From NCBI GenBank assembly GCA_905233455.1, contig CAJOES010000001.1:1-51928 (forward strand): a stretch of 51,928 nt of DNA, in the 5' to 3' direction. Shown piece by piece: positions 1-51,928 of the stretch. A program made the translations under genes and the position numbers. Position 1 is the stretch's first letter. Each line of letters begins with the position of its first letter. This DNA is from an uncultured Synergistales bacterium (GTDB lineage Bacteria; Synergistota; Synergistia; Synergistales; Aminobacteriaceae). The notes beneath the pieces were generated by a model, which worked only from the letters and a program-made list of their open reading frames with translations, was not told where the DNA came from and made no database searches.

Positions 1-82
1 CTGCCATGATAATATCAAGCGCATCACGCCTGATGTCATAAGCAACAGCCTTTAGTGCCTTAATGTCTTTCAGTTTCCTCAT
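1..82 (-). CDS. Probable transketolase N-terminal subunit (5' end only)
   Basis: Only the first 27 codons lie in the window, reading leftwards from an ATG at 82 with a GAGGTG ribosome site eight bases before it. The visible end, with the pattern IRRDALDIIMA followed by a codon starting with G, matches the start of thiamine-diphosphate transketolases just before their SGHPGG motif. Such short N-terminal subunits are usually followed by a separate C-terminal subunit. The gene begins 4 bases after the stop of the isomerase-like gene, so the two are co-transcribed. A two-carbon transfer step would fit a sugar operon. The call rests on few residues and could be wrong. Confidence 0.55.
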   Translation of the reverse strand, partial: MRKLKDIKALKAVAYDIRRDALDIIMA

Positions 83-86
83 TGAA

Positions 87-1511
87 TTACACCTCATCAA
101 AAACTACATCTTCACCGTGAAGATATGCTTTAACTTTGTCCTCTATGGGATCATAAAGATCCGGTTTCACGCCGATATATTTGCACGCCTCATACACAAC
201 AGGAACAACATCACCGTGAATCGCAGCAACATGATGAATGTACGGCCCTTCAACTACTTTTGCTTCAAGCCGCTTTAGGTTGTTTACCTCAATCCATACA
301 TACGTCCCGCGTGTGAAAGGCCCGTCAATGCCCCGTGCATGTCCGAGAAGTATCGAGTACTCCCCGCCGTCCCCGTCGAAACGCACAAGACTCATCAGCC
401 CGTGTTTTGCTTCTGCCGACACCGCGCCGTTCTGCGGGAATGCAACAGGCACGCAGATAGTGGGTTTCTCTTTCGCGACAGAGATAGGCCAAGGCCCGCA
501 ATGCTGCAGCAGTTCACCGTTATCGTTGTCGGGATGCCTGACCGTCCAGTCGGAGAACATTACCCGGCGTTCATTCATTGATGCGGCTTCGGCTATAAGC
601 TGTGAGATCGTTCCGTGTATGTCCGTCTCGCAAACTACAGGTATTCCTTCCTCATTCAGCAGGCTGTTGGCGGCACAGGGCATAATGTTTATCTCGTCCT
701 GAAGCGCATTCCAGCACTGAATCGCTATGGCGTTGCACCCGTACTTCTCTGCAAGGCTCTTCATTGCTGCCTTGAGTTCAGCAACATTCTCAAGCAGATT
801 GTCATCAATCTTGCAGAACATGTTTTCCTTGCAGTAAGCTACAACCTTCGCTACTTCATTCTTCTCTTCACGCCACTTGCGCATTTCCGCGTAAAGTTCA
901 GGCAGAGGTATAGGCGATAACTGTATGTTGAACTTTTCGAGCAGTTCGCCTTCATTGCACATGGTGCTCCAGAAATCGAAAGGTCTCGGCCCGATCTGAA
1001 GTATTCTCGTGTGCCTGAAGACTTTTACGACGTTGCAGACAGCGATAAAATCACGGAGTCCGCGCTCAAATTCGGGGTCTGTCAGGTTGCAGTTGTTCAT
1101 GTAGGTGAATGGGACTCTGAACCTGCGCAGAACTTTTCCCGTCGCGAATAATCCGCACTGGCTGTCCCGCAGGCGCATTCCGTTTGCGTCCGGGCGTTCG
1201 TCTCTGGGCCCCCATAACAGAACCGGGACGTTAAGCTCTTTGGCGAGTCTTGCGCATTCGTATTCCGTGCCGAAGTTTGCGTGGGGCAGGAACAGTCCTG
1301 CTACTTTCTCCGCCTTGAATTTAGCGGTAATCTTTTCGAGTCCTGCATCGTCATAAAGCAGTCCCTCTTCATTAACGTCGTCAATATCGACAAAATCAAT
1401 GTTCAGTTCCCTCAAACGTTCCGCAGTAAGTTTCCTGTACTCAACTGCGGCAGGTGCGCTGAATATTGCCCGTCTTGTTGGCGCAAAACCTATCTTGATT
1501 TTTGCTCCCAT
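87..1511 (-). CDS. L-fucose/L-arabinose isomerase family protein
   Basis: A 474-residue cytosolic protein resembling the L-fucose isomerase-like family, which interconverts aldoses and ketoses with a divalent metal. It has the two-part family layout: an N-terminal Rossmann-like half (FLPHANFG near residues 74-81) and a C-terminal half with the acidic metal-site candidate CETDIHG at 294-300. The ATG is preceded by AAGGGGG. It is the fifth gene of a leftward operon after a ribose-type importer and before a probable transketolase subunit, so it likely acts first on the imported sugar. The true substrate cannot be read from the sequence; related proteins act on fucose, other deoxy sugars or sulfosugars. 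Confidence 0.8.
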   Translation of the reverse strand: MGAKIKIGFAPTRRAIFSAPAAVEYRKLTAERLRELNIDFVDIDDVNEEGLLYDDAGLEKITAKFKAEKVAGLFLPHANFGTEYECARLAKELNVPVLLWGPRDERPDANGMRLRDSQCGLFATGKVLRRFRVPFTYMNNCNLTDPEFERGLRDFIAVCNVVKVFRHTRILQIGPRPFDFWSTMCNEGELLEKFNIQLSPIPLPELYAEMRKWREEKNEVAKVVAYCKENMFCKIDDNLLENVAELKAAMKSLAEKYGCNAIAIQCWNALQDEINIMPCAANSLLNEEGIPVVCETDIHGTISQLIAEAASMNERRVMFSDWTVRHPDNDNGELLQHCGPWPISVAKEKPTICVPVAFPQNGAVSAEAKHGLMSLVRFDGDGGEYSILLGHARGIDGPFTRGTYVWIEVNNLKRLEAKVVEGPYIHHVAAIHGDVVPVVYEACKYIGVKPDLYDPIEDKVKAYLHGEDVVFDEV

Positions 1512-1539
1512 GCTTTAACCCCCTTCAATAAGGATAAAT

Positions 1540-2568
1540 TTATTTTGATTCGTTGCGTGCCTGTAATGCCATCTTGGCCTGAAGGTTTCTCTGCGTCTGG
1601 TCAATCACCACTGCAAGAATGATGACTGCTCCGCGAATGATCTTCTGCCAGAATTCCGACACGCCGCACATAGTCATTCCGTCATTGATTACTCCGATAA
1701 CGAATGCACCGACAATAGTACCGATAATCGTTCCTGATCCTCCGGACATGCTCGTCCCGCCGAGAACTGTAGCTGCTATTGCATTCATCTCCCAGCCGTC
1801 CCCTGATGCAGGATGCGCGGCAGAAAGCTGTGCTGTGTTGATGAGCCCTATCCATGCGGCACAGAAGCCGGAAATTATGTACGCCATGATCTTTACGCGG
1901 TCAGCCTTAATGCCGGAGAGTTTTGCGGATTTCTCGTTGCCTCCTACTGCAAGAAAGTGCCAGCCAGTTGGAGTCCTGTTGAGGAGCAATGCCGCCATGA
2001 TTGAGAGTATCGCGAACACGTACACTCCTGCGGGAATGCCGAACCAGTTTGCACCGAGAGACTTCAAGCCGACGTTGCCGAGCCCCTCATAGCCGCCGAT
2101 ATTCGAGAACGTCGCGCCTGCAGAACGCAGGTTAGCCAGACCCCTGCAGATATACATTGTGCCTAAAGTCGTAATGAATGCAGCTACATTCAGCTTGGTG
2201 ATTATGAGGCCGTTCACCAGTCCTATAAGACAGCCCATGCACAGCATAAGGACTATTATTGCCGGGACGGTGAAATATATCGTTTTGCCTCCGATGGTCA
2301 AGCCCTCCTGAATGAGTCCTCCTGCCAGCATTCCGACGAGTCCGACAACAGAACCGACTGAAAGGTCAATGCCTCCCGTGATGATTACGAATGTCATTCC
2401 CAGCGCAAGAATGCCGTACAATGCGACATGTTTTGCCACCATAGTTAATGTGTTGACGGAAAGGAACGACGATGATGCAAAGCTGAAGAAAATTATCAAT
2501 AATATTAATACGATAAAAGTACGTCCCTTCAATAGGGTCATAATTAGCTGGTTGTTATCCTTTTTCAT
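1540..2568 (-). CDS. Sugar ABC transporter permease (RbsC/MglC family)
   Basis: A 342-residue inner-membrane protein with 8-10 hydrophobic segments, matching ribose/galactose-type permeases in length and in the region with LGGTSMSGGSGTIIGT near residue 270. It forms the channel for the sugar delivered by the binding protein encoded at 4795-5727 and is powered by the ATPase just upstream. The ATG has GAGGTG six bases before it. The spacing of 18 bases to the ATPase gene and 28 bases to the isomerase-like gene supports one transcript. Specificity is not readable. Confidence 0.92.
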   Translation of the reverse strand: MKKDNNQLIMTLLKGRTFIVLILLIIFFSFASSSFLSVNTLTMVAKHVALYGILALGMTFVIITGGIDLSVGSVVGLVGMLAGGLIQEGLTIGGKTIYFTVPAIIVLMLCMGCLIGLVNGLIITKLNVAAFITTLGTMYICRGLANLRSAGATFSNIGGYEGLGNVGLKSLGANWFGIPAGVYVFAILSIMAALLLNRTPTGWHFLAVGGNEKSAKLSGIKADRVKIMAYIISGFCAAWIGLINTAQLSAAHPASGDGWEMNAIAATVLGGTSMSGGSGTIIGTIVGAFVIGVINDGMTMCGVSEFWQKIIRGAVIILAVVIDQTQRNLQAKMALQARNESK

Positions 2569-2586
2569 TTTCTCACCTCAAAATTG

Positions 2587-4131
2587 TTATGCGGCGGCAC
2601 TCTTGCCAGTCCCAAGACCTGCATACGAAGCCCGCACAAGGTTATCTTCCGTGATTTCTGCTCCTGTAAGTTCTGCGGTGCATTTGCCGTTAGACAAGAC
2701 ATAAATCCTGTCTGCAATGGCCATAATCTCTTTGAGTTCCGACGAGATCACGATAATAGACAGCCCGCGCTCCGAAAATTCGTGAATTATCTCGAACACT
2801 TCAGTTTTTGCCCCGATGTCTATACCGCGTGAAGGCTCATCCATGAGAAGCACTACAGGTTTAGTCATAAGCCCCTTAGCTATAACTACTTTCTGCTGAT
2901 TTCCTCCAGACAGCGACAGAATCGGCAGGTGTTTATCCGCAACCTTAATGTGAAGCTCCTTTATCTCCTCATCAACCGCAGCACCTTCTGCCGTGTAATC
3001 CATAAGCGCAAATTTCGTGAATTCCTCAAGTGATGCAAGCGAAGCATTCTTGCATATATCGAGGCTCTGAACCAACCCCTGTCTCTGCCTGTCTTCCGGA
3101 ACGATCGCAAATCCCGCGTTGAGCTGATCCGCAATAGTTCCGACCTTCATGGGTTTTCCCTGATAGATGACTTCTCCGGAGTGTTCCGGGTGCATTCCCA
3201 TGAGGCATTCAAACAGCTCACTGCGTCCCGCACCCAACAGGCCGTAGACTCCGAGGACTTCGCCTTTCTTCAGGTACATGCTGACATCATCAAGCAGCCA
3301 TCCTCCGCCGGTCTTGGGCAGGTAGAGATTCTTCACCTCTAATATCTTCTCTGCTTTGTTCAGGTCAATACTGCGTGTGAAGCGGTGATACTGGGTGTTT
3401 TTCCCGACCATGTTCTCAACTATCCATTCAAGCGTAATGTCTTTTATGTCGGCATCTGCAACATACTTTCCGTCGCGCAAAATGGTAACGTGGTCTCCTA
3501 TCTCCATAATTTCCTCTAACCTGTGAGAGATATACACGATAGATATTCCCTGCTCCAGCAGTTCGCGCATGATCTTGAACAGCACCTTAACTTCTGCGGC
3601 AGAAAGTGATGATGTCGGCTCGTCCATGATTAGAACCCTCAAATCATCGTCAACAAGATTCCGCGCAATCTCTACCATTTGCTGCTGGCCTACGCGGAGA
3701 TCCCCTACAAGAGTCTCCGGAGGTATCTCATGCTCCAGACGCTGAAGGATTTTCTTTGCCCCCTCAATGTGCTTTGCGTCATCGAGGAAACCGCCTTTAG
3801 TCTTTTCGTGGCACATGTAGATATTCTGATAGACAGACAGATTCGGGAAAAGGCTTAGTTCCTGATGGATTATTCCTATGCCCTTTGCACGTGCGGCGTT
3901 AGTGTCCTTGAAATAGACTTCCTCGCCGTCCATGTACATTTTTCCGGCAGAGGGCTGTTCAATCCCCGCAATCATCTTCATGAGCGTAGATTTTCCTGCG
4001 CCGTTCTCACCAATGAGGACATTAACTTTTCCCTTCAGCAGGTCAAACGACACCTGATCCAGTGCTTTTGTGCCGGGATAAATCTTGTCTATCTTTTCGC
4101 AGTGCAGTACTACGTTGGGATCATCGAACAT
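2587..4131 (-). CDS. Sugar ABC transporter ATPase (RbsA/MglA family, double cassette)
   Basis: A 514-residue tandem ATPase, the usual length for ribose-type importers. The first cassette has Walker A GENGAGKST (41-49), a signature region with VGQQQM and Walker B IMDEPTS. The second has the degenerate Walker A typical of the family (LLGAGRSEL), signature LSGGNQQK and Walker B LMDEPSRG. It drives sugar uptake at the inner membrane with the permease downstream. An upstream GTG at 4140 is in frame, but the ATG at 4131 has GGGTG at better spacing and was preferred. It starts 15 bases after the DUF2291-like gene ends. Confidence 0.93.
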   Translation of the reverse strand: MFDDPNVVLHCEKIDKIYPGTKALDQVSFDLLKGKVNVLIGENGAGKSTLMKMIAGIEQPSAGKMYMDGEEVYFKDTNAARAKGIGIIHQELSLFPNLSVYQNIYMCHEKTKGGFLDDAKHIEGAKKILQRLEHEIPPETLVGDLRVGQQQMVEIARNLVDDDLRVLIMDEPTSSLSAAEVKVLFKIMRELLEQGISIVYISHRLEEIMEIGDHVTILRDGKYVADADIKDITLEWIVENMVGKNTQYHRFTRSIDLNKAEKILEVKNLYLPKTGGGWLLDDVSMYLKKGEVLGVYGLLGAGRSELFECLMGMHPEHSGEVIYQGKPMKVGTIADQLNAGFAIVPEDRQRQGLVQSLDICKNASLASLEEFTKFALMDYTAEGAAVDEEIKELHIKVADKHLPILSLSGGNQQKVVIAKGLMTKPVVLLMDEPSRGIDIGAKTEVFEIIHEFSERGLSIIVISSELKEIMAIADRIYVLSNGKCTAELTGAEITEDNLVRASYAGLGTGKSAAA

Positions 4132-4145
4132 AACAATCACCCTGC

Positions 4146-4730
4146 CTAATCAATAACTATTGCAACAGGCGTAACAGTAACGTTATTTCCCGAAGCCGTA
4201 GCCGCACCGGTAACAGTTACGTGTTTGCCTTTGATGTCTTCCTTTATGGCGAGCGGTGAAACTACTGCGCTGTCTATCTGGCTGTTGAGTGCTTTGGCGT
4301 ACTGACTCCATTCAGTCTGATTCGTGAAGTCCCCGAATGTCTTTAACGTCTGAATGTCCCGCACTGCCGTCCCGGTGTATATGCTCCCAAGCTGGACGGT
4401 GATATTTGCGCTTCCAGTGTAGTTGTCGGGAGCTATGGTTATAGTGTTTCTCCTGCCGTTAGCCTTAGAGTCATATGCGCTGACTGTGCCCTTGATGATT
4501 ACGGCCTTCCCTGCGCCGAATGTGCTGATGTCCAGTGTTGTGATGTCGGCGGCATTGGCGGAAATCTCTGCGGCTATCTTGTCCCAGTCGGAGCTTGAGC
4601 TTGCTTTTGCGTCGAATACTGCAACACCAGTGTACTGCGCTTCAGTTCCCTTCTCGATGACCTTTGCGGACTTTGCCACAAACACTATAAGGGCTATAGC
4701 TGCTATTACTGCTATGATTTTTGCCTTCAA
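4146..4730 (-). CDS. DUF2291-like membrane-anchored protein
   Basis: A 194-residue protein with one N-terminal hydrophobic segment (residues 3-20) and then a domain that looks exported, resembling DUF2291 proteins (KGTEAQYTGVAVFDAKA at about 27-43). Such proteins sit in ribose-type ABC operons; their biochemical role is not established, and an accessory part at the periplasmic face is a guess. Translation likely starts at a TTG with AGGAGA seven bases before it. It lies between the binding-protein gene, from which an intrinsic terminator separates it, and the ATPase gene. Confidence 0.7.
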   Translation of the reverse strand: MKAKIIAVIAAIALIVFVAKSAKVIEKGTEAQYTGVAVFDAKASSSSDWDKIAAEISANAADITTLDISTFGAGKAVIIKGTVSAYDSKANGRRNTITIAPDNYTGSANITVQLGSIYTGTAVRDIQTLKTFGDFTNQTEWSQYAKALNSQIDSAVVSPLAIKEDIKGKHVTVTGAATASGNNVTVTPVAIVID

Positions 4731-4750
4731 GATTCATTCTCCTTTCCTGC

Positions 4751-4783
4751 AAAAAAATTAGGGGAGGCTTTGAACTCTCCCCT
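4751..4783 (-). terminator. Intrinsic terminator between binding-protein gene and transporter genes
   Basis: Read leftwards, AGGGGAG and CTCCCCT form a seven-base stem with a ten-base loop, followed by seven T. It lies directly after the binding-protein stop codon and before the DUF2291-like gene, so partial read-through would lower expression of the membrane parts. Confidence 0.75.
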
Positions 4784-4794
4784 TGATATTGTTC

Positions 4795-5727
4795 TTACTC
4801 TGTATAAACGAACTGAGAAAGTTTCGCTACGTTGTCTTTTGTAATTGCAACGCAGGGTACTAACTGTTTTTCGCTGGCAGGTTTCGTTCCGTCCTTCACG
4901 TAAGCATCAGCCTGTTCAACGGAAATTTCAGTGATCCTTGCGATCTGCTGAAGTGCTGTGCCTACCATCTGCCCTTTGGCGATATATGAAGCGGCATCGT
5001 CAGAACCGTCAAGCCCGATAATCTTAATGTCCGTCCTGCCGGCATCAACGCAAGCCTGAGCAGCACCGCAGGCCATAGTGTCATTGCCGCAGATTATTCC
5101 GGTGATCTCGGGGTGAGCCTGAAGTATTGCCTCAGTCTTTGAGTAGCCTTCAGTCTGACTCCAGTTTGCCGACTGCTGTGCAACCATCTCGAAATCAGGA
5201 TATTCATCAATCACTGAATGATAGTTCTGTGAGCGTACCCAGCAGTTAGTGTCTGACTCAAGGCCAAGAAGCTCGGCATATTTTCCTTTGTAGTCCATAG
5301 CTTCAACCCACTTCTCAGCTATTGCCGCCGCTCCCTGTGCGTTGTCTGCAACTATCTGGGCGATTGCGAGTCCGGACTCGTTGATTTCGCGGTCAATCAG
5401 GAACACGGGTATTTTTGCCTCAACAGCTTTGCGGACTGCCTCAATCGAAGCATCAGCACCGGCATTATCGCAGATGATTGCAACAGCACCGTCGGAAATT
5501 GCGGCCTCGAATAACTGAAGCTGTGTTGCCGCGTCGTCATCATGGGAGAAGCATTTAGGCTCATATCCGAGTGCCTTAGCCTTTGCAGCACCTACACGCT
5601 GTTCAGTCCCGAAGAAGGGGTTTGACGTTGAAGGGGTGATTATGTAGATGATACCTGCGGCAGAAGCTGAAACAGCCAGAGCCATAACCATTAGTACAGC
5701 AATAGAAACAGTAAGCAACCTTTTCAT
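4795..5727 (-). CDS. Periplasmic sugar-binding protein (RbsB family)
   Basis: A 310-residue exported protein: signal peptide about residues 1-23 ending in SASAA, then a peripla_BP_4 type sugar-binding fold (ITPSTSNPFF near 30, FLIDREINES near 118, ICGNDTMACGA near 213, IIGLDGSDDA near 236). It captures a sugar in the periplasm for the RbsC/RbsA-like transporter. It is the first gene of the operon, diverges from the LacI-type regulator across 189 bases, and is followed by a terminator. Ribose itself is only one possible ligand. Confidence 0.9.
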   Translation of the reverse strand: MKRLLTVSIAVLMVMALAVSASAAGIIYIITPSTSNPFFGTEQRVGAAKAKALGYEPKCFSHDDDAATQLQLFEAAISDGAVAIICDNAGADASIEAVRKAVEAKIPVFLIDREINESGLAIAQIVADNAQGAAAIAEKWVEAMDYKGKYAELLGLESDTNCWVRSQNYHSVIDEYPDFEMVAQQSANWSQTEGYSKTEAILQAHPEITGIICGNDTMACGAAQACVDAGRTDIKIIGLDGSDDAASYIAKGQMVGTALQQIARITEISVEQADAYVKDGTKPASEKQLVPCVAITKDNVAKLSQFVYTE

Positions 5728-5916
5728 TAAAGTATGCCTCCTTAATATATTTTTTCAGACCCTCTCAATGAGAAAGACGGCCTAAATTTACGATTGATTA
5801 AGGTTTTTGATTGTATCTTATTGAATGAGCAAATAATACTAAATCTTAGTGTTAAAATTCAATAAAGCATTTTGCTTCTTTTTCTTTCACAGGCTAAATT
5901 TTTCGGGGGATAAAGA
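5728..5916. promoter_or_regulatory. Divergent control region of the sugar operon and its LacI-type regulator
   Basis: AT-rich spacer between two divergent genes. Two small dyads are visible: TCTCA-A-TGAGA at 5763-5773 and ACTAA-ATC-TTAGT at 5838-5850. Either could be an operator for the adjacent LacI-type protein, although neither has the classical central CG. No convincing -35/-10 pair was found on either strand. Confidence 0.4.
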
Positions 5917-6924
5917 ATGTTGGTAACAGCGAGGGAAATAGCAAAAACATTGGGCCTGTCAGAATCGGCGGTATCGTTTGCATTGAACAACACCGGAGGG
6001 ATAAGCCGCCAGACAAGGCAAAAAATTCTTGAGACTGCGCTTGAGATGGGATATGACTTCAGCAGGAAAGTATCACCAAATGCCGCGCCGGGAGGGAAGA
6101 TATGTTTTGTCGTGTACAAAAGAAGCGGTGCTGTAGTAACCAACACGCCGTTTTTTGCCGAACTGCTTCGGGGGGTAAAGGTAGGCAGCAAACGGGAGCA
6201 TTATAACTGTGAGATTCATTCATTCTATGAGGATGAGAATATACAGGAGCAGATATACGAGCTGTACAATCTTCAATTTTCCGGAATAATCCTTCTTGCC
6301 ACTGAGATGACAGAAGAATCACTAAAGAATTTCGCCAGCATAAAAATTCCTTTGGTAATACTTGATGCCTATTTTGAGAAACTTCCATATAACTACGTCG
6401 TGATAAATAATGTTCAGGGGGCTTTCACTGCAACAGATTACCTCTTCAAGAAACGCAGGAAACAGCCCGGTTATCTCCGCTCAATGTATCCTATAAGCAA
6501 CTTTGATTACAGGGCAGACGGCTTCTACAAGGCCATTCGCGAAAACGGCATGTCGGCATCAAAATCAATCGTGCACCACCTCACGCTATCACAGGAAGGA
6601 GCATACGAGGACATGAAGAATCTGCTAAAGTCCGGCGAAGAACCTGCGGACTGCTATTTTGCGGATAATGACCTTATCGCTATAGGTGCGCTTCAGGCAT
6701 TCAGCGAGGCAGGATACAGCATACCGAAAGACGTTGCGATAATAGGCTTCGATGACCTTCCGGCGTGTATGAAGATTTCGCCCAGGCTGAGCACAATAGA
6801 AGTCCCGAAATATTTTATGGGTGAAACTGCGGCAAAACGCGTGATCCAGATGATAGAGGACATTACGGCACTGCCGCTGAAAATAGAGATCTCAACAAAA
6901 CTAATCAAGCGCAGGAGTGTATGA
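5917..6924 (+). CDS. LacI family transcriptional regulator
   Basis: A 335-residue regulator with an N-terminal LacI helix-turn-helix (TAREIAKTLGLSESAVSFALNN, roughly residues 4-25) and a periplasmic-binding-protein-like effector domain (YFADNDLIAIGALQAF and IIGFDD in the C-terminal third). The start has CGGGGGA upstream. Being divergent from the sugar importer operon, it probably represses that operon and responds to the imported sugar or a product of it; this is inference from position. Its stop overlaps the start of the next gene by four bases (ATGA), so it is also translationally coupled to the ThrE-like genes. Confidence 0.88.
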   Translation: MLVTAREIAKTLGLSESAVSFALNNTGGISRQTRQKILETALEMGYDFSRKVSPNAAPGGKICFVVYKRSGAVVTNTPFFAELLRGVKVGSKREHYNCEIHSFYEDENIQEQIYELYNLQFSGIILLATEMTEESLKNFASIKIPLVILDAYFEKLPYNYVVINNVQGAFTATDYLFKKRRKQPGYLRSMYPISNFDYRADGFYKAIRENGMSASKSIVHHLTLSQEGAYEDMKNLLKSGEEPADCYFADNDLIAIGALQAFSEAGYSIPKDVAIIGFDDLPACMKISPRLSTIEVPKYFMGETAAKRVIQMIEDITALPLKIEISTKLIKRRSV

Positions 6925-7700
6925 ACATGCTGAAGATACAGAAGGAACAGGAAGCAGATATGCTTGAATGCCTGCTTGATATGGGGGAACTTCTGCTAGA
7001 GAGCGGCGCGGAAATCAGCCGGGTTGAAGATACCCTGTGCAGGATAGCAAGGGCTTACGGTGCAGTGCGTGCTGATGCTTTCGTGATTACGTCGATCGTG
7101 AGCATAACTATAGAGTTCACCGAGTCGGATCTTGTTACGGAGAACAGGAGAATATATTCCAGTTCAGGCACGGACTTTTACCGGCTGGAGAAACTGAACG
7201 AACTCAGCCGAAGGATATGCCATTCTCCCGAACCCTTGAGCGAGTTCCGTAAAGCCATCAGCGAAGTAACCTCACGGGAAAAACCATTCAGCATAATTCT
7301 TCTGGGAAGCATATTAGCCGCAGGAGGTTTCGCGGTATTCTTCGGAGGGTCAGTGAATGACGGGATAACTGCATCATTCTTTGCGTGGGGAATATGTTTG
7401 CTGCAAAAGTATCTTGGCCGCACCCAGATCAATCCTGCCGCATCAAATCTTCTCATCTCTCTTGCTACGGGCTTATGCGTTGGTATGCTGTGCAGGGTAA
7501 TAACGTCTCTTCACATGGATAAAATACTGATCGGCGATATTATGCTTCTGATACCCGGGCTTGCGATGACTAATGCTGTAAGAAATATTCTCGTCGGCAA
7601 CACAATATCAGGCGTGGTGAGGCTTACGGAGTGTTTTCTGTGGGCGTTGTCTCTTGCAGGGGGATTCATGACTGCAATAATGATTCTGGAGATTCTGTGA
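6921..7700 (+). CDS. ThrE-like exporter, large subunit (DUF1212/YjjP family)
   Basis: A 259-residue protein with the family's soluble N-terminal part (SGAEISRVEDTL near residue 28, then ITSIVSITIEF) and about five C-terminal membrane helices. In this family a YjjP-like and a YjjB-like protein together make a threonine/serine or succinate-type exporter in the inner membrane. It overlaps the regulator upstream and the small partner downstream by ATGA. A second ATG at 6927 is equally well placed relative to the GGAG site. Confidence 0.85.
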   Translation: MNMLKIQKEQEADMLECLLDMGELLLESGAEISRVEDTLCRIARAYGAVRADAFVITSIVSITIEFTESDLVTENRRIYSSSGTDFYRLEKLNELSRRICHSPEPLSEFRKAISEVTSREKPFSIILLGSILAAGGFAVFFGGSVNDGITASFFAWGICLLQKYLGRTQINPAASNLLISLATGLCVGMLCRVITSLHMDKILIGDIMLLIPGLAMTNAVRNILVGNTISGVVRLTECFLWALSLAGGFMTAIMILEIL

Positions 7701-8134
7701 TGACTGTATACGACATAATTACACAGATGGTTACATCATTCATCGGCTCTTTGGGCTTTGCGCTGATGTTCGGCATGAGGCGCAGACACCTTATGATTGC
7801 ATCATTGGGCGGTATGCTGTCATGGGGAATATACCTTGCAGTGCTGTCCGTGCGTGAAAGCGTATTTTTCGCCGTTCTTGCTGCGTCTGCATTCTCCATG
7901 ATCTATGCGGAGTTCATGGCAAGACTCCGGAAATGCCCTGCAACACTGTTCATCATCATTGCGATAATTCCTTTAGTGCCCGGAAGCTCCCTGTATTACG
8001 CTATGAGTTATGCTGTCAGCGGCGACATGATCAATGCAGGGTATCACGCGCATCAAACTGTGATATGGGTGCTGGCGATTTCTGCGGGAATAAGTTTCGT
8101 TACGGCAATAAGGGAACTCCGGACGCGCAAATAA
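7700..8134 (+). CDS. ThrE-like exporter, small subunit (YjjB/DUF3815 family)
   Basis: A 144-residue membrane protein with four to five hydrophobic segments, containing the family's IIAIIPLVPGSSLYY stretch near residue 95. It is the partner of the preceding gene in the two-part ThrE arrangement. The ATG at 7700 overlaps the preceding TGA; a longer frame starting at 7631 would run through the preceding gene and was not used. What the pair exports is not shown by sequence. Confidence 0.85.
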   Translation: MTVYDIITQMVTSFIGSLGFALMFGMRRRHLMIASLGGMLSWGIYLAVLSVRESVFFAVLAASAFSMIYAEFMARLRKCPATLFIIIAIIPLVPGSSLYYAMSYAVSGDMINAGYHAHQTVIWVLAISAGISFVTAIRELRTRK

Positions 8135-8137
8135 AAG

Positions 8138-8593
8138 CTACCTGTATGCTAATTCATTGAGCAGTGCTTCACACCCCCGGTAAATGTCATCATAGGCCGA
8201 AGCAAAATCCCTTGTGTACCAAGGATCTGACACTTCGCGGTTCTCTCCGGTGAATGAAAGCAGAAGCCTGACTTTGTGCCCGTCATCTTTCCCGACAATG
8301 TCAGCAATGTCATAAAGATTTTCCCTGTCCATAGCAATAATGTAATCCCAGCCGGAATATTCATCATGCCTAAGCTTCCGGGCGTGCCTGTGTTCAAAGG
8401 GTATTCCGTGCCGTTTCAGTTCAGATTTTGCGGGAGGGTACATATCATTTCCTGTTTCTTCTGATGTTGCCGCCGCAGAAGCAATCATGAATCCGTCCTC
8501 AAGCCCTGCATTATGCACAAGATATTTCATGATGAATTCTGCCATTGGGGATCTGCATATATTTCCATGACACACAAATATTATGCGTTTCAA
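8138..8593 (-). CDS. Low-molecular-weight protein tyrosine phosphatase
   Basis: A 151-residue cytosolic phosphatase. The active-site loop CHGNICRS (C8, R14; pattern CX5RS) lies at the very N-terminus and the general-acid aspartate in DPWYT is at about residue 123. The chosen start is a TTG at 8593 with GAGAAG eight bases upstream, placing the loop at the family's usual distance; a TTG at 8611 would add six residues. Such enzymes often act on tyrosine kinases of polysaccharide export or on phosphoarginine. It is alone here, convergent with the exporter genes (three bases between stops). Confidence 0.88.
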   Translation of the reverse strand: MKRIIFVCHGNICRSPMAEFIMKYLVHNAGLEDGFMIASAAATSEETGNDMYPPAKSELKRHGIPFEHRHARKLRHDEYSGWDYIIAMDRENLYDIADIVGKDDGHKVRLLLSFTGENREVSDPWYTRDFASAYDDIYRGCEALLNELAYR

Positions 8594-8663
8594 CAAATCA
8601 TCTTCTCTCAAAAATATTTTTCATTCTATTATGAGAACATAAGGTGCTGCATCCGGAAAAAAG

Positions 8664-8697
8664 CAAAAAAATTCCCCCAGCCTAAAAAAGCCGGGAG
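8664..8697 (-). terminator. Intrinsic terminator of the liv operon
   Basis: Read leftwards, CTCCCGGC pairs with GGCTGGGGG around a TTTTTTA loop, followed by AATTTTTTT. It lies just after the livF stop codon and ends the livKHMGF transcript. Confidence 0.85.
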
Positions 8698-8705
8698 ATT
8701 ATTTT

Positions 8706-9416
8706 TTACCCTCCTAAATACGCCTTCCTGACCTCTTCAGAAGCAAGAAGCTCCTTGCCCGTTCCTGTCGTAACAATTCTTCCAGTCTCCATAACGTAGC
8801 CCCTGCTTGCTATGCTCAAGGCCATTTGCGCGTTCTGCTCAACAAGCAAAATCGTAGCTCCTGACTTGTGCAGGTCAGCGATAATGTCAAATATCTGCTC
8901 CACCAGAATCGGAGCAAGCCCCATAGACGGCTCATCAAGCATCAGCAGTTTCGGCCTGCTCATGAGTGCCCGTCCCATAGCCAGCATCTGCTGTTCACCG
9001 CCAGAAAGAGTCCCGGCAGTCTGTGAGTGTCTTTCCTTCAGACGCGGGAAAAGCTCATACACCTTCGCGAGATCCTCATCAATATTGTTCGTCTGGGTAT
9101 ATGCTCCCATCTCAAGATTCTCCTGAACTGTCATCTGCGCAAATACTCTTCTGCCTTCAGGAACCTGGGCTAATCCGCGCTCCACAATCTTGTGCGGGGG
9201 AACTTTCGCGAGGACATCACCGAGAAACGCTACACTGCCTGTTGACGGGTGAAGGAGTCCTGATATTGTGTTGAGCGTGGTAGACTTGCCGGCACCGTTC
9301 GCACCGATCAGCGTAACTATCTCGCCTTCATACACCTCAAACGATATGCCCTTTATTGCGTGAATGCTCCCGTAATACACGTTGATATTCTCTACCTTCA
9401 ATACAGGTTCAGACAT
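8706..9416 (-). CDS. livF: Branched-chain amino acid ABC transporter ATPase LivF
   Basis: A 236-residue single-cassette ATPase of the LivF type, with Walker A GANGAGKST (38-46), signature LSGGEQQ and Walker B MLDEPSMGLAP. With LivG it powers uptake of branched-chain amino acids through LivHM. The start has GGAGGG seven bases upstream, and the gene follows livG by three bases. Last gene of the operon, with a strong terminator after it. Confidence 0.95.
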   Translation of the reverse strand: MSEPVLKVENINVYYGSIHAIKGISFEVYEGEIVTLIGANGAGKSTTLNTISGLLHPSTGSVAFLGDVLAKVPPHKIVERGLAQVPEGRRVFAQMTVQENLEMGAYTQTNNIDEDLAKVYELFPRLKERHSQTAGTLSGGEQQMLAMGRALMSRPKLLMLDEPSMGLAPILVEQIFDIIADLHKSGATILLVEQNAQMALSIASRGYVMETGRIVTTGTGKELLASEEVRKAYLGG

Positions 9417-9419
9417 GGT

Positions 9420-10262
9420 TTAGCCCTCCTTCTTTCTGCCCAGATACGCCTCAATCACGGCGGGGTTGTTCTGAATCTCGTCGGGAGTGCCTTTAGCTAT
9501 GATCTGTCCGAAATTCAGCACGCATATTCCGTCGCAAATGTTCATTACGAGGCTCATATCATGCTCAATCAGAATAATAGCTATCTGGAACATTTCATGC
9601 ACTTTCCTTATGCTGTCGAGAAGTTCTGCCGTCTCTGACGGGTTCATGCCCGCGGCGGGTTCGTCCAGCAGCAGCAGCGTAGGATTGGTGGCAAGTGCCC
9701 GGACGATCTCCAGCCGTCTCTGTGCACCGTAAGGCAGTGATCCCGCAGGAACGTCGGCCATGTTCTGCATGTCGAATATCGATAACAGCTTCAACGCCCT
9801 TCTGTGTGCGGCGATCTCCTCACGCTTGTAGTTGGGCAGGCGCAGTATGGCACTAAGCATGTTGTAGCGCATTTCGTTGTTCATGGCTACCTTTACGTTG
9901 TCTGCAACACTAAGATTCTTGAAGAGCCTTATATTCTGGAACGTCCTCGCAATACCGGCCTTGTTGACCTGCCGTGTGTCCATTCCGTGCGTGTCCCTGC
10001 CGTTAAGCAGGATCGTCCCTGTTGTAGGCTGGTATACCTTCGTGAGCAGGTTGAACACCGTAGTTTTTCCCGCACCGTTAGGCCCGATAAGCCCGGCAAT
10101 CTCCGTCCTGCCTATAGTGAGGTTGAAGTCATCTACTGCCTTGATTCCGCCGAGAGTGATACCGAGATTGACGCACTCAAGCACGGGATCCCGCGCAATG
10201 TCCCGCTCAGGCAGTATCGCACGCGAGGGGACTGGAATATATTTTGTCTTTGCCTTAGTCAT
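9420..10262 (-). CDS. livG: Branched-chain amino acid ABC transporter ATPase LivG
   Basis: A 280-residue ATPase, with Walker A GPNGAGKTT (60-68), signature LPYGAQRRLEI and Walker B LLDEPAAGMNP. Compared with most LivG (about 255 residues), it carries an N-terminal extension of some 25 residues before the cassette. It pairs with LivF on the inner face of the membrane. Its ATG abuts the livM stop codon (TAGATG), so translation is coupled. Confidence 0.95.
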   Translation of the reverse strand: MTKAKTKYIPVPSRAILPERDIARDPVLECVNLGITLGGIKAVDDFNLTIGRTEIAGLIGPNGAGKTTVFNLLTKVYQPTTGTILLNGRDTHGMDTRQVNKAGIARTFQNIRLFKNLSVADNVKVAMNNEMRYNMLSAILRLPNYKREEIAAHRRALKLLSIFDMQNMADVPAGSLPYGAQRRLEIVRALATNPTLLLLDEPAAGMNPSETAELLDSIRKVHEMFQIAIILIEHDMSLVMNICDGICVLNFGQIIAKGTPDEIQNNPAVIEAYLGRKKEG

Positions 10263-11324
10263 CTATTCTGCCTCCTCTTTGCGTCTGAAGGGATTTAATC
10301 TTCCGAGAAATTCTTTTATCTCCGCATTATTCGTCGCAAGCATGGTTACAATCAGTATCACAGCATAAAGAAGCATCCTGTATTCAGAGAACTGCCGAAG
10401 TTTCTCCGGAAGTATGGTCAGTGCCGCCGCAGCTATGATTGAGCCGAGCATATTTCCTTGGCCTCCAAGCACAACAAACACCAGAATCAATATTGACGTG
10501 TTGAAGTCAAACTTATTCGCGACAATCGTTGAATAGTTCATCGCGAACAGTGCACCTGCCGCACCGGCCAATGCCGCAGACATAACGAATGCCATCATCT
10601 TATATTTCGTTATGTCGAGTCCTATGCTTTCAGCCGCAATCCTGTCATCACGTATTGCCATGAATGCACGGCCTGAACGCGAATTTACGAGGTTGAAGAC
10701 AATCATCAGCGAAATCATCAGCAAGATAAATCCTGCCGGGAATGTTGCAATTTTTTGTATTCCGCTTATTCCCATAGGCCCGCGAATAATCAGCCTTCCT
10801 CCCTTCAGCAGTCTTGTTGTGTCCGTAAGCATACTGAAATGAAGACCTCCGGAATCCATTCCGAGATAAAAATTATTGAGTACGCTTTTTATTATTTCCC
10901 CAAAAGCCAGCGTAACTATCGCCAGATAATCACCTTTCAGCCTCAATACAGGAATACCTATCAGGAATCCAGCTATTGCCGCAAATATCGCCGCAATGAT
11001 CATAGCAACAGCAAGCCTTAACGGTGCATATGTTATAGTCTTCTGCATGATTATCGCCGCAGCAACTCCGGAGAATGCTCCGACTGACATGAACCCCGCA
11101 TGACCGAGCGACAATTCACCGAGAACACCTACAACAAGATTCAGTGATACCGCCATCACCATATATGCACAGATGGGCACGAGCATTCCGCGCATTGAGG
11201 AACTCAGGAATTTTGTACTGCTCATGACCTGGCAGACTGCATACGCAACGATCACAACAGCATACGTCAAATATATTCTTCTGGCTTCAACACGCTTCAA
11301 GTTAATTAACCGTCTCATAGTCAT
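10263..11324 (-). CDS. livM: Branched-chain amino acid ABC transporter permease LivM
   Basis: A 353-residue inner-membrane protein with about nine hydrophobic segments and the LivM loop around GDYLAIVTLAFGEI (near residue 150), plus the C-terminal LGGQGNMLGSIIAAA region. It makes the membrane channel with LivH. GAAGGTG precedes the start; it begins two bases after livH ends. An ATG two codons further in is an alternative start. Confidence 0.95.
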   Translation of the reverse strand: MTMRRLINLKRVEARRIYLTYAVVIVAYAVCQVMSSTKFLSSSMRGMLVPICAYMVMAVSLNLVVGVLGELSLGHAGFMSVGAFSGVAAAIIMQKTITYAPLRLAVAMIIAAIFAAIAGFLIGIPVLRLKGDYLAIVTLAFGEIIKSVLNNFYLGMDSGGLHFSMLTDTTRLLKGGRLIIRGPMGISGIQKIATFPAGFILLMISLMIVFNLVNSRSGRAFMAIRDDRIAAESIGLDITKYKMMAFVMSAALAGAAGALFAMNYSTIVANKFDFNTSILILVFVVLGGQGNMLGSIIAAAALTILPEKLRQFSEYRMLLYAVILIVTMLATNNAEIKEFLGRLNPFRRKEEAE

Positions 11325-11326
11325 AA

Positions 11327-12208
11327 TTACACCTTCTCCTGTGTCATGCGTCCCAAAAGTCCGGCGGGCTTCACCAGCAGTACAATGATCAGCACCGCAA
11401 ACACTACTGCATCAGAAAGCTGGCTTGATATGTATGCTTTCGCGAAAATCTCAATCACTCCAAGCATTATCCCTCCGAGAAATGCCCCCGGTATTGAGCC
11501 AATGCCACCGAACACTGCCGCAGTGAATGCCTTTATGCCCGGAAGTGCCCCGGTTGTAGGCATCAGTGTGGGATATGCCGAACACAATAACGCTCCCGCA
11601 ATAGCCGCAAGCCCTGAACCTATCGCGAACGTGAGCGAGATTGTAGCATTTACGTTTATCCCCATGAGCTGTGCCGCCCCTTTGTCCTCAGAACATGCCC
11701 GCATAGCCTTTCCGAGCCTCGTCTTGCCGATGAACAGAGATAATACCGCCATAATCACGACACATGACGCTATAGTGAGAACCGTAACGTGTGATACGGA
11801 TAACCGGCCGTCAAACAGCTTGAATGCCCCTCTGCCTATGATTGAAGGGAAAACTTTCGGGTTTGATGACCACAGCAGCAATGCAGTGTTCTGCAGAAAG
11901 TAGCTCATGCCTATAGCCGTAATCAGCACTGCAAGGGACGGAGCCTGACGCAAAGGTTTGTACGCAAGACGCTCTACCACCATTCCGAGAACTGTGCATA
12001 CAAGCATAGCCAGCGCAACACCCGCAAACGGATTCAGGCCGTAACGCGATACAGCATAGAAGCATACATACGCACCGACCATGATAACGTCGCCGTGAGC
12101 AAAGTTGAGCATTTTCGCAATGCCGTAAACCATCGTATAGCCTAAAGCAATAATCGCGTAGATACTGCCGAGGCTAATGCCGCTGATTAAGAAATTCAGG
12201 AATATCAT
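11327..12208 (-). CDS. livH: Branched-chain amino acid ABC transporter permease LivH
   Basis: A 293-residue inner-membrane permease with the family N-terminus (LGSIYAIIALGYTMVYGI, residues 13-30; NFAHGD near 35) and C-terminal GGIGSIPGAFLGG. It is the partner of LivM. It starts 92 bases downstream of livK, beyond an intrinsic terminator, so its expression depends on read-through or an unseen promoter. AGGAGA lies about ten bases before the ATG. Confidence 0.95.
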   Translation of the reverse strand: MIFLNFLISGISLGSIYAIIALGYTMVYGIAKMLNFAHGDVIMVGAYVCFYAVSRYGLNPFAGVALAMLVCTVLGMVVERLAYKPLRQAPSLAVLITAIGMSYFLQNTALLLWSSNPKVFPSIIGRGAFKLFDGRLSVSHVTVLTIASCVVIMAVLSLFIGKTRLGKAMRACSEDKGAAQLMGINVNATISLTFAIGSGLAAIAGALLCSAYPTLMPTTGALPGIKAFTAAVFGGIGSIPGAFLGGIMLGVIEIFAKAYISSQLSDAVVFAVLIIVLLVKPAGLLGRMTQEKV

Positions 12209-12230
12209 TAAAATTTTTGTCTCCTCTGCA

Positions 12231-12282
12231 TAAAAAATGACAGCCTGAGAATTTTTTACGGCCGCTAAACTCTCAGACTGTC
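12231..12282 (-). terminator. Internal terminator between livK and livH
   Basis: Read leftwards, arms of twelve bases (GACAGTCTGAGA and TCTCAGGCTGTC, one G-T pair) enclose a 20-base loop and are followed by ATTTTTTA. This is a textbook intrinsic terminator inside the operon, expected to favour binding protein over membrane subunits. Confidence 0.85.
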
Positions 12283-12300
12283 CATGAATGTTTTTATCTG

Positions 12301-13422
12301 TTAGTCAAGTCCGACATATGCGCCGTTCCTGATTACCATACCCTTAGGATCTTTCGTTACTTCGCCGTTTGCACTCCACCTGACGTTTTCTCCGGTCAGT
12401 CCGTTGAATACCATCGTAGTGAACTGTTCGATCATCTTCGGGCAAAGCGACTCTGCGTCCTCTGAAGGATCAGCCTTTGCCTGAGTCAGTGCCTGGCAGT
12501 AAGCATACACGCAGTCATAACCGTCTGCCGCAAACTGATTCGGTACTTCTCCGTGCCTCTTCTGATACTCTGCAACGAATTTCACCGTGCGGTCGTCTTT
12601 TGCGTCTGCATTGAACGGGGTAAGGAGCATTACGCCTTCTGCAAGGGACTTGTCGAAGCCTTCCATCGTCAGAATGCCGTCCATGCCGTCAATCCCGAAC
12701 CATTTCGGAGCATATCCCATAGCCTGAGCCTGTGCAAGAATGAGTGATGCCGGCTGATAGTACATCGGAAGGAATACGAGTTCCGCGCCTTTGTTCTGTG
12801 CGTCTGTGAGCTGTACGGAAAAATCTGTGTCGTTGCCGTCCGCAAATGTTGTTGTGCTTACGATCTCAAGACCAAATTTCCCGGCATTCTCCGCGAATGT
12901 GTCATATACGCCCTTAGAGTAAACATCATCATTCTTCCAGATTACTGCAACTTTCTTCGCGAGTCCCTTCTCGCCGATATACTGTGCGCTTGCTGTTCCC
13001 TGGTTGGGGTCAACAAAGCACATCTGGAACACGTTATCTTTGCCTTCAGTTACTGCCGCCGATGATGCTGAAGGCGTGAGGGCAAAAATCCTGTCAGCGA
13101 AATTCTCTGCCGCTGTTGCCTCACAGGGTTTTGACGTTACTGAACCCATAGAGACCTGCATACCCCAGTCCTTGAGGGCGTTATAGGCGTTCACTGCCTT
13201 TTCTGCGTCGTGTGTGTCGTCCTCATAGCGAAGCTCAAACTGTATGCCGCCCATTGCGTTAATCTCGTCAACCGCTATCTGTGCTCCCCTCATTGCCGCC
13301 ATGCCGTATATTGCCGCACCGCCTGTAAGAGGCCCTGTTGCACCGATCTTGAATGATGCGCCGAATGCACTTGCTGCCATTGCGAGAACCATAACTGCAC
13401 ACACAAATATTTTTTTGCTCAT
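12301..13422 (-). CDS. livK: Branched-chain amino acid binding protein LivK/LivJ
   Basis: A 373-residue periplasmic protein: signal peptide about residues 1-22 (ending SAFGA), then a peripla_BP_6 fold starting KIGATGPLTGG, with NAYNALKDWG, TPSASSAAVTEG and QFAADGYDCVYAY blocks typical of Leu/Ile/Val-binding proteins. AAAGGAG precedes the ATG by about twelve bases. First gene of the liv operon; terminator-like hairpins lie both before it (13511-13540) and after it (12231-12282). The exact amino acid bound is not readable. Confidence 0.92.
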   Translation of the reverse strand: MSKKIFVCAVMVLAMAASAFGASFKIGATGPLTGGAAIYGMAAMRGAQIAVDEINAMGGIQFELRYEDDTHDAEKAVNAYNALKDWGMQVSMGSVTSKPCEATAAENFADRIFALTPSASSAAVTEGKDNVFQMCFVDPNQGTASAQYIGEKGLAKKVAVIWKNDDVYSKGVYDTFAENAGKFGLEIVSTTTFADGNDTDFSVQLTDAQNKGAELVFLPMYYQPASLILAQAQAMGYAPKWFGIDGMDGILTMEGFDKSLAEGVMLLTPFNADAKDDRTVKFVAEYQKRHGEVPNQFAADGYDCVYAYCQALTQAKADPSEDAESLCPKMIEQFTTMVFNGLTGENVRWSANGEVTKDPKGMVIRNGAYVGLD

Positions 13423-13510
13423 GGTTTTTGTTTTCTCCTTTATATGATTTATGCCTGTCCTGAATATCCCTACGGCCTATTGAGATTTTCAGGTCTGAAG
13501 CCTTAATGCA

Positions 13511-13540
13511 CAAAAAAGCGGCCTGTTGGAGTTCAGCCGC
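13511..13540 (-). terminator. Terminator-like hairpin upstream of livK (possible attenuator)
   Basis: Read leftwards, GCGGC and GCCGC form a five-base GC stem around a 13-base loop, followed by six T. It lies about 90 bases before the livK start and 40 bases after the stop of a small Ile/Val/Leu-rich frame. It could simply end the tRNA transcript, or act as the terminator arm of an attenuator for livKHMGF. Confidence 0.65.
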
Positions 13541-13579
13541 CTTGTTGTCTCATTCATATAGTTTATGCCTCACTCCAGC

Positions 13580-13690
13580 CTATTCGGTTTTGAGCCTGTC
13601 TATGATAAGGACAGCACGAATAATAATTGCCGGAATCAGAGCAGAAAAAAGAGCATCAACACTAAAATTACTGCTGTGAAATTTCTTCAT
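13580..13690 (-). CDS. Small Ile/Val/Leu-rich ORF, candidate leader peptide of livKHMGF
   Basis: A 36-codon frame starting at an ATG with GAGGAGGG twelve bases upstream. Residues 21-30 read AIIIRAVLII, so seven of ten codons are for branched-chain amino acids, like the leaders of ilv and leu operons. The RNA over the Leu-Ile-Ile codons can fold: CTGTC and GACAG pair around them. A terminator-like hairpin follows 40 bases after the stop, then livK. Function as a leader is inference; it might instead be a small one-helix membrane peptide, or not translated at all. Confidence 0.45.
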   Translation of the reverse strand: MKKFHSSNFSVDALFSALIPAIIIRAVLIIDRLKTE

Positions 13691-13720
13691 TGTGTCTAAT
13701 GCCCTCCTCATAGTCTTTAA

Positions 13721-13797
13721 TGGCGCGGTAGGCAGGATTCGAACCCACGACCTAAGGTTCCGTAGACCTTCGCTCTATCCAACTGAGCTACTACCGC
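13721..13797 (-). tRNA. tRNA-Arg (anticodon ACG)
   Basis: Full cloverleaf on the minus strand: acceptor GCGGTAG/CTACCGC, anticodon stem AAGGT/ACCTT with loop CTACGGA, T-arm with TTCGAAT, and encoded CCA. Follows tRNA-Ser by 13 bases in the same transcript. Confidence 0.96.
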
Positions 13798-13810
13798 AAT
13801 CTTAGTATTA

Positions 13811-13903
13811 TGGCGGTGGGTGTGAGATTCGAACTCACGATAGAGTTTTATCCCCTATACTCACTTAGCAGGCGAGCGCCTTCAGCCTCTCGGCCAACCC
13901 ACC
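13811..13903 (-). tRNA. tRNA-Ser (anticodon GCT)
   Basis: Class II tRNA with a long variable arm: acceptor GGTGGGT/ACCCACC, anticodon stem CTCGC/GTGAG with loop CTGCTAA, T-loop TTCGAAT, encoded CCA. It sits about 20 bases after a strong promoter. Confidence 0.96.
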
Positions 13904-13927
13904 ATATTGCGTAAAAACAGGGGATAT

Positions 13928-13954
13928 ATTATAACGCGGATAAAAAGTTGTCAA
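13928..13954 (-). promoter_or_regulatory. Strong sigma-70-type promoter for tRNA-Ser/tRNA-Arg
   Basis: Read leftwards, consensus TTGACA (13949-13954) and consensus TATAAT (13928-13933) are separated by 15 bases, slightly short of the ideal 17. The predicted start would be near 13920, just before tRNA-Ser. Read-through could continue into the small leader ORF and livK, as no terminator lies between tRNA-Arg and that ORF. Confidence 0.75.
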
Positions 13955-13973
13955 ATTTTTACGTGGTTTTTAC

Positions 13974-14882
13974 TCATTCATCATGTCTGCGTATCAATCC
14001 CTTTATGTCATTCTCACTGCAATAGCGTATGAACCTCAGCACTGCAGGCGTAAGGTAATGATCCTTCAGGTGAGTCATGTATATAGTCCTGAAGCAGTCG
14101 TCCCGTTCAATCTTCAGCACAGCCACGTTAAAGTTCCTCAGTGCATGTATGGACGCAACAAAAGACACTCCGAACCCTTCAGCAACAAGCGCGGCTATGC
14201 TCTCTTCATCCGGTGCTTTTGCGGCAGCCTGCGGATCAAGTCCTTCGCTCTCCAGTATCTGATGAATCAGCGGCCTTAACCCGACATCATCGGAGTAATC
14301 TACATACGGGAATGATGCAAGCTCCATAAGGCTTATGCTTTCACGCCCGGCTAACTCGTGGCCTTTGGGGACTATTGCAACAAGCTCCTGCTTCATCAGC
14401 GGGATATAGTTTATCTCCGGCATAACAGGCTCAATCGTGCATACGCCAACATCAAACTTTCCTGATTTGAGGCCGTCAATTATGCTATGCGATGAGGCTT
14501 GATGAAAATGGAATGTGCATTTATCATTCTCCGGTATCTCCAGAAAGCACCGTGCAACTTTGGGTATAAGCCTTCTTCCGAACGGCACGTTATATGCAAG
14601 GTCAATATGTCCGGTTGCTTCATTCGAGAGCCTTTTTGCTTTCTGCGTGATGAACTCCAGGTGCTCAAGCAGGGGCTTCAACTGTTCGGAGTAATACCTG
14701 CCGTATTTGGTCAGCTCGACATGCCGTCCCTTGCGTTCAAAGAGGATAAAGCCTAATTCATCTTCAAGGCGCGCTATAGATGTGCTGAGTGAAGGCTGCG
14801 CTATGTGGTGAATATCAGCGGCAACATGAAAATTAAGTTCCTTTGCTATAGTACAGAAGTAATACAACTGCTGCAGCGTCAT
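13974..14882 (-). CDS. LysR family transcriptional regulator
   Basis: A 302-residue regulator with an N-terminal winged helix-turn-helix (QQLYYFCTIAKELNFHVAAD then QPSLSTSIARLEDELG) and a LysR substrate-binding domain (GKFDVGVCTIEP near residue 125; VAIVPKGHELAG). The ATG at 14882 is preceded by GGAGGG eight bases upstream; an earlier start would add ten residues not expected in the family. It diverges from aroD across 127 bases and probably controls it, with an aromatic-pathway intermediate as a possible effector (inference). Confidence 0.9.
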   Translation of the reverse strand: MTLQQLYYFCTIAKELNFHVAADIHHIAQPSLSTSIARLEDELGFILFERKGRHVELTKYGRYYSEQLKPLLEHLEFITQKAKRLSNEATGHIDLAYNVPFGRRLIPKVARCFLEIPENDKCTFHFHQASSHSIIDGLKSGKFDVGVCTIEPVMPEINYIPLMKQELVAIVPKGHELAGRESISLMELASFPYVDYSDDVGLRPLIHQILESEGLDPQAAAKAPDEESIAALVAEGFGVSFVASIHALRNFNVAVLKIERDDCFRTIYMTHLKDHYLTPAVLRFIRYCSENDIKGLIRRHDE

Positions 14883-14930
14883 GGAAAAATCCCTCCAGCT
14901 AAAAGCTATCAATAAATATAATTTTTGCGA

Positions 14931-14958
14931 TTGGATAACGGTCAGAAACTATTATAGA
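14931..14958 (+). promoter_or_regulatory. Candidate aroD promoter
   Basis: TTGGAT (14931-14936) and TATAGA (14953-14958) with a 16-base spacer, about 50 bases before the aroD ATG. No clear LysR box was recognised around it. Confidence 0.4.
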
Positions 14959-15009
14959 ATATTTTTACAATTTCCCGGAGAGAAAAAAATTTAAGGAGAC
15001 TGCATATAA

Positions 15010-15801
15010 ATGAAGACGGTAAATGTTCGCGGGGTTGAGCTTGGTGCTGGAGTACCCAAAACAATAGTTCCGATAGTGGCAAAGACAAGAGAAGCAATTA
15101 TAGAGAAAGCAAAAGAGATAACCACGCTTCCTGCAGATCTGGTTGAATGGCGGGCAGATTTCTATGATGATTTATTTGACACGCCCAAACTGCTGGAGAC
15201 ATTGAAGGAACTTCGCAGGACTCTGGGCAATATCCCGGTACTGTTCACGATAAGAACTAAACCTGAAGGCGGGGAAGTAGCACCGTCATTTGAGGATTAC
15301 GCCAATGCTAATATTGCCGTCGCAAAAAGCGGTGATGCAGATCTCGCTGATGTCGAGATGTTCTGGGGAAATACCGACTGGAACGGCAAAGTCTCCGAAG
15401 TGTCCGCAAAACTCACGGGAAAAATTCATTCGGCGGGATGTCTGGTTGTAGGCTCAAGGCATAACTTCTCTGCAACCCCGGCCAAGTCAGAAATCATTGC
15501 GACGCTCAGGAAACAGCAGGACGCAGGCGCAGACCTCCCGAAAATTGCCGTAATGCCCAAGAGCAAAGGTGATGTCATGATGCTTCTGTCGGCATCGTAT
15601 GAGTTCGCCAGCCAGTATTCAGACCGTCCGTTCCTCACGATCTCTATGGGGCCCAAGGGAATGGTTACCCGTGTTGCGTGTGAATTGTCTGGATCGTGCA
15701 TGACTTTCGGCGCGGCAGGACAGGCAAGTGCACCGGGACAGATTCAGGTTGGGGATCTGAAGGGAATGCTTGAGCTGGTGCACAGGTCATCACAGGAATA
15801 A
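15010..15801 (+). CDS. aroD: Type I 3-dehydroquinate dehydratase
   Basis: A 263-residue cytosolic enzyme that dehydrates 3-dehydroquinate to 3-dehydroshikimate through a Schiff base. Visible family features are EWR (46-48), the catalytic pair H151 (SRHNFSATP) and K178 (LPKIAVMPKS), and the C-terminal MGPKG...GSCMTFG...SAPGQI block. AAGGAGA lies eleven bases before the ATG. No other shikimate genes are adjacent; with a LysR regulator alongside, it could serve biosynthesis or quinate/shikimate use. Confidence 0.93.
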   Translation: MKTVNVRGVELGAGVPKTIVPIVAKTREAIIEKAKEITTLPADLVEWRADFYDDLFDTPKLLETLKELRRTLGNIPVLFTIRTKPEGGEVAPSFEDYANANIAVAKSGDADLADVEMFWGNTDWNGKVSEVSAKLTGKIHSAGCLVVGSRHNFSATPAKSEIIATLRKQQDAGADLPKIAVMPKSKGDVMMLLSASYEFASQYSDRPFLTISMGPKGMVTRVACELSGSCMTFGAAGQASAPGQIQVGDLKGMLELVHRSSQE

Positions 15802-16041
15802 CCTTGCACACGGTCAGCCATCGGACGGCAGGGAGTCCATGAAGTTTCAGTGCGGCAGTCCCTGTCATGCAGTGCGTTACGACGGGTTTGAGTGTGTGCT
15901 GTTGATTGCAACAGAAGTTTCCGGCGTAATTATGCCTGTTTGATTGGGTTTGCTGTACGGTGATGAATGGCTTTTACTGCTGTCCGTTATGGCCGTGAAG
16001 TGATAGATAATTATGTGAAGTAAAATCCTTCTATGGTATTG
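15802..16041. other. Long spacer after aroD with a hairpin and small frames
   Basis: Between the aroD stop and a terminator lie about 240 bases with no recognised gene. GGCAGGGA (15828-15835) can pair with TCCCTGTC (15859-15866). A 34-codon frame starts at 15839 after AGGGAG. A 76-codon frame on the other strand (15877-16107) runs into the terminator and is not credible. This may be a long 3' untranslated region, a decayed gene or an unrecognised small RNA. Confidence 0.3.
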
Positions 16042-16074
16042 CCCTCCGGTGAATCTTTTGCCGGGGGGGTTTTT
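16042..16074 (+). terminator. Intrinsic terminator before the restriction-modification locus
   Basis: CCCTCCGG pairs with CCGGGGGG (one G-T pair) around an eleven-base loop, followed by TTTTT. It separates aroD and its long trailer from the next gene, whose ATG is 45 bases further on. Confidence 0.8.
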
Positions 16075-16118
16075 GTTGTCTGCTATACTAACCGCAAAAT
16101 ATTTCACGGAGTTGTATT

Positions 16119-18092
16119 ATGCCTCAAATTACAGTGCCTGAAGGAAAAATATTAGACAAGATTGACGGAACTTTACGCAATGACACACCTGAAGAATACG
16201 TCCGCCAGACCATAGAACGCCGTTTGCTTGACGAGCTGAGATACACCGCCGGACGCATCTCCGTAGAGTACGGGCTCAAGATCGGCATTCAGCGGCCAAG
16301 AGCAGACCTCATCATATGGGACGACGGAGCAAAACACTCACAGGACACCGCAAAGATCATCATAGAGTGCAAGAAGTCATCAATACCGGCAGACAGCGCA
16401 AAAGACGGGATCGAACAGCTTAAATCCTACATGACAGCCTGCCCGAACTGCGAATGGGGAATGTGGACTAACAGCCTTCAAAAATTCGTGTTCAAGAAAG
16501 AGCAAAATTCAGCCTGCGAAATTGAATTTGTAGAATACAACGACATACCCACTGCCGACGGAAAAATTATTGAACGCCCAAAACGCTCGGAACTCGTAAA
16601 CGCTTCTGATGATAACCTCTTGTTCGTGTTCAGGACGTGCCACAATCACATTTACGCAAATGACGGACTTCACAAACAGCAGGCCTTTTTTGAGTTCCTC
16701 AAGATAATATTCTGCAAGATTCAGGACGAACGCAGCCTGCCTACAACGCCCATAGAATTTTACGCAACATCAAAAGAGCGCAGAAACCCGGACGGACAGC
16801 TTACCGTGAAGAAACGTATAGCATCAATCTTCGGGAACGTCAAAAAATCCTACGGCACAATATTTGACCCGAAAGACGAAATCACATTAACGCCCAGAAG
16901 CCTCGCATATGTCGTGAGCGAACTGCAGCGTTACAACCTGCTCAACACAAACATAGACATCAAAGGCAAAGCATATGAGGAGATCGTAGGCTCAAATTTA
17001 CGCGGGGACAGGGGAGAGTTCTTCACACCGCGCAACATCATGAAGATGACCGTAGAAATGATAAATCCCGGCATCAATGAAAGAGTCCTAGACAGCTCAT
17101 GCGGGACGGGCGGCTTTCTCGTCATGGCATTAACCCACATGATAGACACCTTACAGCGCGAATTCGAGCACGGCTTCGGACTGCCCAAATCACAATGGAG
17201 CACAGATCAGGCACGGGCTTTTGACGACAAGAAAAAGGAACTTGCTGCGAGCCAGTATTACGGCTTTGACCTCAACCCCGATTTAGTGAAAGCCACAAAA
17301 ATGAATATGGTCATGAACAACGACGGAAGCGGAAACATCATGCAGGCAAATTCACTCCTGCCCCCGCACATGTGGCCGGACGATTTCCGCGCAAAACTCG
17401 CCGCATCTCTGGGGATTGACGCATCTGAACTCCGCAGCCATGACACGATAGCATTATTTGACGTTATCGTTACGAATCCCCCCTTCGGAAGCAAGATACC
17501 CATCAAGGACGATTACATATTGAAACAGTTTGAACTTGCACGCATATGGAAGCGCGACAAAAATTCGGGCGAATGGGTCATGACCGAAAAATTACAGTCT
17601 TCAGTGCCGCCGGAGATTCTTTTCATCGAACGCTGTACCCAGTTCCTGAAGGAAGGCGGAAGAATGGGGATAATTCTCCCGGATTCTATTCTTGGTTCGC
17701 CGGGACTAGGCTATATACGGCAGTGGATACTGATCAACCACAGGATAGCAGCAAGCCTTGACCTTACGCCGGACACCTTCCAGCCCCATAACGGCACGCA
17801 GACATCAATACTCCTGCTGGAGAAGAAGACGGAACGCGAGAAGACCGGAGAGGCTATCACGCACCATATAGCGAATTACCCCGTGTTTATGGCAAAAGTT
17901 GACAGGGTAGGGCATGACAGGCGGGGCAACCTGTTATACAAGCGGGACGAGGCAGGGAACGAGATAACTGAAGGCAAAGAGAAAATCATAGACGACCAGA
18001 CACAGGAATTACCTGCAGTGTTTGAGGAATGGGCTGAAAAAAAAACGGCTTATTTCTGGGCGAAACACCGTACTGTTCAGTACGGCATATAA
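16119..18092 (+). CDS. Restriction-modification fusion: HsdR_N-type nuclease plus N6-adenine methyltransferase
   Basis: A 657-residue protein. Residues 40-130 match the HsdR N-terminal nuclease domain with a PD-(D/E)XK-type site (D63 in RADLIIW; E83 and K85 in IIECKK). Residues 270-610 match the HsdM class of adenine methyltransferases: RGDRGEFFTP (295-304), SAM motif DSSCGTGGF (325-333) and catalytic NPPF (453-456). It would both cut and methylate DNA, guided by the specificity protein encoded next. No HsdR-type translocase is present. At 18037-18045 the frame crosses nine A and ends after a short tail unlike the family; a -1 shift there would join it to the specificity frame as one protein of about 1109 residues. 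Confidence 0.88.
   Translation: MPQITVPEGKILDKIDGTLRNDTPEEYVRQTIERRLLDELRYTAGRISVEYGLKIGIQRPRADLIIWDDGAKHSQDTAKIIIECKKSSIPADSAKDGIEQLKSYMTACPNCEWGMWTNSLQKFVFKKEQNSACEIEFVEYNDIPTADGKIIERPKRSELVNASDDNLLFVFRTCHNHIYANDGLHKQQAFFEFLKIIFCKIQDERSLPTTPIEFYATSKERRNPDGQLTVKKRIASIFGNVKKSYGTIFDPKDEITLTPRSLAYVVSELQRYNLLNTNIDIKGKAYEEIVGSNLRGDRGEFFTPRNIMKMTVEMINPGINERVLDSSCGTGGFLVMALTHMIDTLQREFEHGFGLPKSQWSTDQARAFDDKKKELAASQYYGFDLNPDLVKATKMNMVMNNDGSGNIMQANSLLPPHMWPDDFRAKLAASLGIDASELRSHDTIALFDVIVTNPPFGSKIPIKDDYILKQFELARIWKRDKNSGEWVMTEKLQSSVPPEILFIERCTQFLKEGGRMGIILPDSILGSPGLGYIRQWILINHRIAASLDLTPDTFQPHNGTQTSILLLEKKTEREKTGEAITHHIANYPVFMAKVDRVGHDRRGNLLYKRDEAGNEITEGKEKIIDDQTQELPAVFEEWAEKKTAYFWAKHRTVQYGI
18037..18045 (+). 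repeat. A9 homopolymer at the methyltransferase/specificity junction
   Basis: Nine A in a row. The -1 frame is closed by TGA at 18035-18037 and opens exactly here, running on as the specificity protein. A tract of ten (or seven) A would fuse both frames. It is a candidate slippage site (DNA, RNA polymerase or ribosome, A AAA AAA). Confidence 0.7.
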
Positions 18093-18115
18093 GCGAGGTA
18101 TTATCGGACCCGGAT

Positions 18116-19447
18116 TTGCGGCTTGAAGCCGGCGTGTTTGACCGTGAGGCAGGGAGAGCCGCTGAAAGTGTAGAGCAGGGGAAATTCGGTGCGGTGAAGT
18201 TCGGAGATATTGCGGTGTCGTATATGTTCGGGCGTTCGGTGAAGCTCATGCGGACAAAATCACCGTATCCTTTCTTTCAGCCTTCAAGCGTTACCGACAT
18301 CAAACCCAAAACAGACGGCTATTTATATTCGCGCAAACAATCAGAGATTGACGAACTTATGATACACAAAGGCCAAGTGTTATTATCCCGTTCTGGTGCT
18401 ATAGGGCGGGCAGTCTATGTGTCTGATACTCTCGACGGAAAATACTTAAGTCCTGACATGCTGCGAATTGACACCAATAACCCTGAAGACACGGGATATG
18501 TTTATGCGTACCTGAAAAGTTCAGCGGGACAGAAAATTTTGCAGTCTCTTGCATTCGGGGCGGTTATTCTTCACATAAACCCTGAACATCTGAATGATAT
18601 ACCCGTTCCCTATCCTCCCGAAGAAATACGCAGGAAGATTCATGAACTCGTCGTGAAGTCGTATGCCCTGCGTGATGAGTCTAATATCCTGCTCGATGAG
18701 GCCGAGTCCCTGCTGGTGCGTGAGCTTGGCCTGCCTCCGGTTGACGGCATGAAGGCCCGGGAAGGTGCAGAGTCCTTTGAGGTCAGCAGCTCGGAACTGT
18801 GCGGAAGGTTTGAGGCATCGTATCATTCTCCGCTGTTCGGCAGGATAGAAGGGATATTGCGTAGGAATGCAGGAGAAGTTATCACTGTGGGAAGTGAGAG
18901 AGTCAGCCGGAAAATAATATTGCCTGGAATATTCAAACGCGTTTATGTCGGCGAGGGTTACGGCGTTCCGTTCTTAGGGGGAAAGCAAATCGGAGAATTA
19001 GACCCTTATGACAAAAAATATTTGTCGTTCTTAAAGCATGATAAATTGATACGCGAGGTGCTAACTATACGCGAAAATATGATACTAGTAACATGTATTG
19101 GGACTGTCGGTAAAGCGGTTCTCGTTCCTAAATACTGGGACGGCTGGGCTGTAAGTCAGAATATTATGCGTGTAGTTCCTGTATCAGATGACATTGCGGG
19201 CTATATATATGTGTGGCTTGCGTCTGAATGGGGTCGTGAACTCGTAAGGCGGTATTCTTGCGGTGGTGTAGTAGAGGAGGTTAGAGACGAACATATGAGG
19301 CAGGTCCCGTTTCCGCTGTTGCGTGATGAGGGGGCACAGAAACGGATAAACAGCCTTGCTCTTGAGGCCAATGCAAAGAGGACAGAGGCATATATGCTTG
19401 AGCGTGAGGCACTTGGGATAATGGAGAAGGAAATAATACAAAAATAA
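18116..19447 (+). CDS. Type I-like DNA specificity subunit (HsdS family), start uncertain
   Basis: From the TTG at 18116 this frame gives 443 residues with two target-recognition halves, each followed by a helical spacer (the first near RRKIHELVVKSYALRDESN, residues 170-188; the last at the C-terminus). Such proteins choose the DNA site for methylation. The frame is open back to 18038, and those upstream codons read like genuine specificity-protein sequence (ISEVLSDPDLRLEAG). There is no ATG, and no ribosome site at proper distance before the TTG. It may therefore be the C-terminal part of a fusion made by frameshifting at the A9 tract. Confidence 0.8.
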   Translation: MRLEAGVFDREAGRAAESVEQGKFGAVKFGDIAVSYMFGRSVKLMRTKSPYPFFQPSSVTDIKPKTDGYLYSRKQSEIDELMIHKGQVLLSRSGAIGRAVYVSDTLDGKYLSPDMLRIDTNNPEDTGYVYAYLKSSAGQKILQSLAFGAVILHINPEHLNDIPVPYPPEEIRRKIHELVVKSYALRDESNILLDEAESLLVRELGLPPVDGMKAREGAESFEVSSSELCGRFEASYHSPLFGRIEGILRRNAGEVITVGSERVSRKIILPGIFKRVYVGEGYGVPFLGGKQIGELDPYDKKYLSFLKHDKLIREVLTIRENMILVTCIGTVGKAVLVPKYWDGWAVSQNIMRVVPVSDDIAGYIYVWLASEWGRELVRRYSCGGVVEEVRDEHMRQVPFPLLRDEGAQKRINSLALEANAKRTEAYMLEREALGIMEKEIIQK

Positions 19448-19471
19448 CCCTCAGTGCAGTATCTGAGGGTT
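19446..19471. terminator. Bidirectional terminator between hsdS and the DapA-family gene
   Basis: AACCCTCAG and CTGAGGGTT form a perfect nine-base stem with an eight-base loop. On the minus strand it is followed by ATTTTTG, a good end for the DapA-family gene; on the plus strand the T run is weak. Confidence 0.65.
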
Positions 19472-19497
19472 TAAGCATATACAGGGAGAAAAAGAGA

Positions 19498-20388
19498 CTA
19501 CTTCAGAAGCCCGATATTGTGCAGGACTGTATCAAGTTTTGCGTGCTGTTCCGGCGTTAACGGCTGTATGGGTTCTGCGCACTTTCCTACGTTGTAGCCG
19601 ATCATGTTCAACGCTTCCTTGATGACTACCGGGAAACTTCCCATGTTCGTGGCTATACGCAGTTCACTGAGCTTGAATTGTGCCTCAAGTGCCGCATCAT
19701 ATTTCCCGGCCTTGAAGTTTTCGTATATGTCTACGGCAATTCTAGGCGCAATATTCCCGCATGAAGTTATAGCCCCTGCCGCACCGTAATGCAGTGCCGC
19801 ATATATCAGCGTATCCCTTCCCATCAGGACGCAGAAGCCAGGATTGTCGCGGGTAAGGCGTATATATTCCTCGCTGTTCGTCATGTCCCCGGTTGAATCT
19901 TTCACGGCTATTATGTTGGGTATCTTCGCGAGCTTCTGTATTGTCTCCGGCGCAACGGTAACATTAGTCTTGGGCTTGTTGTTGTAGATGACGATCGGAA
20001 GTGATGTGGCTTCGGCTATCTTCCGGTAATATATCTCAAGCTCTGCCTGTGTCTGGCTCACGAACATAGGAGTCAGTACGCTCAAAGCATCAACCTTCAC
20101 TTCTTCCGCAATCTTCGCGAGTTCTATTGCACCCTTGGGCGTAATATGGTTTGCACCCGCATATATGTCCATCTTTCCGCGTGCATAGTTCACAGTAACT
20201 TCCAGCACATGACGGTAGAAGCCGTTGTCGAAAGCGTAAAACTCTCCTGAAGTGCCGAACGGGAACACGCCGTGAATGCCGTTGTCGATGAAATACTGCA
20301 ATAACTTCTTGTATTCTTCCTCAAGGAAACGGCCGGTGTCGTCAAAAGGAGTAACGACGGGGATAACAATACCTTTGGGCTTGAACAT
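19498..20388 (-). CDS. Dihydrodipicolinate synthase/N-acetylneuraminate lyase family aldolase
   Basis: A 296-residue TIM-barrel class I aldolase of the DapA family. The Schiff-base lysine is K163 (AVKDSTGD), the tyrosine is Y135 (IYNN) and the carboxylate-binding loop is GTSGE (45-49). True DapA has GTTGE and an arginine in YNVPxRT; here the latter position is lysine (K140), so aspartate-semialdehyde may not be the substrate, and a 2-keto-acid lyase is possible. GAGGGGA lies ten bases before the ATG at 20388; an earlier start would add 17 atypical residues. It diverges from the coiled-coil gene and no lysine-pathway gene is adjacent. Confidence 0.82.
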   Translation of the reverse strand: MFKPKGIVIPVVTPFDDTGRFLEEEYKKLLQYFIDNGIHGVFPFGTSGEFYAFDNGFYRHVLEVTVNYARGKMDIYAGANHITPKGAIELAKIAEEVKVDALSVLTPMFVSQTQAELEIYYRKIAEATSLPIVIYNNKPKTNVTVAPETIQKLAKIPNIIAVKDSTGDMTNSEEYIRLTRDNPGFCVLMGRDTLIYAALHYGAAGAITSCGNIAPRIAVDIYENFKAGKYDAALEAQFKLSELRIATNMGSFPVVIKEALNMIGYNVGKCAEPIQPLTPEQHAKLDTVLHNIGLLK

Positions 20389-20463
20389 GATAATAATTTC
20401 CCCTCTCATGAATAAATTATAGTTATGCGGTAAGGACATTATACACGCAAAAAATCAGTCTGT

Positions 20464-20490
20464 TTGTGAAAAATTTACGATTATTATAGA
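20464..20490 (+). promoter_or_regulatory. Candidate promoter of the coiled-coil gene
   Basis: TTGTGA (20464-20469) and TATAGA (20485-20490), 15 bases apart, about 40 bases before the ATG. Its -10 resembles that of aroD. The -35 is weak. Confidence 0.35.
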
Positions 20491-20532
20491 ATTACGGGCA
20501 TAAAAAATTTTCTGCACAGGGAGGATATTTTA

Positions 20533-21849
20533 ATGTTGAAGAAAACAGCAATGCTCGTACTGCTGTTGATGTTCTTTGCCCCGGCATCATGGGCAGATGA
20601 TGAGCCTGAAGCAGTAGAGACGACAGAAACAGCACAGACAGTTGAAGCCGCTGAAGCAGAGACCGCCGAAGAACCCGACGAGCTTGCACAGCGTGAGGCC
20701 GCGCTCAATGCCAGAGCCGCAGAACTTGAAGCCCTGGCCGCATCACTTGCAGACCGGGAAGCCAAACTTGCAGACGGTGAAAGGAACTTTGCACCCAGAG
20801 CCGCCGCACTCGCAAAGAGAAACAGCGAAATTTCCGGAGCTTCTGCCGTACTTCTCGGACGCGAGACACAGATGAACAAGCGCGAACTTGACCTCATGGC
20901 ACGTGAGGCTGAACTTGCACGCCGTGAGATGAGGTTTGCGGAGGAGAGCCAGAAATTCACGGAGGCATCTGCGGCACTTGCAGGACGTGAGGCAGACCTT
21001 GCACGCAGAGAGGCAGACCTTGCAGGACGCGAGGGAGAACTCAGCGCGAAGATTTCAGCGAAGGAAGCTGCGGATCAGATCACTGCACGCGAGGCGGATC
21101 TCGTCAGGCGTGAGGCAGAACTTACGGCACGTGAAGCTACAGGAAACAGGCTCAATGCTCTTGAGGCACAGCTCAACGACAAGAGCACGGAACTTACTGC
21201 GCGTGAAGATGCAGTTACGGCGCGTGAATCGTCAGTGAAGGAACAGGAGCAGAAATTATCGGAGGCATCAAAGAAGGTTGCAGACGTTGAAGCAGGCATA
21301 GCAAAGAGGGAATCGGACATCAAAGCACGTGAAAGCGAACTTGCCAGCAGAAACCAGCAGCTTAATTCCTACACTTCCGCACTTAACTCAAGGGAGGCGG
21401 CATTAGTCAACCGTGAAACAGAGGCAGGGAAGAAGGCAAATGAAGTTCAGGAGCTGGAGACTCTCATAAAGGAACTTCCTGCATTTGACCCGGACAGCTC
21501 AACAGAAGCATCAATGATACTCACCTACAGCATACCTGCGGCACGGAGGCGCGAGCTTATCGAGATGCAGAGACGTGCATACCAGAGCTACAGCGCAAAC
21601 AGGATCACACAGGCATTCGGCGAGTATGTTGCTGCGGCAGAGGCAGAACCCAACGCCAACTATCTTGCAGCATACTGGGCGGCATTGTCGGCAAGCAGGC
21701 TCAACAACAGGAGGGCTGATGCGCTGACATGGGTCAACAAGGCATTAGAGATCAACCCGAACTACAAACCTGCACAGGAATTGAAGCGGAGGCTTGAGAC
21801 ACCTGCACGTTCAAACACACAGCAGAGAAGGCGCACGGGAACACGTTAA
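20533..21849 (+). CDS. Exported heptad-repeat coiled-coil protein with C-terminal TPR-like region
   Basis: A 438-residue protein I do not recognise by name. A signal peptide (about residues 1-21, ending SWA) is followed by an acidic stretch, then a long helical rod (about 48-325) built of seven-residue units of the form READLAR / REAALNA, rich in Ala, Glu and Arg. After a short linker, residues about 355-420 look like paired helices of TPR type (AFGEYVAAAEAEPNANYLAA; ALEINPNYKPAQEL). The tail is basic. It is probably periplasmic or envelope-attached, perhaps a spacer or scaffold. AGGGAGG precedes the ATG; it forms a single-gene unit with its own terminator. Confidence 0.8.
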   Translation: MLKKTAMLVLLLMFFAPASWADDEPEAVETTETAQTVEAAEAETAEEPDELAQREAALNARAAELEALAASLADREAKLADGERNFAPRAAALAKRNSEISGASAVLLGRETQMNKRELDLMAREAELARREMRFAEESQKFTEASAALAGREADLARREADLAGREGELSAKISAKEAADQITAREADLVRREAELTAREATGNRLNALEAQLNDKSTELTAREDAVTARESSVKEQEQKLSEASKKVADVEAGIAKRESDIKARESELASRNQQLNSYTSALNSREAALVNRETEAGKKANEVQELETLIKELPAFDPDSSTEASMILTYSIPAARRRELIEMQRRAYQSYSANRITQAFGEYVAAAEAEPNANYLAAYWAALSASRLNNRRADALTWVNKALEINPNYKPAQELKRRLETPARSNTQQRRRTGTR

Positions 21850-21876
21850 AATTATCGCAGAGTAATATATTCGTTA

Positions 21877-21911
21877 CCCCTTTGCGGTGAAATGCGGAGG
21901 GGGTTTTTTTT
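21877..21911 (+). terminator. Intrinsic terminator after the coiled-coil gene
   Basis: CCCCTTTGC pairs with GCGGAGGGG (two G-T pairs) around an eight-base loop, followed by eight T. It lies only 30 bases before the dnaJ start, leaving little room for a separate dnaJ promoter. Confidence 0.85.
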
Positions 21912-21940
21912 CAGATTTTTTCAGGAGGTGTTTTGCAGAC

Positions 21941-23083
21941 TTGGAGGACTTATATGAAATTTTAGGAGTATCACGGGACGCATCACAGGCGGACATAAAG
22001 AAGGCATACAGGGAGCTTGTGCGCAAATATCATCCCGACACGCATCCGGGCGATAAGGATATAGAAGAGAAGTTCAAGAAGATTAACGCGGCGTATACCG
22101 TGCTGAATGACCCGGAGAAGCGCGAGAAATATGACCGGTTCGGCTCAACGACTCCCGGTTCTGATCCGTTCGGAGGAATGGGAGGAATGGATCTCGGCGA
22201 TCTGTTCGGCGATATATTCTCTCAGGCATTCGGAGGGGGATTCGGCGGCGGGTTCTCGTCATCACGCAGGCAGAGGGCAGACTCACCCATGCGCGGTGAT
22301 GATATTGAGATGATCGTAACCGTATCGCTTTTGGAGGCCATGAAGGGTGTATCACGTGATATTGACGTTCAGAGATGGGAGACCTGCCAGCACTGCACTG
22401 GAACGGGAGCAAAGCCGGGCACTAAGCCTGAGACTTGCCCCAAGTGCAGCGGCCAGGGACAGGTACGGCAGAGGCAGCAGACTCTTTTCGGCACAATGAT
22501 GACCGTAACGACATGCCCGGACTGTCATGGGACGGGGAAAATCATACGGGACAAGTGCGATGAATGCGGGGGACGCGGACAGATACGCAAGAAGCATAAG
22601 ATTGAGGTGAAGATACCTGCAGGGGTTGAACGCAATATGCGCCTGAGAATCCCCAATGCAGGAGAGGCAGGAACTAACGGCGGCAGTGCAGGGGACTTAT
22701 ACCTCATCATTGATGTTGAGCTGGATCCGAACTTTGAGCGCAGTGGTTCTGACCTTCACACCAACATAATAATCACTTATCCGCAGGCAGTATTGGGGAC
22801 TGACACGGCGATAAAGACTCTTGACGGCACGGAGGAAACTGTAACCATACCTGCAGGGACATATCACGGACAGGTCTTGAAGGTTCGCGGAAAGGGAATG
22901 CCTAAACTGAACTCGCCGTTAAAGCTCACCGGTGATTTATATGCACACGTATATATAGATATTCCTACGGAGCTTACAGACAGACAGCGGGAATTGGTGA
23001 AAGCACTTGCAGAAGAAATGAAAGCTCCTGTTGCTGCGGATAAGCCGGGATTCTTCGACAAGTTCAAGAACCTGTTCAAGTGA
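21941..23083 (+). CDS. dnaJ: Chaperone protein DnaJ
   Basis: A 380-residue class I J-protein: J domain with HPD at 31-33, Gly/Phe-rich linker (GGMGGMDLGDLFGDIF), four CxxCxGxG zinc motifs (CQHCTGTG, CPKCSGQG, CPDCHGTG, CDECGGRG) and the C-terminal client-binding domains. It delivers unfolded proteins to DnaK and stimulates its ATPase. The start chosen is a TTG at 21941 with AGGAGGT about twelve bases upstream; the frame is open further back but through terminator sequence. No dnaK or grpE is beside it. It overlaps acpS (TGATG). Confidence 0.95.
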   Translation: MEDLYEILGVSRDASQADIKKAYRELVRKYHPDTHPGDKDIEEKFKKINAAYTVLNDPEKREKYDRFGSTTPGSDPFGGMGGMDLGDLFGDIFSQAFGGGFGGGFSSSRRQRADSPMRGDDIEMIVTVSLLEAMKGVSRDIDVQRWETCQHCTGTGAKPGTKPETCPKCSGQGQVRQRQQTLFGTMMTVTTCPDCHGTGKIIRDKCDECGGRGQIRKKHKIEVKIPAGVERNMRLRIPNAGEAGTNGGSAGDLYLIIDVELDPNFERSGSDLHTNIIITYPQAVLGTDTAIKTLDGTEETVTIPAGTYHGQVLKVRGKGMPKLNSPLKLTGDLYAHVYIDIPTELTDRQRELVKALAEEMKAPVAADKPGFFDKFKNLFK

Positions 23084-23430
23084 TGATTGCGGGAATAGGA
23101 ATAGATTTGTGCAGTATCTCAAGGGTTGAGGAAGCAATAAAATCTGACTTCTTCAGGGAAGAACTGTTTTCGATTGAGGAGATAGCATACTGTGAGTCAA
23201 AAGGGAAAAACCGTGCAGAGAGCTACGCATCATGTTTTGCGGCGCGTGAGGCATTCATTAAGGCTTCCGGCTTGTCTCTGGCATCTGTAATGTTCAGCGG
23301 TAATTTCTCGTTGAGCAGGTCTGAGGACGGCGCACCGAGAATAATTTTTCCTGAATACGAGAATAATACTTTTGTATCAATAACGCATGAAGATGATTAT
23401 GCGTGTGCAGTGGTAGTAATAGAGAAATAA
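23083..23430 (+). CDS. acpS: Holo-[acyl-carrier-protein] synthase
   Basis: A 115-residue phosphopantetheinyl transferase that activates acyl carrier protein for fatty-acid synthesis. It has the family N-terminus GIGIDL with magnesium ligand D8 and the block FAAREAFIKASG with E56 and K60. The ATG at 23083 overlaps the dnaJ stop; a GTG one codon earlier is possible. Length is typical. Confidence 0.93.
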   Translation: MIAGIGIDLCSISRVEEAIKSDFFREELFSIEEIAYCESKGKNRAESYASCFAAREAFIKASGLSLASVMFSGNFSLSRSEDGAPRIIFPEYENNTFVSITHEDDYACAVVVIEK

Positions 23431-23454
23431 CAAAATTCATGAGAGGTGATTTAT

Positions 23455-24264
23455 ATGATTATCAGGACGCTTGATTTTGATTTGGGTTCAGTGGTGTCAT
23501 GGCTGGGTTCAGGTTTCGTTGCGTTCTTCATACTAATGATAGTGCTTTCGGCGGCTATACGTATCGTGCCGGAATACAGGCGGTTAGTGCTGTTCCGTCT
23601 TGGCCGTCTTGTAGGGAGCAGAGGCCCTGGAATAGTGTTTATCGTTCCGTTCATTGACCGTTCAGTTACTGTTGATCTGCGTATACTGACTCTTGATGTT
23701 CCTGTGCAGGAGGTCATCACTAAGGACAACGTTGCGATAAAGGTTAATGCAGTGGTGTATTTCCGTGTGCTTGACCCGGCAAAATCTGTCGTTGAAGTCG
23801 AAAATTATATCGTAGCGACAAGCCAGCTTGCACAGACTACGCTGCGTTCCGTTGTAGGTTCTGTTGAGCTTGATGAAGTTCTCTCATCGCGTGAGAAGAT
23901 AAATCAGGAATTACAGAAGATTATTGACGAGCGTACGGATCCTTGGGGCATTAAGGTTAGTGCTGTTGAAGTGAAGGAGCTTGAACTGCCTGAAGGCATG
24001 AAGAGGGCTATGGCGCGTCAGGCAGAAGCAGAACGTGAACGCCGGGCCAAGATCATTGCGGCGGAAGGAGAACTTCAGGCGGCAGAGAAACTTTCAGAGG
24101 CGGCCAGAAAGATGGAGACATCACCGGTAACACTGCAGCTGAGATACCTGCAGACGATACGTGAAATTTCGGGAGAACGCAACACAACAACATTCTTCCC
24201 GATACCAATGGACTTGATACAGCCTTTCATTGAGAGGCTTGCCACGAAGGAGCAGAAATCATGA
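23455..24264 (+). CDS. SPFH/Band 7 domain protein (slipin, stomatin-like)
   Basis: A 269-residue membrane-associated protein: one hydrophobic segment near residues 15-38, then a Band 7 domain ([40 protein letters not shown]) and a helical stretch rich in Ala, Glu and Arg ([21 protein letters not shown]) used for oligomer formation. Slipins form large membrane rings and often partner an NfeD protein, which is not seen here. The ATG at 23455 follows GAGAGGTG. It overlaps alaS by four bases. Confidence 0.9.
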
Positions 24265-26882
24265 AGTACAGGACAGCATACGAAATCCGCGATATGTTCA
24301 TAAAATTCTGGGAGGGGAAAGGATCAAAGCACCTTCCAAGCTTTTCACTAGTTCCGGAAGACCCGTCATTACTATTCACCATTGCCGGAATGGTTCCCCT
24401 GAAACCGTATTATCTCGGCATCAAAGAGCCTGAATATCCCCGCGTTGTAACGAGCCAGAAATGCGTGCGGACTAATGATATTGAGAACGTCGGAAGGACA
24501 GCAAGGCATCATACTTTCTTTGAGATGCTCGGAAATTTCACTTGGGGAAGCTACTTCAAGAATGAAGCGATCTCTTGGGCTTGGGAGTTCCTCACGGAGC
24601 GCATTGGGCTAGAGCCTGAAAGACTCTACGCTACGATTTACACCGACGACGATGAAGCCTTCAGTGCGTGGCGCAAATTCCTTCCCGCCGAGAAGATATA
24701 CCGTTTCGGGCAGGACGACAATTACTGGTTCATGGGAGATACCGGGCCGTGCGGGCCTTGCAGTGAGATATATTACGACCGCGGCGAGAAGTATTCATGC
24801 GGAAAGCCTACATGCGGTGTCGGGTGCGACTGTGATAGATACATGGAGATATGGAATCTCGTCTTTACCCAGTTTGACCGGCAGAAGGACGGAAGCCTGC
24901 CGCTGCTGCCTCACAAGAATATTGATACGGGCATGGGGTTAGAGCGTCTTGCGTCAGTGGTGCAGGGAGTTGATACCGACTACGAAACGGATCTGTTCAC
25001 TCCGATGATTGAGCACACATGCAGGAAGGCCGGAATAACTTACGGGAATAATGCACGTGATGATATGGCTGTGCGTGTGATTTCCGACCACGTGAGAAGC
25101 GTTGCGTTCATGCTTGCAGATGGTGTTCTGCCGTCAAATGACGGGCCGGGCTATGTCCTCAGAAGGTTATTGCGCAGGGCTGTGCGTTTCGGCAAGTTAC
25201 TGGGCTTTGATGATATGTTCCTGAATGAATACATGCCCATACTCATAAAGATAATGGGAGACCCGTATAAAGAACTCATCACGCAGAGGCCGGTAATAGA
25301 ACAGATAATTACGCTTGAGGAAGAGAAATTCAACAAGACTCTTCGGCAGGGTACGGAACTTTTTGACGGCGAGATTTCGCGGCTAAAGGCACAGGGACGC
25401 AGTGAGATTCCCGGGGACGTGATATTTGCGCTGTACGATACATACGGCTTCCCCCCTGAACTTACGCGGGAGATGGCAGAAGAGCAGGGATTCACGCTTG
25501 ATGATGCGGGCTTTACTGTCGCAATGAATGAACAGCGGGAACGTGCGAGATCCTCCAGCAAGCAGAAGAGGAGTGCATTAGCCGGAGACATATATACGGA
25601 ACTGGAGAACGAATACGGCAAGACGGGATTCACCGGCTATGAGAGCAGTACAGGAACGGGGAAAATTCTTGCGCTGATTACGCCTGAAGGACGGACAGAC
25701 AGTGCGTCGGGAGAATTTGAGCTTGTGCTGGATACTACGCCGTTCTATGCCGAGAGGGGCGGAGAAGTCGGTGATACTGGAACTATGACGGTGAACGGGC
25801 AGACAGTGAGAGTCCTGAACACCATACCGCACGGAAATATCATCGTGCATTCCGTCAGGTCTGAAGGTGTCGTGAATGCAGGTGATGAGGCTGTATGTTC
25901 CGTTGATGACGACAGGAGGAGCGCAATACGCCGCAATCATACGGCTACACACTTATTGCATGAGGCATTAGGGCGGGTGCTTGGCCGGCATGTGAGGCAG
26001 GCAGGATCTCTCGTAACGGATGAGTTTCTGCGGTTCGATTTCACGCATCATTCACCGGTAACTGATGAGGAGATTGCACAGGCTGAGGAGATCATCAACC
26101 GTGAAATACTGCGCAACATTGAAGTGAATATCTCTGAACACTCAAAGGACGAGGCGCAGTCATTAGGTGCTAAGGCTCTGTTCGATGAGAAATACGGCGA
26201 TGTTGTGAGGGTTGTAGACGTTCCGGGATTCTCTATGGAGTTATGCGGAGGACTCCACGTCAGGCGCACGGGGGATATAGGCTGCTTCAAGATTTTGCGC
26301 GAGGAGAGTATCGGATCAGGCACTAGAAGGATTCTTGCTGCTACGGGAATGAATGTTTTGACGGTGCTGCAGAAACTTTTTGCGCTCAGGACATCACTTA
26401 CTGCACTGCTTTCTACTGATGAGGACGGGCTTAACGTCAGGGCTAAGGCACTGGTTGACGAGCTGAAGACCATACGGAGCGAGATACAAGCCATAAAACT
26501 GCGCGAGCTTGTCGAGAACTCAGAGAGATTCTTTGAGCGTGAGGACGTTAACGGCGTAATGCTTCAGGTTGGGAGATTCCCGAATGTCCCTGCCAACATG
26601 CTGCGTGATATAGGCGACAAGGTGAAGGCAAGACCGGAGGCAAATATAGTTGTGCTTGCGTCTTTGGGCGACGATGAGTCATGCCAGCTTGTAGTTATGG
26701 CGGACGATAAGGCTGTTGCTATGGGCGTGAATGCCGGTGCGCTGGTGAAGGAGGCTTGCGCTGTTCTCGGCGGCAAGGGCGGCGGAAGGAAGAATCTTGC
26801 TCAGGGCGGGGGACGCGACGGGACGAAACTTGATTCGGCACTGAAGAAGATTCGGGAGCTTGCTGCTTCTCAGGTGAAGTAG
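24261..26882 (+). CDS. alaS: Alanyl-tRNA synthetase
   Basis: An 873-residue class II synthetase of normal length. The catalytic domain starts with the family pattern [15 protein letters not shown] and contains [11 protein letters not shown]. The editing domain has its zinc ligands intact (H560, H564, C662, H666). A C-terminal domain ends in the glycine-rich [15 protein letters not shown]. It charges tRNA-Ala and clears Ser and Gly mischarges. It overlaps the slipin gene (ATGA) and is followed by a strong terminator, ending the dnaJ-acpS-slipin-alaS cluster. Confidence 0.97.
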
Positions 26883-26900
26883 GGGAATATTTTTGTGATT

Positions 26901-26933
26901 GAGCTTCCTGTAATGACGGGAGGCTCTTTTTTT
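26901..26933 (+). terminator. Intrinsic terminator after alaS
   Basis: GAGCTTCCTGT and ACGGGAGGCTC pair over eleven positions (with G-T pairs) around AATG, followed by seven T. The 230 bases after it up to waaA are AT-rich and hold no gene I can support. Confidence 0.88.
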
Positions 26934-27096
26934 GTGCGTGAATAAAAATTTTGCAGTTTTGTTTTTGGTTTTGTCTTTGTGAATTATTGCGAGTGCTGAA
27001 AAATTTTAACTTTTTTGTAGCTGAAAATGTAGTTGAAAAATTAATCTTCTTGTCTCTGAATGATTCCTTGTCAAAATTATATCATTTCTCCTCAAT

Positions 27097-27126
27097 TCAA
27101 CAGCAAAATATAAAAGCAAGTATAAT
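27097..27126 (+). promoter_or_regulatory. Candidate waaA promoter
   Basis: A consensus TATAAT at 27121-27126 with TCAACA (27097-27102) 18 bases upstream, in AT-rich sequence about 37 bases before the ATG. The -35 is only partly matched. Confidence 0.4.
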
Positions 27127-27162
27127 TCAAAATATATTTGCTCAGGAGAGGAAAAAATCATC

Positions 27163-28455
27163 ATGAACATAAAATCAAAGGCTTATCCTGCAGGAATGGC
27201 TCTGTACAGGTCATGCGTGAGGACATTCTTTGCATTGGGCGGCCTGAATATCTTAAAGCGCAAATACAAGGACATTGCAGAACGCACCGGAGAAGTTGCC
27301 GGTATTCCAGAAGGCTCAATATGGGTTCATGCCGTATCTGTCGGTGAAGTCCAGTCCGCAAGCTCACTGATCCGCCGCATAAAGTCCAAAAGCGCATATC
27401 CCTGCGTGATCTCAACCGTAACGCCTACAGGCAATGACACAGCACACAGACTCCTTGACGGTATAGCCGACAGGATCATATACAGCCCGTTTGATCTTGG
27501 GCAGTTCGTATCACGTTCACTGAACAGCATAAACCCTGTCGCATATATCACGATGGAAACGGAACTATGGCCGGAGATTCTCTCACAGCTCAAGGCACGG
27601 AACATCCCCGCGTTTCTTGCGAACGGCAGACTCTCGGAAAAGAGCTTCAGGAATCTCAAGCGCACAAAATATTTCTGGCAGGGAGTCCTTGAATGCCTCG
27701 CAAAGTTAATGGTGCGTTTCGATGAGGACAAATCAAAATTTCTGGCTCTCGGTGTGCCTGAAGACAAGATAACCGTAACGGGGGACTGCAAGATAGATGC
27801 GCTTCTTGACCGCCGGAAGACTGCAGGCCCGGACAAATGGAGCTGGCTTCGGAAGAAAGATGCGCCGCTGTTTGTTGCAGGCAGCACGCATCAGGGAGAG
27901 GACGATATAGTTATCGCGGCATTCAGGATTCTGCGCAGGAAATACCCTGACGCAAGGCTCGCCATAGTTCCCCGCCACCCTGAACGTGCATTGATGGCCG
28001 TAGCTTCCGCGCTGCCGTACCCGGAACTTCATGCGGAACTGTTATCGCACATAGACCCGGACAAAAGATTCGAGGCAGATATTATCGTAGTTGACCGCAT
28101 AGGCGTGCTGTTTGACCTGTATGCTGCTGCTGATGCTGTCTTCGTCGGCGGGAGTCTCGTCGAGAAGGGCGGGCAGAATCCATTTGAGCCGGCACTGTTC
28201 GGACTCCCGGCAGTTCACGGGCCGTGCATGACGGATTTCCCCGACACATCACGGATGGACGCTATGGGAGCGGCTGTGTGCGTGAACAGCGACTCGGATC
28301 TGGCGCACACATGGGAGGAGATGCTTGAGCCTTCTGCACGGAACAAGGCACTATATGACTGTGAGGCATATTTTGCGACGCTTGGAGGTGCGGCGGAAAA
28401 AACTTGGGACATAATTGAAGCCTGTATGCTTGACAGAAAAGGGGGCGAGGGATAA
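27163..28455 (+). CDS. waaA: 3-deoxy-D-manno-octulosonic acid (Kdo) transferase
   Basis: A 430-residue membrane-associated glycosyltransferase adding Kdo to lipid A precursors, a hallmark of LPS-bearing cells. It shows an N-terminal hydrophobic helix, WVHAVSVGEVQSA with the catalytic glutamate at E62, the METELWPEI motif, ITVTGDCKIDAL, and the nucleotide-binding end GGSLVEKGGQNPFEPALFG. Length is typical. AGGAGAGG lies upstream of the ATG. Its last codons overlap the promoter of the following tRNA cluster. No other LPS-core gene is adjacent. Confidence 0.93.
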   Translation: MNIKSKAYPAGMALYRSCVRTFFALGGLNILKRKYKDIAERTGEVAGIPEGSIWVHAVSVGEVQSASSLIRRIKSKSAYPCVISTVTPTGNDTAHRLLDGIADRIIYSPFDLGQFVSRSLNSINPVAYITMETELWPEILSQLKARNIPAFLANGRLSEKSFRNLKRTKYFWQGVLECLAKLMVRFDEDKSKFLALGVPEDKITVTGDCKIDALLDRRKTAGPDKWSWLRKKDAPLFVAGSTHQGEDDIVIAAFRILRRKYPDARLAIVPRHPERALMAVASALPYPELHAELLSHIDPDKRFEADIIVVDRIGVLFDLYAAADAVFVGGSLVEKGGQNPFEPALFGLPAVHGPCMTDFPDTSRMDAMGAAVCVNSDSDLAHTWEEMLEPSARNKALYDCEAYFATLGGAAEKTWDIIEACMLDRKGGEG

Positions 28456-28458
28456 AAT
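28430..28458 (+). promoter_or_regulatory. Strong promoter of the tRNA-Val/Asp/Phe/Gly cluster
   Basis: Consensus TTGACA (28430-28435) and TAAAAT (28453-28458) with the ideal 17-base spacer, lying across the 3' end of waaA. The predicted start near 28465 is 14 bases before tRNA-Val. Confidence 0.8.
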
Positions 28459-28478
28459 ACCTTTCGTTGCGTTTAAGC

Positions 28479-28553
28479 GGGCGGATAGTTCAGCGGTAGA
28501 ACACCTGCTTTACACGCAGGGGGTCGTAGGTTCGAACCCTGCTTCGCCCACCA
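28479..28553 (+). tRNA. tRNA-Val (anticodon TAC)
   Basis: Cloverleaf with acceptor GGGCGGA/TTCGCCC, anticodon stem CCTGC/GCAGG with loop TTTACAC, T-loop TTCGAAC and encoded CCA. First of four tRNAs. Confidence 0.97.
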
Positions 28554-28568
28554 GATTTAAGTTTACGC

Positions 28569-28646
28569 GGGGTCGTAGCTCAGTCGGTTTAGAGTGTCGG
28601 CCTGTCACGCCGAAGGTCGCGAGTTCAAGTCTCGTCGGCCCCGCCA
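28569..28646 (+). tRNA. tRNA-Asp (anticodon GTC)
   Basis: Acceptor GGGGTCG/CGGCCCC, anticodon stem TCGGC/GCCGA with loop CTGTCAC, T-loop TTCAAGT, encoded CCA. Confidence 0.97.
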
Positions 28647-28665
28647 GATTAAATCAGGAAAGCAG

Positions 28666-28741
<76 letters not shown>

Positions 28742-28755
28742 TGTAAAATATAATT

Positions 28756-28830
28756 GCGGAAGTAGCTCAGGGGTAGAGCACAACCTTGCCAAGGTTGGGG
28801 TCGCGGGTTCAAATCCCGTCTTCCGCTCCA
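28756..28830 (+). tRNA. tRNA-Gly (anticodon GCC)
   Basis: Acceptor GCGGAAG/CTTCCGC, anticodon stem CAACC/GGTTG with loop TTGCCAA, T-loop TTCAAAT, encoded CCA. Last of the cluster. Confidence 0.97.
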
Positions 28831-28847
28831 GTAAATGAGAAATTAAC

Positions 28848-28879
28848 AGCTTCGGGGCTTTTGCTCGGAGGCTTTTTTT
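28848..28879 (+). terminator. Intrinsic terminator of the tRNA cluster
   Basis: AGCTTCGGGGC and GCTCGGAGGCT pair with one mismatch around TTTT, followed by seven T. It lies 18 bases after tRNA-Gly and 40 bases before the lipoprotein gene. Confidence 0.85.
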
Positions 28880-28919
28880 GTATCCTCGTATATTTTCAGT
28901 CAGAAAGGAAGTAATCTTT

Positions 28920-29615
28920 ATGCGCAATATTAAGTTCTGGTGCTTTATGTCCGTTATGATTCTGGCAGTGTTTGCGTTTTCAGGGTGCGGAGGGGGAAGC
29001 CTTGATCCGCAGGATGATTCGGCTTCATCGGAAGAAACTTCAAATGAAAATACGGATTTAGCGGTACCTAATGATTATCCTGATACGTACGATACTGCAA
29101 GAGTACTCAGCGGAGAGTGGGCGATAATCAATGAAACTTCGGACACTGCAAATGACATCACTATCGAGCAGGGCGGGACTACTGTTGTATTGCATTTTAT
29201 TGCTTCAGATGTGAGCTTTTCGAACACGGAAATAGCTAAAAATAAAGAAGGCAACACAGGGAACAGCGGGACATCACATGTTAAAGGCGTAATGAAATGG
29301 TTTGCAACTATAACTGTACCCAGTAGCACAATAGTAGGCGATACTCCTGTTACGACGTACGATATTTACCGTGAGACGGTATCACAGGACATTGACAGCG
29401 ACGTAACCATGATACGGGCAGGCAAGGACACATGGCGTTGCAGTTTCAATCTTAATGGCGAATACGGGCAGAGAGGCACTGCAATGGACATTAAGATACT
29501 TTCTGCAACTACTATGCTTGCTGATATACAGGATACTTTCAGCATGGACGTATCTGGAGTAGAGGGAACGTTAAAATTCCCGTATGAGAAAGAGTTATAT
29601 TACAGGAAAAAATAA
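28920..29615 (+). CDS. Putative lipoprotein of unknown function
   Basis: A 231-residue protein I cannot assign to a family. It has a charged start, a hydrophobic segment and a lipobox-like FSGC, so Cys22 is probably lipidated. A Ser/Asp/Glu-rich low-complexity linker follows (about 25-50), then a beta-rich domain starting near SGEWAIINET. This looks like an outer-membrane or periplasmic surface lipoprotein. AAAGGAAG precedes the ATG at 28920. It abuts the stop codon of the convergent helicase gene with no spacer. Confidence 0.75.
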   Translation: MRNIKFWCFMSVMILAVFAFSGCGGGSLDPQDDSASSEETSNENTDLAVPNDYPDTYDTARVLSGEWAIINETSDTANDITIEQGGTTVVLHFIASDVSFSNTEIAKNKEGNTGNSGTSHVKGVMKWFATITVPSSTIVGDTPVTTYDIYRETVSQDIDSDVTMIRAGKDTWRCSFNLNGEYGQRGTAMDIKILSATTMLADIQDTFSMDVSGVEGTLKFPYEKELYYRKK

Positions 29616-32600
29616 TCATCCCCGCCCGCAATAGAATCTGAAGCCGCATTCCCTGCACACGTCAGGATCTTTTGCACGGTGATTGAAGTCTTTAGCCATT
29701 ATCCTGCTGACGGTTTCATCGAAGCCCTTCATGATTCCGTCAGCTTCGTTTTTGTCGTATGTGTAAGTTATCTCCGGGTCTTTGTCCTCTTCGCCGGTGT
29801 AGTACAGCTTCATGCGATCCACTTCAAGCCCCAGCGAATGCCAGGCAAGATACGCATAAACGTTAAGCTGTCTCCTGTACGTCTCCAGATGTTCCCTGTC
29901 CCTGTTGATATTGATATTGGGTTTTGGCCCGGACTTGAAGTCAACAATCTCAACCTCGCCATCACGAATGCAGAGCAGATCTATTTTCCCTTCAAGGATA
30001 TAGTCATCACGCACAAGGTTCAATTCCGTCTCAGCCCGCGCAACAGCAGACCAGTCCGCACCGTTCCAGCGTACATAGCGCATAACCTGACTGAATGCCG
30101 TATCACGTGAAGCCTGATTCAGGTACACCTGCCCGGTACGTGAAAGATATTCGTAGTTCGCATTCAGCCATTCGGATATATTCTGCTCGTTTATGCTCTT
30201 AGAGTCGCTGTTCAGCACAGCCCGGTGAATGTCCTCAATCGTTGCGTGAACCAGAGTACCCAGAAACGTTGAATTTGATATGTGCGGAGTAAATTCAAGC
30301 TCCCGGAAAAATTTATACTGCATTGGGCATGTCTCATACAGCAGTATATGCGACGTGAATGAATATATATTCTTCAGCCCGCTGTCCCGTGATGCGCTTA
30401 TCTCTATTTCAGACGGATTGAAGGCTTCCTCTGCATCCTCTAACTTGTTGTAGGGAGAATCAAAATATTTGCTTGGTGAGTTTGGATTCTCCAGGCACGT
30501 AAGCACTAACAGATCCCTTGCCCGTGAGAACGCAACATAAAACAATCTCCAGAAATCGAAAAACTTTATCTGTTCTTCAGGCTCAAATTCCGGACGGCGC
30601 GAATAGTCATGCTCTATGCTGTTCACCAGCTCCCCGCCTCTGTTGTTGTCCGGCCTTGGTGATGACCACAAAGAGTCAACGAACACTACCGGAAATTCCA
30701 TGCCTTTAGCCTGATGTATAGTCATGAACGCAACATGCCCTGAAGGTATTATGCCGTCATCGCTCTCGTATTCATCAAGCCCCTCTTCAAGCTGGAATCT
30801 CATATATATATTCATCAGCATCATGAACTGTGCAGCCATGTACTTTGAGTTTATGTTGTTGACATTGTAGCTGTACTCGTAATCGCGCAGGACTTTCACC
30901 AGCCGTGCAAGATTCCGGGCTGGCCTGAGATCCTTTACGCTGCCGTTAATGTCCGCGTCAAGTGCATGGTTGAAAGGCAGGAATGCGAACAGCTCATACA
31001 TTAAGTCGGAATATGTGTAGTTGGTGTAGCCGTTTAATTTGCCGTGATAGTTTCTCTTGTCCAGAAGCCATTTTTTGAGGGAAGCATATTGCGGCTTGTC
31101 GATATATCTCGCTACATGCTTCAGGCAGTTCCTGTAGTACGTTATGTAGTCCGGCTCTGTCCCCTGAAAGCTGAATGCTCCGGAGTTCAATGACTTCAGA
31201 TATTCCGGAAACATTGAGATTAAGCACCCTAACGCAAAATGTATTTCGCTCCTCTTGAAGAACATGCTTGAACGCGGAGAATATACGCTTATGTTGTGAT
31301 TCTCCAGATACTGCGATAATTCTTGGGCATCCCTTGACTTCACCGAACGGAACAAAAACACGATCTGGTTATAGTCCGAAACGTTAAGCGATTTGATGAA
31401 GGCTAATATGTGTTCGTGCCATTCTTCTTTGTCGTTCATCCCTGCAAGGCGTATCACAGAAGGCGTGTTTGCTGGTGATCTGTATGCTTCAAGTTTCTTG
31501 GGATTGCGGAACTCTCCCCAGCCGAAAAATTTTCCGGTATCATTCATCCATTCGCTGAAGAAATTTATGATGTCAGGGCGGGATCTGTAGTTCAGCATTA
31601 ACCGTACAGTTCTGCACTCGCTTTTACCGAACCTTCCGGGAAACTCCAGAATATTTCTGACTGTTGCCCCCCTGAAACGGTATAAGCTCTGGTCATCATC
31701 GCCGACAACACAAATATTCTTGTTCTCTCCTCCCAATAAGAATATCAATTGTTCCTGAACGTAATTAGTGTCCTGATATTCATCAATCATTATGTACTTT
31801 ATCTTTTCCTGAAGGCTTGAGAGTACTGCGGGATTGTCGCGCAGAAGCCTGTACGTTACCGACAGCATTGCGGAACAGCTCATAGAGTTATTTGCGGTGA
31901 GAATCTCATCATGCACCTTCAAGGCTTGGCCAAGTGCCTTGACTGCAGGGTCATCATCGCGCATGAGTTCTTCCGGGTCAATCAGCTCTTCCGACAGCGA
32001 ATTAATGCAGTCTCTGAGTTCGCCGGCTCTCTTCCATTTTCCCGGGTGCACAAAAATTTTCTCTATGTCCGGAATTTCATCGAACTTTGCCATGTTCTGA
32101 AGGATAATGTATGTCTGCCCGAAATCATCAAGTATCCTGAAGTTCTTACGGAAGCCGGTATACTCTGCGTAATCGTTCAATATTCTCTGGCATATCACAT
32201 GAAACGTCCCGATATACATTGCGTTTATGTCCGCCTGAATATTTCGTGATGCAAGCTCTTCCGTGATCCTTGCCGTGAGTTCTTTTGATGCCTTGTCGGT
32301 GAATGCCGCCATCATTATGCTTTCAGGTTTCACGCGTCGTTTCTGTATCAGGAACACTGCCCGCTGTACTAGCGTAAATGTCTTTCCCGTTCCCGGCCCC
32401 GCAATAATCAGCACAGGCCCGGACGATGAGGTGATAGCTTCTTTCTGTGCCTCGTTTGCGTTCCCAAAATCGAAATCAGAGAAATCTTCAGGCTTGGCCT
32501 TCGTATCCTCCTGCTTGTCCTGTGATGGCGCAATGTTCTCATCCTCGCCGAGATATGACGCAAGAGCTTCTTTCGGGTTCTTGTCGTTGATGAAACGCAG

Positions 32601-33785
32601 AACGGATTTGTCCGCGTTCCGTAAGTCTTTGCGCGAGGCTATGATTATGCACTCGTCTTTTGCGCTGTTAGTCTCCTGTGCGTATGATGCTGGTGTGTCG
32701 GGCAGTGCGTAATGTACCGCAAACTTTATGTCATTCCCTGCAACCTGCCTGTACAGTACACGGGGGATAATGGTGATTCTTTCGTCTATGCCGTCATAAT
32801 CCCTCAATATCTCCCTGAGCTTGTAGACTTCTTCAGGTGTTGAACAGAATATTACGCCGTTCATGCCGTTTTTCTGGTTCAGTATATCTTTCAGTGCCGC
32901 AGGTTTGTCTTCTGTCCGCACAATCCTGAAAGACACTTCCGGACGCTTGAATCCCGTTACGATCCTTAAAGGCGTGCGCAGAGCCTTCATGATTTCCTGA
33001 CGCTGTGCGGGACTCTCAGCTCCCGTGAATATCCCTGCAGGTATGCGTCTCGCTGTGATTGAGTCAGTATATTCCCTGCATTCCTTCAGGTCTGCCGGTG
33101 AAATCATCGCAATCATTGAGACTTCTGCAGCTTTCAGGGCTGTCATGATGTCTGACTCTTTGAGCTGCGGGAGTGCCGAATACAGCAGCTTGCACGTTCC
33201 GTTCCTGACCTTGCGCAGGAGTTCGCGTTTCTTGGCGGGAGTGATTGATGACGTGAGGGATTCTGTGTGTGCATCCGGGATATTCTCCGGAGGTTCTGAC
33301 GGGGTTATGACGAGGGTAATTCCGGGCATGAGCAGTGCAGGGAGACGGTAACATATGCTTTTGCCGTAGCTGTCTGGCATGGAGCAGAACACGTCCCGTC
33401 CGGACAATAACGCATTGATGATGTCCTCCTGCCCGGGCCTGAAGGAGTCGTAGCCGAAATGCTGGCGCAGTAATGACACGAGATAGTTCGGCTTCTGGGG
33501 CTTTGGTGCTGTAGGTTGGGGTTCTGGTTCAGGGCGGCGGGTCTGAAGCATGGCCGTTAGCTTGCGGCTCTGTTCCTGCATTTCCGTTATGCGGGTCTTT
33601 AGGCTGGATATTTCCGTGTCTCTGGCTTCAAGCTCTTTGCGGCTGGCTTCAAGTTCCTGCTTAGTGTCTGTGAGTTCGGTGCTGAGTGAGGCTATCTGTT
33701 CTTCCTGAAGGGAAATTTTTTCATTCAGCAGTCTCATTCTGGCATTGATTAAGTTTTGTACCTGATTCTTTTCTTCTCCCGTCAA
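29616..33785 (-). CDS. Large fusion: degenerate RecQ-like region, UvrD helicase and RecB-type nuclease
   Basis: A 1389-residue protein. Residues 20-80 form a coiled coil. Residues about 103-400 follow the RecQ helicase core (HFGYDSFRPGQEDIINALL; SYGKS in place of TGGGKS; HYALPDTPASYAQET near 358-372), but the DEAH box and the RAGRDG end are lost. A full UvrD/Rep superfamily 1 helicase follows (AGPGTGKT at 462-469, IDEYQD, GDDDQSLYRFRGA, YVAFSRA). The C-terminus is a PD-(D/E)XK nuclease (GKIDLL, VDFKSG) with four cysteines (YETCP and CRECGFRFYC) suited to an iron-sulfur cluster as in AddB. It likely resects or repairs DNA. Start is a TTG with AGGGAG nine bases upstream. Confidence 0.88.
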   Translation of the reverse strand: MTGEEKNQVQNLINARMRLLNEKISLQEEQIASLSTELTDTKQELEASRKELEARDTEISSLKTRITEMQEQSRKLTAMLQTRRPEPEPQPTAPKPQKPNYLVSLLRQHFGYDSFRPGQEDIINALLSGRDVFCSMPDSYGKSICYRLPALLMPGITLVITPSEPPENIPDAHTESLTSSITPAKKRELLRKVRNGTCKLLYSALPQLKESDIMTALKAAEVSMIAMISPADLKECREYTDSITARRIPAGIFTGAESPAQRQEIMKALRTPLRIVTGFKRPEVSFRIVRTEDKPAALKDILNQKNGMNGVIFCSTPEEVYKLREILRDYDGIDERITIIPRVLYRQVAGNDIKFAVHYALPDTPASYAQETNSAKDECIIIASRKDLRNADKSVLRFINDKNPKEALASYLGEDENIAPSQDKQEDTKAKPEDFSDFDFGNANEAQKEAITSSSGPVLIIAGPGTGKTFTLVQRAVFLIQKRRVKPESIMMAAFTDKASKELTARITEELASRNIQADINAMYIGTFHVICQRILNDYAEYTGFRKNFRILDDFGQTYIILQNMAKFDEIPDIEKIFVHPGKWKRAGELRDCINSLSEELIDPEELMRDDDPAVKALGQALKVHDEILTANNSMSCSAMLSVTYRLLRDNPAVLSSLQEKIKYIMIDEYQDTNYVQEQLIFLLGGENKNICVVGDDDQSLYRFRGATVRNILEFPGRFGKSECRTVRLMLNYRSRPDIINFFSEWMNDTGKFFGWGEFRNPKKLEAYRSPANTPSVIRLAGMNDKEEWHEHILAFIKSLNVSDYNQIVFLFRSVKSRDAQELSQYLENHNISVYSPRSSMFFKRSEIHFALGCLISMFPEYLKSLNSGAFSFQGTEPDYITYYRNCLKHVARYIDKPQYASLKKWLLDKRNYHGKLNGYTNYTYSDLMYELFAFLPFNHALDADINGSVKDLRPARNLARLVKVLRDYEYSYNVNNINSKYMAAQFMMLMNIYMRFQLEEGLDEYESDDGIIPSGHVAFMTIHQAKGMEFPVVFVDSLWSSPRPDNNRGGELVNSIEHDYSRRPEFEPEEQIKFFDFWRLFYVAFSRARDLLVLTCLENPNSPSKYFDSPYNKLEDAEEAFNPSEIEISASRDSGLKNIYSFTSHILLYETCPMQYKFFRELEFTPHISNSTFLGTLVHATIEDIHRAVLNSDSKSINEQNISEWLNANYEYLSRTGQVYLNQASRDTAFSQVMRYVRWNGADWSAVARAETELNLVRDDYILEGKIDLLCIRDGEVEIVDFKSGPKPNININRDREHLETYRRQLNVYAYLAWHSLGLEVDRMKLYYTGEEDKDPEITYTYDKNEADGIMKGFDETVSRIMAKDFNHRAKDPDVCRECGFRFYCGRG

Positions 33786-33843
33786 GTTATTCCACTCCCT
33801 TTGTTATGAGAGCTATTATAACCCGCTGGAAAATCAATTATTC

Positions 33844-34269
33844 CTATTGCACAGGTTCAAATATATTCATGAAGTATTCTTCCGGTGTGATTGCTTTTAT
33901 GGTGCTGGCCTGAAAGTCTTTCGTGTTTCTCGTGATGATGTATTCTGCCTTGATGCGTTCTGCTGTGGTGCTCTGTACTGCGTCCTCAAAATCCCGCCAT
34001 TTCATGTTTGCCGCTGTCTCAATGTCTGACATTGTCAGGTCTGCAAACCTGAACGTCAGGGACAAAGCCGCAATCATTTCCTGTCTTCTTTCCGGCGTTA
34101 ATTCTTTTCTCATTACGTATGATATATTCATAGGACTCATAGCAGATATGTAGCCTGTAACAGATTCATAATACTCGCAAACACTCCATATCTTGAACGA
34201 TGACTCAAAGTATGGTTCTCTTACCTGCAAGACATCAAGAAGTATATTCGTATCAATCAGCAATATCAT
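33844..34269 (-). CDS. PIN domain toxin (VapC-like)
   Basis: A 141-residue PIN-fold nuclease with acidic site residues D6 (LIDTNILLD), D93/E95/D96 (RDFEDAV) and D118 (TRNTKDF). Such toxins cleave tRNA or rRNA when their antitoxin is degraded. It overlaps the antitoxin gene upstream by 17 bases, the usual order. Its catalytic residues look complete. Confidence 0.88.
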   Translation of the reverse strand: MILLIDTNILLDVLQVREPYFESSFKIWSVCEYYESVTGYISAMSPMNISYVMRKELTPERRQEMIAALSLTFRFADLTMSDIETAANMKWRDFEDAVQSTTAERIKAEYIITRNTKDFQASTIKAITPEEYFMNIFEPVQ

Positions 34270-34495
34270 ATTTCTTCCTCAATGCTTCTTCTTTTATTTT
34301 GTCGACATCAGCATTACCATGAAGGATACCTGCAAGCCTCTCTGCCGCAAATGATACTACCTTATTTCTAGGCAGAAACCGGCCTATTTCTTTTCCGTCC
34401 TTCGTCATGATTATCTCTTGGCCGTTTTCCATCATGTCAAGATATTCGCTTATATTCTCTTGAACAGCCTCACGGGATGCTACAGGACTAAGCAT
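34253..34495 (-). CDS. Phd/YefM-type antitoxin
   Basis: An 80-residue protein with the Phd/YefM N-terminal DNA-binding fold (SREAVQENISEYLDMMENGQ, then IIMTKDGKEIGRFLP) and a short C-terminal tail that would wrap the PIN toxin. It probably represses its own operon. GAGGAGG lies before the ATG, just after a hairpin with a T run (34510-34550) that could be the end of the rfb operon. Confidence 0.85.
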   Translation of the reverse strand: MLSPVASREAVQENISEYLDMMENGQEIIMTKDGKEIGRFLPRNKVVSFAAERLAGILHGNADVDKIKEEALRKKYDIAD

Positions 34496-34509
34496 GAATA
34501 TTACCTCCT

Positions 34510-34550
34510 CAAAAACTATATTCCTCCCTCTAAGTAACTGAAGGAGGAAT
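34510..34550 (-). terminator. Terminator-like hairpin between rfbB and the toxin-antitoxin pair
   Basis: Read leftwards, ATTCCTCC and GGAGGAAT form an eight-base stem around a 15-base loop, followed by ATAGTTTTTG. It probably ends the rfbADCB transcript. A TATAAT (34553-34558) just before it may be the -10 of the antitoxin gene, and the TCCTCC arm could also pair with the antitoxin ribosome site. Confidence 0.6.
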
Positions 34551-34554
34551 TATA

Positions 34555-35544
34555 TTATACATGCTTATTCATTAATGGTTTCCACCACTCCGGATTGTCC
34601 AGATACCAGCGGATAGTTTTCTTTATGCCCTCCGCAAACCTTGTTTCCGGAAGCCAACCCAGACGCAGATATATCTTTGCGGGGTCAATAGCATATCTCA
34701 AATCATGCCCCTTCCTGTCCGCAACAAACTCTATCAGGCTCTCCGGCTTCCCCAGCTCCCTGCATATCAGCCGGACAATGTCTATATTCCGCATCTCGTT
34801 GTGCCCGCCAATGTTGTACACCTCACCGACGGAAGCATCATCGCGCACAATCATATCTATTGCCCGGCAGTGATCCTCAACGTAAAGCCAGTCCCGCACG
34901 TTAATCCCCTGACCGTAGACAGGCAAAGGCTTATCGTGAAGCGCATTGATGATCATTAACGGTATAAGTTTTTCCGGGAAATGATACGGCCCGTAATTGT
35001 TCGAACACCGGCTGATACTCACAGGCAGATTGTAGGTTCTGTGATACGCCTGCACAAGCATATCCGCTCCGGCCTTTGAGGCAGAATACGGCGACGAGGC
35101 TTTCACCGGCGAACTTTCCGTGAAGAACATATCCGGACGGTTCAGCGGCAAGTCTCCGTACACTTCATCGGTGCTGACCTGATGATAACGTTTCACGCCG
35201 TACTTCAGGGACGCATCAAGCAGTACGCCCGTGCCTAATGTGTTAGTGAAAAGGAATATTCCCGGGTCATTGATTGAGCGGTCTACATGGGATTCTGCCG
35301 CAAAGTTTATGACTGTATCAGGGCGTTCACGTTCAAATAATTCATATATCCTTGCCCTGTCGCATATGTCCAGATGAAAGAAATCAATCTTTCCTGCCGC
35401 AATGACTTCTTTTAGTGTATTTATATTTCCGGCGTATGTTAATTTATCTATGCAAATGATTCTGTCTTCAGGGTGATGCTTCAGTTCATGGAAGATAAAA
35501 TTGCTCCCGATAAATCCTGCACCGCCCGTTACTATAATCTTCAT
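34555..35544 (-). CDS. rfbB: dTDP-glucose 4,6-dehydratase
   Basis: A 329-residue SDR enzyme, second step of dTDP-L-rhamnose synthesis. It shows the NAD-binding TGGAGFIGSN (6-15), STDEVYGDL, the catalytic YSASK near residue 160, and RCSNNYGPYHFPEKLIP. It is last in the rfbADCB operon and overlaps rfbC by four bases. The product dTDP-L-rhamnose feeds surface polysaccharide. Confidence 0.96.
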   Translation of the reverse strand: MKIIVTGGAGFIGSNFIFHELKHHPEDRIICIDKLTYAGNINTLKEVIAAGKIDFFHLDICDRARIYELFERERPDTVINFAAESHVDRSINDPGIFLFTNTLGTGVLLDASLKYGVKRYHQVSTDEVYGDLPLNRPDMFFTESSPVKASSPYSASKAGADMLVQAYHRTYNLPVSISRCSNNYGPYHFPEKLIPLMIINALHDKPLPVYGQGINVRDWLYVEDHCRAIDMIVRDDASVGEVYNIGGHNEMRNIDIVRLICRELGKPESLIEFVADRKGHDLRYAIDPAKIYLRLGWLPETRFAEGIKKTIRWYLDNPEWWKPLMNKHV

Positions 35545-36095
35545 GACAACAGCTCCTTTAATGCAGGCAGTACTTTATCCTTATCTGACAGGTTCAGCGG
35601 AACATTCACGGCAGGCCAAGAAATATTTATGTCCGGGTCATTCCATATTATCCCGCCCTCGTCGTCAGGGTGATAGAAATCATCGCACTTGTAGCAGAAC
35701 TCCGCAAATTCCGACAGCACAAGAAACCCATGCGCGAACCCTCTCGGTATCAGCAGCTGTTTGTGATTCTCCTCCGTAAGCTCAATGCCGAAATACTGAC
35801 CGAATGTCCTGCTCCCCCTGCGTATATCTACAGCAACATCATAGACATTGCCGCGAATTACACGGACTAACTTTGTTTGGGGATAATTCTTCTGGAAGTG
35901 CAACCCTCTCAACACGCCTTTAGTGCTGCTGCTCTGGTTGTCCTGAACGAATGTTATATCGAGTCCGGCCTCCTGCATATCCCGCAAATTGTATGTCTCG
36001 CTGAAATATCCCCGTTTGTCCCCGTGCACTGCCGGAGTGATCACGCAAAGCCCCTCAATCCCACCTGCATTATATTCAACCTTAATCTGTCCCAT
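35541..36095 (-). CDS. rfbC: dTDP-4-dehydrorhamnose 3,5-epimerase
   Basis: A 184-residue cupin-fold epimerase, third step of dTDP-L-rhamnose synthesis. Family blocks are GYFSETYN, the catalytic histidine in RGLHFQ, and PRGFAHGFLVLS. Length is normal. It overlaps rfbD by 14 bases and rfbB by four, so the operon is tightly coupled. Confidence 0.96.
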   Translation of the reverse strand: MGQIKVEYNAGGIEGLCVITPAVHGDKRGYFSETYNLRDMQEAGLDITFVQDNQSSSTKGVLRGLHFQKNYPQTKLVRVIRGNVYDVAVDIRRGSRTFGQYFGIELTEENHKQLLIPRGFAHGFLVLSEFAEFCYKCDDFYHPDDEGGIIWNDPDINISWPAVNVPLNLSDKDKVLPALKELLS

Positions 36096-36993
36096 TTGAA
36101 GCTAAATACCTCCTCAATGCGTCTTTCCAGTCCGGCAATGGCACAAAGCCTTCTGCTTTAAGTTTGCTTTTGTCCAGACGTGAATTATATGGACGCTTGG
36201 CCTTCGATAACCCGTATTCTGCCGTAGTTACGGGAATAACATTAACGCTGACTCCTGCCTGCGAGAATATCTCGCGTGCGAAATCGTACCAGCTGATATA
36301 TCCTCCCTCATTCGTTGCGTGATATATCCCGAATCTGTCCGTAAGATTCATATCTGCCAGCAGCCGCGCAAGGTCAGGCGTATATGTCGGTGTTCCTGTC
36401 TGGTCATTCACTACCCGCAATGTGTCATGTGTCTCTGCTAGTTTCAGCATGGTGCGCACAAAGTTACTGCCGTGTTCGCCGAATACCCACGCAATGCGGA
36501 CGATAAAATATTTCCGCAAATATCTCTTCACAGCAAGCTCACCTTCAAGTTTCGTCTGCCCGTAATAGTTCAGCGGCGAAAATGCTTCGTCTTCCGGTCT
36601 CCATGCTTCCATCCCTGTGCCGTCAAACACATAATCCGTGCTGATGTACGTCATGACTGCTCCGGAATCCGCACAGGCTCGCGCAATATTCTCTGTCCCT
36701 TTGACGTTCACCGCATATACTTTCGGCCTGTTGGTGTCATCTTCGGCGGAGTCTACTGCTGTCCATGCGGCACAATGTATCACGCGTGAGGGCTGTATGT
36801 TCCTGATTGCGTCATTCACGGCTTCTGTGTCGGTGATGTCGAGCTGTATGTACCTGCACGGCTCTTCACCCGAATATTCTCCCTGAATGTCCGAAGCTGT
36901 GCACGCAATGCCACGCGATGAGAACTCACGCACTAAATCACGGCCAAGCTGACCGTTTGCACCGGTAATGAAAATATTACTGCTATCTGACAT
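36082..36993 (-). CDS. rfbD: dTDP-4-dehydrorhamnose reductase
   Basis: A 303-residue SDR reductase, final step to dTDP-L-rhamnose. It shows [13 protein letters not shown] near the start, STDYVFDG, the YGQTKLEGE catalytic motif, and [17 protein letters not shown]. Overlaps rfbA by 11 bases and rfbC by 14. Confidence 0.96.
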
Positions 36994-37876
36994 CTATATA
37001 CTTCCCTTCAACTACATCTTTCAGGTACTGCCCGTATTGGTTCTTTCTGAACTCCTCATAGAGCCTCATAACGTCATTGCGCGTAATCCAGCCGTTAAGG
37101 TATGCAATCTCCTCAAGGCAGGCTATCTTCCTGTGCTGGTGTGTCTCTATTGTCTTCACGAAATTCGTTGCGTCCGCAAGGCTCTCATGCGTCCCGGTAT
37201 CCAGCCACGTGAAACCCTGCCCTAGAAGCTCTACATTCAGTTCACCGCGCTCAAGGTATATGCGGTTCAGGTCAGTAATCTCAAGCTCTCCTCTCTTTGA
37301 CGGCTTCAGGCTCTCCGCAAACTCTACAACCCTGTTATCATAGAAATACAGGCCCGTTACGCAATAGTTGCTCTTGGGTTTTTCCGGCTTCTCTTCAATT
37401 GATACTGCGTGGCCGTGCGAATCAAACTCAACGATTCCGAATCTTTCCGGGTCATCCACATAGTAGCCGAAAATCGTAGCTCCTTTTCCCTGCTCTGAAT
37501 TGCTTACTGCCTCATCAAGGCGGCGGATCAATCCCTGTCCGGCAAAAATATTGTCCCCCAGAATCATTGCGACAGAATCACTGCCGATAAACTTTTTCCC
37601 GATGATGAATGCCTGTGCTAATCCTTCAGGCTTGGGCTGTTCCTCATAGCAGAAATTCACGCCGAACTGATTGCCTGTACCGAGAAGTTTCTCGAATCTA
37701 GGCAGGTCTTCAGGCGTTGATATTATGAGTATGTCGCGTATCTTGGCCTGCATTAAGATTGAGACGGGATAATATATCATCGGCTTATCGTATACAGGCA
37801 GAAGCTGTTTTGACGTTACGAGCGTAAGAGGGTATAAGCGTGTACCGCTTCCTCCGGCTAAAACTATTCCCTTCAT
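36983..37876 (-). CDS. rfbA: Glucose-1-phosphate thymidylyltransferase
   Basis: A 297-residue nucleotidyltransferase, first step to dTDP-L-rhamnose. The N-terminal signature [16 protein letters not shown] and the [11 protein letters not shown] block are intact, and the C-terminal [11 protein letters not shown] is typical. AAGGAGG precedes the ATG. It leads the leftward rfbADCB operon and is divergent from gatC, 92 bases apart. That spacer has TATAAT at 37918-37923 and 37949-37954 but no clear -35. Confidence 0.96.
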
Positions 37877-37968
37877 TAGTTATCCTCCTTTCAGCAAATA
37901 GAGTGTTGCAATGGCTGTATAATAGCACACAAAAAATTTCACACTTTATATAATGAGGAGAATATATC

Positions 37969-38262
37969 TTGAAACTTGATGAACATGAAGTAAACGAGAT
38001 AGCTTTAGAATCCCGCTTAGTCCTCACAGAACAGGAATTAGCCGGAGCTGTCCGTTACATAAATAACTTTCTTGATATGCTTGACCGGTTCAAAGAATTA
38101 GACCTTAAAGACGTTGAACCCTTCAGTTTTGCCGAAGCCCTAGAATGCCCCCTGCGTCCCGACACAGTAATATCATTCCCTGCAACACAGGCAATATTAG
38201 ACGAAAGCGAACACGTTGACGGCCCGTACTTCAAGGTGCCCAGAATAGTGGAGGCGGAATAA
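37969..38262 (+). CDS. gatC: Asp-tRNA(Asn)/Glu-tRNA(Gln) amidotransferase subunit C
   Basis: A 97-residue small subunit that stabilises GatA. It has the usual layout: an N-terminal helix pair (VNEIALESRLVLTEQEL, INNFLDMLDRFKELD), then the extended loop VEPFSFAEALECPLRPD. The start is a TTG with GAGGAG eight bases upstream. It overlaps gatA by one base, as expected for a gatCAB operon. Confidence 0.93.
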   Translation: MKLDEHEVNEIALESRLVLTEQELAGAVRYINNFLDMLDRFKELDLKDVEPFSFAEALECPLRPDTVISFPATQAILDESEHVDGPYFKVPRIVEAE

Positions 38263-39695
38263 TGGAACTGTATGAACTGAATCTGAATGATGTCATTGAA
38301 GGACTGAAGGCAAAAAGATTTTCACCGTCGGAGCTTTACGCCTCATGCAAACAGAGAATAGACACCTGCGAACCCAACATACACGCATTCATCACGCGCA
38401 CGGACGACACACAGCCGCAAACCGGGAATGACGGCGGGATATTCGCGGGAGTCCCGACAGTCCTGAAGGATAACCTCTGCACTAAGGGTATACGCACAAC
38501 TGCAGCAAGCAGGATTCTCGGCGACTGGAAGCCACCATATGACGCTACAGCATGGAAATATCTCCGTGAGGCAGGAGCTGTCCTGATGGGCAAGGTGAAT
38601 ATGGACGAGTTCGCGATGGGCAGTACTTGCGGTAATTCTGCATTTGGCCCGACACACAATCCGCACGACATATCACGCGTTCCGGGAGGAAGTTCGGGAG
38701 GAAGTGCCGCTGCTGTCAGTGCAGGTTACGTCCCGTTCTCACTGGGGAGCGACACTGGCGGCTCAATACGTCAGCCGGCATCATTCTGCGGAGTATACGG
38801 CTTCAAGCCCACATACGGAATGGTCAGCAGGTACGGCCTGATCTCTTACGGCTCATCACTGGATCAGATTGGCCCATTCGCACGGACTGTACGGGATCTG
38901 CAGTTAGTTATGTCGGTGCTTGCACAGTATGACCCGATGGACTCCAGTTGTTTCCGCGAAAAGAATCCGGACTTTACGCACAGGGAGGACGTTAGCCTGA
39001 AGGGGAAACGTGTTGCGCTGGTGAAAGAATTTCAGGACTTCACGCTCGATGCCCCTATAGCTGAGGCAATGACGAGAACACGCAAAGTTCTTGAGGACGA
39101 AGGAGCGATTATCGCTGAAGTGTCCCTGCCTGTAGTTGCGAGATATGCTGTTGCGTGCTATTACGCCCTCGCAATGAGTGAGGCGCATACCAACCTTGAG
39201 CGTTATGACGGAGTGCGCTACGGATACACCGTTACGGATGCGGCAGGAGTGAAAGAGATGTTCGAGCGCGTTCGGTCATACGGTTTCGGCAGTGAGGTCA
39301 AATCACGCATTATCGCCGGGACATGCCTTACAGAGCCTTCAAGGTGCGATGAATATTACGTTGCTGCCACAAAGGTACGGACACTTATAGCTCAGGAATT
39401 TGCGCGGGCATTCGGTGAGACTGATTATATCTTACAGCCCGTAACTCCCTCGCTTCCGCACAGAATCGGCGAAGAGGACGAGGACGAAATGAAAGTGTAT
39501 GAGACGGATCTGTATACACTGCCGGTGAACTTGGCCGGGCTTCCGGGGCTGTCATTCTTCACGGGATATGCGGGGAATCTTCCTGTAGGGCTTCAGCTCA
39601 TAGGGCCAAGATGGAGTGATTCCGGACTGCTTGATGCAGGGGTAATTCTTGAGCGTCATTTAGGATCGCCGAAAATCGCAAACGGAGGTATTTAG
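38262..39695 (+). CDS. gatA: Asp-tRNA(Asn)/Glu-tRNA(Gln) amidotransferase subunit A
   Basis: A 477-residue amidase that frees ammonia from glutamine for conversion of Glu-tRNA(Gln). The Ser-cisSer-Lys site is visible: the lysine in VLKDNL and the serines in PGGSSGGSAAAV and GSDTGGSIRQPASFCG. Length is typical. It stands between gatC and gatB, six bases before the latter. Confidence 0.96.
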   Translation: MELYELNLNDVIEGLKAKRFSPSELYASCKQRIDTCEPNIHAFITRTDDTQPQTGNDGGIFAGVPTVLKDNLCTKGIRTTAASRILGDWKPPYDATAWKYLREAGAVLMGKVNMDEFAMGSTCGNSAFGPTHNPHDISRVPGGSSGGSAAAVSAGYVPFSLGSDTGGSIRQPASFCGVYGFKPTYGMVSRYGLISYGSSLDQIGPFARTVRDLQLVMSVLAQYDPMDSSCFREKNPDFTHREDVSLKGKRVALVKEFQDFTLDAPIAEAMTRTRKVLEDEGAIIAEVSLPVVARYAVACYYALAMSEAHTNLERYDGVRYGYTVTDAAGVKEMFERVRSYGFGSEVKSRIIAGTCLTEPSRCDEYYVAATKVRTLIAQEFARAFGETDYILQPVTPSLPHRIGEEDEDEMKVYETDLYTLPVNLAGLPGLSFFTGYAGNLPVGLQLIGPRWSDSGLLDAGVILERHLGSPKIANGGI

Positions 39696-39701
39696 CTAGC
39701 C

Positions 39702-41162
39702 ATGTCTGAACTAACATTTACGCCTGTAATAGGAATAGAGATACACATACGCCTGAAGACGGATACAAAGATATTCTGTTCATGCTCCACCAACCCGGAA
39801 TCACCAGCAAACACTAATATTTGTCCAGTATGTATGGGTTTGCCCGGCTCGCTTCCGAGACTGAATCACAACGTTGTAGAGAAAGGAATGCTGGCAGGTT
39901 TAGCGTTAAACTGCTCCGTACAGCCTAAATCATTATTCTTCCGCAAATCATATTTCTACCCGGACTTACCCAAAGGCCACCAGATAAGCCAGTGTGATCT
40001 GCCTGTTGTTGCTGACGGGTATATTGAGGTGCATGACGCAGACGGGAATCTCAAGAAGATACGCGTGAATCACCTGCACCTTGAGGAAGATGCTGCAAGT
40101 ATGCACCACAGCGCATCAGACGGCAGGCTTGAGGGCGCGGCAACATCATACGTGGACTATAACCGCGCAGGTATGCCGCTCGGTGAAATCGTCTCAGAAC
40201 CGGACATATCATCGGCACAGGAAGCAGTTGAATACGCAATGAACCTTCAGAGGAGGGTGCGTTATGCCGGTGCAAGTGATGCAGATCTCGACAAGGGCAT
40301 GATGAGATTTGACGCTAACGTTTCGCTGAAGTGTTCTGACGGACGCTGGGGAAGAAAAGTTGAAGTGAAGAACATGAATTCATTTAGGGCATTGGAGCGC
40401 GCTATAGAGTTCGAGATTAAGAGGCAGAAGAAAATACTGCTTTCGGGCGGTGAAGTATTGCAGGAAACCCGACACTGGAATGACGCAAAGGGAGTAACGA
40501 GTGCTTCACGCGTCAAGGAGTTCTACAGGAAGTTCATTGTTGAGCCGGATCTGCCTCCGCTCATCGTGAATCAGGAATGGATTGACCGTGTAACTGCCAT
40601 GATGCCGGAAATGCCGGATGTTAGGGCAAACAGATACGTCAATGATATGGGTCTGCCTCGTGATGTCGCTGAAGTCATCACGGACGACAAGAATCTTGCG
40701 GACTACTTCGAGTCATGCGTCAAGGCCGGAGCTAACCCGGTAAGGGCCGCGCACTGGGTACGCACTGAAGTTTTGCGGGTGCTGAATGAACGCGGGCAGA
40801 AGATAGATGCTTTCACCGTGAAGCCGGAAGTTCTTGCTGGCTTGGTGTCCAGGGTTGACGATAGAAAGCTGTCTACAACTCAGGGCAAAGAGGTATTCGA
40901 CTATATGTGCGCGAATGGTGCAGGGCTTGAGGACGCGGTAAAGGCACTCGGCATCACTGAAGGCGGGGTTGCAGGAAACGCGCTCAATGACATTATTGCG
41001 GCGGTGATTGCGGCAAATCCTGACGTTCTTGAAGAGATAAAATCAGGCAAGGACAAGAAGGGAAAGAAACTGAAATTCCTTCAGGGGCTCGTGATGAAAG
41101 AAACTAAAGGACAGGCAAAACCGCAGGAAGTTGCAGAAGCTATAGCTAAGGCACTGGAATAA
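39702..41162 (+). CDS. gatB: Asp-tRNA(Asn)/Glu-tRNA(Gln) amidotransferase subunit B
   Basis: A 486-residue subunit that phosphorylates the misacylated tRNA end and uses ammonia from GatA. It shows the N-terminal GIEIHIRLKTDTKIFCSC, the NICPVCMGLPGSLP zinc-site region, NRAGMPLGEIVSEPD, and a C-terminal YqeY-like helical domain. GGAGG lies before the ATG. It ends the operon before a strong terminator. Confidence 0.96.
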   Translation: MSELTFTPVIGIEIHIRLKTDTKIFCSCSTNPESPANTNICPVCMGLPGSLPRLNHNVVEKGMLAGLALNCSVQPKSLFFRKSYFYPDLPKGHQISQCDLPVVADGYIEVHDADGNLKKIRVNHLHLEEDAASMHHSASDGRLEGAATSYVDYNRAGMPLGEIVSEPDISSAQEAVEYAMNLQRRVRYAGASDADLDKGMMRFDANVSLKCSDGRWGRKVEVKNMNSFRALERAIEFEIKRQKKILLSGGEVLQETRHWNDAKGVTSASRVKEFYRKFIVEPDLPPLIVNQEWIDRVTAMMPEMPDVRANRYVNDMGLPRDVAEVITDDKNLADYFESCVKAGANPVRAAHWVRTEVLRVLNERGQKIDAFTVKPEVLAGLVSRVDDRKLSTTQGKEVFDYMCANGAGLEDAVKALGITEGGVAGNALNDIIAAVIAANPDVLEEIKSGKDKKGKKLKFLQGLVMKETKGQAKPQEVAEAIAKALE

Positions 41163-41171
41163 ATATAATTT

Positions 41172-41207
41172 CAGGAGCGGGATTATTATTGTCCTGCTCC
41201 TGTTTTT
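41172..41207 (+). terminator. Intrinsic terminator of gatCAB
   Basis: CAGGAGCGGGA and TCCTGCTCCTG pair over eleven positions around a nine-base loop, followed by TTTTT. The T run ends nine bases before the ATG of the next gene. Confidence 0.88.
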
Positions 41208-41215
41208 ATGGATAA

Positions 41216-42673
41216 ATGACGGATAAAAGCATCAGAAAAAATTACATATATAACCTGACATATCAAATCCTTTTACTGATTACACCGCTGATTACTACTC
41301 CATATCTTGCACGTGTTCTTGAGGCTGACGGCATAGGAACTTTCAGCTTCATTGACTCTATAGTCGTATACTTCTCATCATTTGCCAGCTTGGGTATCGG
41401 TACATTCGGACAGCGTGAAGTTGCATATTTCAGGGACAACATAAAGGAACGAAGCCGGATATTCTGGGAGCTTAAAGCATTGTCCGTGATAAATATCACA
41501 ATAGTTACAGCCATATATTTAATTTTCGTTTACTTTTATGCTGAGGACAACATAGCTTTATATCTGATAATGGTACTGCGATTAACGGGTGGCATTTTTG
41601 ACGCTTCATGGTTTTTTGCCGGTATGGAGGAGTTCAGAAAAATAGTTGTGAGAAATATCATCGTAAAGATACTGGATATAGCTTTTATATTCCTGTTCAT
41701 AAAACAGAAAACAGATTTAGCCCTGCATGTCTTCGGGGTATATTTCTTCATAATTTTAGGTTCGGTATCTTTGCTGGGATACCTGCCTGCATACATTGAC
41801 AAGCCTGACATAAAATCACTGAGGCCATACAGAAATATAAAAACAATATGGTCTATGTTCATTCCTACAATCGCAATACTGATATATACGACTCTGGACA
41901 GAATCATGTTAGGAATATTCACGCAAGGAGCATTAGAGAACGGCTACTATGAGCAGTGCATGAGGATAACGAGAATTACGCTTATGTTCGTTACGTCTCT
42001 GGGAAGCGTCATGATCCCTAGAATAGGCTATCTCTTCGGCAGGAATGAGCACGACAGAATAGAACTGTACATGTACAGGAGCTACAGGTTTGTGCTGTTT
42101 CTGGCTGTCCCGTCATTTCTTGGGCTTTGCGCGGTGTCCGGGAATCTCGTCCCGTGGTTCTTCGGTGCAGGGTACGATAAGGTTTCCGGGCTGCTGAAAA
42201 TATCCGGTATGCTGTTCATCGCAATCGGCATCAGCAACGTTACGGGCATTCAGTATCTCATACCTACAAGCAGGCAGAACATATATACTCTTACTGTTCT
42301 TGCCGGGGCAGTGCTGAATTTCACGCTGAATATCTTTCTTATACGCTTTTTCATGTCATATGGTGCTTTGACTGCATCGGTCATAGCAGAAAGTTTTATT
42401 GCGGCTCTTCAACTGTACATACTTCGCGGCGAACTAAGTTTCAGGAAAATAATATCTTCAGGCAAAAACTATTATATTTCCGGACTCATCATGTTTGGAG
42501 TGTTGGAGATGATAAATAAAAATCTTCTCCCTTCGGCAGTAAATACTTTGATCCTTATCATAACCGGCAGTGCAATTTACTCTGTCATGCTTATTGTTTT
42601 GAGGGATGAATTTTTTATCGACAGCCTTCACAGGTTCGCAGGCTGCATCACGAAAAAAATTCACCGTTCATGA
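41216..42673 (+). CDS. Polysaccharide flippase (Wzx/RfbX-like, MOP superfamily)
   Basis: A 485-residue inner-membrane protein with about 12-14 hydrophobic helices and the N-terminal pattern of O-antigen flippases (NYIYNLTYQILLLITPLITT, then PYLARVLEADGIG). It would move lipid-linked oligosaccharide units across the membrane. The start has no visible ribosome site and stands nine bases after the gatB terminator, which is unusual. It is richer in A and T than gatB. With rfbADCB nearby, it may handle a rhamnose-containing glycan (inference). Confidence 0.88.
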   Translation: MTDKSIRKNYIYNLTYQILLLITPLITTPYLARVLEADGIGTFSFIDSIVVYFSSFASLGIGTFGQREVAYFRDNIKERSRIFWELKALSVINITIVTAIYLIFVYFYAEDNIALYLIMVLRLTGGIFDASWFFAGMEEFRKIVVRNIIVKILDIAFIFLFIKQKTDLALHVFGVYFFIILGSVSLLGYLPAYIDKPDIKSLRPYRNIKTIWSMFIPTIAILIYTTLDRIMLGIFTQGALENGYYEQCMRITRITLMFVTSLGSVMIPRIGYLFGRNEHDRIELYMYRSYRFVLFLAVPSFLGLCAVSGNLVPWFFGAGYDKVSGLLKISGMLFIAIGISNVTGIQYLIPTSRQNIYTLTVLAGAVLNFTLNIFLIRFFMSYGALTASVIAESFIAALQLYILRGELSFRKIISSGKNYYISGLIMFGVLEMINKNLLPSAVNTLILIITGSAIYSVMLIVLRDEFFIDSLHRFAGCITKKIHRS

Positions 42674-42682
42674 AGAAAAGCA

Positions 42683-42700
42683 GGGAGGGTTATTCCTCCC
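42683..42700. terminator. Short bidirectional terminator between flippase and cupin genes
   Basis: GGGAGG and CCTCCC form a six-base perfect stem with a six-base loop between the convergent stops. On the minus strand a pyrimidine-rich TGCTTTTC follows. Confidence 0.55.
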
Positions 42701-42702
42701 GT

Positions 42703-43107
42703 TTACGCAAGTTTGCCGTAATCCTCATCAGATACTGGTTCGCACCATTCCGTAGAAGTCCTTTCACCAGCAACTTCAACGGCCAAGTGCTGAAACCACG
42801 AATCTTTTGCCGCACCGTGCCAGTGCTTGACGTTCGCAGGGATATTCACGACATCACCGGGCTTCAGCTCGCGTGCTGGCTGTCCCCACTCCTGATACCA
42901 GCCCCGTCCGGCAGTAACGAGCAGTATCTGTCCTCCGCCATTTTCCGCGTGGTGAATGTGCCAGTGATTGCGGCATGAAGGCTCAAATGTTACGTTCCCG
43001 ATAACTACCTGCTCAAGCGATAACATGTTCAGATAGCTCTGCCCGTCAAAATACTGCGCATATGCGTCGTTCTTGTTTCCGATTGGGAATGCGCTTAGTT
43101 CCTGCAT
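42703..43107 (-). CDS. Cupin domain protein
   Basis: A 134-residue single-domain cupin. Metal-site candidates are in HWHIHHAENGGGQILLV (first cupin motif) and ANVKHWHGA (second). It matches the small cupins often seen beside carboxymuconolactone-decarboxylase-like or oxidoreductase genes, but the reaction is unknown. The ATG at 43107 has GAGGAGG nine bases upstream and was chosen over a start six codons earlier. It stands alone, convergent with the flippase. Confidence 0.85.
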   Translation of the reverse strand: MQELSAFPIGNKNDAYAQYFDGQSYLNMLSLEQVVIGNVTFEPSCRNHWHIHHAENGGGQILLVTAGRGWYQEWGQPARELKPGDVVNIPANVKHWHGAAKDSWFQHLAVEVAGERTSTEWCEPVSDEDYGKLA

Positions 43108-43199
43108 AAAATACAGCCTCCTCAAAAATTTTTTCTATTCTATCATCTTGCGAAACCCTATACAGGCTCATTGATTTTGTGTCTGGCTTCCTGCTGTTA

Positions 43200-43211
43200 T
43201 GGCATATGCCA
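43200..43211. promoter_or_regulatory. Perfect 12-bp palindrome TGGCATATGCCA
   Basis: A perfect dyad in the 282-base spacer between the divergent cupin and macroglobulin genes, suitable for a dimeric regulator. No regulator gene is adjacent, so this is only a candidate. Confidence 0.35.
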
Positions 43212-43341
43212 AATCTGTAACATGTTCTGAAGACTCTGCGCACCAAAATATTTGTGCATAACCGTCAAAATATTATACCGCCTCAAACCAGTAACTCGTT
43301 ATTCGTTAAAAGTTATGCAGTCAAAAAATATTTGAACAGGC

Positions 43342-43347
43342 TATAAT
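43342..43347 (+). promoter_or_regulatory. Candidate -10 of the macroglobulin gene
   Basis: A consensus TATAAT 43 bases before the TTG start. The matching -35 is weak (GTCAAA at 17 bases). Confidence 0.35.
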
Positions 43348-43389
43348 ACTTTCACAAAAAACAATTCAACAAAGAAAGGAAGAATTAAT

Positions 43390-46300
43390 TTGCTGAAGCA
43401 TCATAAAATTTTTATGCTGGCTTTGTTGCTTCTGTGCATGTCATCAAGCTCATATGCCGCCTCAAACATGCCCGCAGGAGTTCAGAGCTTTGCGCCAACA
43501 GGGACAGTTGCCGACAATGTATCGTTCCGTGTAGTGTTCCGCAATCCCGTAGTGAACCGCAAAACAGTTCCCTCAACTCTGGCCATTACGCCGGAAAACT
43601 CATTGTTCCCGTTCGAGGTCAACCCCCCTCTGCAGCTTGAAGGACGCTGGCAGAACGAACGCACATTCACCGCACAGCTTCTGGCTCCCCTCCGCAGTGC
43701 AACAACATACACTGCAACACTGCGCGACGGATTGCGCGACAGGAGAGGCGGGAGAATCGGCCCGGGATCATTCAGATTCCAGACAGAAGGACTCTCACCG
43801 ACGGACATCAAAGCATCAATGGGACGCGACGGCAATGCGTATTTCGATATAGGCTTCAACATGAGGATAGACCCCGCACGGCTCAAAGGGTTTATGCGCA
43901 TAATGAACGCTCAAGGCAAAGAGATGGCCTACAACATCAACGGCTCTCTCCCTGCTAGAAGCATACGTGTTGCAGTCCCGGTGCAGAAGACGGCTTCAAG
44001 GCAGAGATTTACTGTGATGATTGCGGCAGGGCTGAAGGCTGGCGAGGGTGATATGGGTATCGAGAAGAATTACACCGAGACAGTAATACTTGATCCCGAA
44101 CTGATGGTGCAGAACCTTTACCCTGAAGAGAACGGTATACGCGCATCATTCAATTTCGGCATTGACCCCGACACCGCAAAAAGTTTCATCACAATAGAGC
44201 CTTCCGTCAAGAATGCAGCTTATGAGACTGGCTGGAGCGATGAAAATTTCGTGATACGTTCCACAGAGTTCAAACCCAGAAGCAGATTCGTTATCACCTT
44301 CCGCAAGGGATTTCCCTCAAAGGGCGGGCTTGTCCTCAAGGAAGACTACAAACAGGCAATCATAATGCCTGACCTAGACTCGGAAGTCAGCCTTCCCGCA
44401 TCAGGCACGTATCTTACTGCGCTGGATAACGGGTTAGTACCGATTGAACTTCAGAACGTCAAGAAATTGCAGCTTGATTTGTGGCGCATGTATGAGAACA
44501 ACATACCCTACATCATCAAGGGAGATTATGACAACTTCCAGAAGGATATAGCAAAACGTGTCTTCACGAAAGAATTACCGCTGAACCTCCCGCTCAATGA
44601 ACGCGTAAGAAGAAGCATACCGCTGGACGAGATCGCAAAGGGTGAACGGGGATTGTTCCTGCTTACTGCAAGGGACACGGAAAAAGGCTGGTGGGATGAA
44701 GCCTCACAGATGATCAACCTTTCCGACATCGGCGCAACTGCAAGGCTATGGGAGGATGCGATATTAGTATGGGCGAACACTCTCACCACTGCACGCGGCA
44801 TCAATGAGGCGGACGTTAAGATATATTCCGACAAGAAACAGCTTTTAGCTCATGGCAGAACAAATTCCGGCGGAGTGTTCTATTACGAGCTCCCTGACGG
44901 CCAGACCTGGCCCGCCGACAATCAGCCAACATTAGCGATAATCTCTAAGGGGCGCGGGGAAAGTGCGGATCTCACCTACATACAGCTCACACGCAACCTC
45001 CTGAACCGTGAAATATTCGACACCTCCGGACGGGACTGGCTGCGCTCAGGGTATGATGCCGCAATAATCTCACCCAGAGACATTTACCGCACCGGCGAAA
45101 CTGCAACCTTCAAGGCCATTGTGCGCAATTCCGACATAACCACGCCTGAAGCATTCCCTGTACTGTTCATCGTCCGTGATACTTTAGGGCGCAAGGTCAA
45201 ACAGGAAGCTGTTACCCTCAATGCCCGCGGCAGTGCAGTGATGGAGCTGAAACTGCCCGCAAACGCATTAACGGGACTCTGGACGGCCTCTGTTGCTGTT
45301 CCCGGAAGCGAGAACAAACCCATAACTGCATACAATTTCCACGTAGAAGATTTTGCTCCTCCTCGTCTTGAAGTGAAAGTAAGCTCACTGCGCAAATTCC
45401 TTCTGCACAACGAGACACTTACGGCAGATATTTACGCAAGATGGCTTTTCGGTGTTGACGGCGCGGGGCTGAACTACAAAACTACATGGACTGCACGTGA
45501 AGGGACATTCACGCCCGTACAGGACAGGTGGAAGGGATATACGTTCGGCGACCCGTCAAGGCATTTCGGCTTCACTGAAGGCTCAATCGCTGAGGATAAG
45601 CTCGACAACTTCGGCGCGGCACACGCAAACTTTACCCTCGATTCAGACTGGCAGGCACCCACGATCATCAACGTTACTCTTCGTGCTGAAGTCATGGAGG
45701 ACGGCGGCAGGTGGGTATCAAGCTCAATCACACGCCCATACTACCCGGCACCGTGGCTTCTTGGGATTGCTCCGGAAAGCGACAGGTTCGCAGTACGCAA
45801 CAACATAAGGTTCAAGGTTGCCGCTGTAACCCCTGAAGAAGAACCCGCTAACCCAGGCGAACTCAATGCAGAACTGTTTAAAGTTACATGGAACTACAAC
45901 ATGATAGAGATTGACGGGCGCAAGAGATGGCAGAGCAGCGAGGAATTATCGCAGGTAGACAGCAAGAGCCTCATTCTGCGCAACGGTCTCGGCGAAGTGT
46001 CTTTCAGGCCGGAGAGTTACGGCTCATACATGGTGAAGATTTCCGACGCTGACGACAACGCAAGGGCAGTCTACAGGTTCTATGCTGATGACCCCTCATA
46101 TGCTGGAAGCGGCTCACAGCTCATTGACCGCATAGAGATTGAGACGGAGAAAGAGACATACAAGCTCGGCGAGACTGCAAGAATCAAAGTGAAAGTTCCG
46201 TTTGCAGGACTGCTTATGGTGATGGCTGAAGGCGCAAAACCCATTCCCGACACAAGAATAATCAGAATGGTAGAAGCCTCAGAAGAAACATTCAATCTGA

Positions 46301-48738
46301 AGATAACTCAGGACTTCAGGCCAAACGTATGGGTTTCTGCATGGCTGATACGTCCGGTAAGCGCAAATGACGCTAAGGGCTGGGCATCACACAGGGCAAT
46401 AGGACTCACGCGCATAAAGACGGATCTGTCGGATTACAGCATAGACGTAGCCATAAACGCGCCGAAGAAGATTGAACCTGCCTCAAAACTTCCAGTAACT
46501 ATAACCTTGAAGGGGAGCAGTGCCGGGATAGTCCGGAATGCTGATGTTGCAATAGCATTCGTTGATGACGGCGTGTTGGGACTGACGCACTACAAGACTC
46601 CTGACCTGCTGAATCATTTCTGGGGATTGAAGAAGCTCAACTCACAGGGATTCGACATATACGACCAGCTTATCCCGGTTGAGGACAGGACTACGGAACA
46701 GTTGCACCCGGGCGGTGATGAAGGGCTTGCGGCACTTGCAGGGGACGGAAACGTTCAGCGGTTCAAGATACTTTCACTGTTTGACGGCGTGCTGTACCCG
46801 GACAACAAGGGCGAAATTCATACGGAGCTTGACATACCGGAGTTCAGCGGAAGGGGAAGACTCTTTGTCGTGGCTGCTTCCGGGCGCAATTTCGGGAGCG
46901 GCGAACAGCAGATAGAGATCGCACGGGATATAGTTACGGAGACTGGTCTGCCGAGATTCGCGGCACCGGGCGATACGTTCATCATTCCTACAGTGGTATT
47001 CAACACCTCAAACCAGAACAGAAACGTAAAGGTAAGCCTTATACCTGAAGGATTAATGCTGAAAGAGTCATATGCAAACCTCAGAATTTCGTCGGGAGCA
47101 AGAGAGGCATTCAACGTTGAAGCCAGGGCTCTGGGCGGTGCGGATAAGGCTGTGCTGAAGGTAGTAACTGAATGGGACGAGAACGGCAGGGAAAAATCCT
47201 TCACGCAGGAAATAGAGATGCCTGTGCGTCCTGCCTGGCCTGTCATTACTGTTGGAGGCTCTGGAGTATTCGAGAACGGCACGACAAGGTTAGACCTTCC
47301 GCTGAATGATTTTGACGGGGACGTTAAGGGAACATTGACGCTTGCCGACACTCCTGCGGTGAATCTCAACAAGGCAGTGAATTTCCTTGCGCATTATCCT
47401 TACGGCTGTCTGGAGCAGACGATTTCTGCCGCATGGCCCTTCCTGATACTGCCTGACGCAATAGCAGAACTTGACCCGCTGCTGACGACTGACTCGGCGA
47501 TAAACGAGAGGACTGAAGGCGCAATCAACAGGATACAGGCAATGCAGTTATACGACGGTTCATTTGCGATGTGGCCGGGAACTGGTACACCATACAACTG
47601 GGGGAGCGTATATGCGGCACACTTCCTGATGAGCGCGAAAAATGCCGGTATCAATTTCCCTGAAGAGATGCTGACTGGTGCGCTGAACTGGATACGCCAA
47701 TTCCTTGCGTCAATGCCGGCATACGATGACACTGAAGGGGAACGCGACGACCTGACATCAAAGGCATATGCTGTGTACGTCCTGACTCTGAACGGCGAGC
47801 GGCCTTTAGGATGGATTGAGTACCTGCGGGAGAATCTGTCATCATTGCGGCCTTCAGGACATATATACCTTGCAGGGGCACAGGCACTGATTGACGGCCA
47901 GGCTGATTCACTGCGCAGCATCACGGCGGGCGACAGCTACATATATTCCGGAATGACTCTGGAGAGTGCGGCACGCAATACGGCGTTGCTGCTGTCCATG
48001 TGGCTTGACGTTGAACCGCAGGCACCGGAAGTTACGGAACTTGCGCAGAGGCTTGCAGGCATGTCATGGTTCAGCACACAGGACAACTCTGCGGCACTGG
48101 TTGCACTGGCACGCTATAACGTTGAGGCGGCCGGGGCTAAGAGCAATATTCGGGCACGTGTTGCTACGGAGACCAGCGACAAGGCACTGTTGAGCTACAA
48201 CACCGGCAATGCTTCAGGCGTGAACGTGAGCGAATTACCGAGAGGCACGGGGATACTGATAGAAGCTCAAGGATCAGGACAGGGCTGCTACTCATGGAGC
48301 ATTACGGGCAACCCGAAATCACAGCCCAAACCTGAACGGCGCAACATCAGCGTAGAGTGTGCATACTTTGACGACAAGGGCAACGGCATAGACCTTTCCG
48401 GGCCTGTACAGCACGGAAGCATAATTCAGGCAGTGATCACGGTGAAGCCTTCAATGGCCCTCAGCAATGTTGCTTTGAGCTATCTGCTTCCTGCCGGGTT
48501 TGAGCTGGAGAATCCCAGAATCTATGAAGGTGAGAATCCTTCAAGCGTCGTGAATGACGTTAGGGACGACAGGCTGATACTGTTCTTCGGCAGTCTCAGG
48601 AGGGAGACATCATACGGCTTCAAGATGAGGGCGGTAACACGCGGCACATTCAGCGTCCCGCAGTTATCGGCTTTCGGCATGTATGATTCTTCCGTGAGGT
48701 TTACGGGAACTGCAAACCCTGAAGTTACGGTAAGATAG
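43390..48738 (+). CDS. Alpha-2-macroglobulin family protein with intact thioester
   Basis: A 1782-residue exported protein. Signal peptide about residues 1-24 (ends SSYAA); C16 lies in LLLLC, a poor lipobox, so it may be soluble rather than lipidated. Repeated beta-sandwich MG domains fill the first two thirds. The bait-region area lies near TPDLLNHFWGLKK, and the thioester motif CLEQ is at 1340-1343 in an alpha-alpha toroid (YPYGCLEQTISAAWPF). A receptor-binding-like domain ends the protein. These traps snare proteases in the periplasm. E. coli YfhM sits by pbpC; here no pbpC is adjacent. Start is TTG with AGGAAG seven bases upstream. It is a single-gene unit with its own terminator. Confidence 0.93.
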   Translation: MLKHHKIFMLALLLLCMSSSSYAASNMPAGVQSFAPTGTVADNVSFRVVFRNPVVNRKTVPSTLAITPENSLFPFEVNPPLQLEGRWQNERTFTAQLLAPLRSATTYTATLRDGLRDRRGGRIGPGSFRFQTEGLSPTDIKASMGRDGNAYFDIGFNMRIDPARLKGFMRIMNAQGKEMAYNINGSLPARSIRVAVPVQKTASRQRFTVMIAAGLKAGEGDMGIEKNYTETVILDPELMVQNLYPEENGIRASFNFGIDPDTAKSFITIEPSVKNAAYETGWSDENFVIRSTEFKPRSRFVITFRKGFPSKGGLVLKEDYKQAIIMPDLDSEVSLPASGTYLTALDNGLVPIELQNVKKLQLDLWRMYENNIPYIIKGDYDNFQKDIAKRVFTKELPLNLPLNERVRRSIPLDEIAKGERGLFLLTARDTEKGWWDEASQMINLSDIGATARLWEDAILVWANTLTTARGINEADVKIYSDKKQLLAHGRTNSGGVFYYELPDGQTWPADNQPTLAIISKGRGESADLTYIQLTRNLLNREIFDTSGRDWLRSGYDAAIISPRDIYRTGETATFKAIVRNSDITTPEAFPVLFIVRDTLGRKVKQEAVTLNARGSAVMELKLPANALTGLWTASVAVPGSENKPITAYNFHVEDFAPPRLEVKVSSLRKFLLHNETLTADIYARWLFGVDGAGLNYKTTWTAREGTFTPVQDRWKGYTFGDPSRHFGFTEGSIAEDKLDNFGAAHANFTLDSDWQAPTIINVTLRAEVMEDGGRWVSSSITRPYYPAPWLLGIAPESDRFAVRNNIRFKVAAVTPEEEPANPGELNAELFKVTWNYNMIEIDGRKRWQSSEELSQVDSKSLILRNGLGEVSFRPESYGSYMVKISDADDNARAVYRFYADDPSYAGSGSQLIDRIEIETEKETYKLGETARIKVKVPFAGLLMVMAEGAKPIPDTRIIRMVEASEETFNLKITQDFRPNVWVSAWLIRPVSANDAKGWASHRAIGLTRIKTDLSDYSIDVAINAPKKIEPASKLPVTITLKGSSAGIVRNADVAIAFVDDGVLGLTHYKTPDLLNHFWGLKKLNSQGFDIYDQLIPVEDRTTEQLHPGGDEGLAALAGDGNVQRFKILSLFDGVLYPDNKGEIHTELDIPEFSGRGRLFVVAASGRNFGSGEQQIEIARDIVTETGLPRFAAPGDTFIIPTVVFNTSNQNRNVKVSLIPEGLMLKESYANLRISSGAREAFNVEARALGGADKAVLKVVTEWDENGREKSFTQEIEMPVRPAWPVITVGGSGVFENGTTRLDLPLNDFDGDVKGTLTLADTPAVNLNKAVNFLAHYPYGCLEQTISAAWPFLILPDAIAELDPLLTTDSAINERTEGAINRIQAMQLYDGSFAMWPGTGTPYNWGSVYAAHFLMSAKNAGINFPEEMLTGALNWIRQFLASMPAYDDTEGERDDLTSKAYAVYVLTLNGERPLGWIEYLRENLSSLRPSGHIYLAGAQALIDGQADSLRSITAGDSYIYSGMTLESAARNTALLLSMWLDVEPQAPEVTELAQRLAGMSWFSTQDNSAALVALARYNVEAAGAKSNIRARVATETSDKALLSYNTGNASGVNVSELPRGTGILIEAQGSGQGCYSWSITGNPKSQPKPERRNISVECAYFDDKGNGIDLSGPVQHGSIIQAVITVKPSMALSNVALSYLLPAGFELENPRIYEGENPSSVVNDVRDDRLILFFGSLRRETSYGFKMRAVTRGTFSVPQLSAFGMYDSSVRFTGTANPEVTVR

Positions 48739-48752
48739 GAATAATTTTTGCG

Positions 48753-48786
48753 TCCCCTCTGGATCATAACCGGAGGGGATTTTTTT
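48753..48786 (+). terminator. Intrinsic terminator after the macroglobulin gene
   Basis: TCCCCTCTGG and CCGGAGGGGA pair over ten positions around a seven-base loop, followed by seven T. A TATAAT at 48792-48797 just after it may belong to the next gene. Confidence 0.88.
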
Positions 48787-48824
48787 AGTGCTATAATCGC
48801 CAAAAACTTGGAGTTGTATAAACC

Positions 48825-49958
48825 TTGCACGACACTAACGACAAAAAACTATACTTTTCATGCTTCTATGCCTTCTTCTACTGCGGAATAGTAATGCTGA
48901 CCGTAGGCTCTGCACTTCCAGATCTCCGGACAGCATACAGCCTCACCGACACGATGAGCGGCGCGCTTCTCTCATGCTACTCTCTGGGCAACCTTGCATC
49001 CGGGATCATCAGCGGGCTTATGGCGGTATATCTCGGTCAGAAACCTGCGGTAATCCTCCTGACTGCCTCAATATGTCTCGGATTCTCCCTGCTTGTCTGG
49101 GTGAATATTCCTGCTGTGCTGTTCATTGCGTGTGCATTAGCGGGACTGGGACGCGGAAGCCTGATCACGTTCTCCCAGCGAACTATCAGCATACTTACGG
49201 GCGGAACTCCCCGGACTACAGTAATGCTTCATGCGGCATTTGCTCTCGGTGCTATAACTGCTCCTCTGATGTTCTCGGCTCTGCGTGTAATTTCGTGGAA
49301 GGCAGGATTGATTCTCGTTGCAGTGCTGGGAGTTATGGCCGTGTGCATATTCCTGAGCGTGAGAGGTTATCCGGAGGTCAGAGCGTCTTCCGGAGGTGCA
49401 TTGACCTTCCTGACTGAACGGGGCTTCATGCTGACTGCGGCATTAATGTTCCTGTATCTGTGCTGTGAGTTCGCGGTCAACGGCTGGCTTGTTACGTACA
49501 TGACGCATAAAAATATGTCTATGAATTTCTCACAGTCTATGGCGGCGTTGCTGTGGCTGGTTATGCTTGCCGGAAGGCTGATATGCGCGTGGCTGTCGAA
49601 ATATGTTGCACAGAAGAAACTGCTGCTTGTATCTGCTCTGGGATCCGCAATATTCTTCGCGTTCATGCTGGTGTCAGAAGGCAGTGTGCATATTGCTCTT
49701 AGTGTTGCGTGCCTGGGGCTGTGCATGGCGGGAATAAGCCCGATAATATATGCGGCTTCTGCGCCGTACACCAGCAAATACCCTATGGCTATGGGCGTTC
49801 TGTTCACGATAGGCTGTACGGGAGGGACACTGATGCCTGCAGTTACGGGAATGATAGCTGAACATGCAGGTTTTGACGGAGGAATGTCGGCTATACTTGT
49901 TACGTTTGCATTGCTGGTAATATTTGCAGGGATAAATTACAGGAGGAAAGAATCATGA
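48825..49958 (+). CDS. Major facilitator superfamily transporter
   Basis: A 377-residue inner-membrane protein with about 12 hydrophobic helices, a short MFS of the kind that includes FucP-like and YfkF/YbjJ-like proteins (SALPDLRTAYSLTDTMSGALL near the start, SGLMAVYLGQKPAVIL as the loop 2-3 region). Substrate unknown. The start is a TTG with GGAG upstream. It overlaps the methyltransferase gene by ATGA, so the two are coupled. Confidence 0.88.
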   Translation: MHDTNDKKLYFSCFYAFFYCGIVMLTVGSALPDLRTAYSLTDTMSGALLSCYSLGNLASGIISGLMAVYLGQKPAVILLTASICLGFSLLVWVNIPAVLFIACALAGLGRGSLITFSQRTISILTGGTPRTTVMLHAAFALGAITAPLMFSALRVISWKAGLILVAVLGVMAVCIFLSVRGYPEVRASSGGALTFLTERGFMLTAALMFLYLCCEFAVNGWLVTYMTHKNMSMNFSQSMAALLWLVMLAGRLICAWLSKYVAQKKLLLVSALGSAIFFAFMLVSEGSVHIALSVACLGLCMAGISPIIYAASAPYTSKYPMAMGVLFTIGCTGGTLMPAVTGMIAEHAGFDGGMSAILVTFALLVIFAGINYRRKES

Positions 49959-50710
49959 ATCAGAATTGGAATGCAGGAAAATACACTGAAGGTTTCTCAT
50001 TCGTCTACAGGTACGGCCAGGACGTATTGAGCCTGATTGATGCTCCGGAAGGCTCAAGCGTAATAGATCTGGGCTGCGGCACTGGAGTTCTGACGAATGC
50101 GTTACGGGAGAAAGGCTATAACGTTACGGGCATTGATGCTTCTGACGACATGCTCCGGAAAGCCCGTGCGAATTTCCCCGCAATAACCTTCCTTCAGGCA
50201 GATGCAACATGCTTCACGGCTTCTGCTCCTGCTGATGCTGTGTTCTCGAATGCCGTGCTGCACTGGATAGACAGGGACAATCAGCCCAAGATGATGCGGT
50301 GCGTTCATGATGCCCTGAAGACAGGCGGGCAGTTCGTGTTTGAGATGGGCGGCTTCAGGTGCGCGGGAATGATTCACGACATGCTCGCTGAAGTGTTCCG
50401 GAAATACGGCTATGATTACGTGATGCCGTTCTTCTTCCCGGCTGTAGGCGAATACGCGTCTATGCTGGAGGCGGCCGGGTTCAGCGTGAGGTATGCGCTT
50501 CTGTTTGACCGTCCGACGGAGCTTGAAGGGGCTGACGGGCTGTATGACTGGATCAATATGTTCGTGAAGATTCCGTTTAGGGCTGTGAATGATTCTGACA
50601 GGGAAAAGATTCTGCGTGATACTGTTGATGCCCTGAGAGGGAAATTATTTTACGGCGGGAAATGGCACGCGGATTACGTGAGGCTGAGAATGAGAGCACT
50701 GAAGGTGTAA
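49955..50710 (+). CDS. Class I SAM-dependent methyltransferase (Methyltransf_11/25 type)
   Basis: A 251-residue cytosolic methyltransferase with SAM motif I VIDLGCGTGVL (36-46), acidic motif II VTGIDASDDML, and the FSNAVLHWIDRDNQP block seen in trans-aconitate methyltransferase-like proteins. The substrate is unknown. It is translationally coupled to the MFS gene, so it may modify the transported compound (inference). GGAGG precedes the ATG. Confidence 0.88.
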   Translation: MNQNWNAGKYTEGFSFVYRYGQDVLSLIDAPEGSSVIDLGCGTGVLTNALREKGYNVTGIDASDDMLRKARANFPAITFLQADATCFTASAPADAVFSNAVLHWIDRDNQPKMMRCVHDALKTGGQFVFEMGGFRCAGMIHDMLAEVFRKYGYDYVMPFFFPAVGEYASMLEAAGFSVRYALLFDRPTELEGADGLYDWINMFVKIPFRAVNDSDREKILRDTVDALRGKLFYGGKWHADYVRLRMRALKV

Positions 50711-50758
50711 GGCTGTGCTAAAATTGCGGACAACAAAATAATTCAGGAGGTCGTTGAC

Positions 50759-51800
50759 ATGAAGAACGATGGCGTTATAATGGCTTCAGGGCTTCAGGGC
50801 AAGGGATAATATTGCCGATTCGCTGAGAGGATTTGCAATAATTTTAGTCGTTTTAGGGCATGTTATAGATGGTTTCGGTTTAACTTTCTCATCATTCCGT
50901 TATTCTAGTGTATCTTATAGCTTTTTATATAGTTTTCATGTACCTCTTTTGTTTATGTTGTCCGGTTATGCACATGCCTTTAAGAATCGTTATAATGTTA
51001 GTTATCTAACTTACCTCAAAAAATACGCAATTGATCTCTATCTTCCATGTATTTATTTCTCAGTGGTTTATTGGGGGCTGAAATATTTTTTGCTTCAGGC
51101 TGATAATTCAGCAAATTTTCATACGGTATCATTGAAACAGCTTTATTTGATACCTTTTCAGGGCTTTAATGTATATTGGTTTTTATGCGAATTGTTTTTC
51201 ATCAAGATGCTTCATACTGTGCTTGAATGCAAAATACGTAGTGTATATTTTATCTCTGTTGTATTGCTGGCGTTATTTCTATTTTCTTATTTCTTCTGTA
51301 AAAGCATGGAAACATTCACTATCAGGTGTCTTTATTTTCATGCAGGCTATCTGTTGAGGAGGATGAATTATATATCACAAGCTAAACATCCTCCTTTAAT
51401 ATTTGGTTTAATACTGTTTCAAGCCGGATTATTATGTTTCATTGCTGATTATTTTTTCTCTTGTAGCAATATATTCACTGGGGCAGGAGCAGCTTTTTTC
51501 ATGAGCATTGCGTTGTTCATAATTTTTTATGCTGTATGCGTCAAAAATAAGATTCTTAGGATATGCGGTTTATACAGTATGGTTATTTATTGTCTGCATG
51601 ATTATATCTTTGCTTTTCTGAGGATAGTATTTAATTTTCTCCCGCTGTCAGCATATATTGATCCTTTTCTGCTGTTTAGTTTATGTTTGGTATTGTCTGT
51701 ATGTTTGCCTGTTCTGTTTGCACTGGCATATACAAACCTAAAATGCTTTCGATGGATTGAATATATCTTTTATCCCGGAAAGCTGCTGCTCAAGAAATAA
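50759..51800 (+). pseudogene. Acyltransferase 3 family membrane protein, apparently frameshifted near its start
   Basis: A strong AGGAGG site precedes an ATG at 50759, but that frame stops at 50807-50809. The acyltransferase itself is read in another frame, open from 50781 to 51800, with no ATG, GTG or TTG before 50949. The N-terminus is clear there: IADSLRGFAIILVVLGHV with the catalytic histidine, then YSFHVPLLFMLSGYAHAF, then about eight further membrane helices. The family acetylates surface sugars or peptidoglycan. An 8-bp tandem repeat sits at the break; one more copy restores the frame. The gene is much richer in A and T than its neighbours, suggesting transfer. It is either inactive, phase-variable or a sequencing error. 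Confidence 0.8.
50782..50800 (+). repeat. Tandem 8-bp repeat GGCTTCAG (two copies plus GGC)
   Basis: Copies at 50782-50789 and 50790-50797, then GGC. Eight is not a multiple of three, so each copy gained or lost changes the frame. Three copies would join the ATG at 50759 to the acyltransferase frame. Confidence 0.6.
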
Positions 51801-51805
51801 AGCGT

Positions 51806-51842
51806 AAAATCAGGCAGGGCGTTAATGTGTCTCCGTCCTGCC
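51806..51842. terminator. Terminator-like hairpin between convergent genes
   Basis: GGCAGGGCG (51813-51821) and CGTCCTGCC (51834-51842) pair over nine positions with one G-T pair. Read leftwards it is followed by TGATTTT, so it probably ends the minus-strand gene at the window edge. Confidence 0.65.
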
Positions 51843-51850
51843 CGCAAAAC

Positions 51851-51928
51851 TTACTGTTCGCACTTCTGCACGGCCTCTTCCGCGCTGGTCCCCTTGAAGA
51901 TCACGTCAAGTATACCCGGCGAATACCG
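51851..51928 (-). CDS. C-terminal fragment, possibly an ABC transporter solute-binding protein
   Basis: Only the last 25 codons lie in the window, ending at a TAA (51851-51853). The visible tail (GILDVIFKGTSAEEAVQKCEQ in part) has the look of the last helices of extracellular solute-binding proteins, where a 'speeA' pattern precedes the end. It is followed by a terminator-like hairpin. The family is a guess from a short stretch. Confidence 0.4.
   Translation of the reverse strand, partial: RYSPGILDVIFKGTSAEEAVQKCEQ

Follow-up and report, generated by a model that had tools for sequence, protein, structure and literature searches.

The window, by which we mean the whole stretch of 51,928 nucleotides analysed, belongs to the draft genome of an uncultured Synergistales bacterium and carries a restriction-modification locus whose two parts meet at a run of nine adenines. 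All of its features lie on the forward strand. The upstream part (RM) is an open reading frame of 657 aa at 16119..18092, which joins an N-terminal PD-(D/E)xK nuclease domain to an N6-adenine methyltransferase. Pfam places an HSDR_N_2 nuclease-like domain at residues 24-144 (16188..16550) and an N6_Mtase domain at residues 279-575 (16953..17843), the latter with PDB sequence and fold matches to the BsaXI RM protein and to type I M subunits. The nuclease signature RAD..IECK..Q-x3-Y and the methyltransferase motifs CGTGGF and NPPF are invariant across 13 relatives. The downstream part (S) is a specificity reading frame of 469 open codons at 18038..19447, in which Pfam recognises Methylase_S, the type I specificity domain. 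With aroD and a dapA-like gene as its neighbours, the system stands on its own, and it forms one transcription unit of type IIB-like RM+S composition. Two related loci (L003 and L004) lie between liv genes and a dapA-like gene. No helicase domain was found in the protein and no hsdR adjoins the locus; this genome does carry two hsdR genes on other contigs (L199, L200), which indicates that classic type I systems are also present.

Direct reading of the window places the A9 run at 18037..18045. The RM frame ends 47 bases past the run at the stop codon 18090-18092, its C-terminus reading ..EEWAEKK followed by the out-of-frame tail TAYFWAKHRTVQYGI (18046..18092 with the stop). The resulting RM-alone protein has native subunit length, the RM subunits of two-gene relatives being mostly 654-673 aa. 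The S frame is blocked by a TGA at 18035-18037 and opens inside the run without a good start of its own. Its first ATG, GTG, or TTG is a TTG at 18116..18118, with no Shine-Dalgarno sequence at a usable distance, and the stretch CSVRHISEVLSDPD (18074..18115), which comparison with orthologues identifies as the conserved N-terminus of S, lies 5′ of this codon. One extra base in the run would yield a single frame of 3330 bases coding for 1109 aa. In all these points the sequence agrees with the preliminary description, from the position of the run and the two frames to the lack of a good S start and the arithmetic of the fusion.

The run follows a conserved Trp codon (W638, 18030..18032) with which the last RM helix ends. 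Among the relatives compared (A2 alignment and Selenomonadaceae), the equivalent of W638, which is Phe in L056, is followed either by an A-run or by the S start of a two-gene locus. A Shine-Dalgarno-like GAGGA (18024..18028) lies 9 nt 5′ of the A_AAA_AAA heptamer and is not kept in the clade. Just before the RM stop, the inverted repeat CCGTACTG-TT-CAGTACGG (18068..18085) is perfect over 8 bp with a 2-base centre. Its z of -0.62 against shuffled sequences is not significant and it is absent from the orthologues; being found in the window only and 23 nt from the run, it was rejected as a frameshift stimulator. The possibility of a chance homopolymer was ruled out by the rarity of such runs and by conservation in the relatives described below. 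Indeed, no other A-run in the 52 kb window exceeds 7, where 0.3 runs of nine or more would be expected. The 2.49 Mb draft genome holds 8 exact A9/T9 runs and 6 that are longer, almost all of them, on inspection, intergenic or terminator-like. Other long runs within plausible genes of this genome occur in a transporter C-terminus (L146), a signal-peptide region (L150), and an OadG-like gene (L154). The last of these, an A10 in an ORF reading ..GSGAEKKNDV.. (G000:C17:6882-6893), is a further coding A-run that might slip.

Several observations bear on what the enzyme is. A PDB sequence search with the RM frame gave RM.BsaXI, a type IIB enzyme, as the top match; the same search with S gave no match. 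The predicted structure of a fused orthologue, L060 (mean pLDDT 84), shows in order a nuclease, a methyltransferase, a first target recognition domain (TRD1), a long helix (828-863), TRD2, and a second long helix (1061-1097). In a fold search with this model, the BsaXI RM chains were the best matches and the BsaXI S chain was also among them. The lysines encoded by the run (639-641) sit where the last RM helix (628-639) ends and in the linker that follows. Two features of type IIB enzymes are thus seen, namely, nuclease and N6-adenine methyltransferase in one chain and an S part with two TRDs and helical spacers. Single ORFs joining RM and S, as in single-chain type IIG/IIB enzymes, are found in nine orthologues and not in the window. 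We regard the enzyme as a type IIB-like RM part with a two-domain S part, perhaps of (RM)2S make-up. The preliminary description had compared the size of the fused protein with that of one-chain type IIG enzymes; a split gene need not be a broken type IIG gene, as the closest relatives with solved structures belong to the type IIB RM+S enzymes such as BsaXI, whose subunits are separate. The best curated NCBIfam models were MAD2 for RM (619.5 of 720 bits) and MAD5 for S (305 of 400 bits), but assignment to the MADS defence system was rejected, with both scores below their cut-offs and no further mad genes beside the locus.

Well over a hundred related loci were collected, and a tree was built on 91 RM proteins. 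In this tree, all 12 loci whose junction carries an A-run fall together (SH-aLRT 95, one change) in a clade that has a Synergistaceae branch (the window, L001-L005, and L104) and a Selenomonadaceae branch (L056, L059, L060, L064, and L066). Of the 79 two-gene relatives, 76 have overlapping S start and RM stop codons (typically W-ATGGTAA), 69 have a Shine-Dalgarno sequence, usually AGGAGG, before the S start, and an A-run of 9 or more is absent from the junction region of all 79. In all 12 members of the A-run clade the overlapping S start signal is gone and an A9 or A10 directly follows the last RM helix. The comparison therefore points to a clade that spans two bacterial phyla, is nested among two-gene relatives, and has a single origin: as the two-gene form surrounds the clade in the tree, which was midpoint-rooted with the root not formally inferred, the most likely course is that loss of the S start gave rise to the A-run form a single time. 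The relatives also bear out that the RM gene and its S partner belong together, and the one-chain size predicted in the preliminary description recurs in the nine orthologues that are single ORFs of about 1100 residues. That description had further reasoned that homologues always made of two genes with an efficient S start would speak against its proposal; this arrangement was found in the outer relatives but not in the window's own clade. The viral contigs examined held two-gene relatives only, and a plasmid search gave no close match. A distant RM-S family, about 32% identical, occurs in the same genus mostly as single ORFs of about 1140 aa lacking an A-run (L089-L103); two of its members (L087, L088) are split.

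Within the clade the run is kept in place despite large divergence, and the frame is not. The run is A9 in the window, L001, L004, L005, L059, L060, and L064, and A10 in L002, L003, L104, L056, and L066. Relative to RM, S is in frame in 9 of the 12 (including L005, which is cut by a contig end), at -1 in the window and L001, and at +1 in L002. Conservation of the protein would not be expected to hold the run so constant: among 13 other invariant lysine columns of the gene, none is AAA in all 12 members, and only 6 of 116 invariant twofold-degenerate columns keep a single codon, counts that are not corrected for relatedness. Judged by this codon comparison, the run is selected as DNA or RNA, beyond its coding for Lys-Lys. 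The flanks, in contrast to the run, are free to change, including by indels of non-multiples of three, as seen in TGGGCTG-A9-CGGCTT of the window versus TGGCTG-A9-CGGCTT of the fused L005. The earlier suggestion that the window has one A too few therefore holds in so far as run length sets the frame, but non-triplet indels in the flanks set it too. Between the near fused relatives L060 and L066, the step between A9 and A10 is a C-to-A substitution bordering the run, with no indel and the frame kept. Finally, both shifted frames stop within 11 codons in 8 of the 9 fused members, which would give RM of native length; the signal for such rapid stops is clear over the nine fused members (p 0.001) and weak with one member per sub-lineage (p 0.08).

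The S part appears to be in use where it is split from RM. Between the window and L001, both with A9 and both at -1, S has a pN/pS of 0.34 at a dS of about 1.9, which is saturating, and this value is similar to the 0.21-0.40 of fused pairs. On the strength of this similarity we read S as constrained, and as expressed, in these split members. The 24 codons 5′ of the window's first start codon have a coding-like pN/pS of 0.48, although over a short stretch, and the proposal that S-like sequence already precedes the first TTG was borne out by its conservation. In L001 (L001:7953-9344), the S frame has an ATG 7 codons past the A-run that overlaps the RM stop (ATATGGAACAGGTAA); this locus may have returned to two-gene expression through that ATG, with S translated separately. 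In L002, a second frame break lies in S at an A7 (L002:8530-8560) and returns the 3′ half of S to the frame of RM, and the locus may be decaying or misassembled.

We propose that the A-run is a programmed slippery junction that acts at the RNA level and gives both RM alone and an RM-S fusion, a reading to which we assign a probability of roughly one half. According to this proposal, the S start signal was lost in the clade, and an A9 or A10, read as Lys-Lys(-Lys), took its place where the last RM helix ends. Slippage on the run, mainly by RNA polymerase and less by the ribosome, would let either genomic frame produce some RM ending just past the run alongside some RM-S fusion. For the window, the unslipped message would give RM alone and the slipped one (one added A, or a -1 ribosomal shift) RM-S; in the fused relatives the reverse would apply, with RM-S from the unslipped message and RM alone from the slipped one. 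The two products could then supply the ratio of two RM to one S used by enzymes of such build. This would fit BsaXI, an (RM)2S enzyme (PMC11997821), and the behaviour of an engineered EcoKI M-S fusion, which requires extra free M in vitro (PMC3510504). In Thermus dnaX, transcriptional slippage on an A9 yields 50% short product, and conservation of the A9 in homologues was taken as a sign of programmed slippage (PMC1088944); here, a run of A9 or longer is found in 12 of 12 clade members.

Slippage of some kind is indicated by a run that stays fixed while the frame varies, and the slippage mechanism suggested in the preliminary description now appears likely. The fuller picture, in which programmed transcriptional slippage sets the subunit ratio for an (RM)(RM-S) assembly and the S start was replaced once by a run that is kept across two phyla whatever the frame, is one we put forward tentatively, at somewhat less than even odds. 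Against slippage for the sake of stoichiometry stands the second RM-S family in the same genus, which is fused without an A-run, so free RM would not be a general need. The ATG of L001, from which S might be translated separately, and the lack of conserved structure downstream of the run also count against the proposal.

The main alternative is phase variation, in which replication slippage changes the run length heritably and only the fused RM-S is active; the window would then be OFF and would turn ON with one more A or two fewer. We consider this possible, although less likely. The run is a coding-region homopolymer whose length decides the frame, orthologues stand in frames 0, -1, and +1 at the same run, and the non-triplet flanking indels, which decide the frame as well, look as if the run could compensate for them. 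Moreover, BcgI-like type IIB S genes and type IIG genes of H. pylori vary at homopolymers (PMC3936762). However, only lengths 9 and 10 were seen, with one genome per species, and 9 of the 12 members are in frame. Close fused members preserve the frame by substitution rather than by indel, the window and L001 share their out-of-frame state by descent, and the run lies exactly at the RM/S boundary, where an OFF state still leaves a complete RM subunit. The constant length, the frame-keeping substitutions, the shared state of the window and L001, and the exact boundary lead us to favour RNA-level slippage. Nevertheless, the variety of genomic frames fits both mechanisms, which sequence data cannot separate and which may coexist; an A9 is also mutable at replication, so some heritable switching is expected. 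The confidences we give overlap accordingly, as the two readings are not exclusive.

Programmed -1 ribosomal frameshifting on A_AAA_AAA, which would yield the fusion as in E. coli dnaX, could contribute in the window only; there, GAGGA lies upstream and, as in L001, S is at -1 with the heptamer in the codon phase needed. As the mechanism of the family it was rejected and we think it unlikely, since S is at -1 in two members, at +1 in L002, and in frame in the nine fused relatives, upstream and downstream stimulators are not conserved, and no conserved downstream structure was found. It is also possible to regard S as a second gene read from a weak start (TTG 18116 or CTG 18056) and coupled to the RM stop at 18090, as coupled starts of two separate genes prevail among the outer relatives and the sister L001 has an ATG overlapping the RM stop 7 codons past the run. 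We judge this very unlikely and rejected a separate start in the window: there is no Shine-Dalgarno sequence, a start at TTG 18116 would cut off CSVRHISEVLSDPD, the fused orthologues need no start, and the retention of the run in all 12 members would be left unexplained. Least probable of all, in our estimate, is a sequencing or assembly error hiding a true A10, or a decaying pseudogene with a dead S. The genome is a 166-contig draft and L002 has its second frame break at an A7 in S, but independent assemblies show the run at the same place, the sister L001 has the same frame relation, S is open for 469 codons with a pN/pS of 0.34, and the frame differences lie partly outside the run. The assembly error raised in the preliminary description thus finds little favour.

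What appears to be new here, on the comparison of sequences, is a type IIB-like RM+S enzyme with a conserved, putatively slippery A-run in place of the S start. If slippage does make both RM and RM-S, this would be, in the literature searched, the first known restriction-modification system whose stoichiometry is set by transcriptional slippage, and a natural counterpart of the engineered EcoKI M-S fusion. A split annotation in draft genomes would then not need to mean an inactive enzyme, and swapping the run for AAGAAGAAG in a fused form should change activity or complex composition. If the run is instead a replication switch, it would represent a further case of phase-variable restriction among gut Synergistaceae and Selenomonadaceae; a limited search of the literature on phase variation and restriction-modification in Synergistetes turned up no report of this kind.

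The system is most readily compared with BsaXI/BcgI-like type IIB enzymes, with which it shares a nuclease-N6 methyltransferase fusion and an S part with two TRDs. In BsaXI, however, RM and S are separate subunits (PMC11997821), whereas in the window the S start is gone and an A9 links the frames; identity is about 20%. MAD2 and MAD5 of MADS (NCBIfam NF047738, NF047740) are the best-scoring curated families for the two halves. The BcgI-like H. pylori loci HP1471/HP1472 and JHP1364/JHP1365 (PMC3936762) resemble it in having RM and S, a homopolymer that breaks S, and an S without a start codon after the RM stop, but their homopolymer is a strain-variable poly-G of 13-14 within S and not a conserved A9 or A10 at the RM/S boundary. 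In the H. pylori type IIG genes HP1353-1354/JHP1272, homopolymer frameshifts likewise alter a one-chain restriction enzyme, although there a poly-C gives ON/OFF and specificity switching and is not a site of RM/S stoichiometry. The engineered EcoKI fusion (Roberts et al. 2012, PMC3510504) joined M and S by removal of the frame break and needs free M in vitro; unlike the window clade, it is man-made, has a separate HsdR, and lacks a slippery run. Finally, Thermus thermophilus dnaX shares with the window an A9 within a gene, nearby stops in the shifted frames, and long and short forms; it encodes a DNA polymerase subunit and its slippage is experimental, whereas for the window we infer it.
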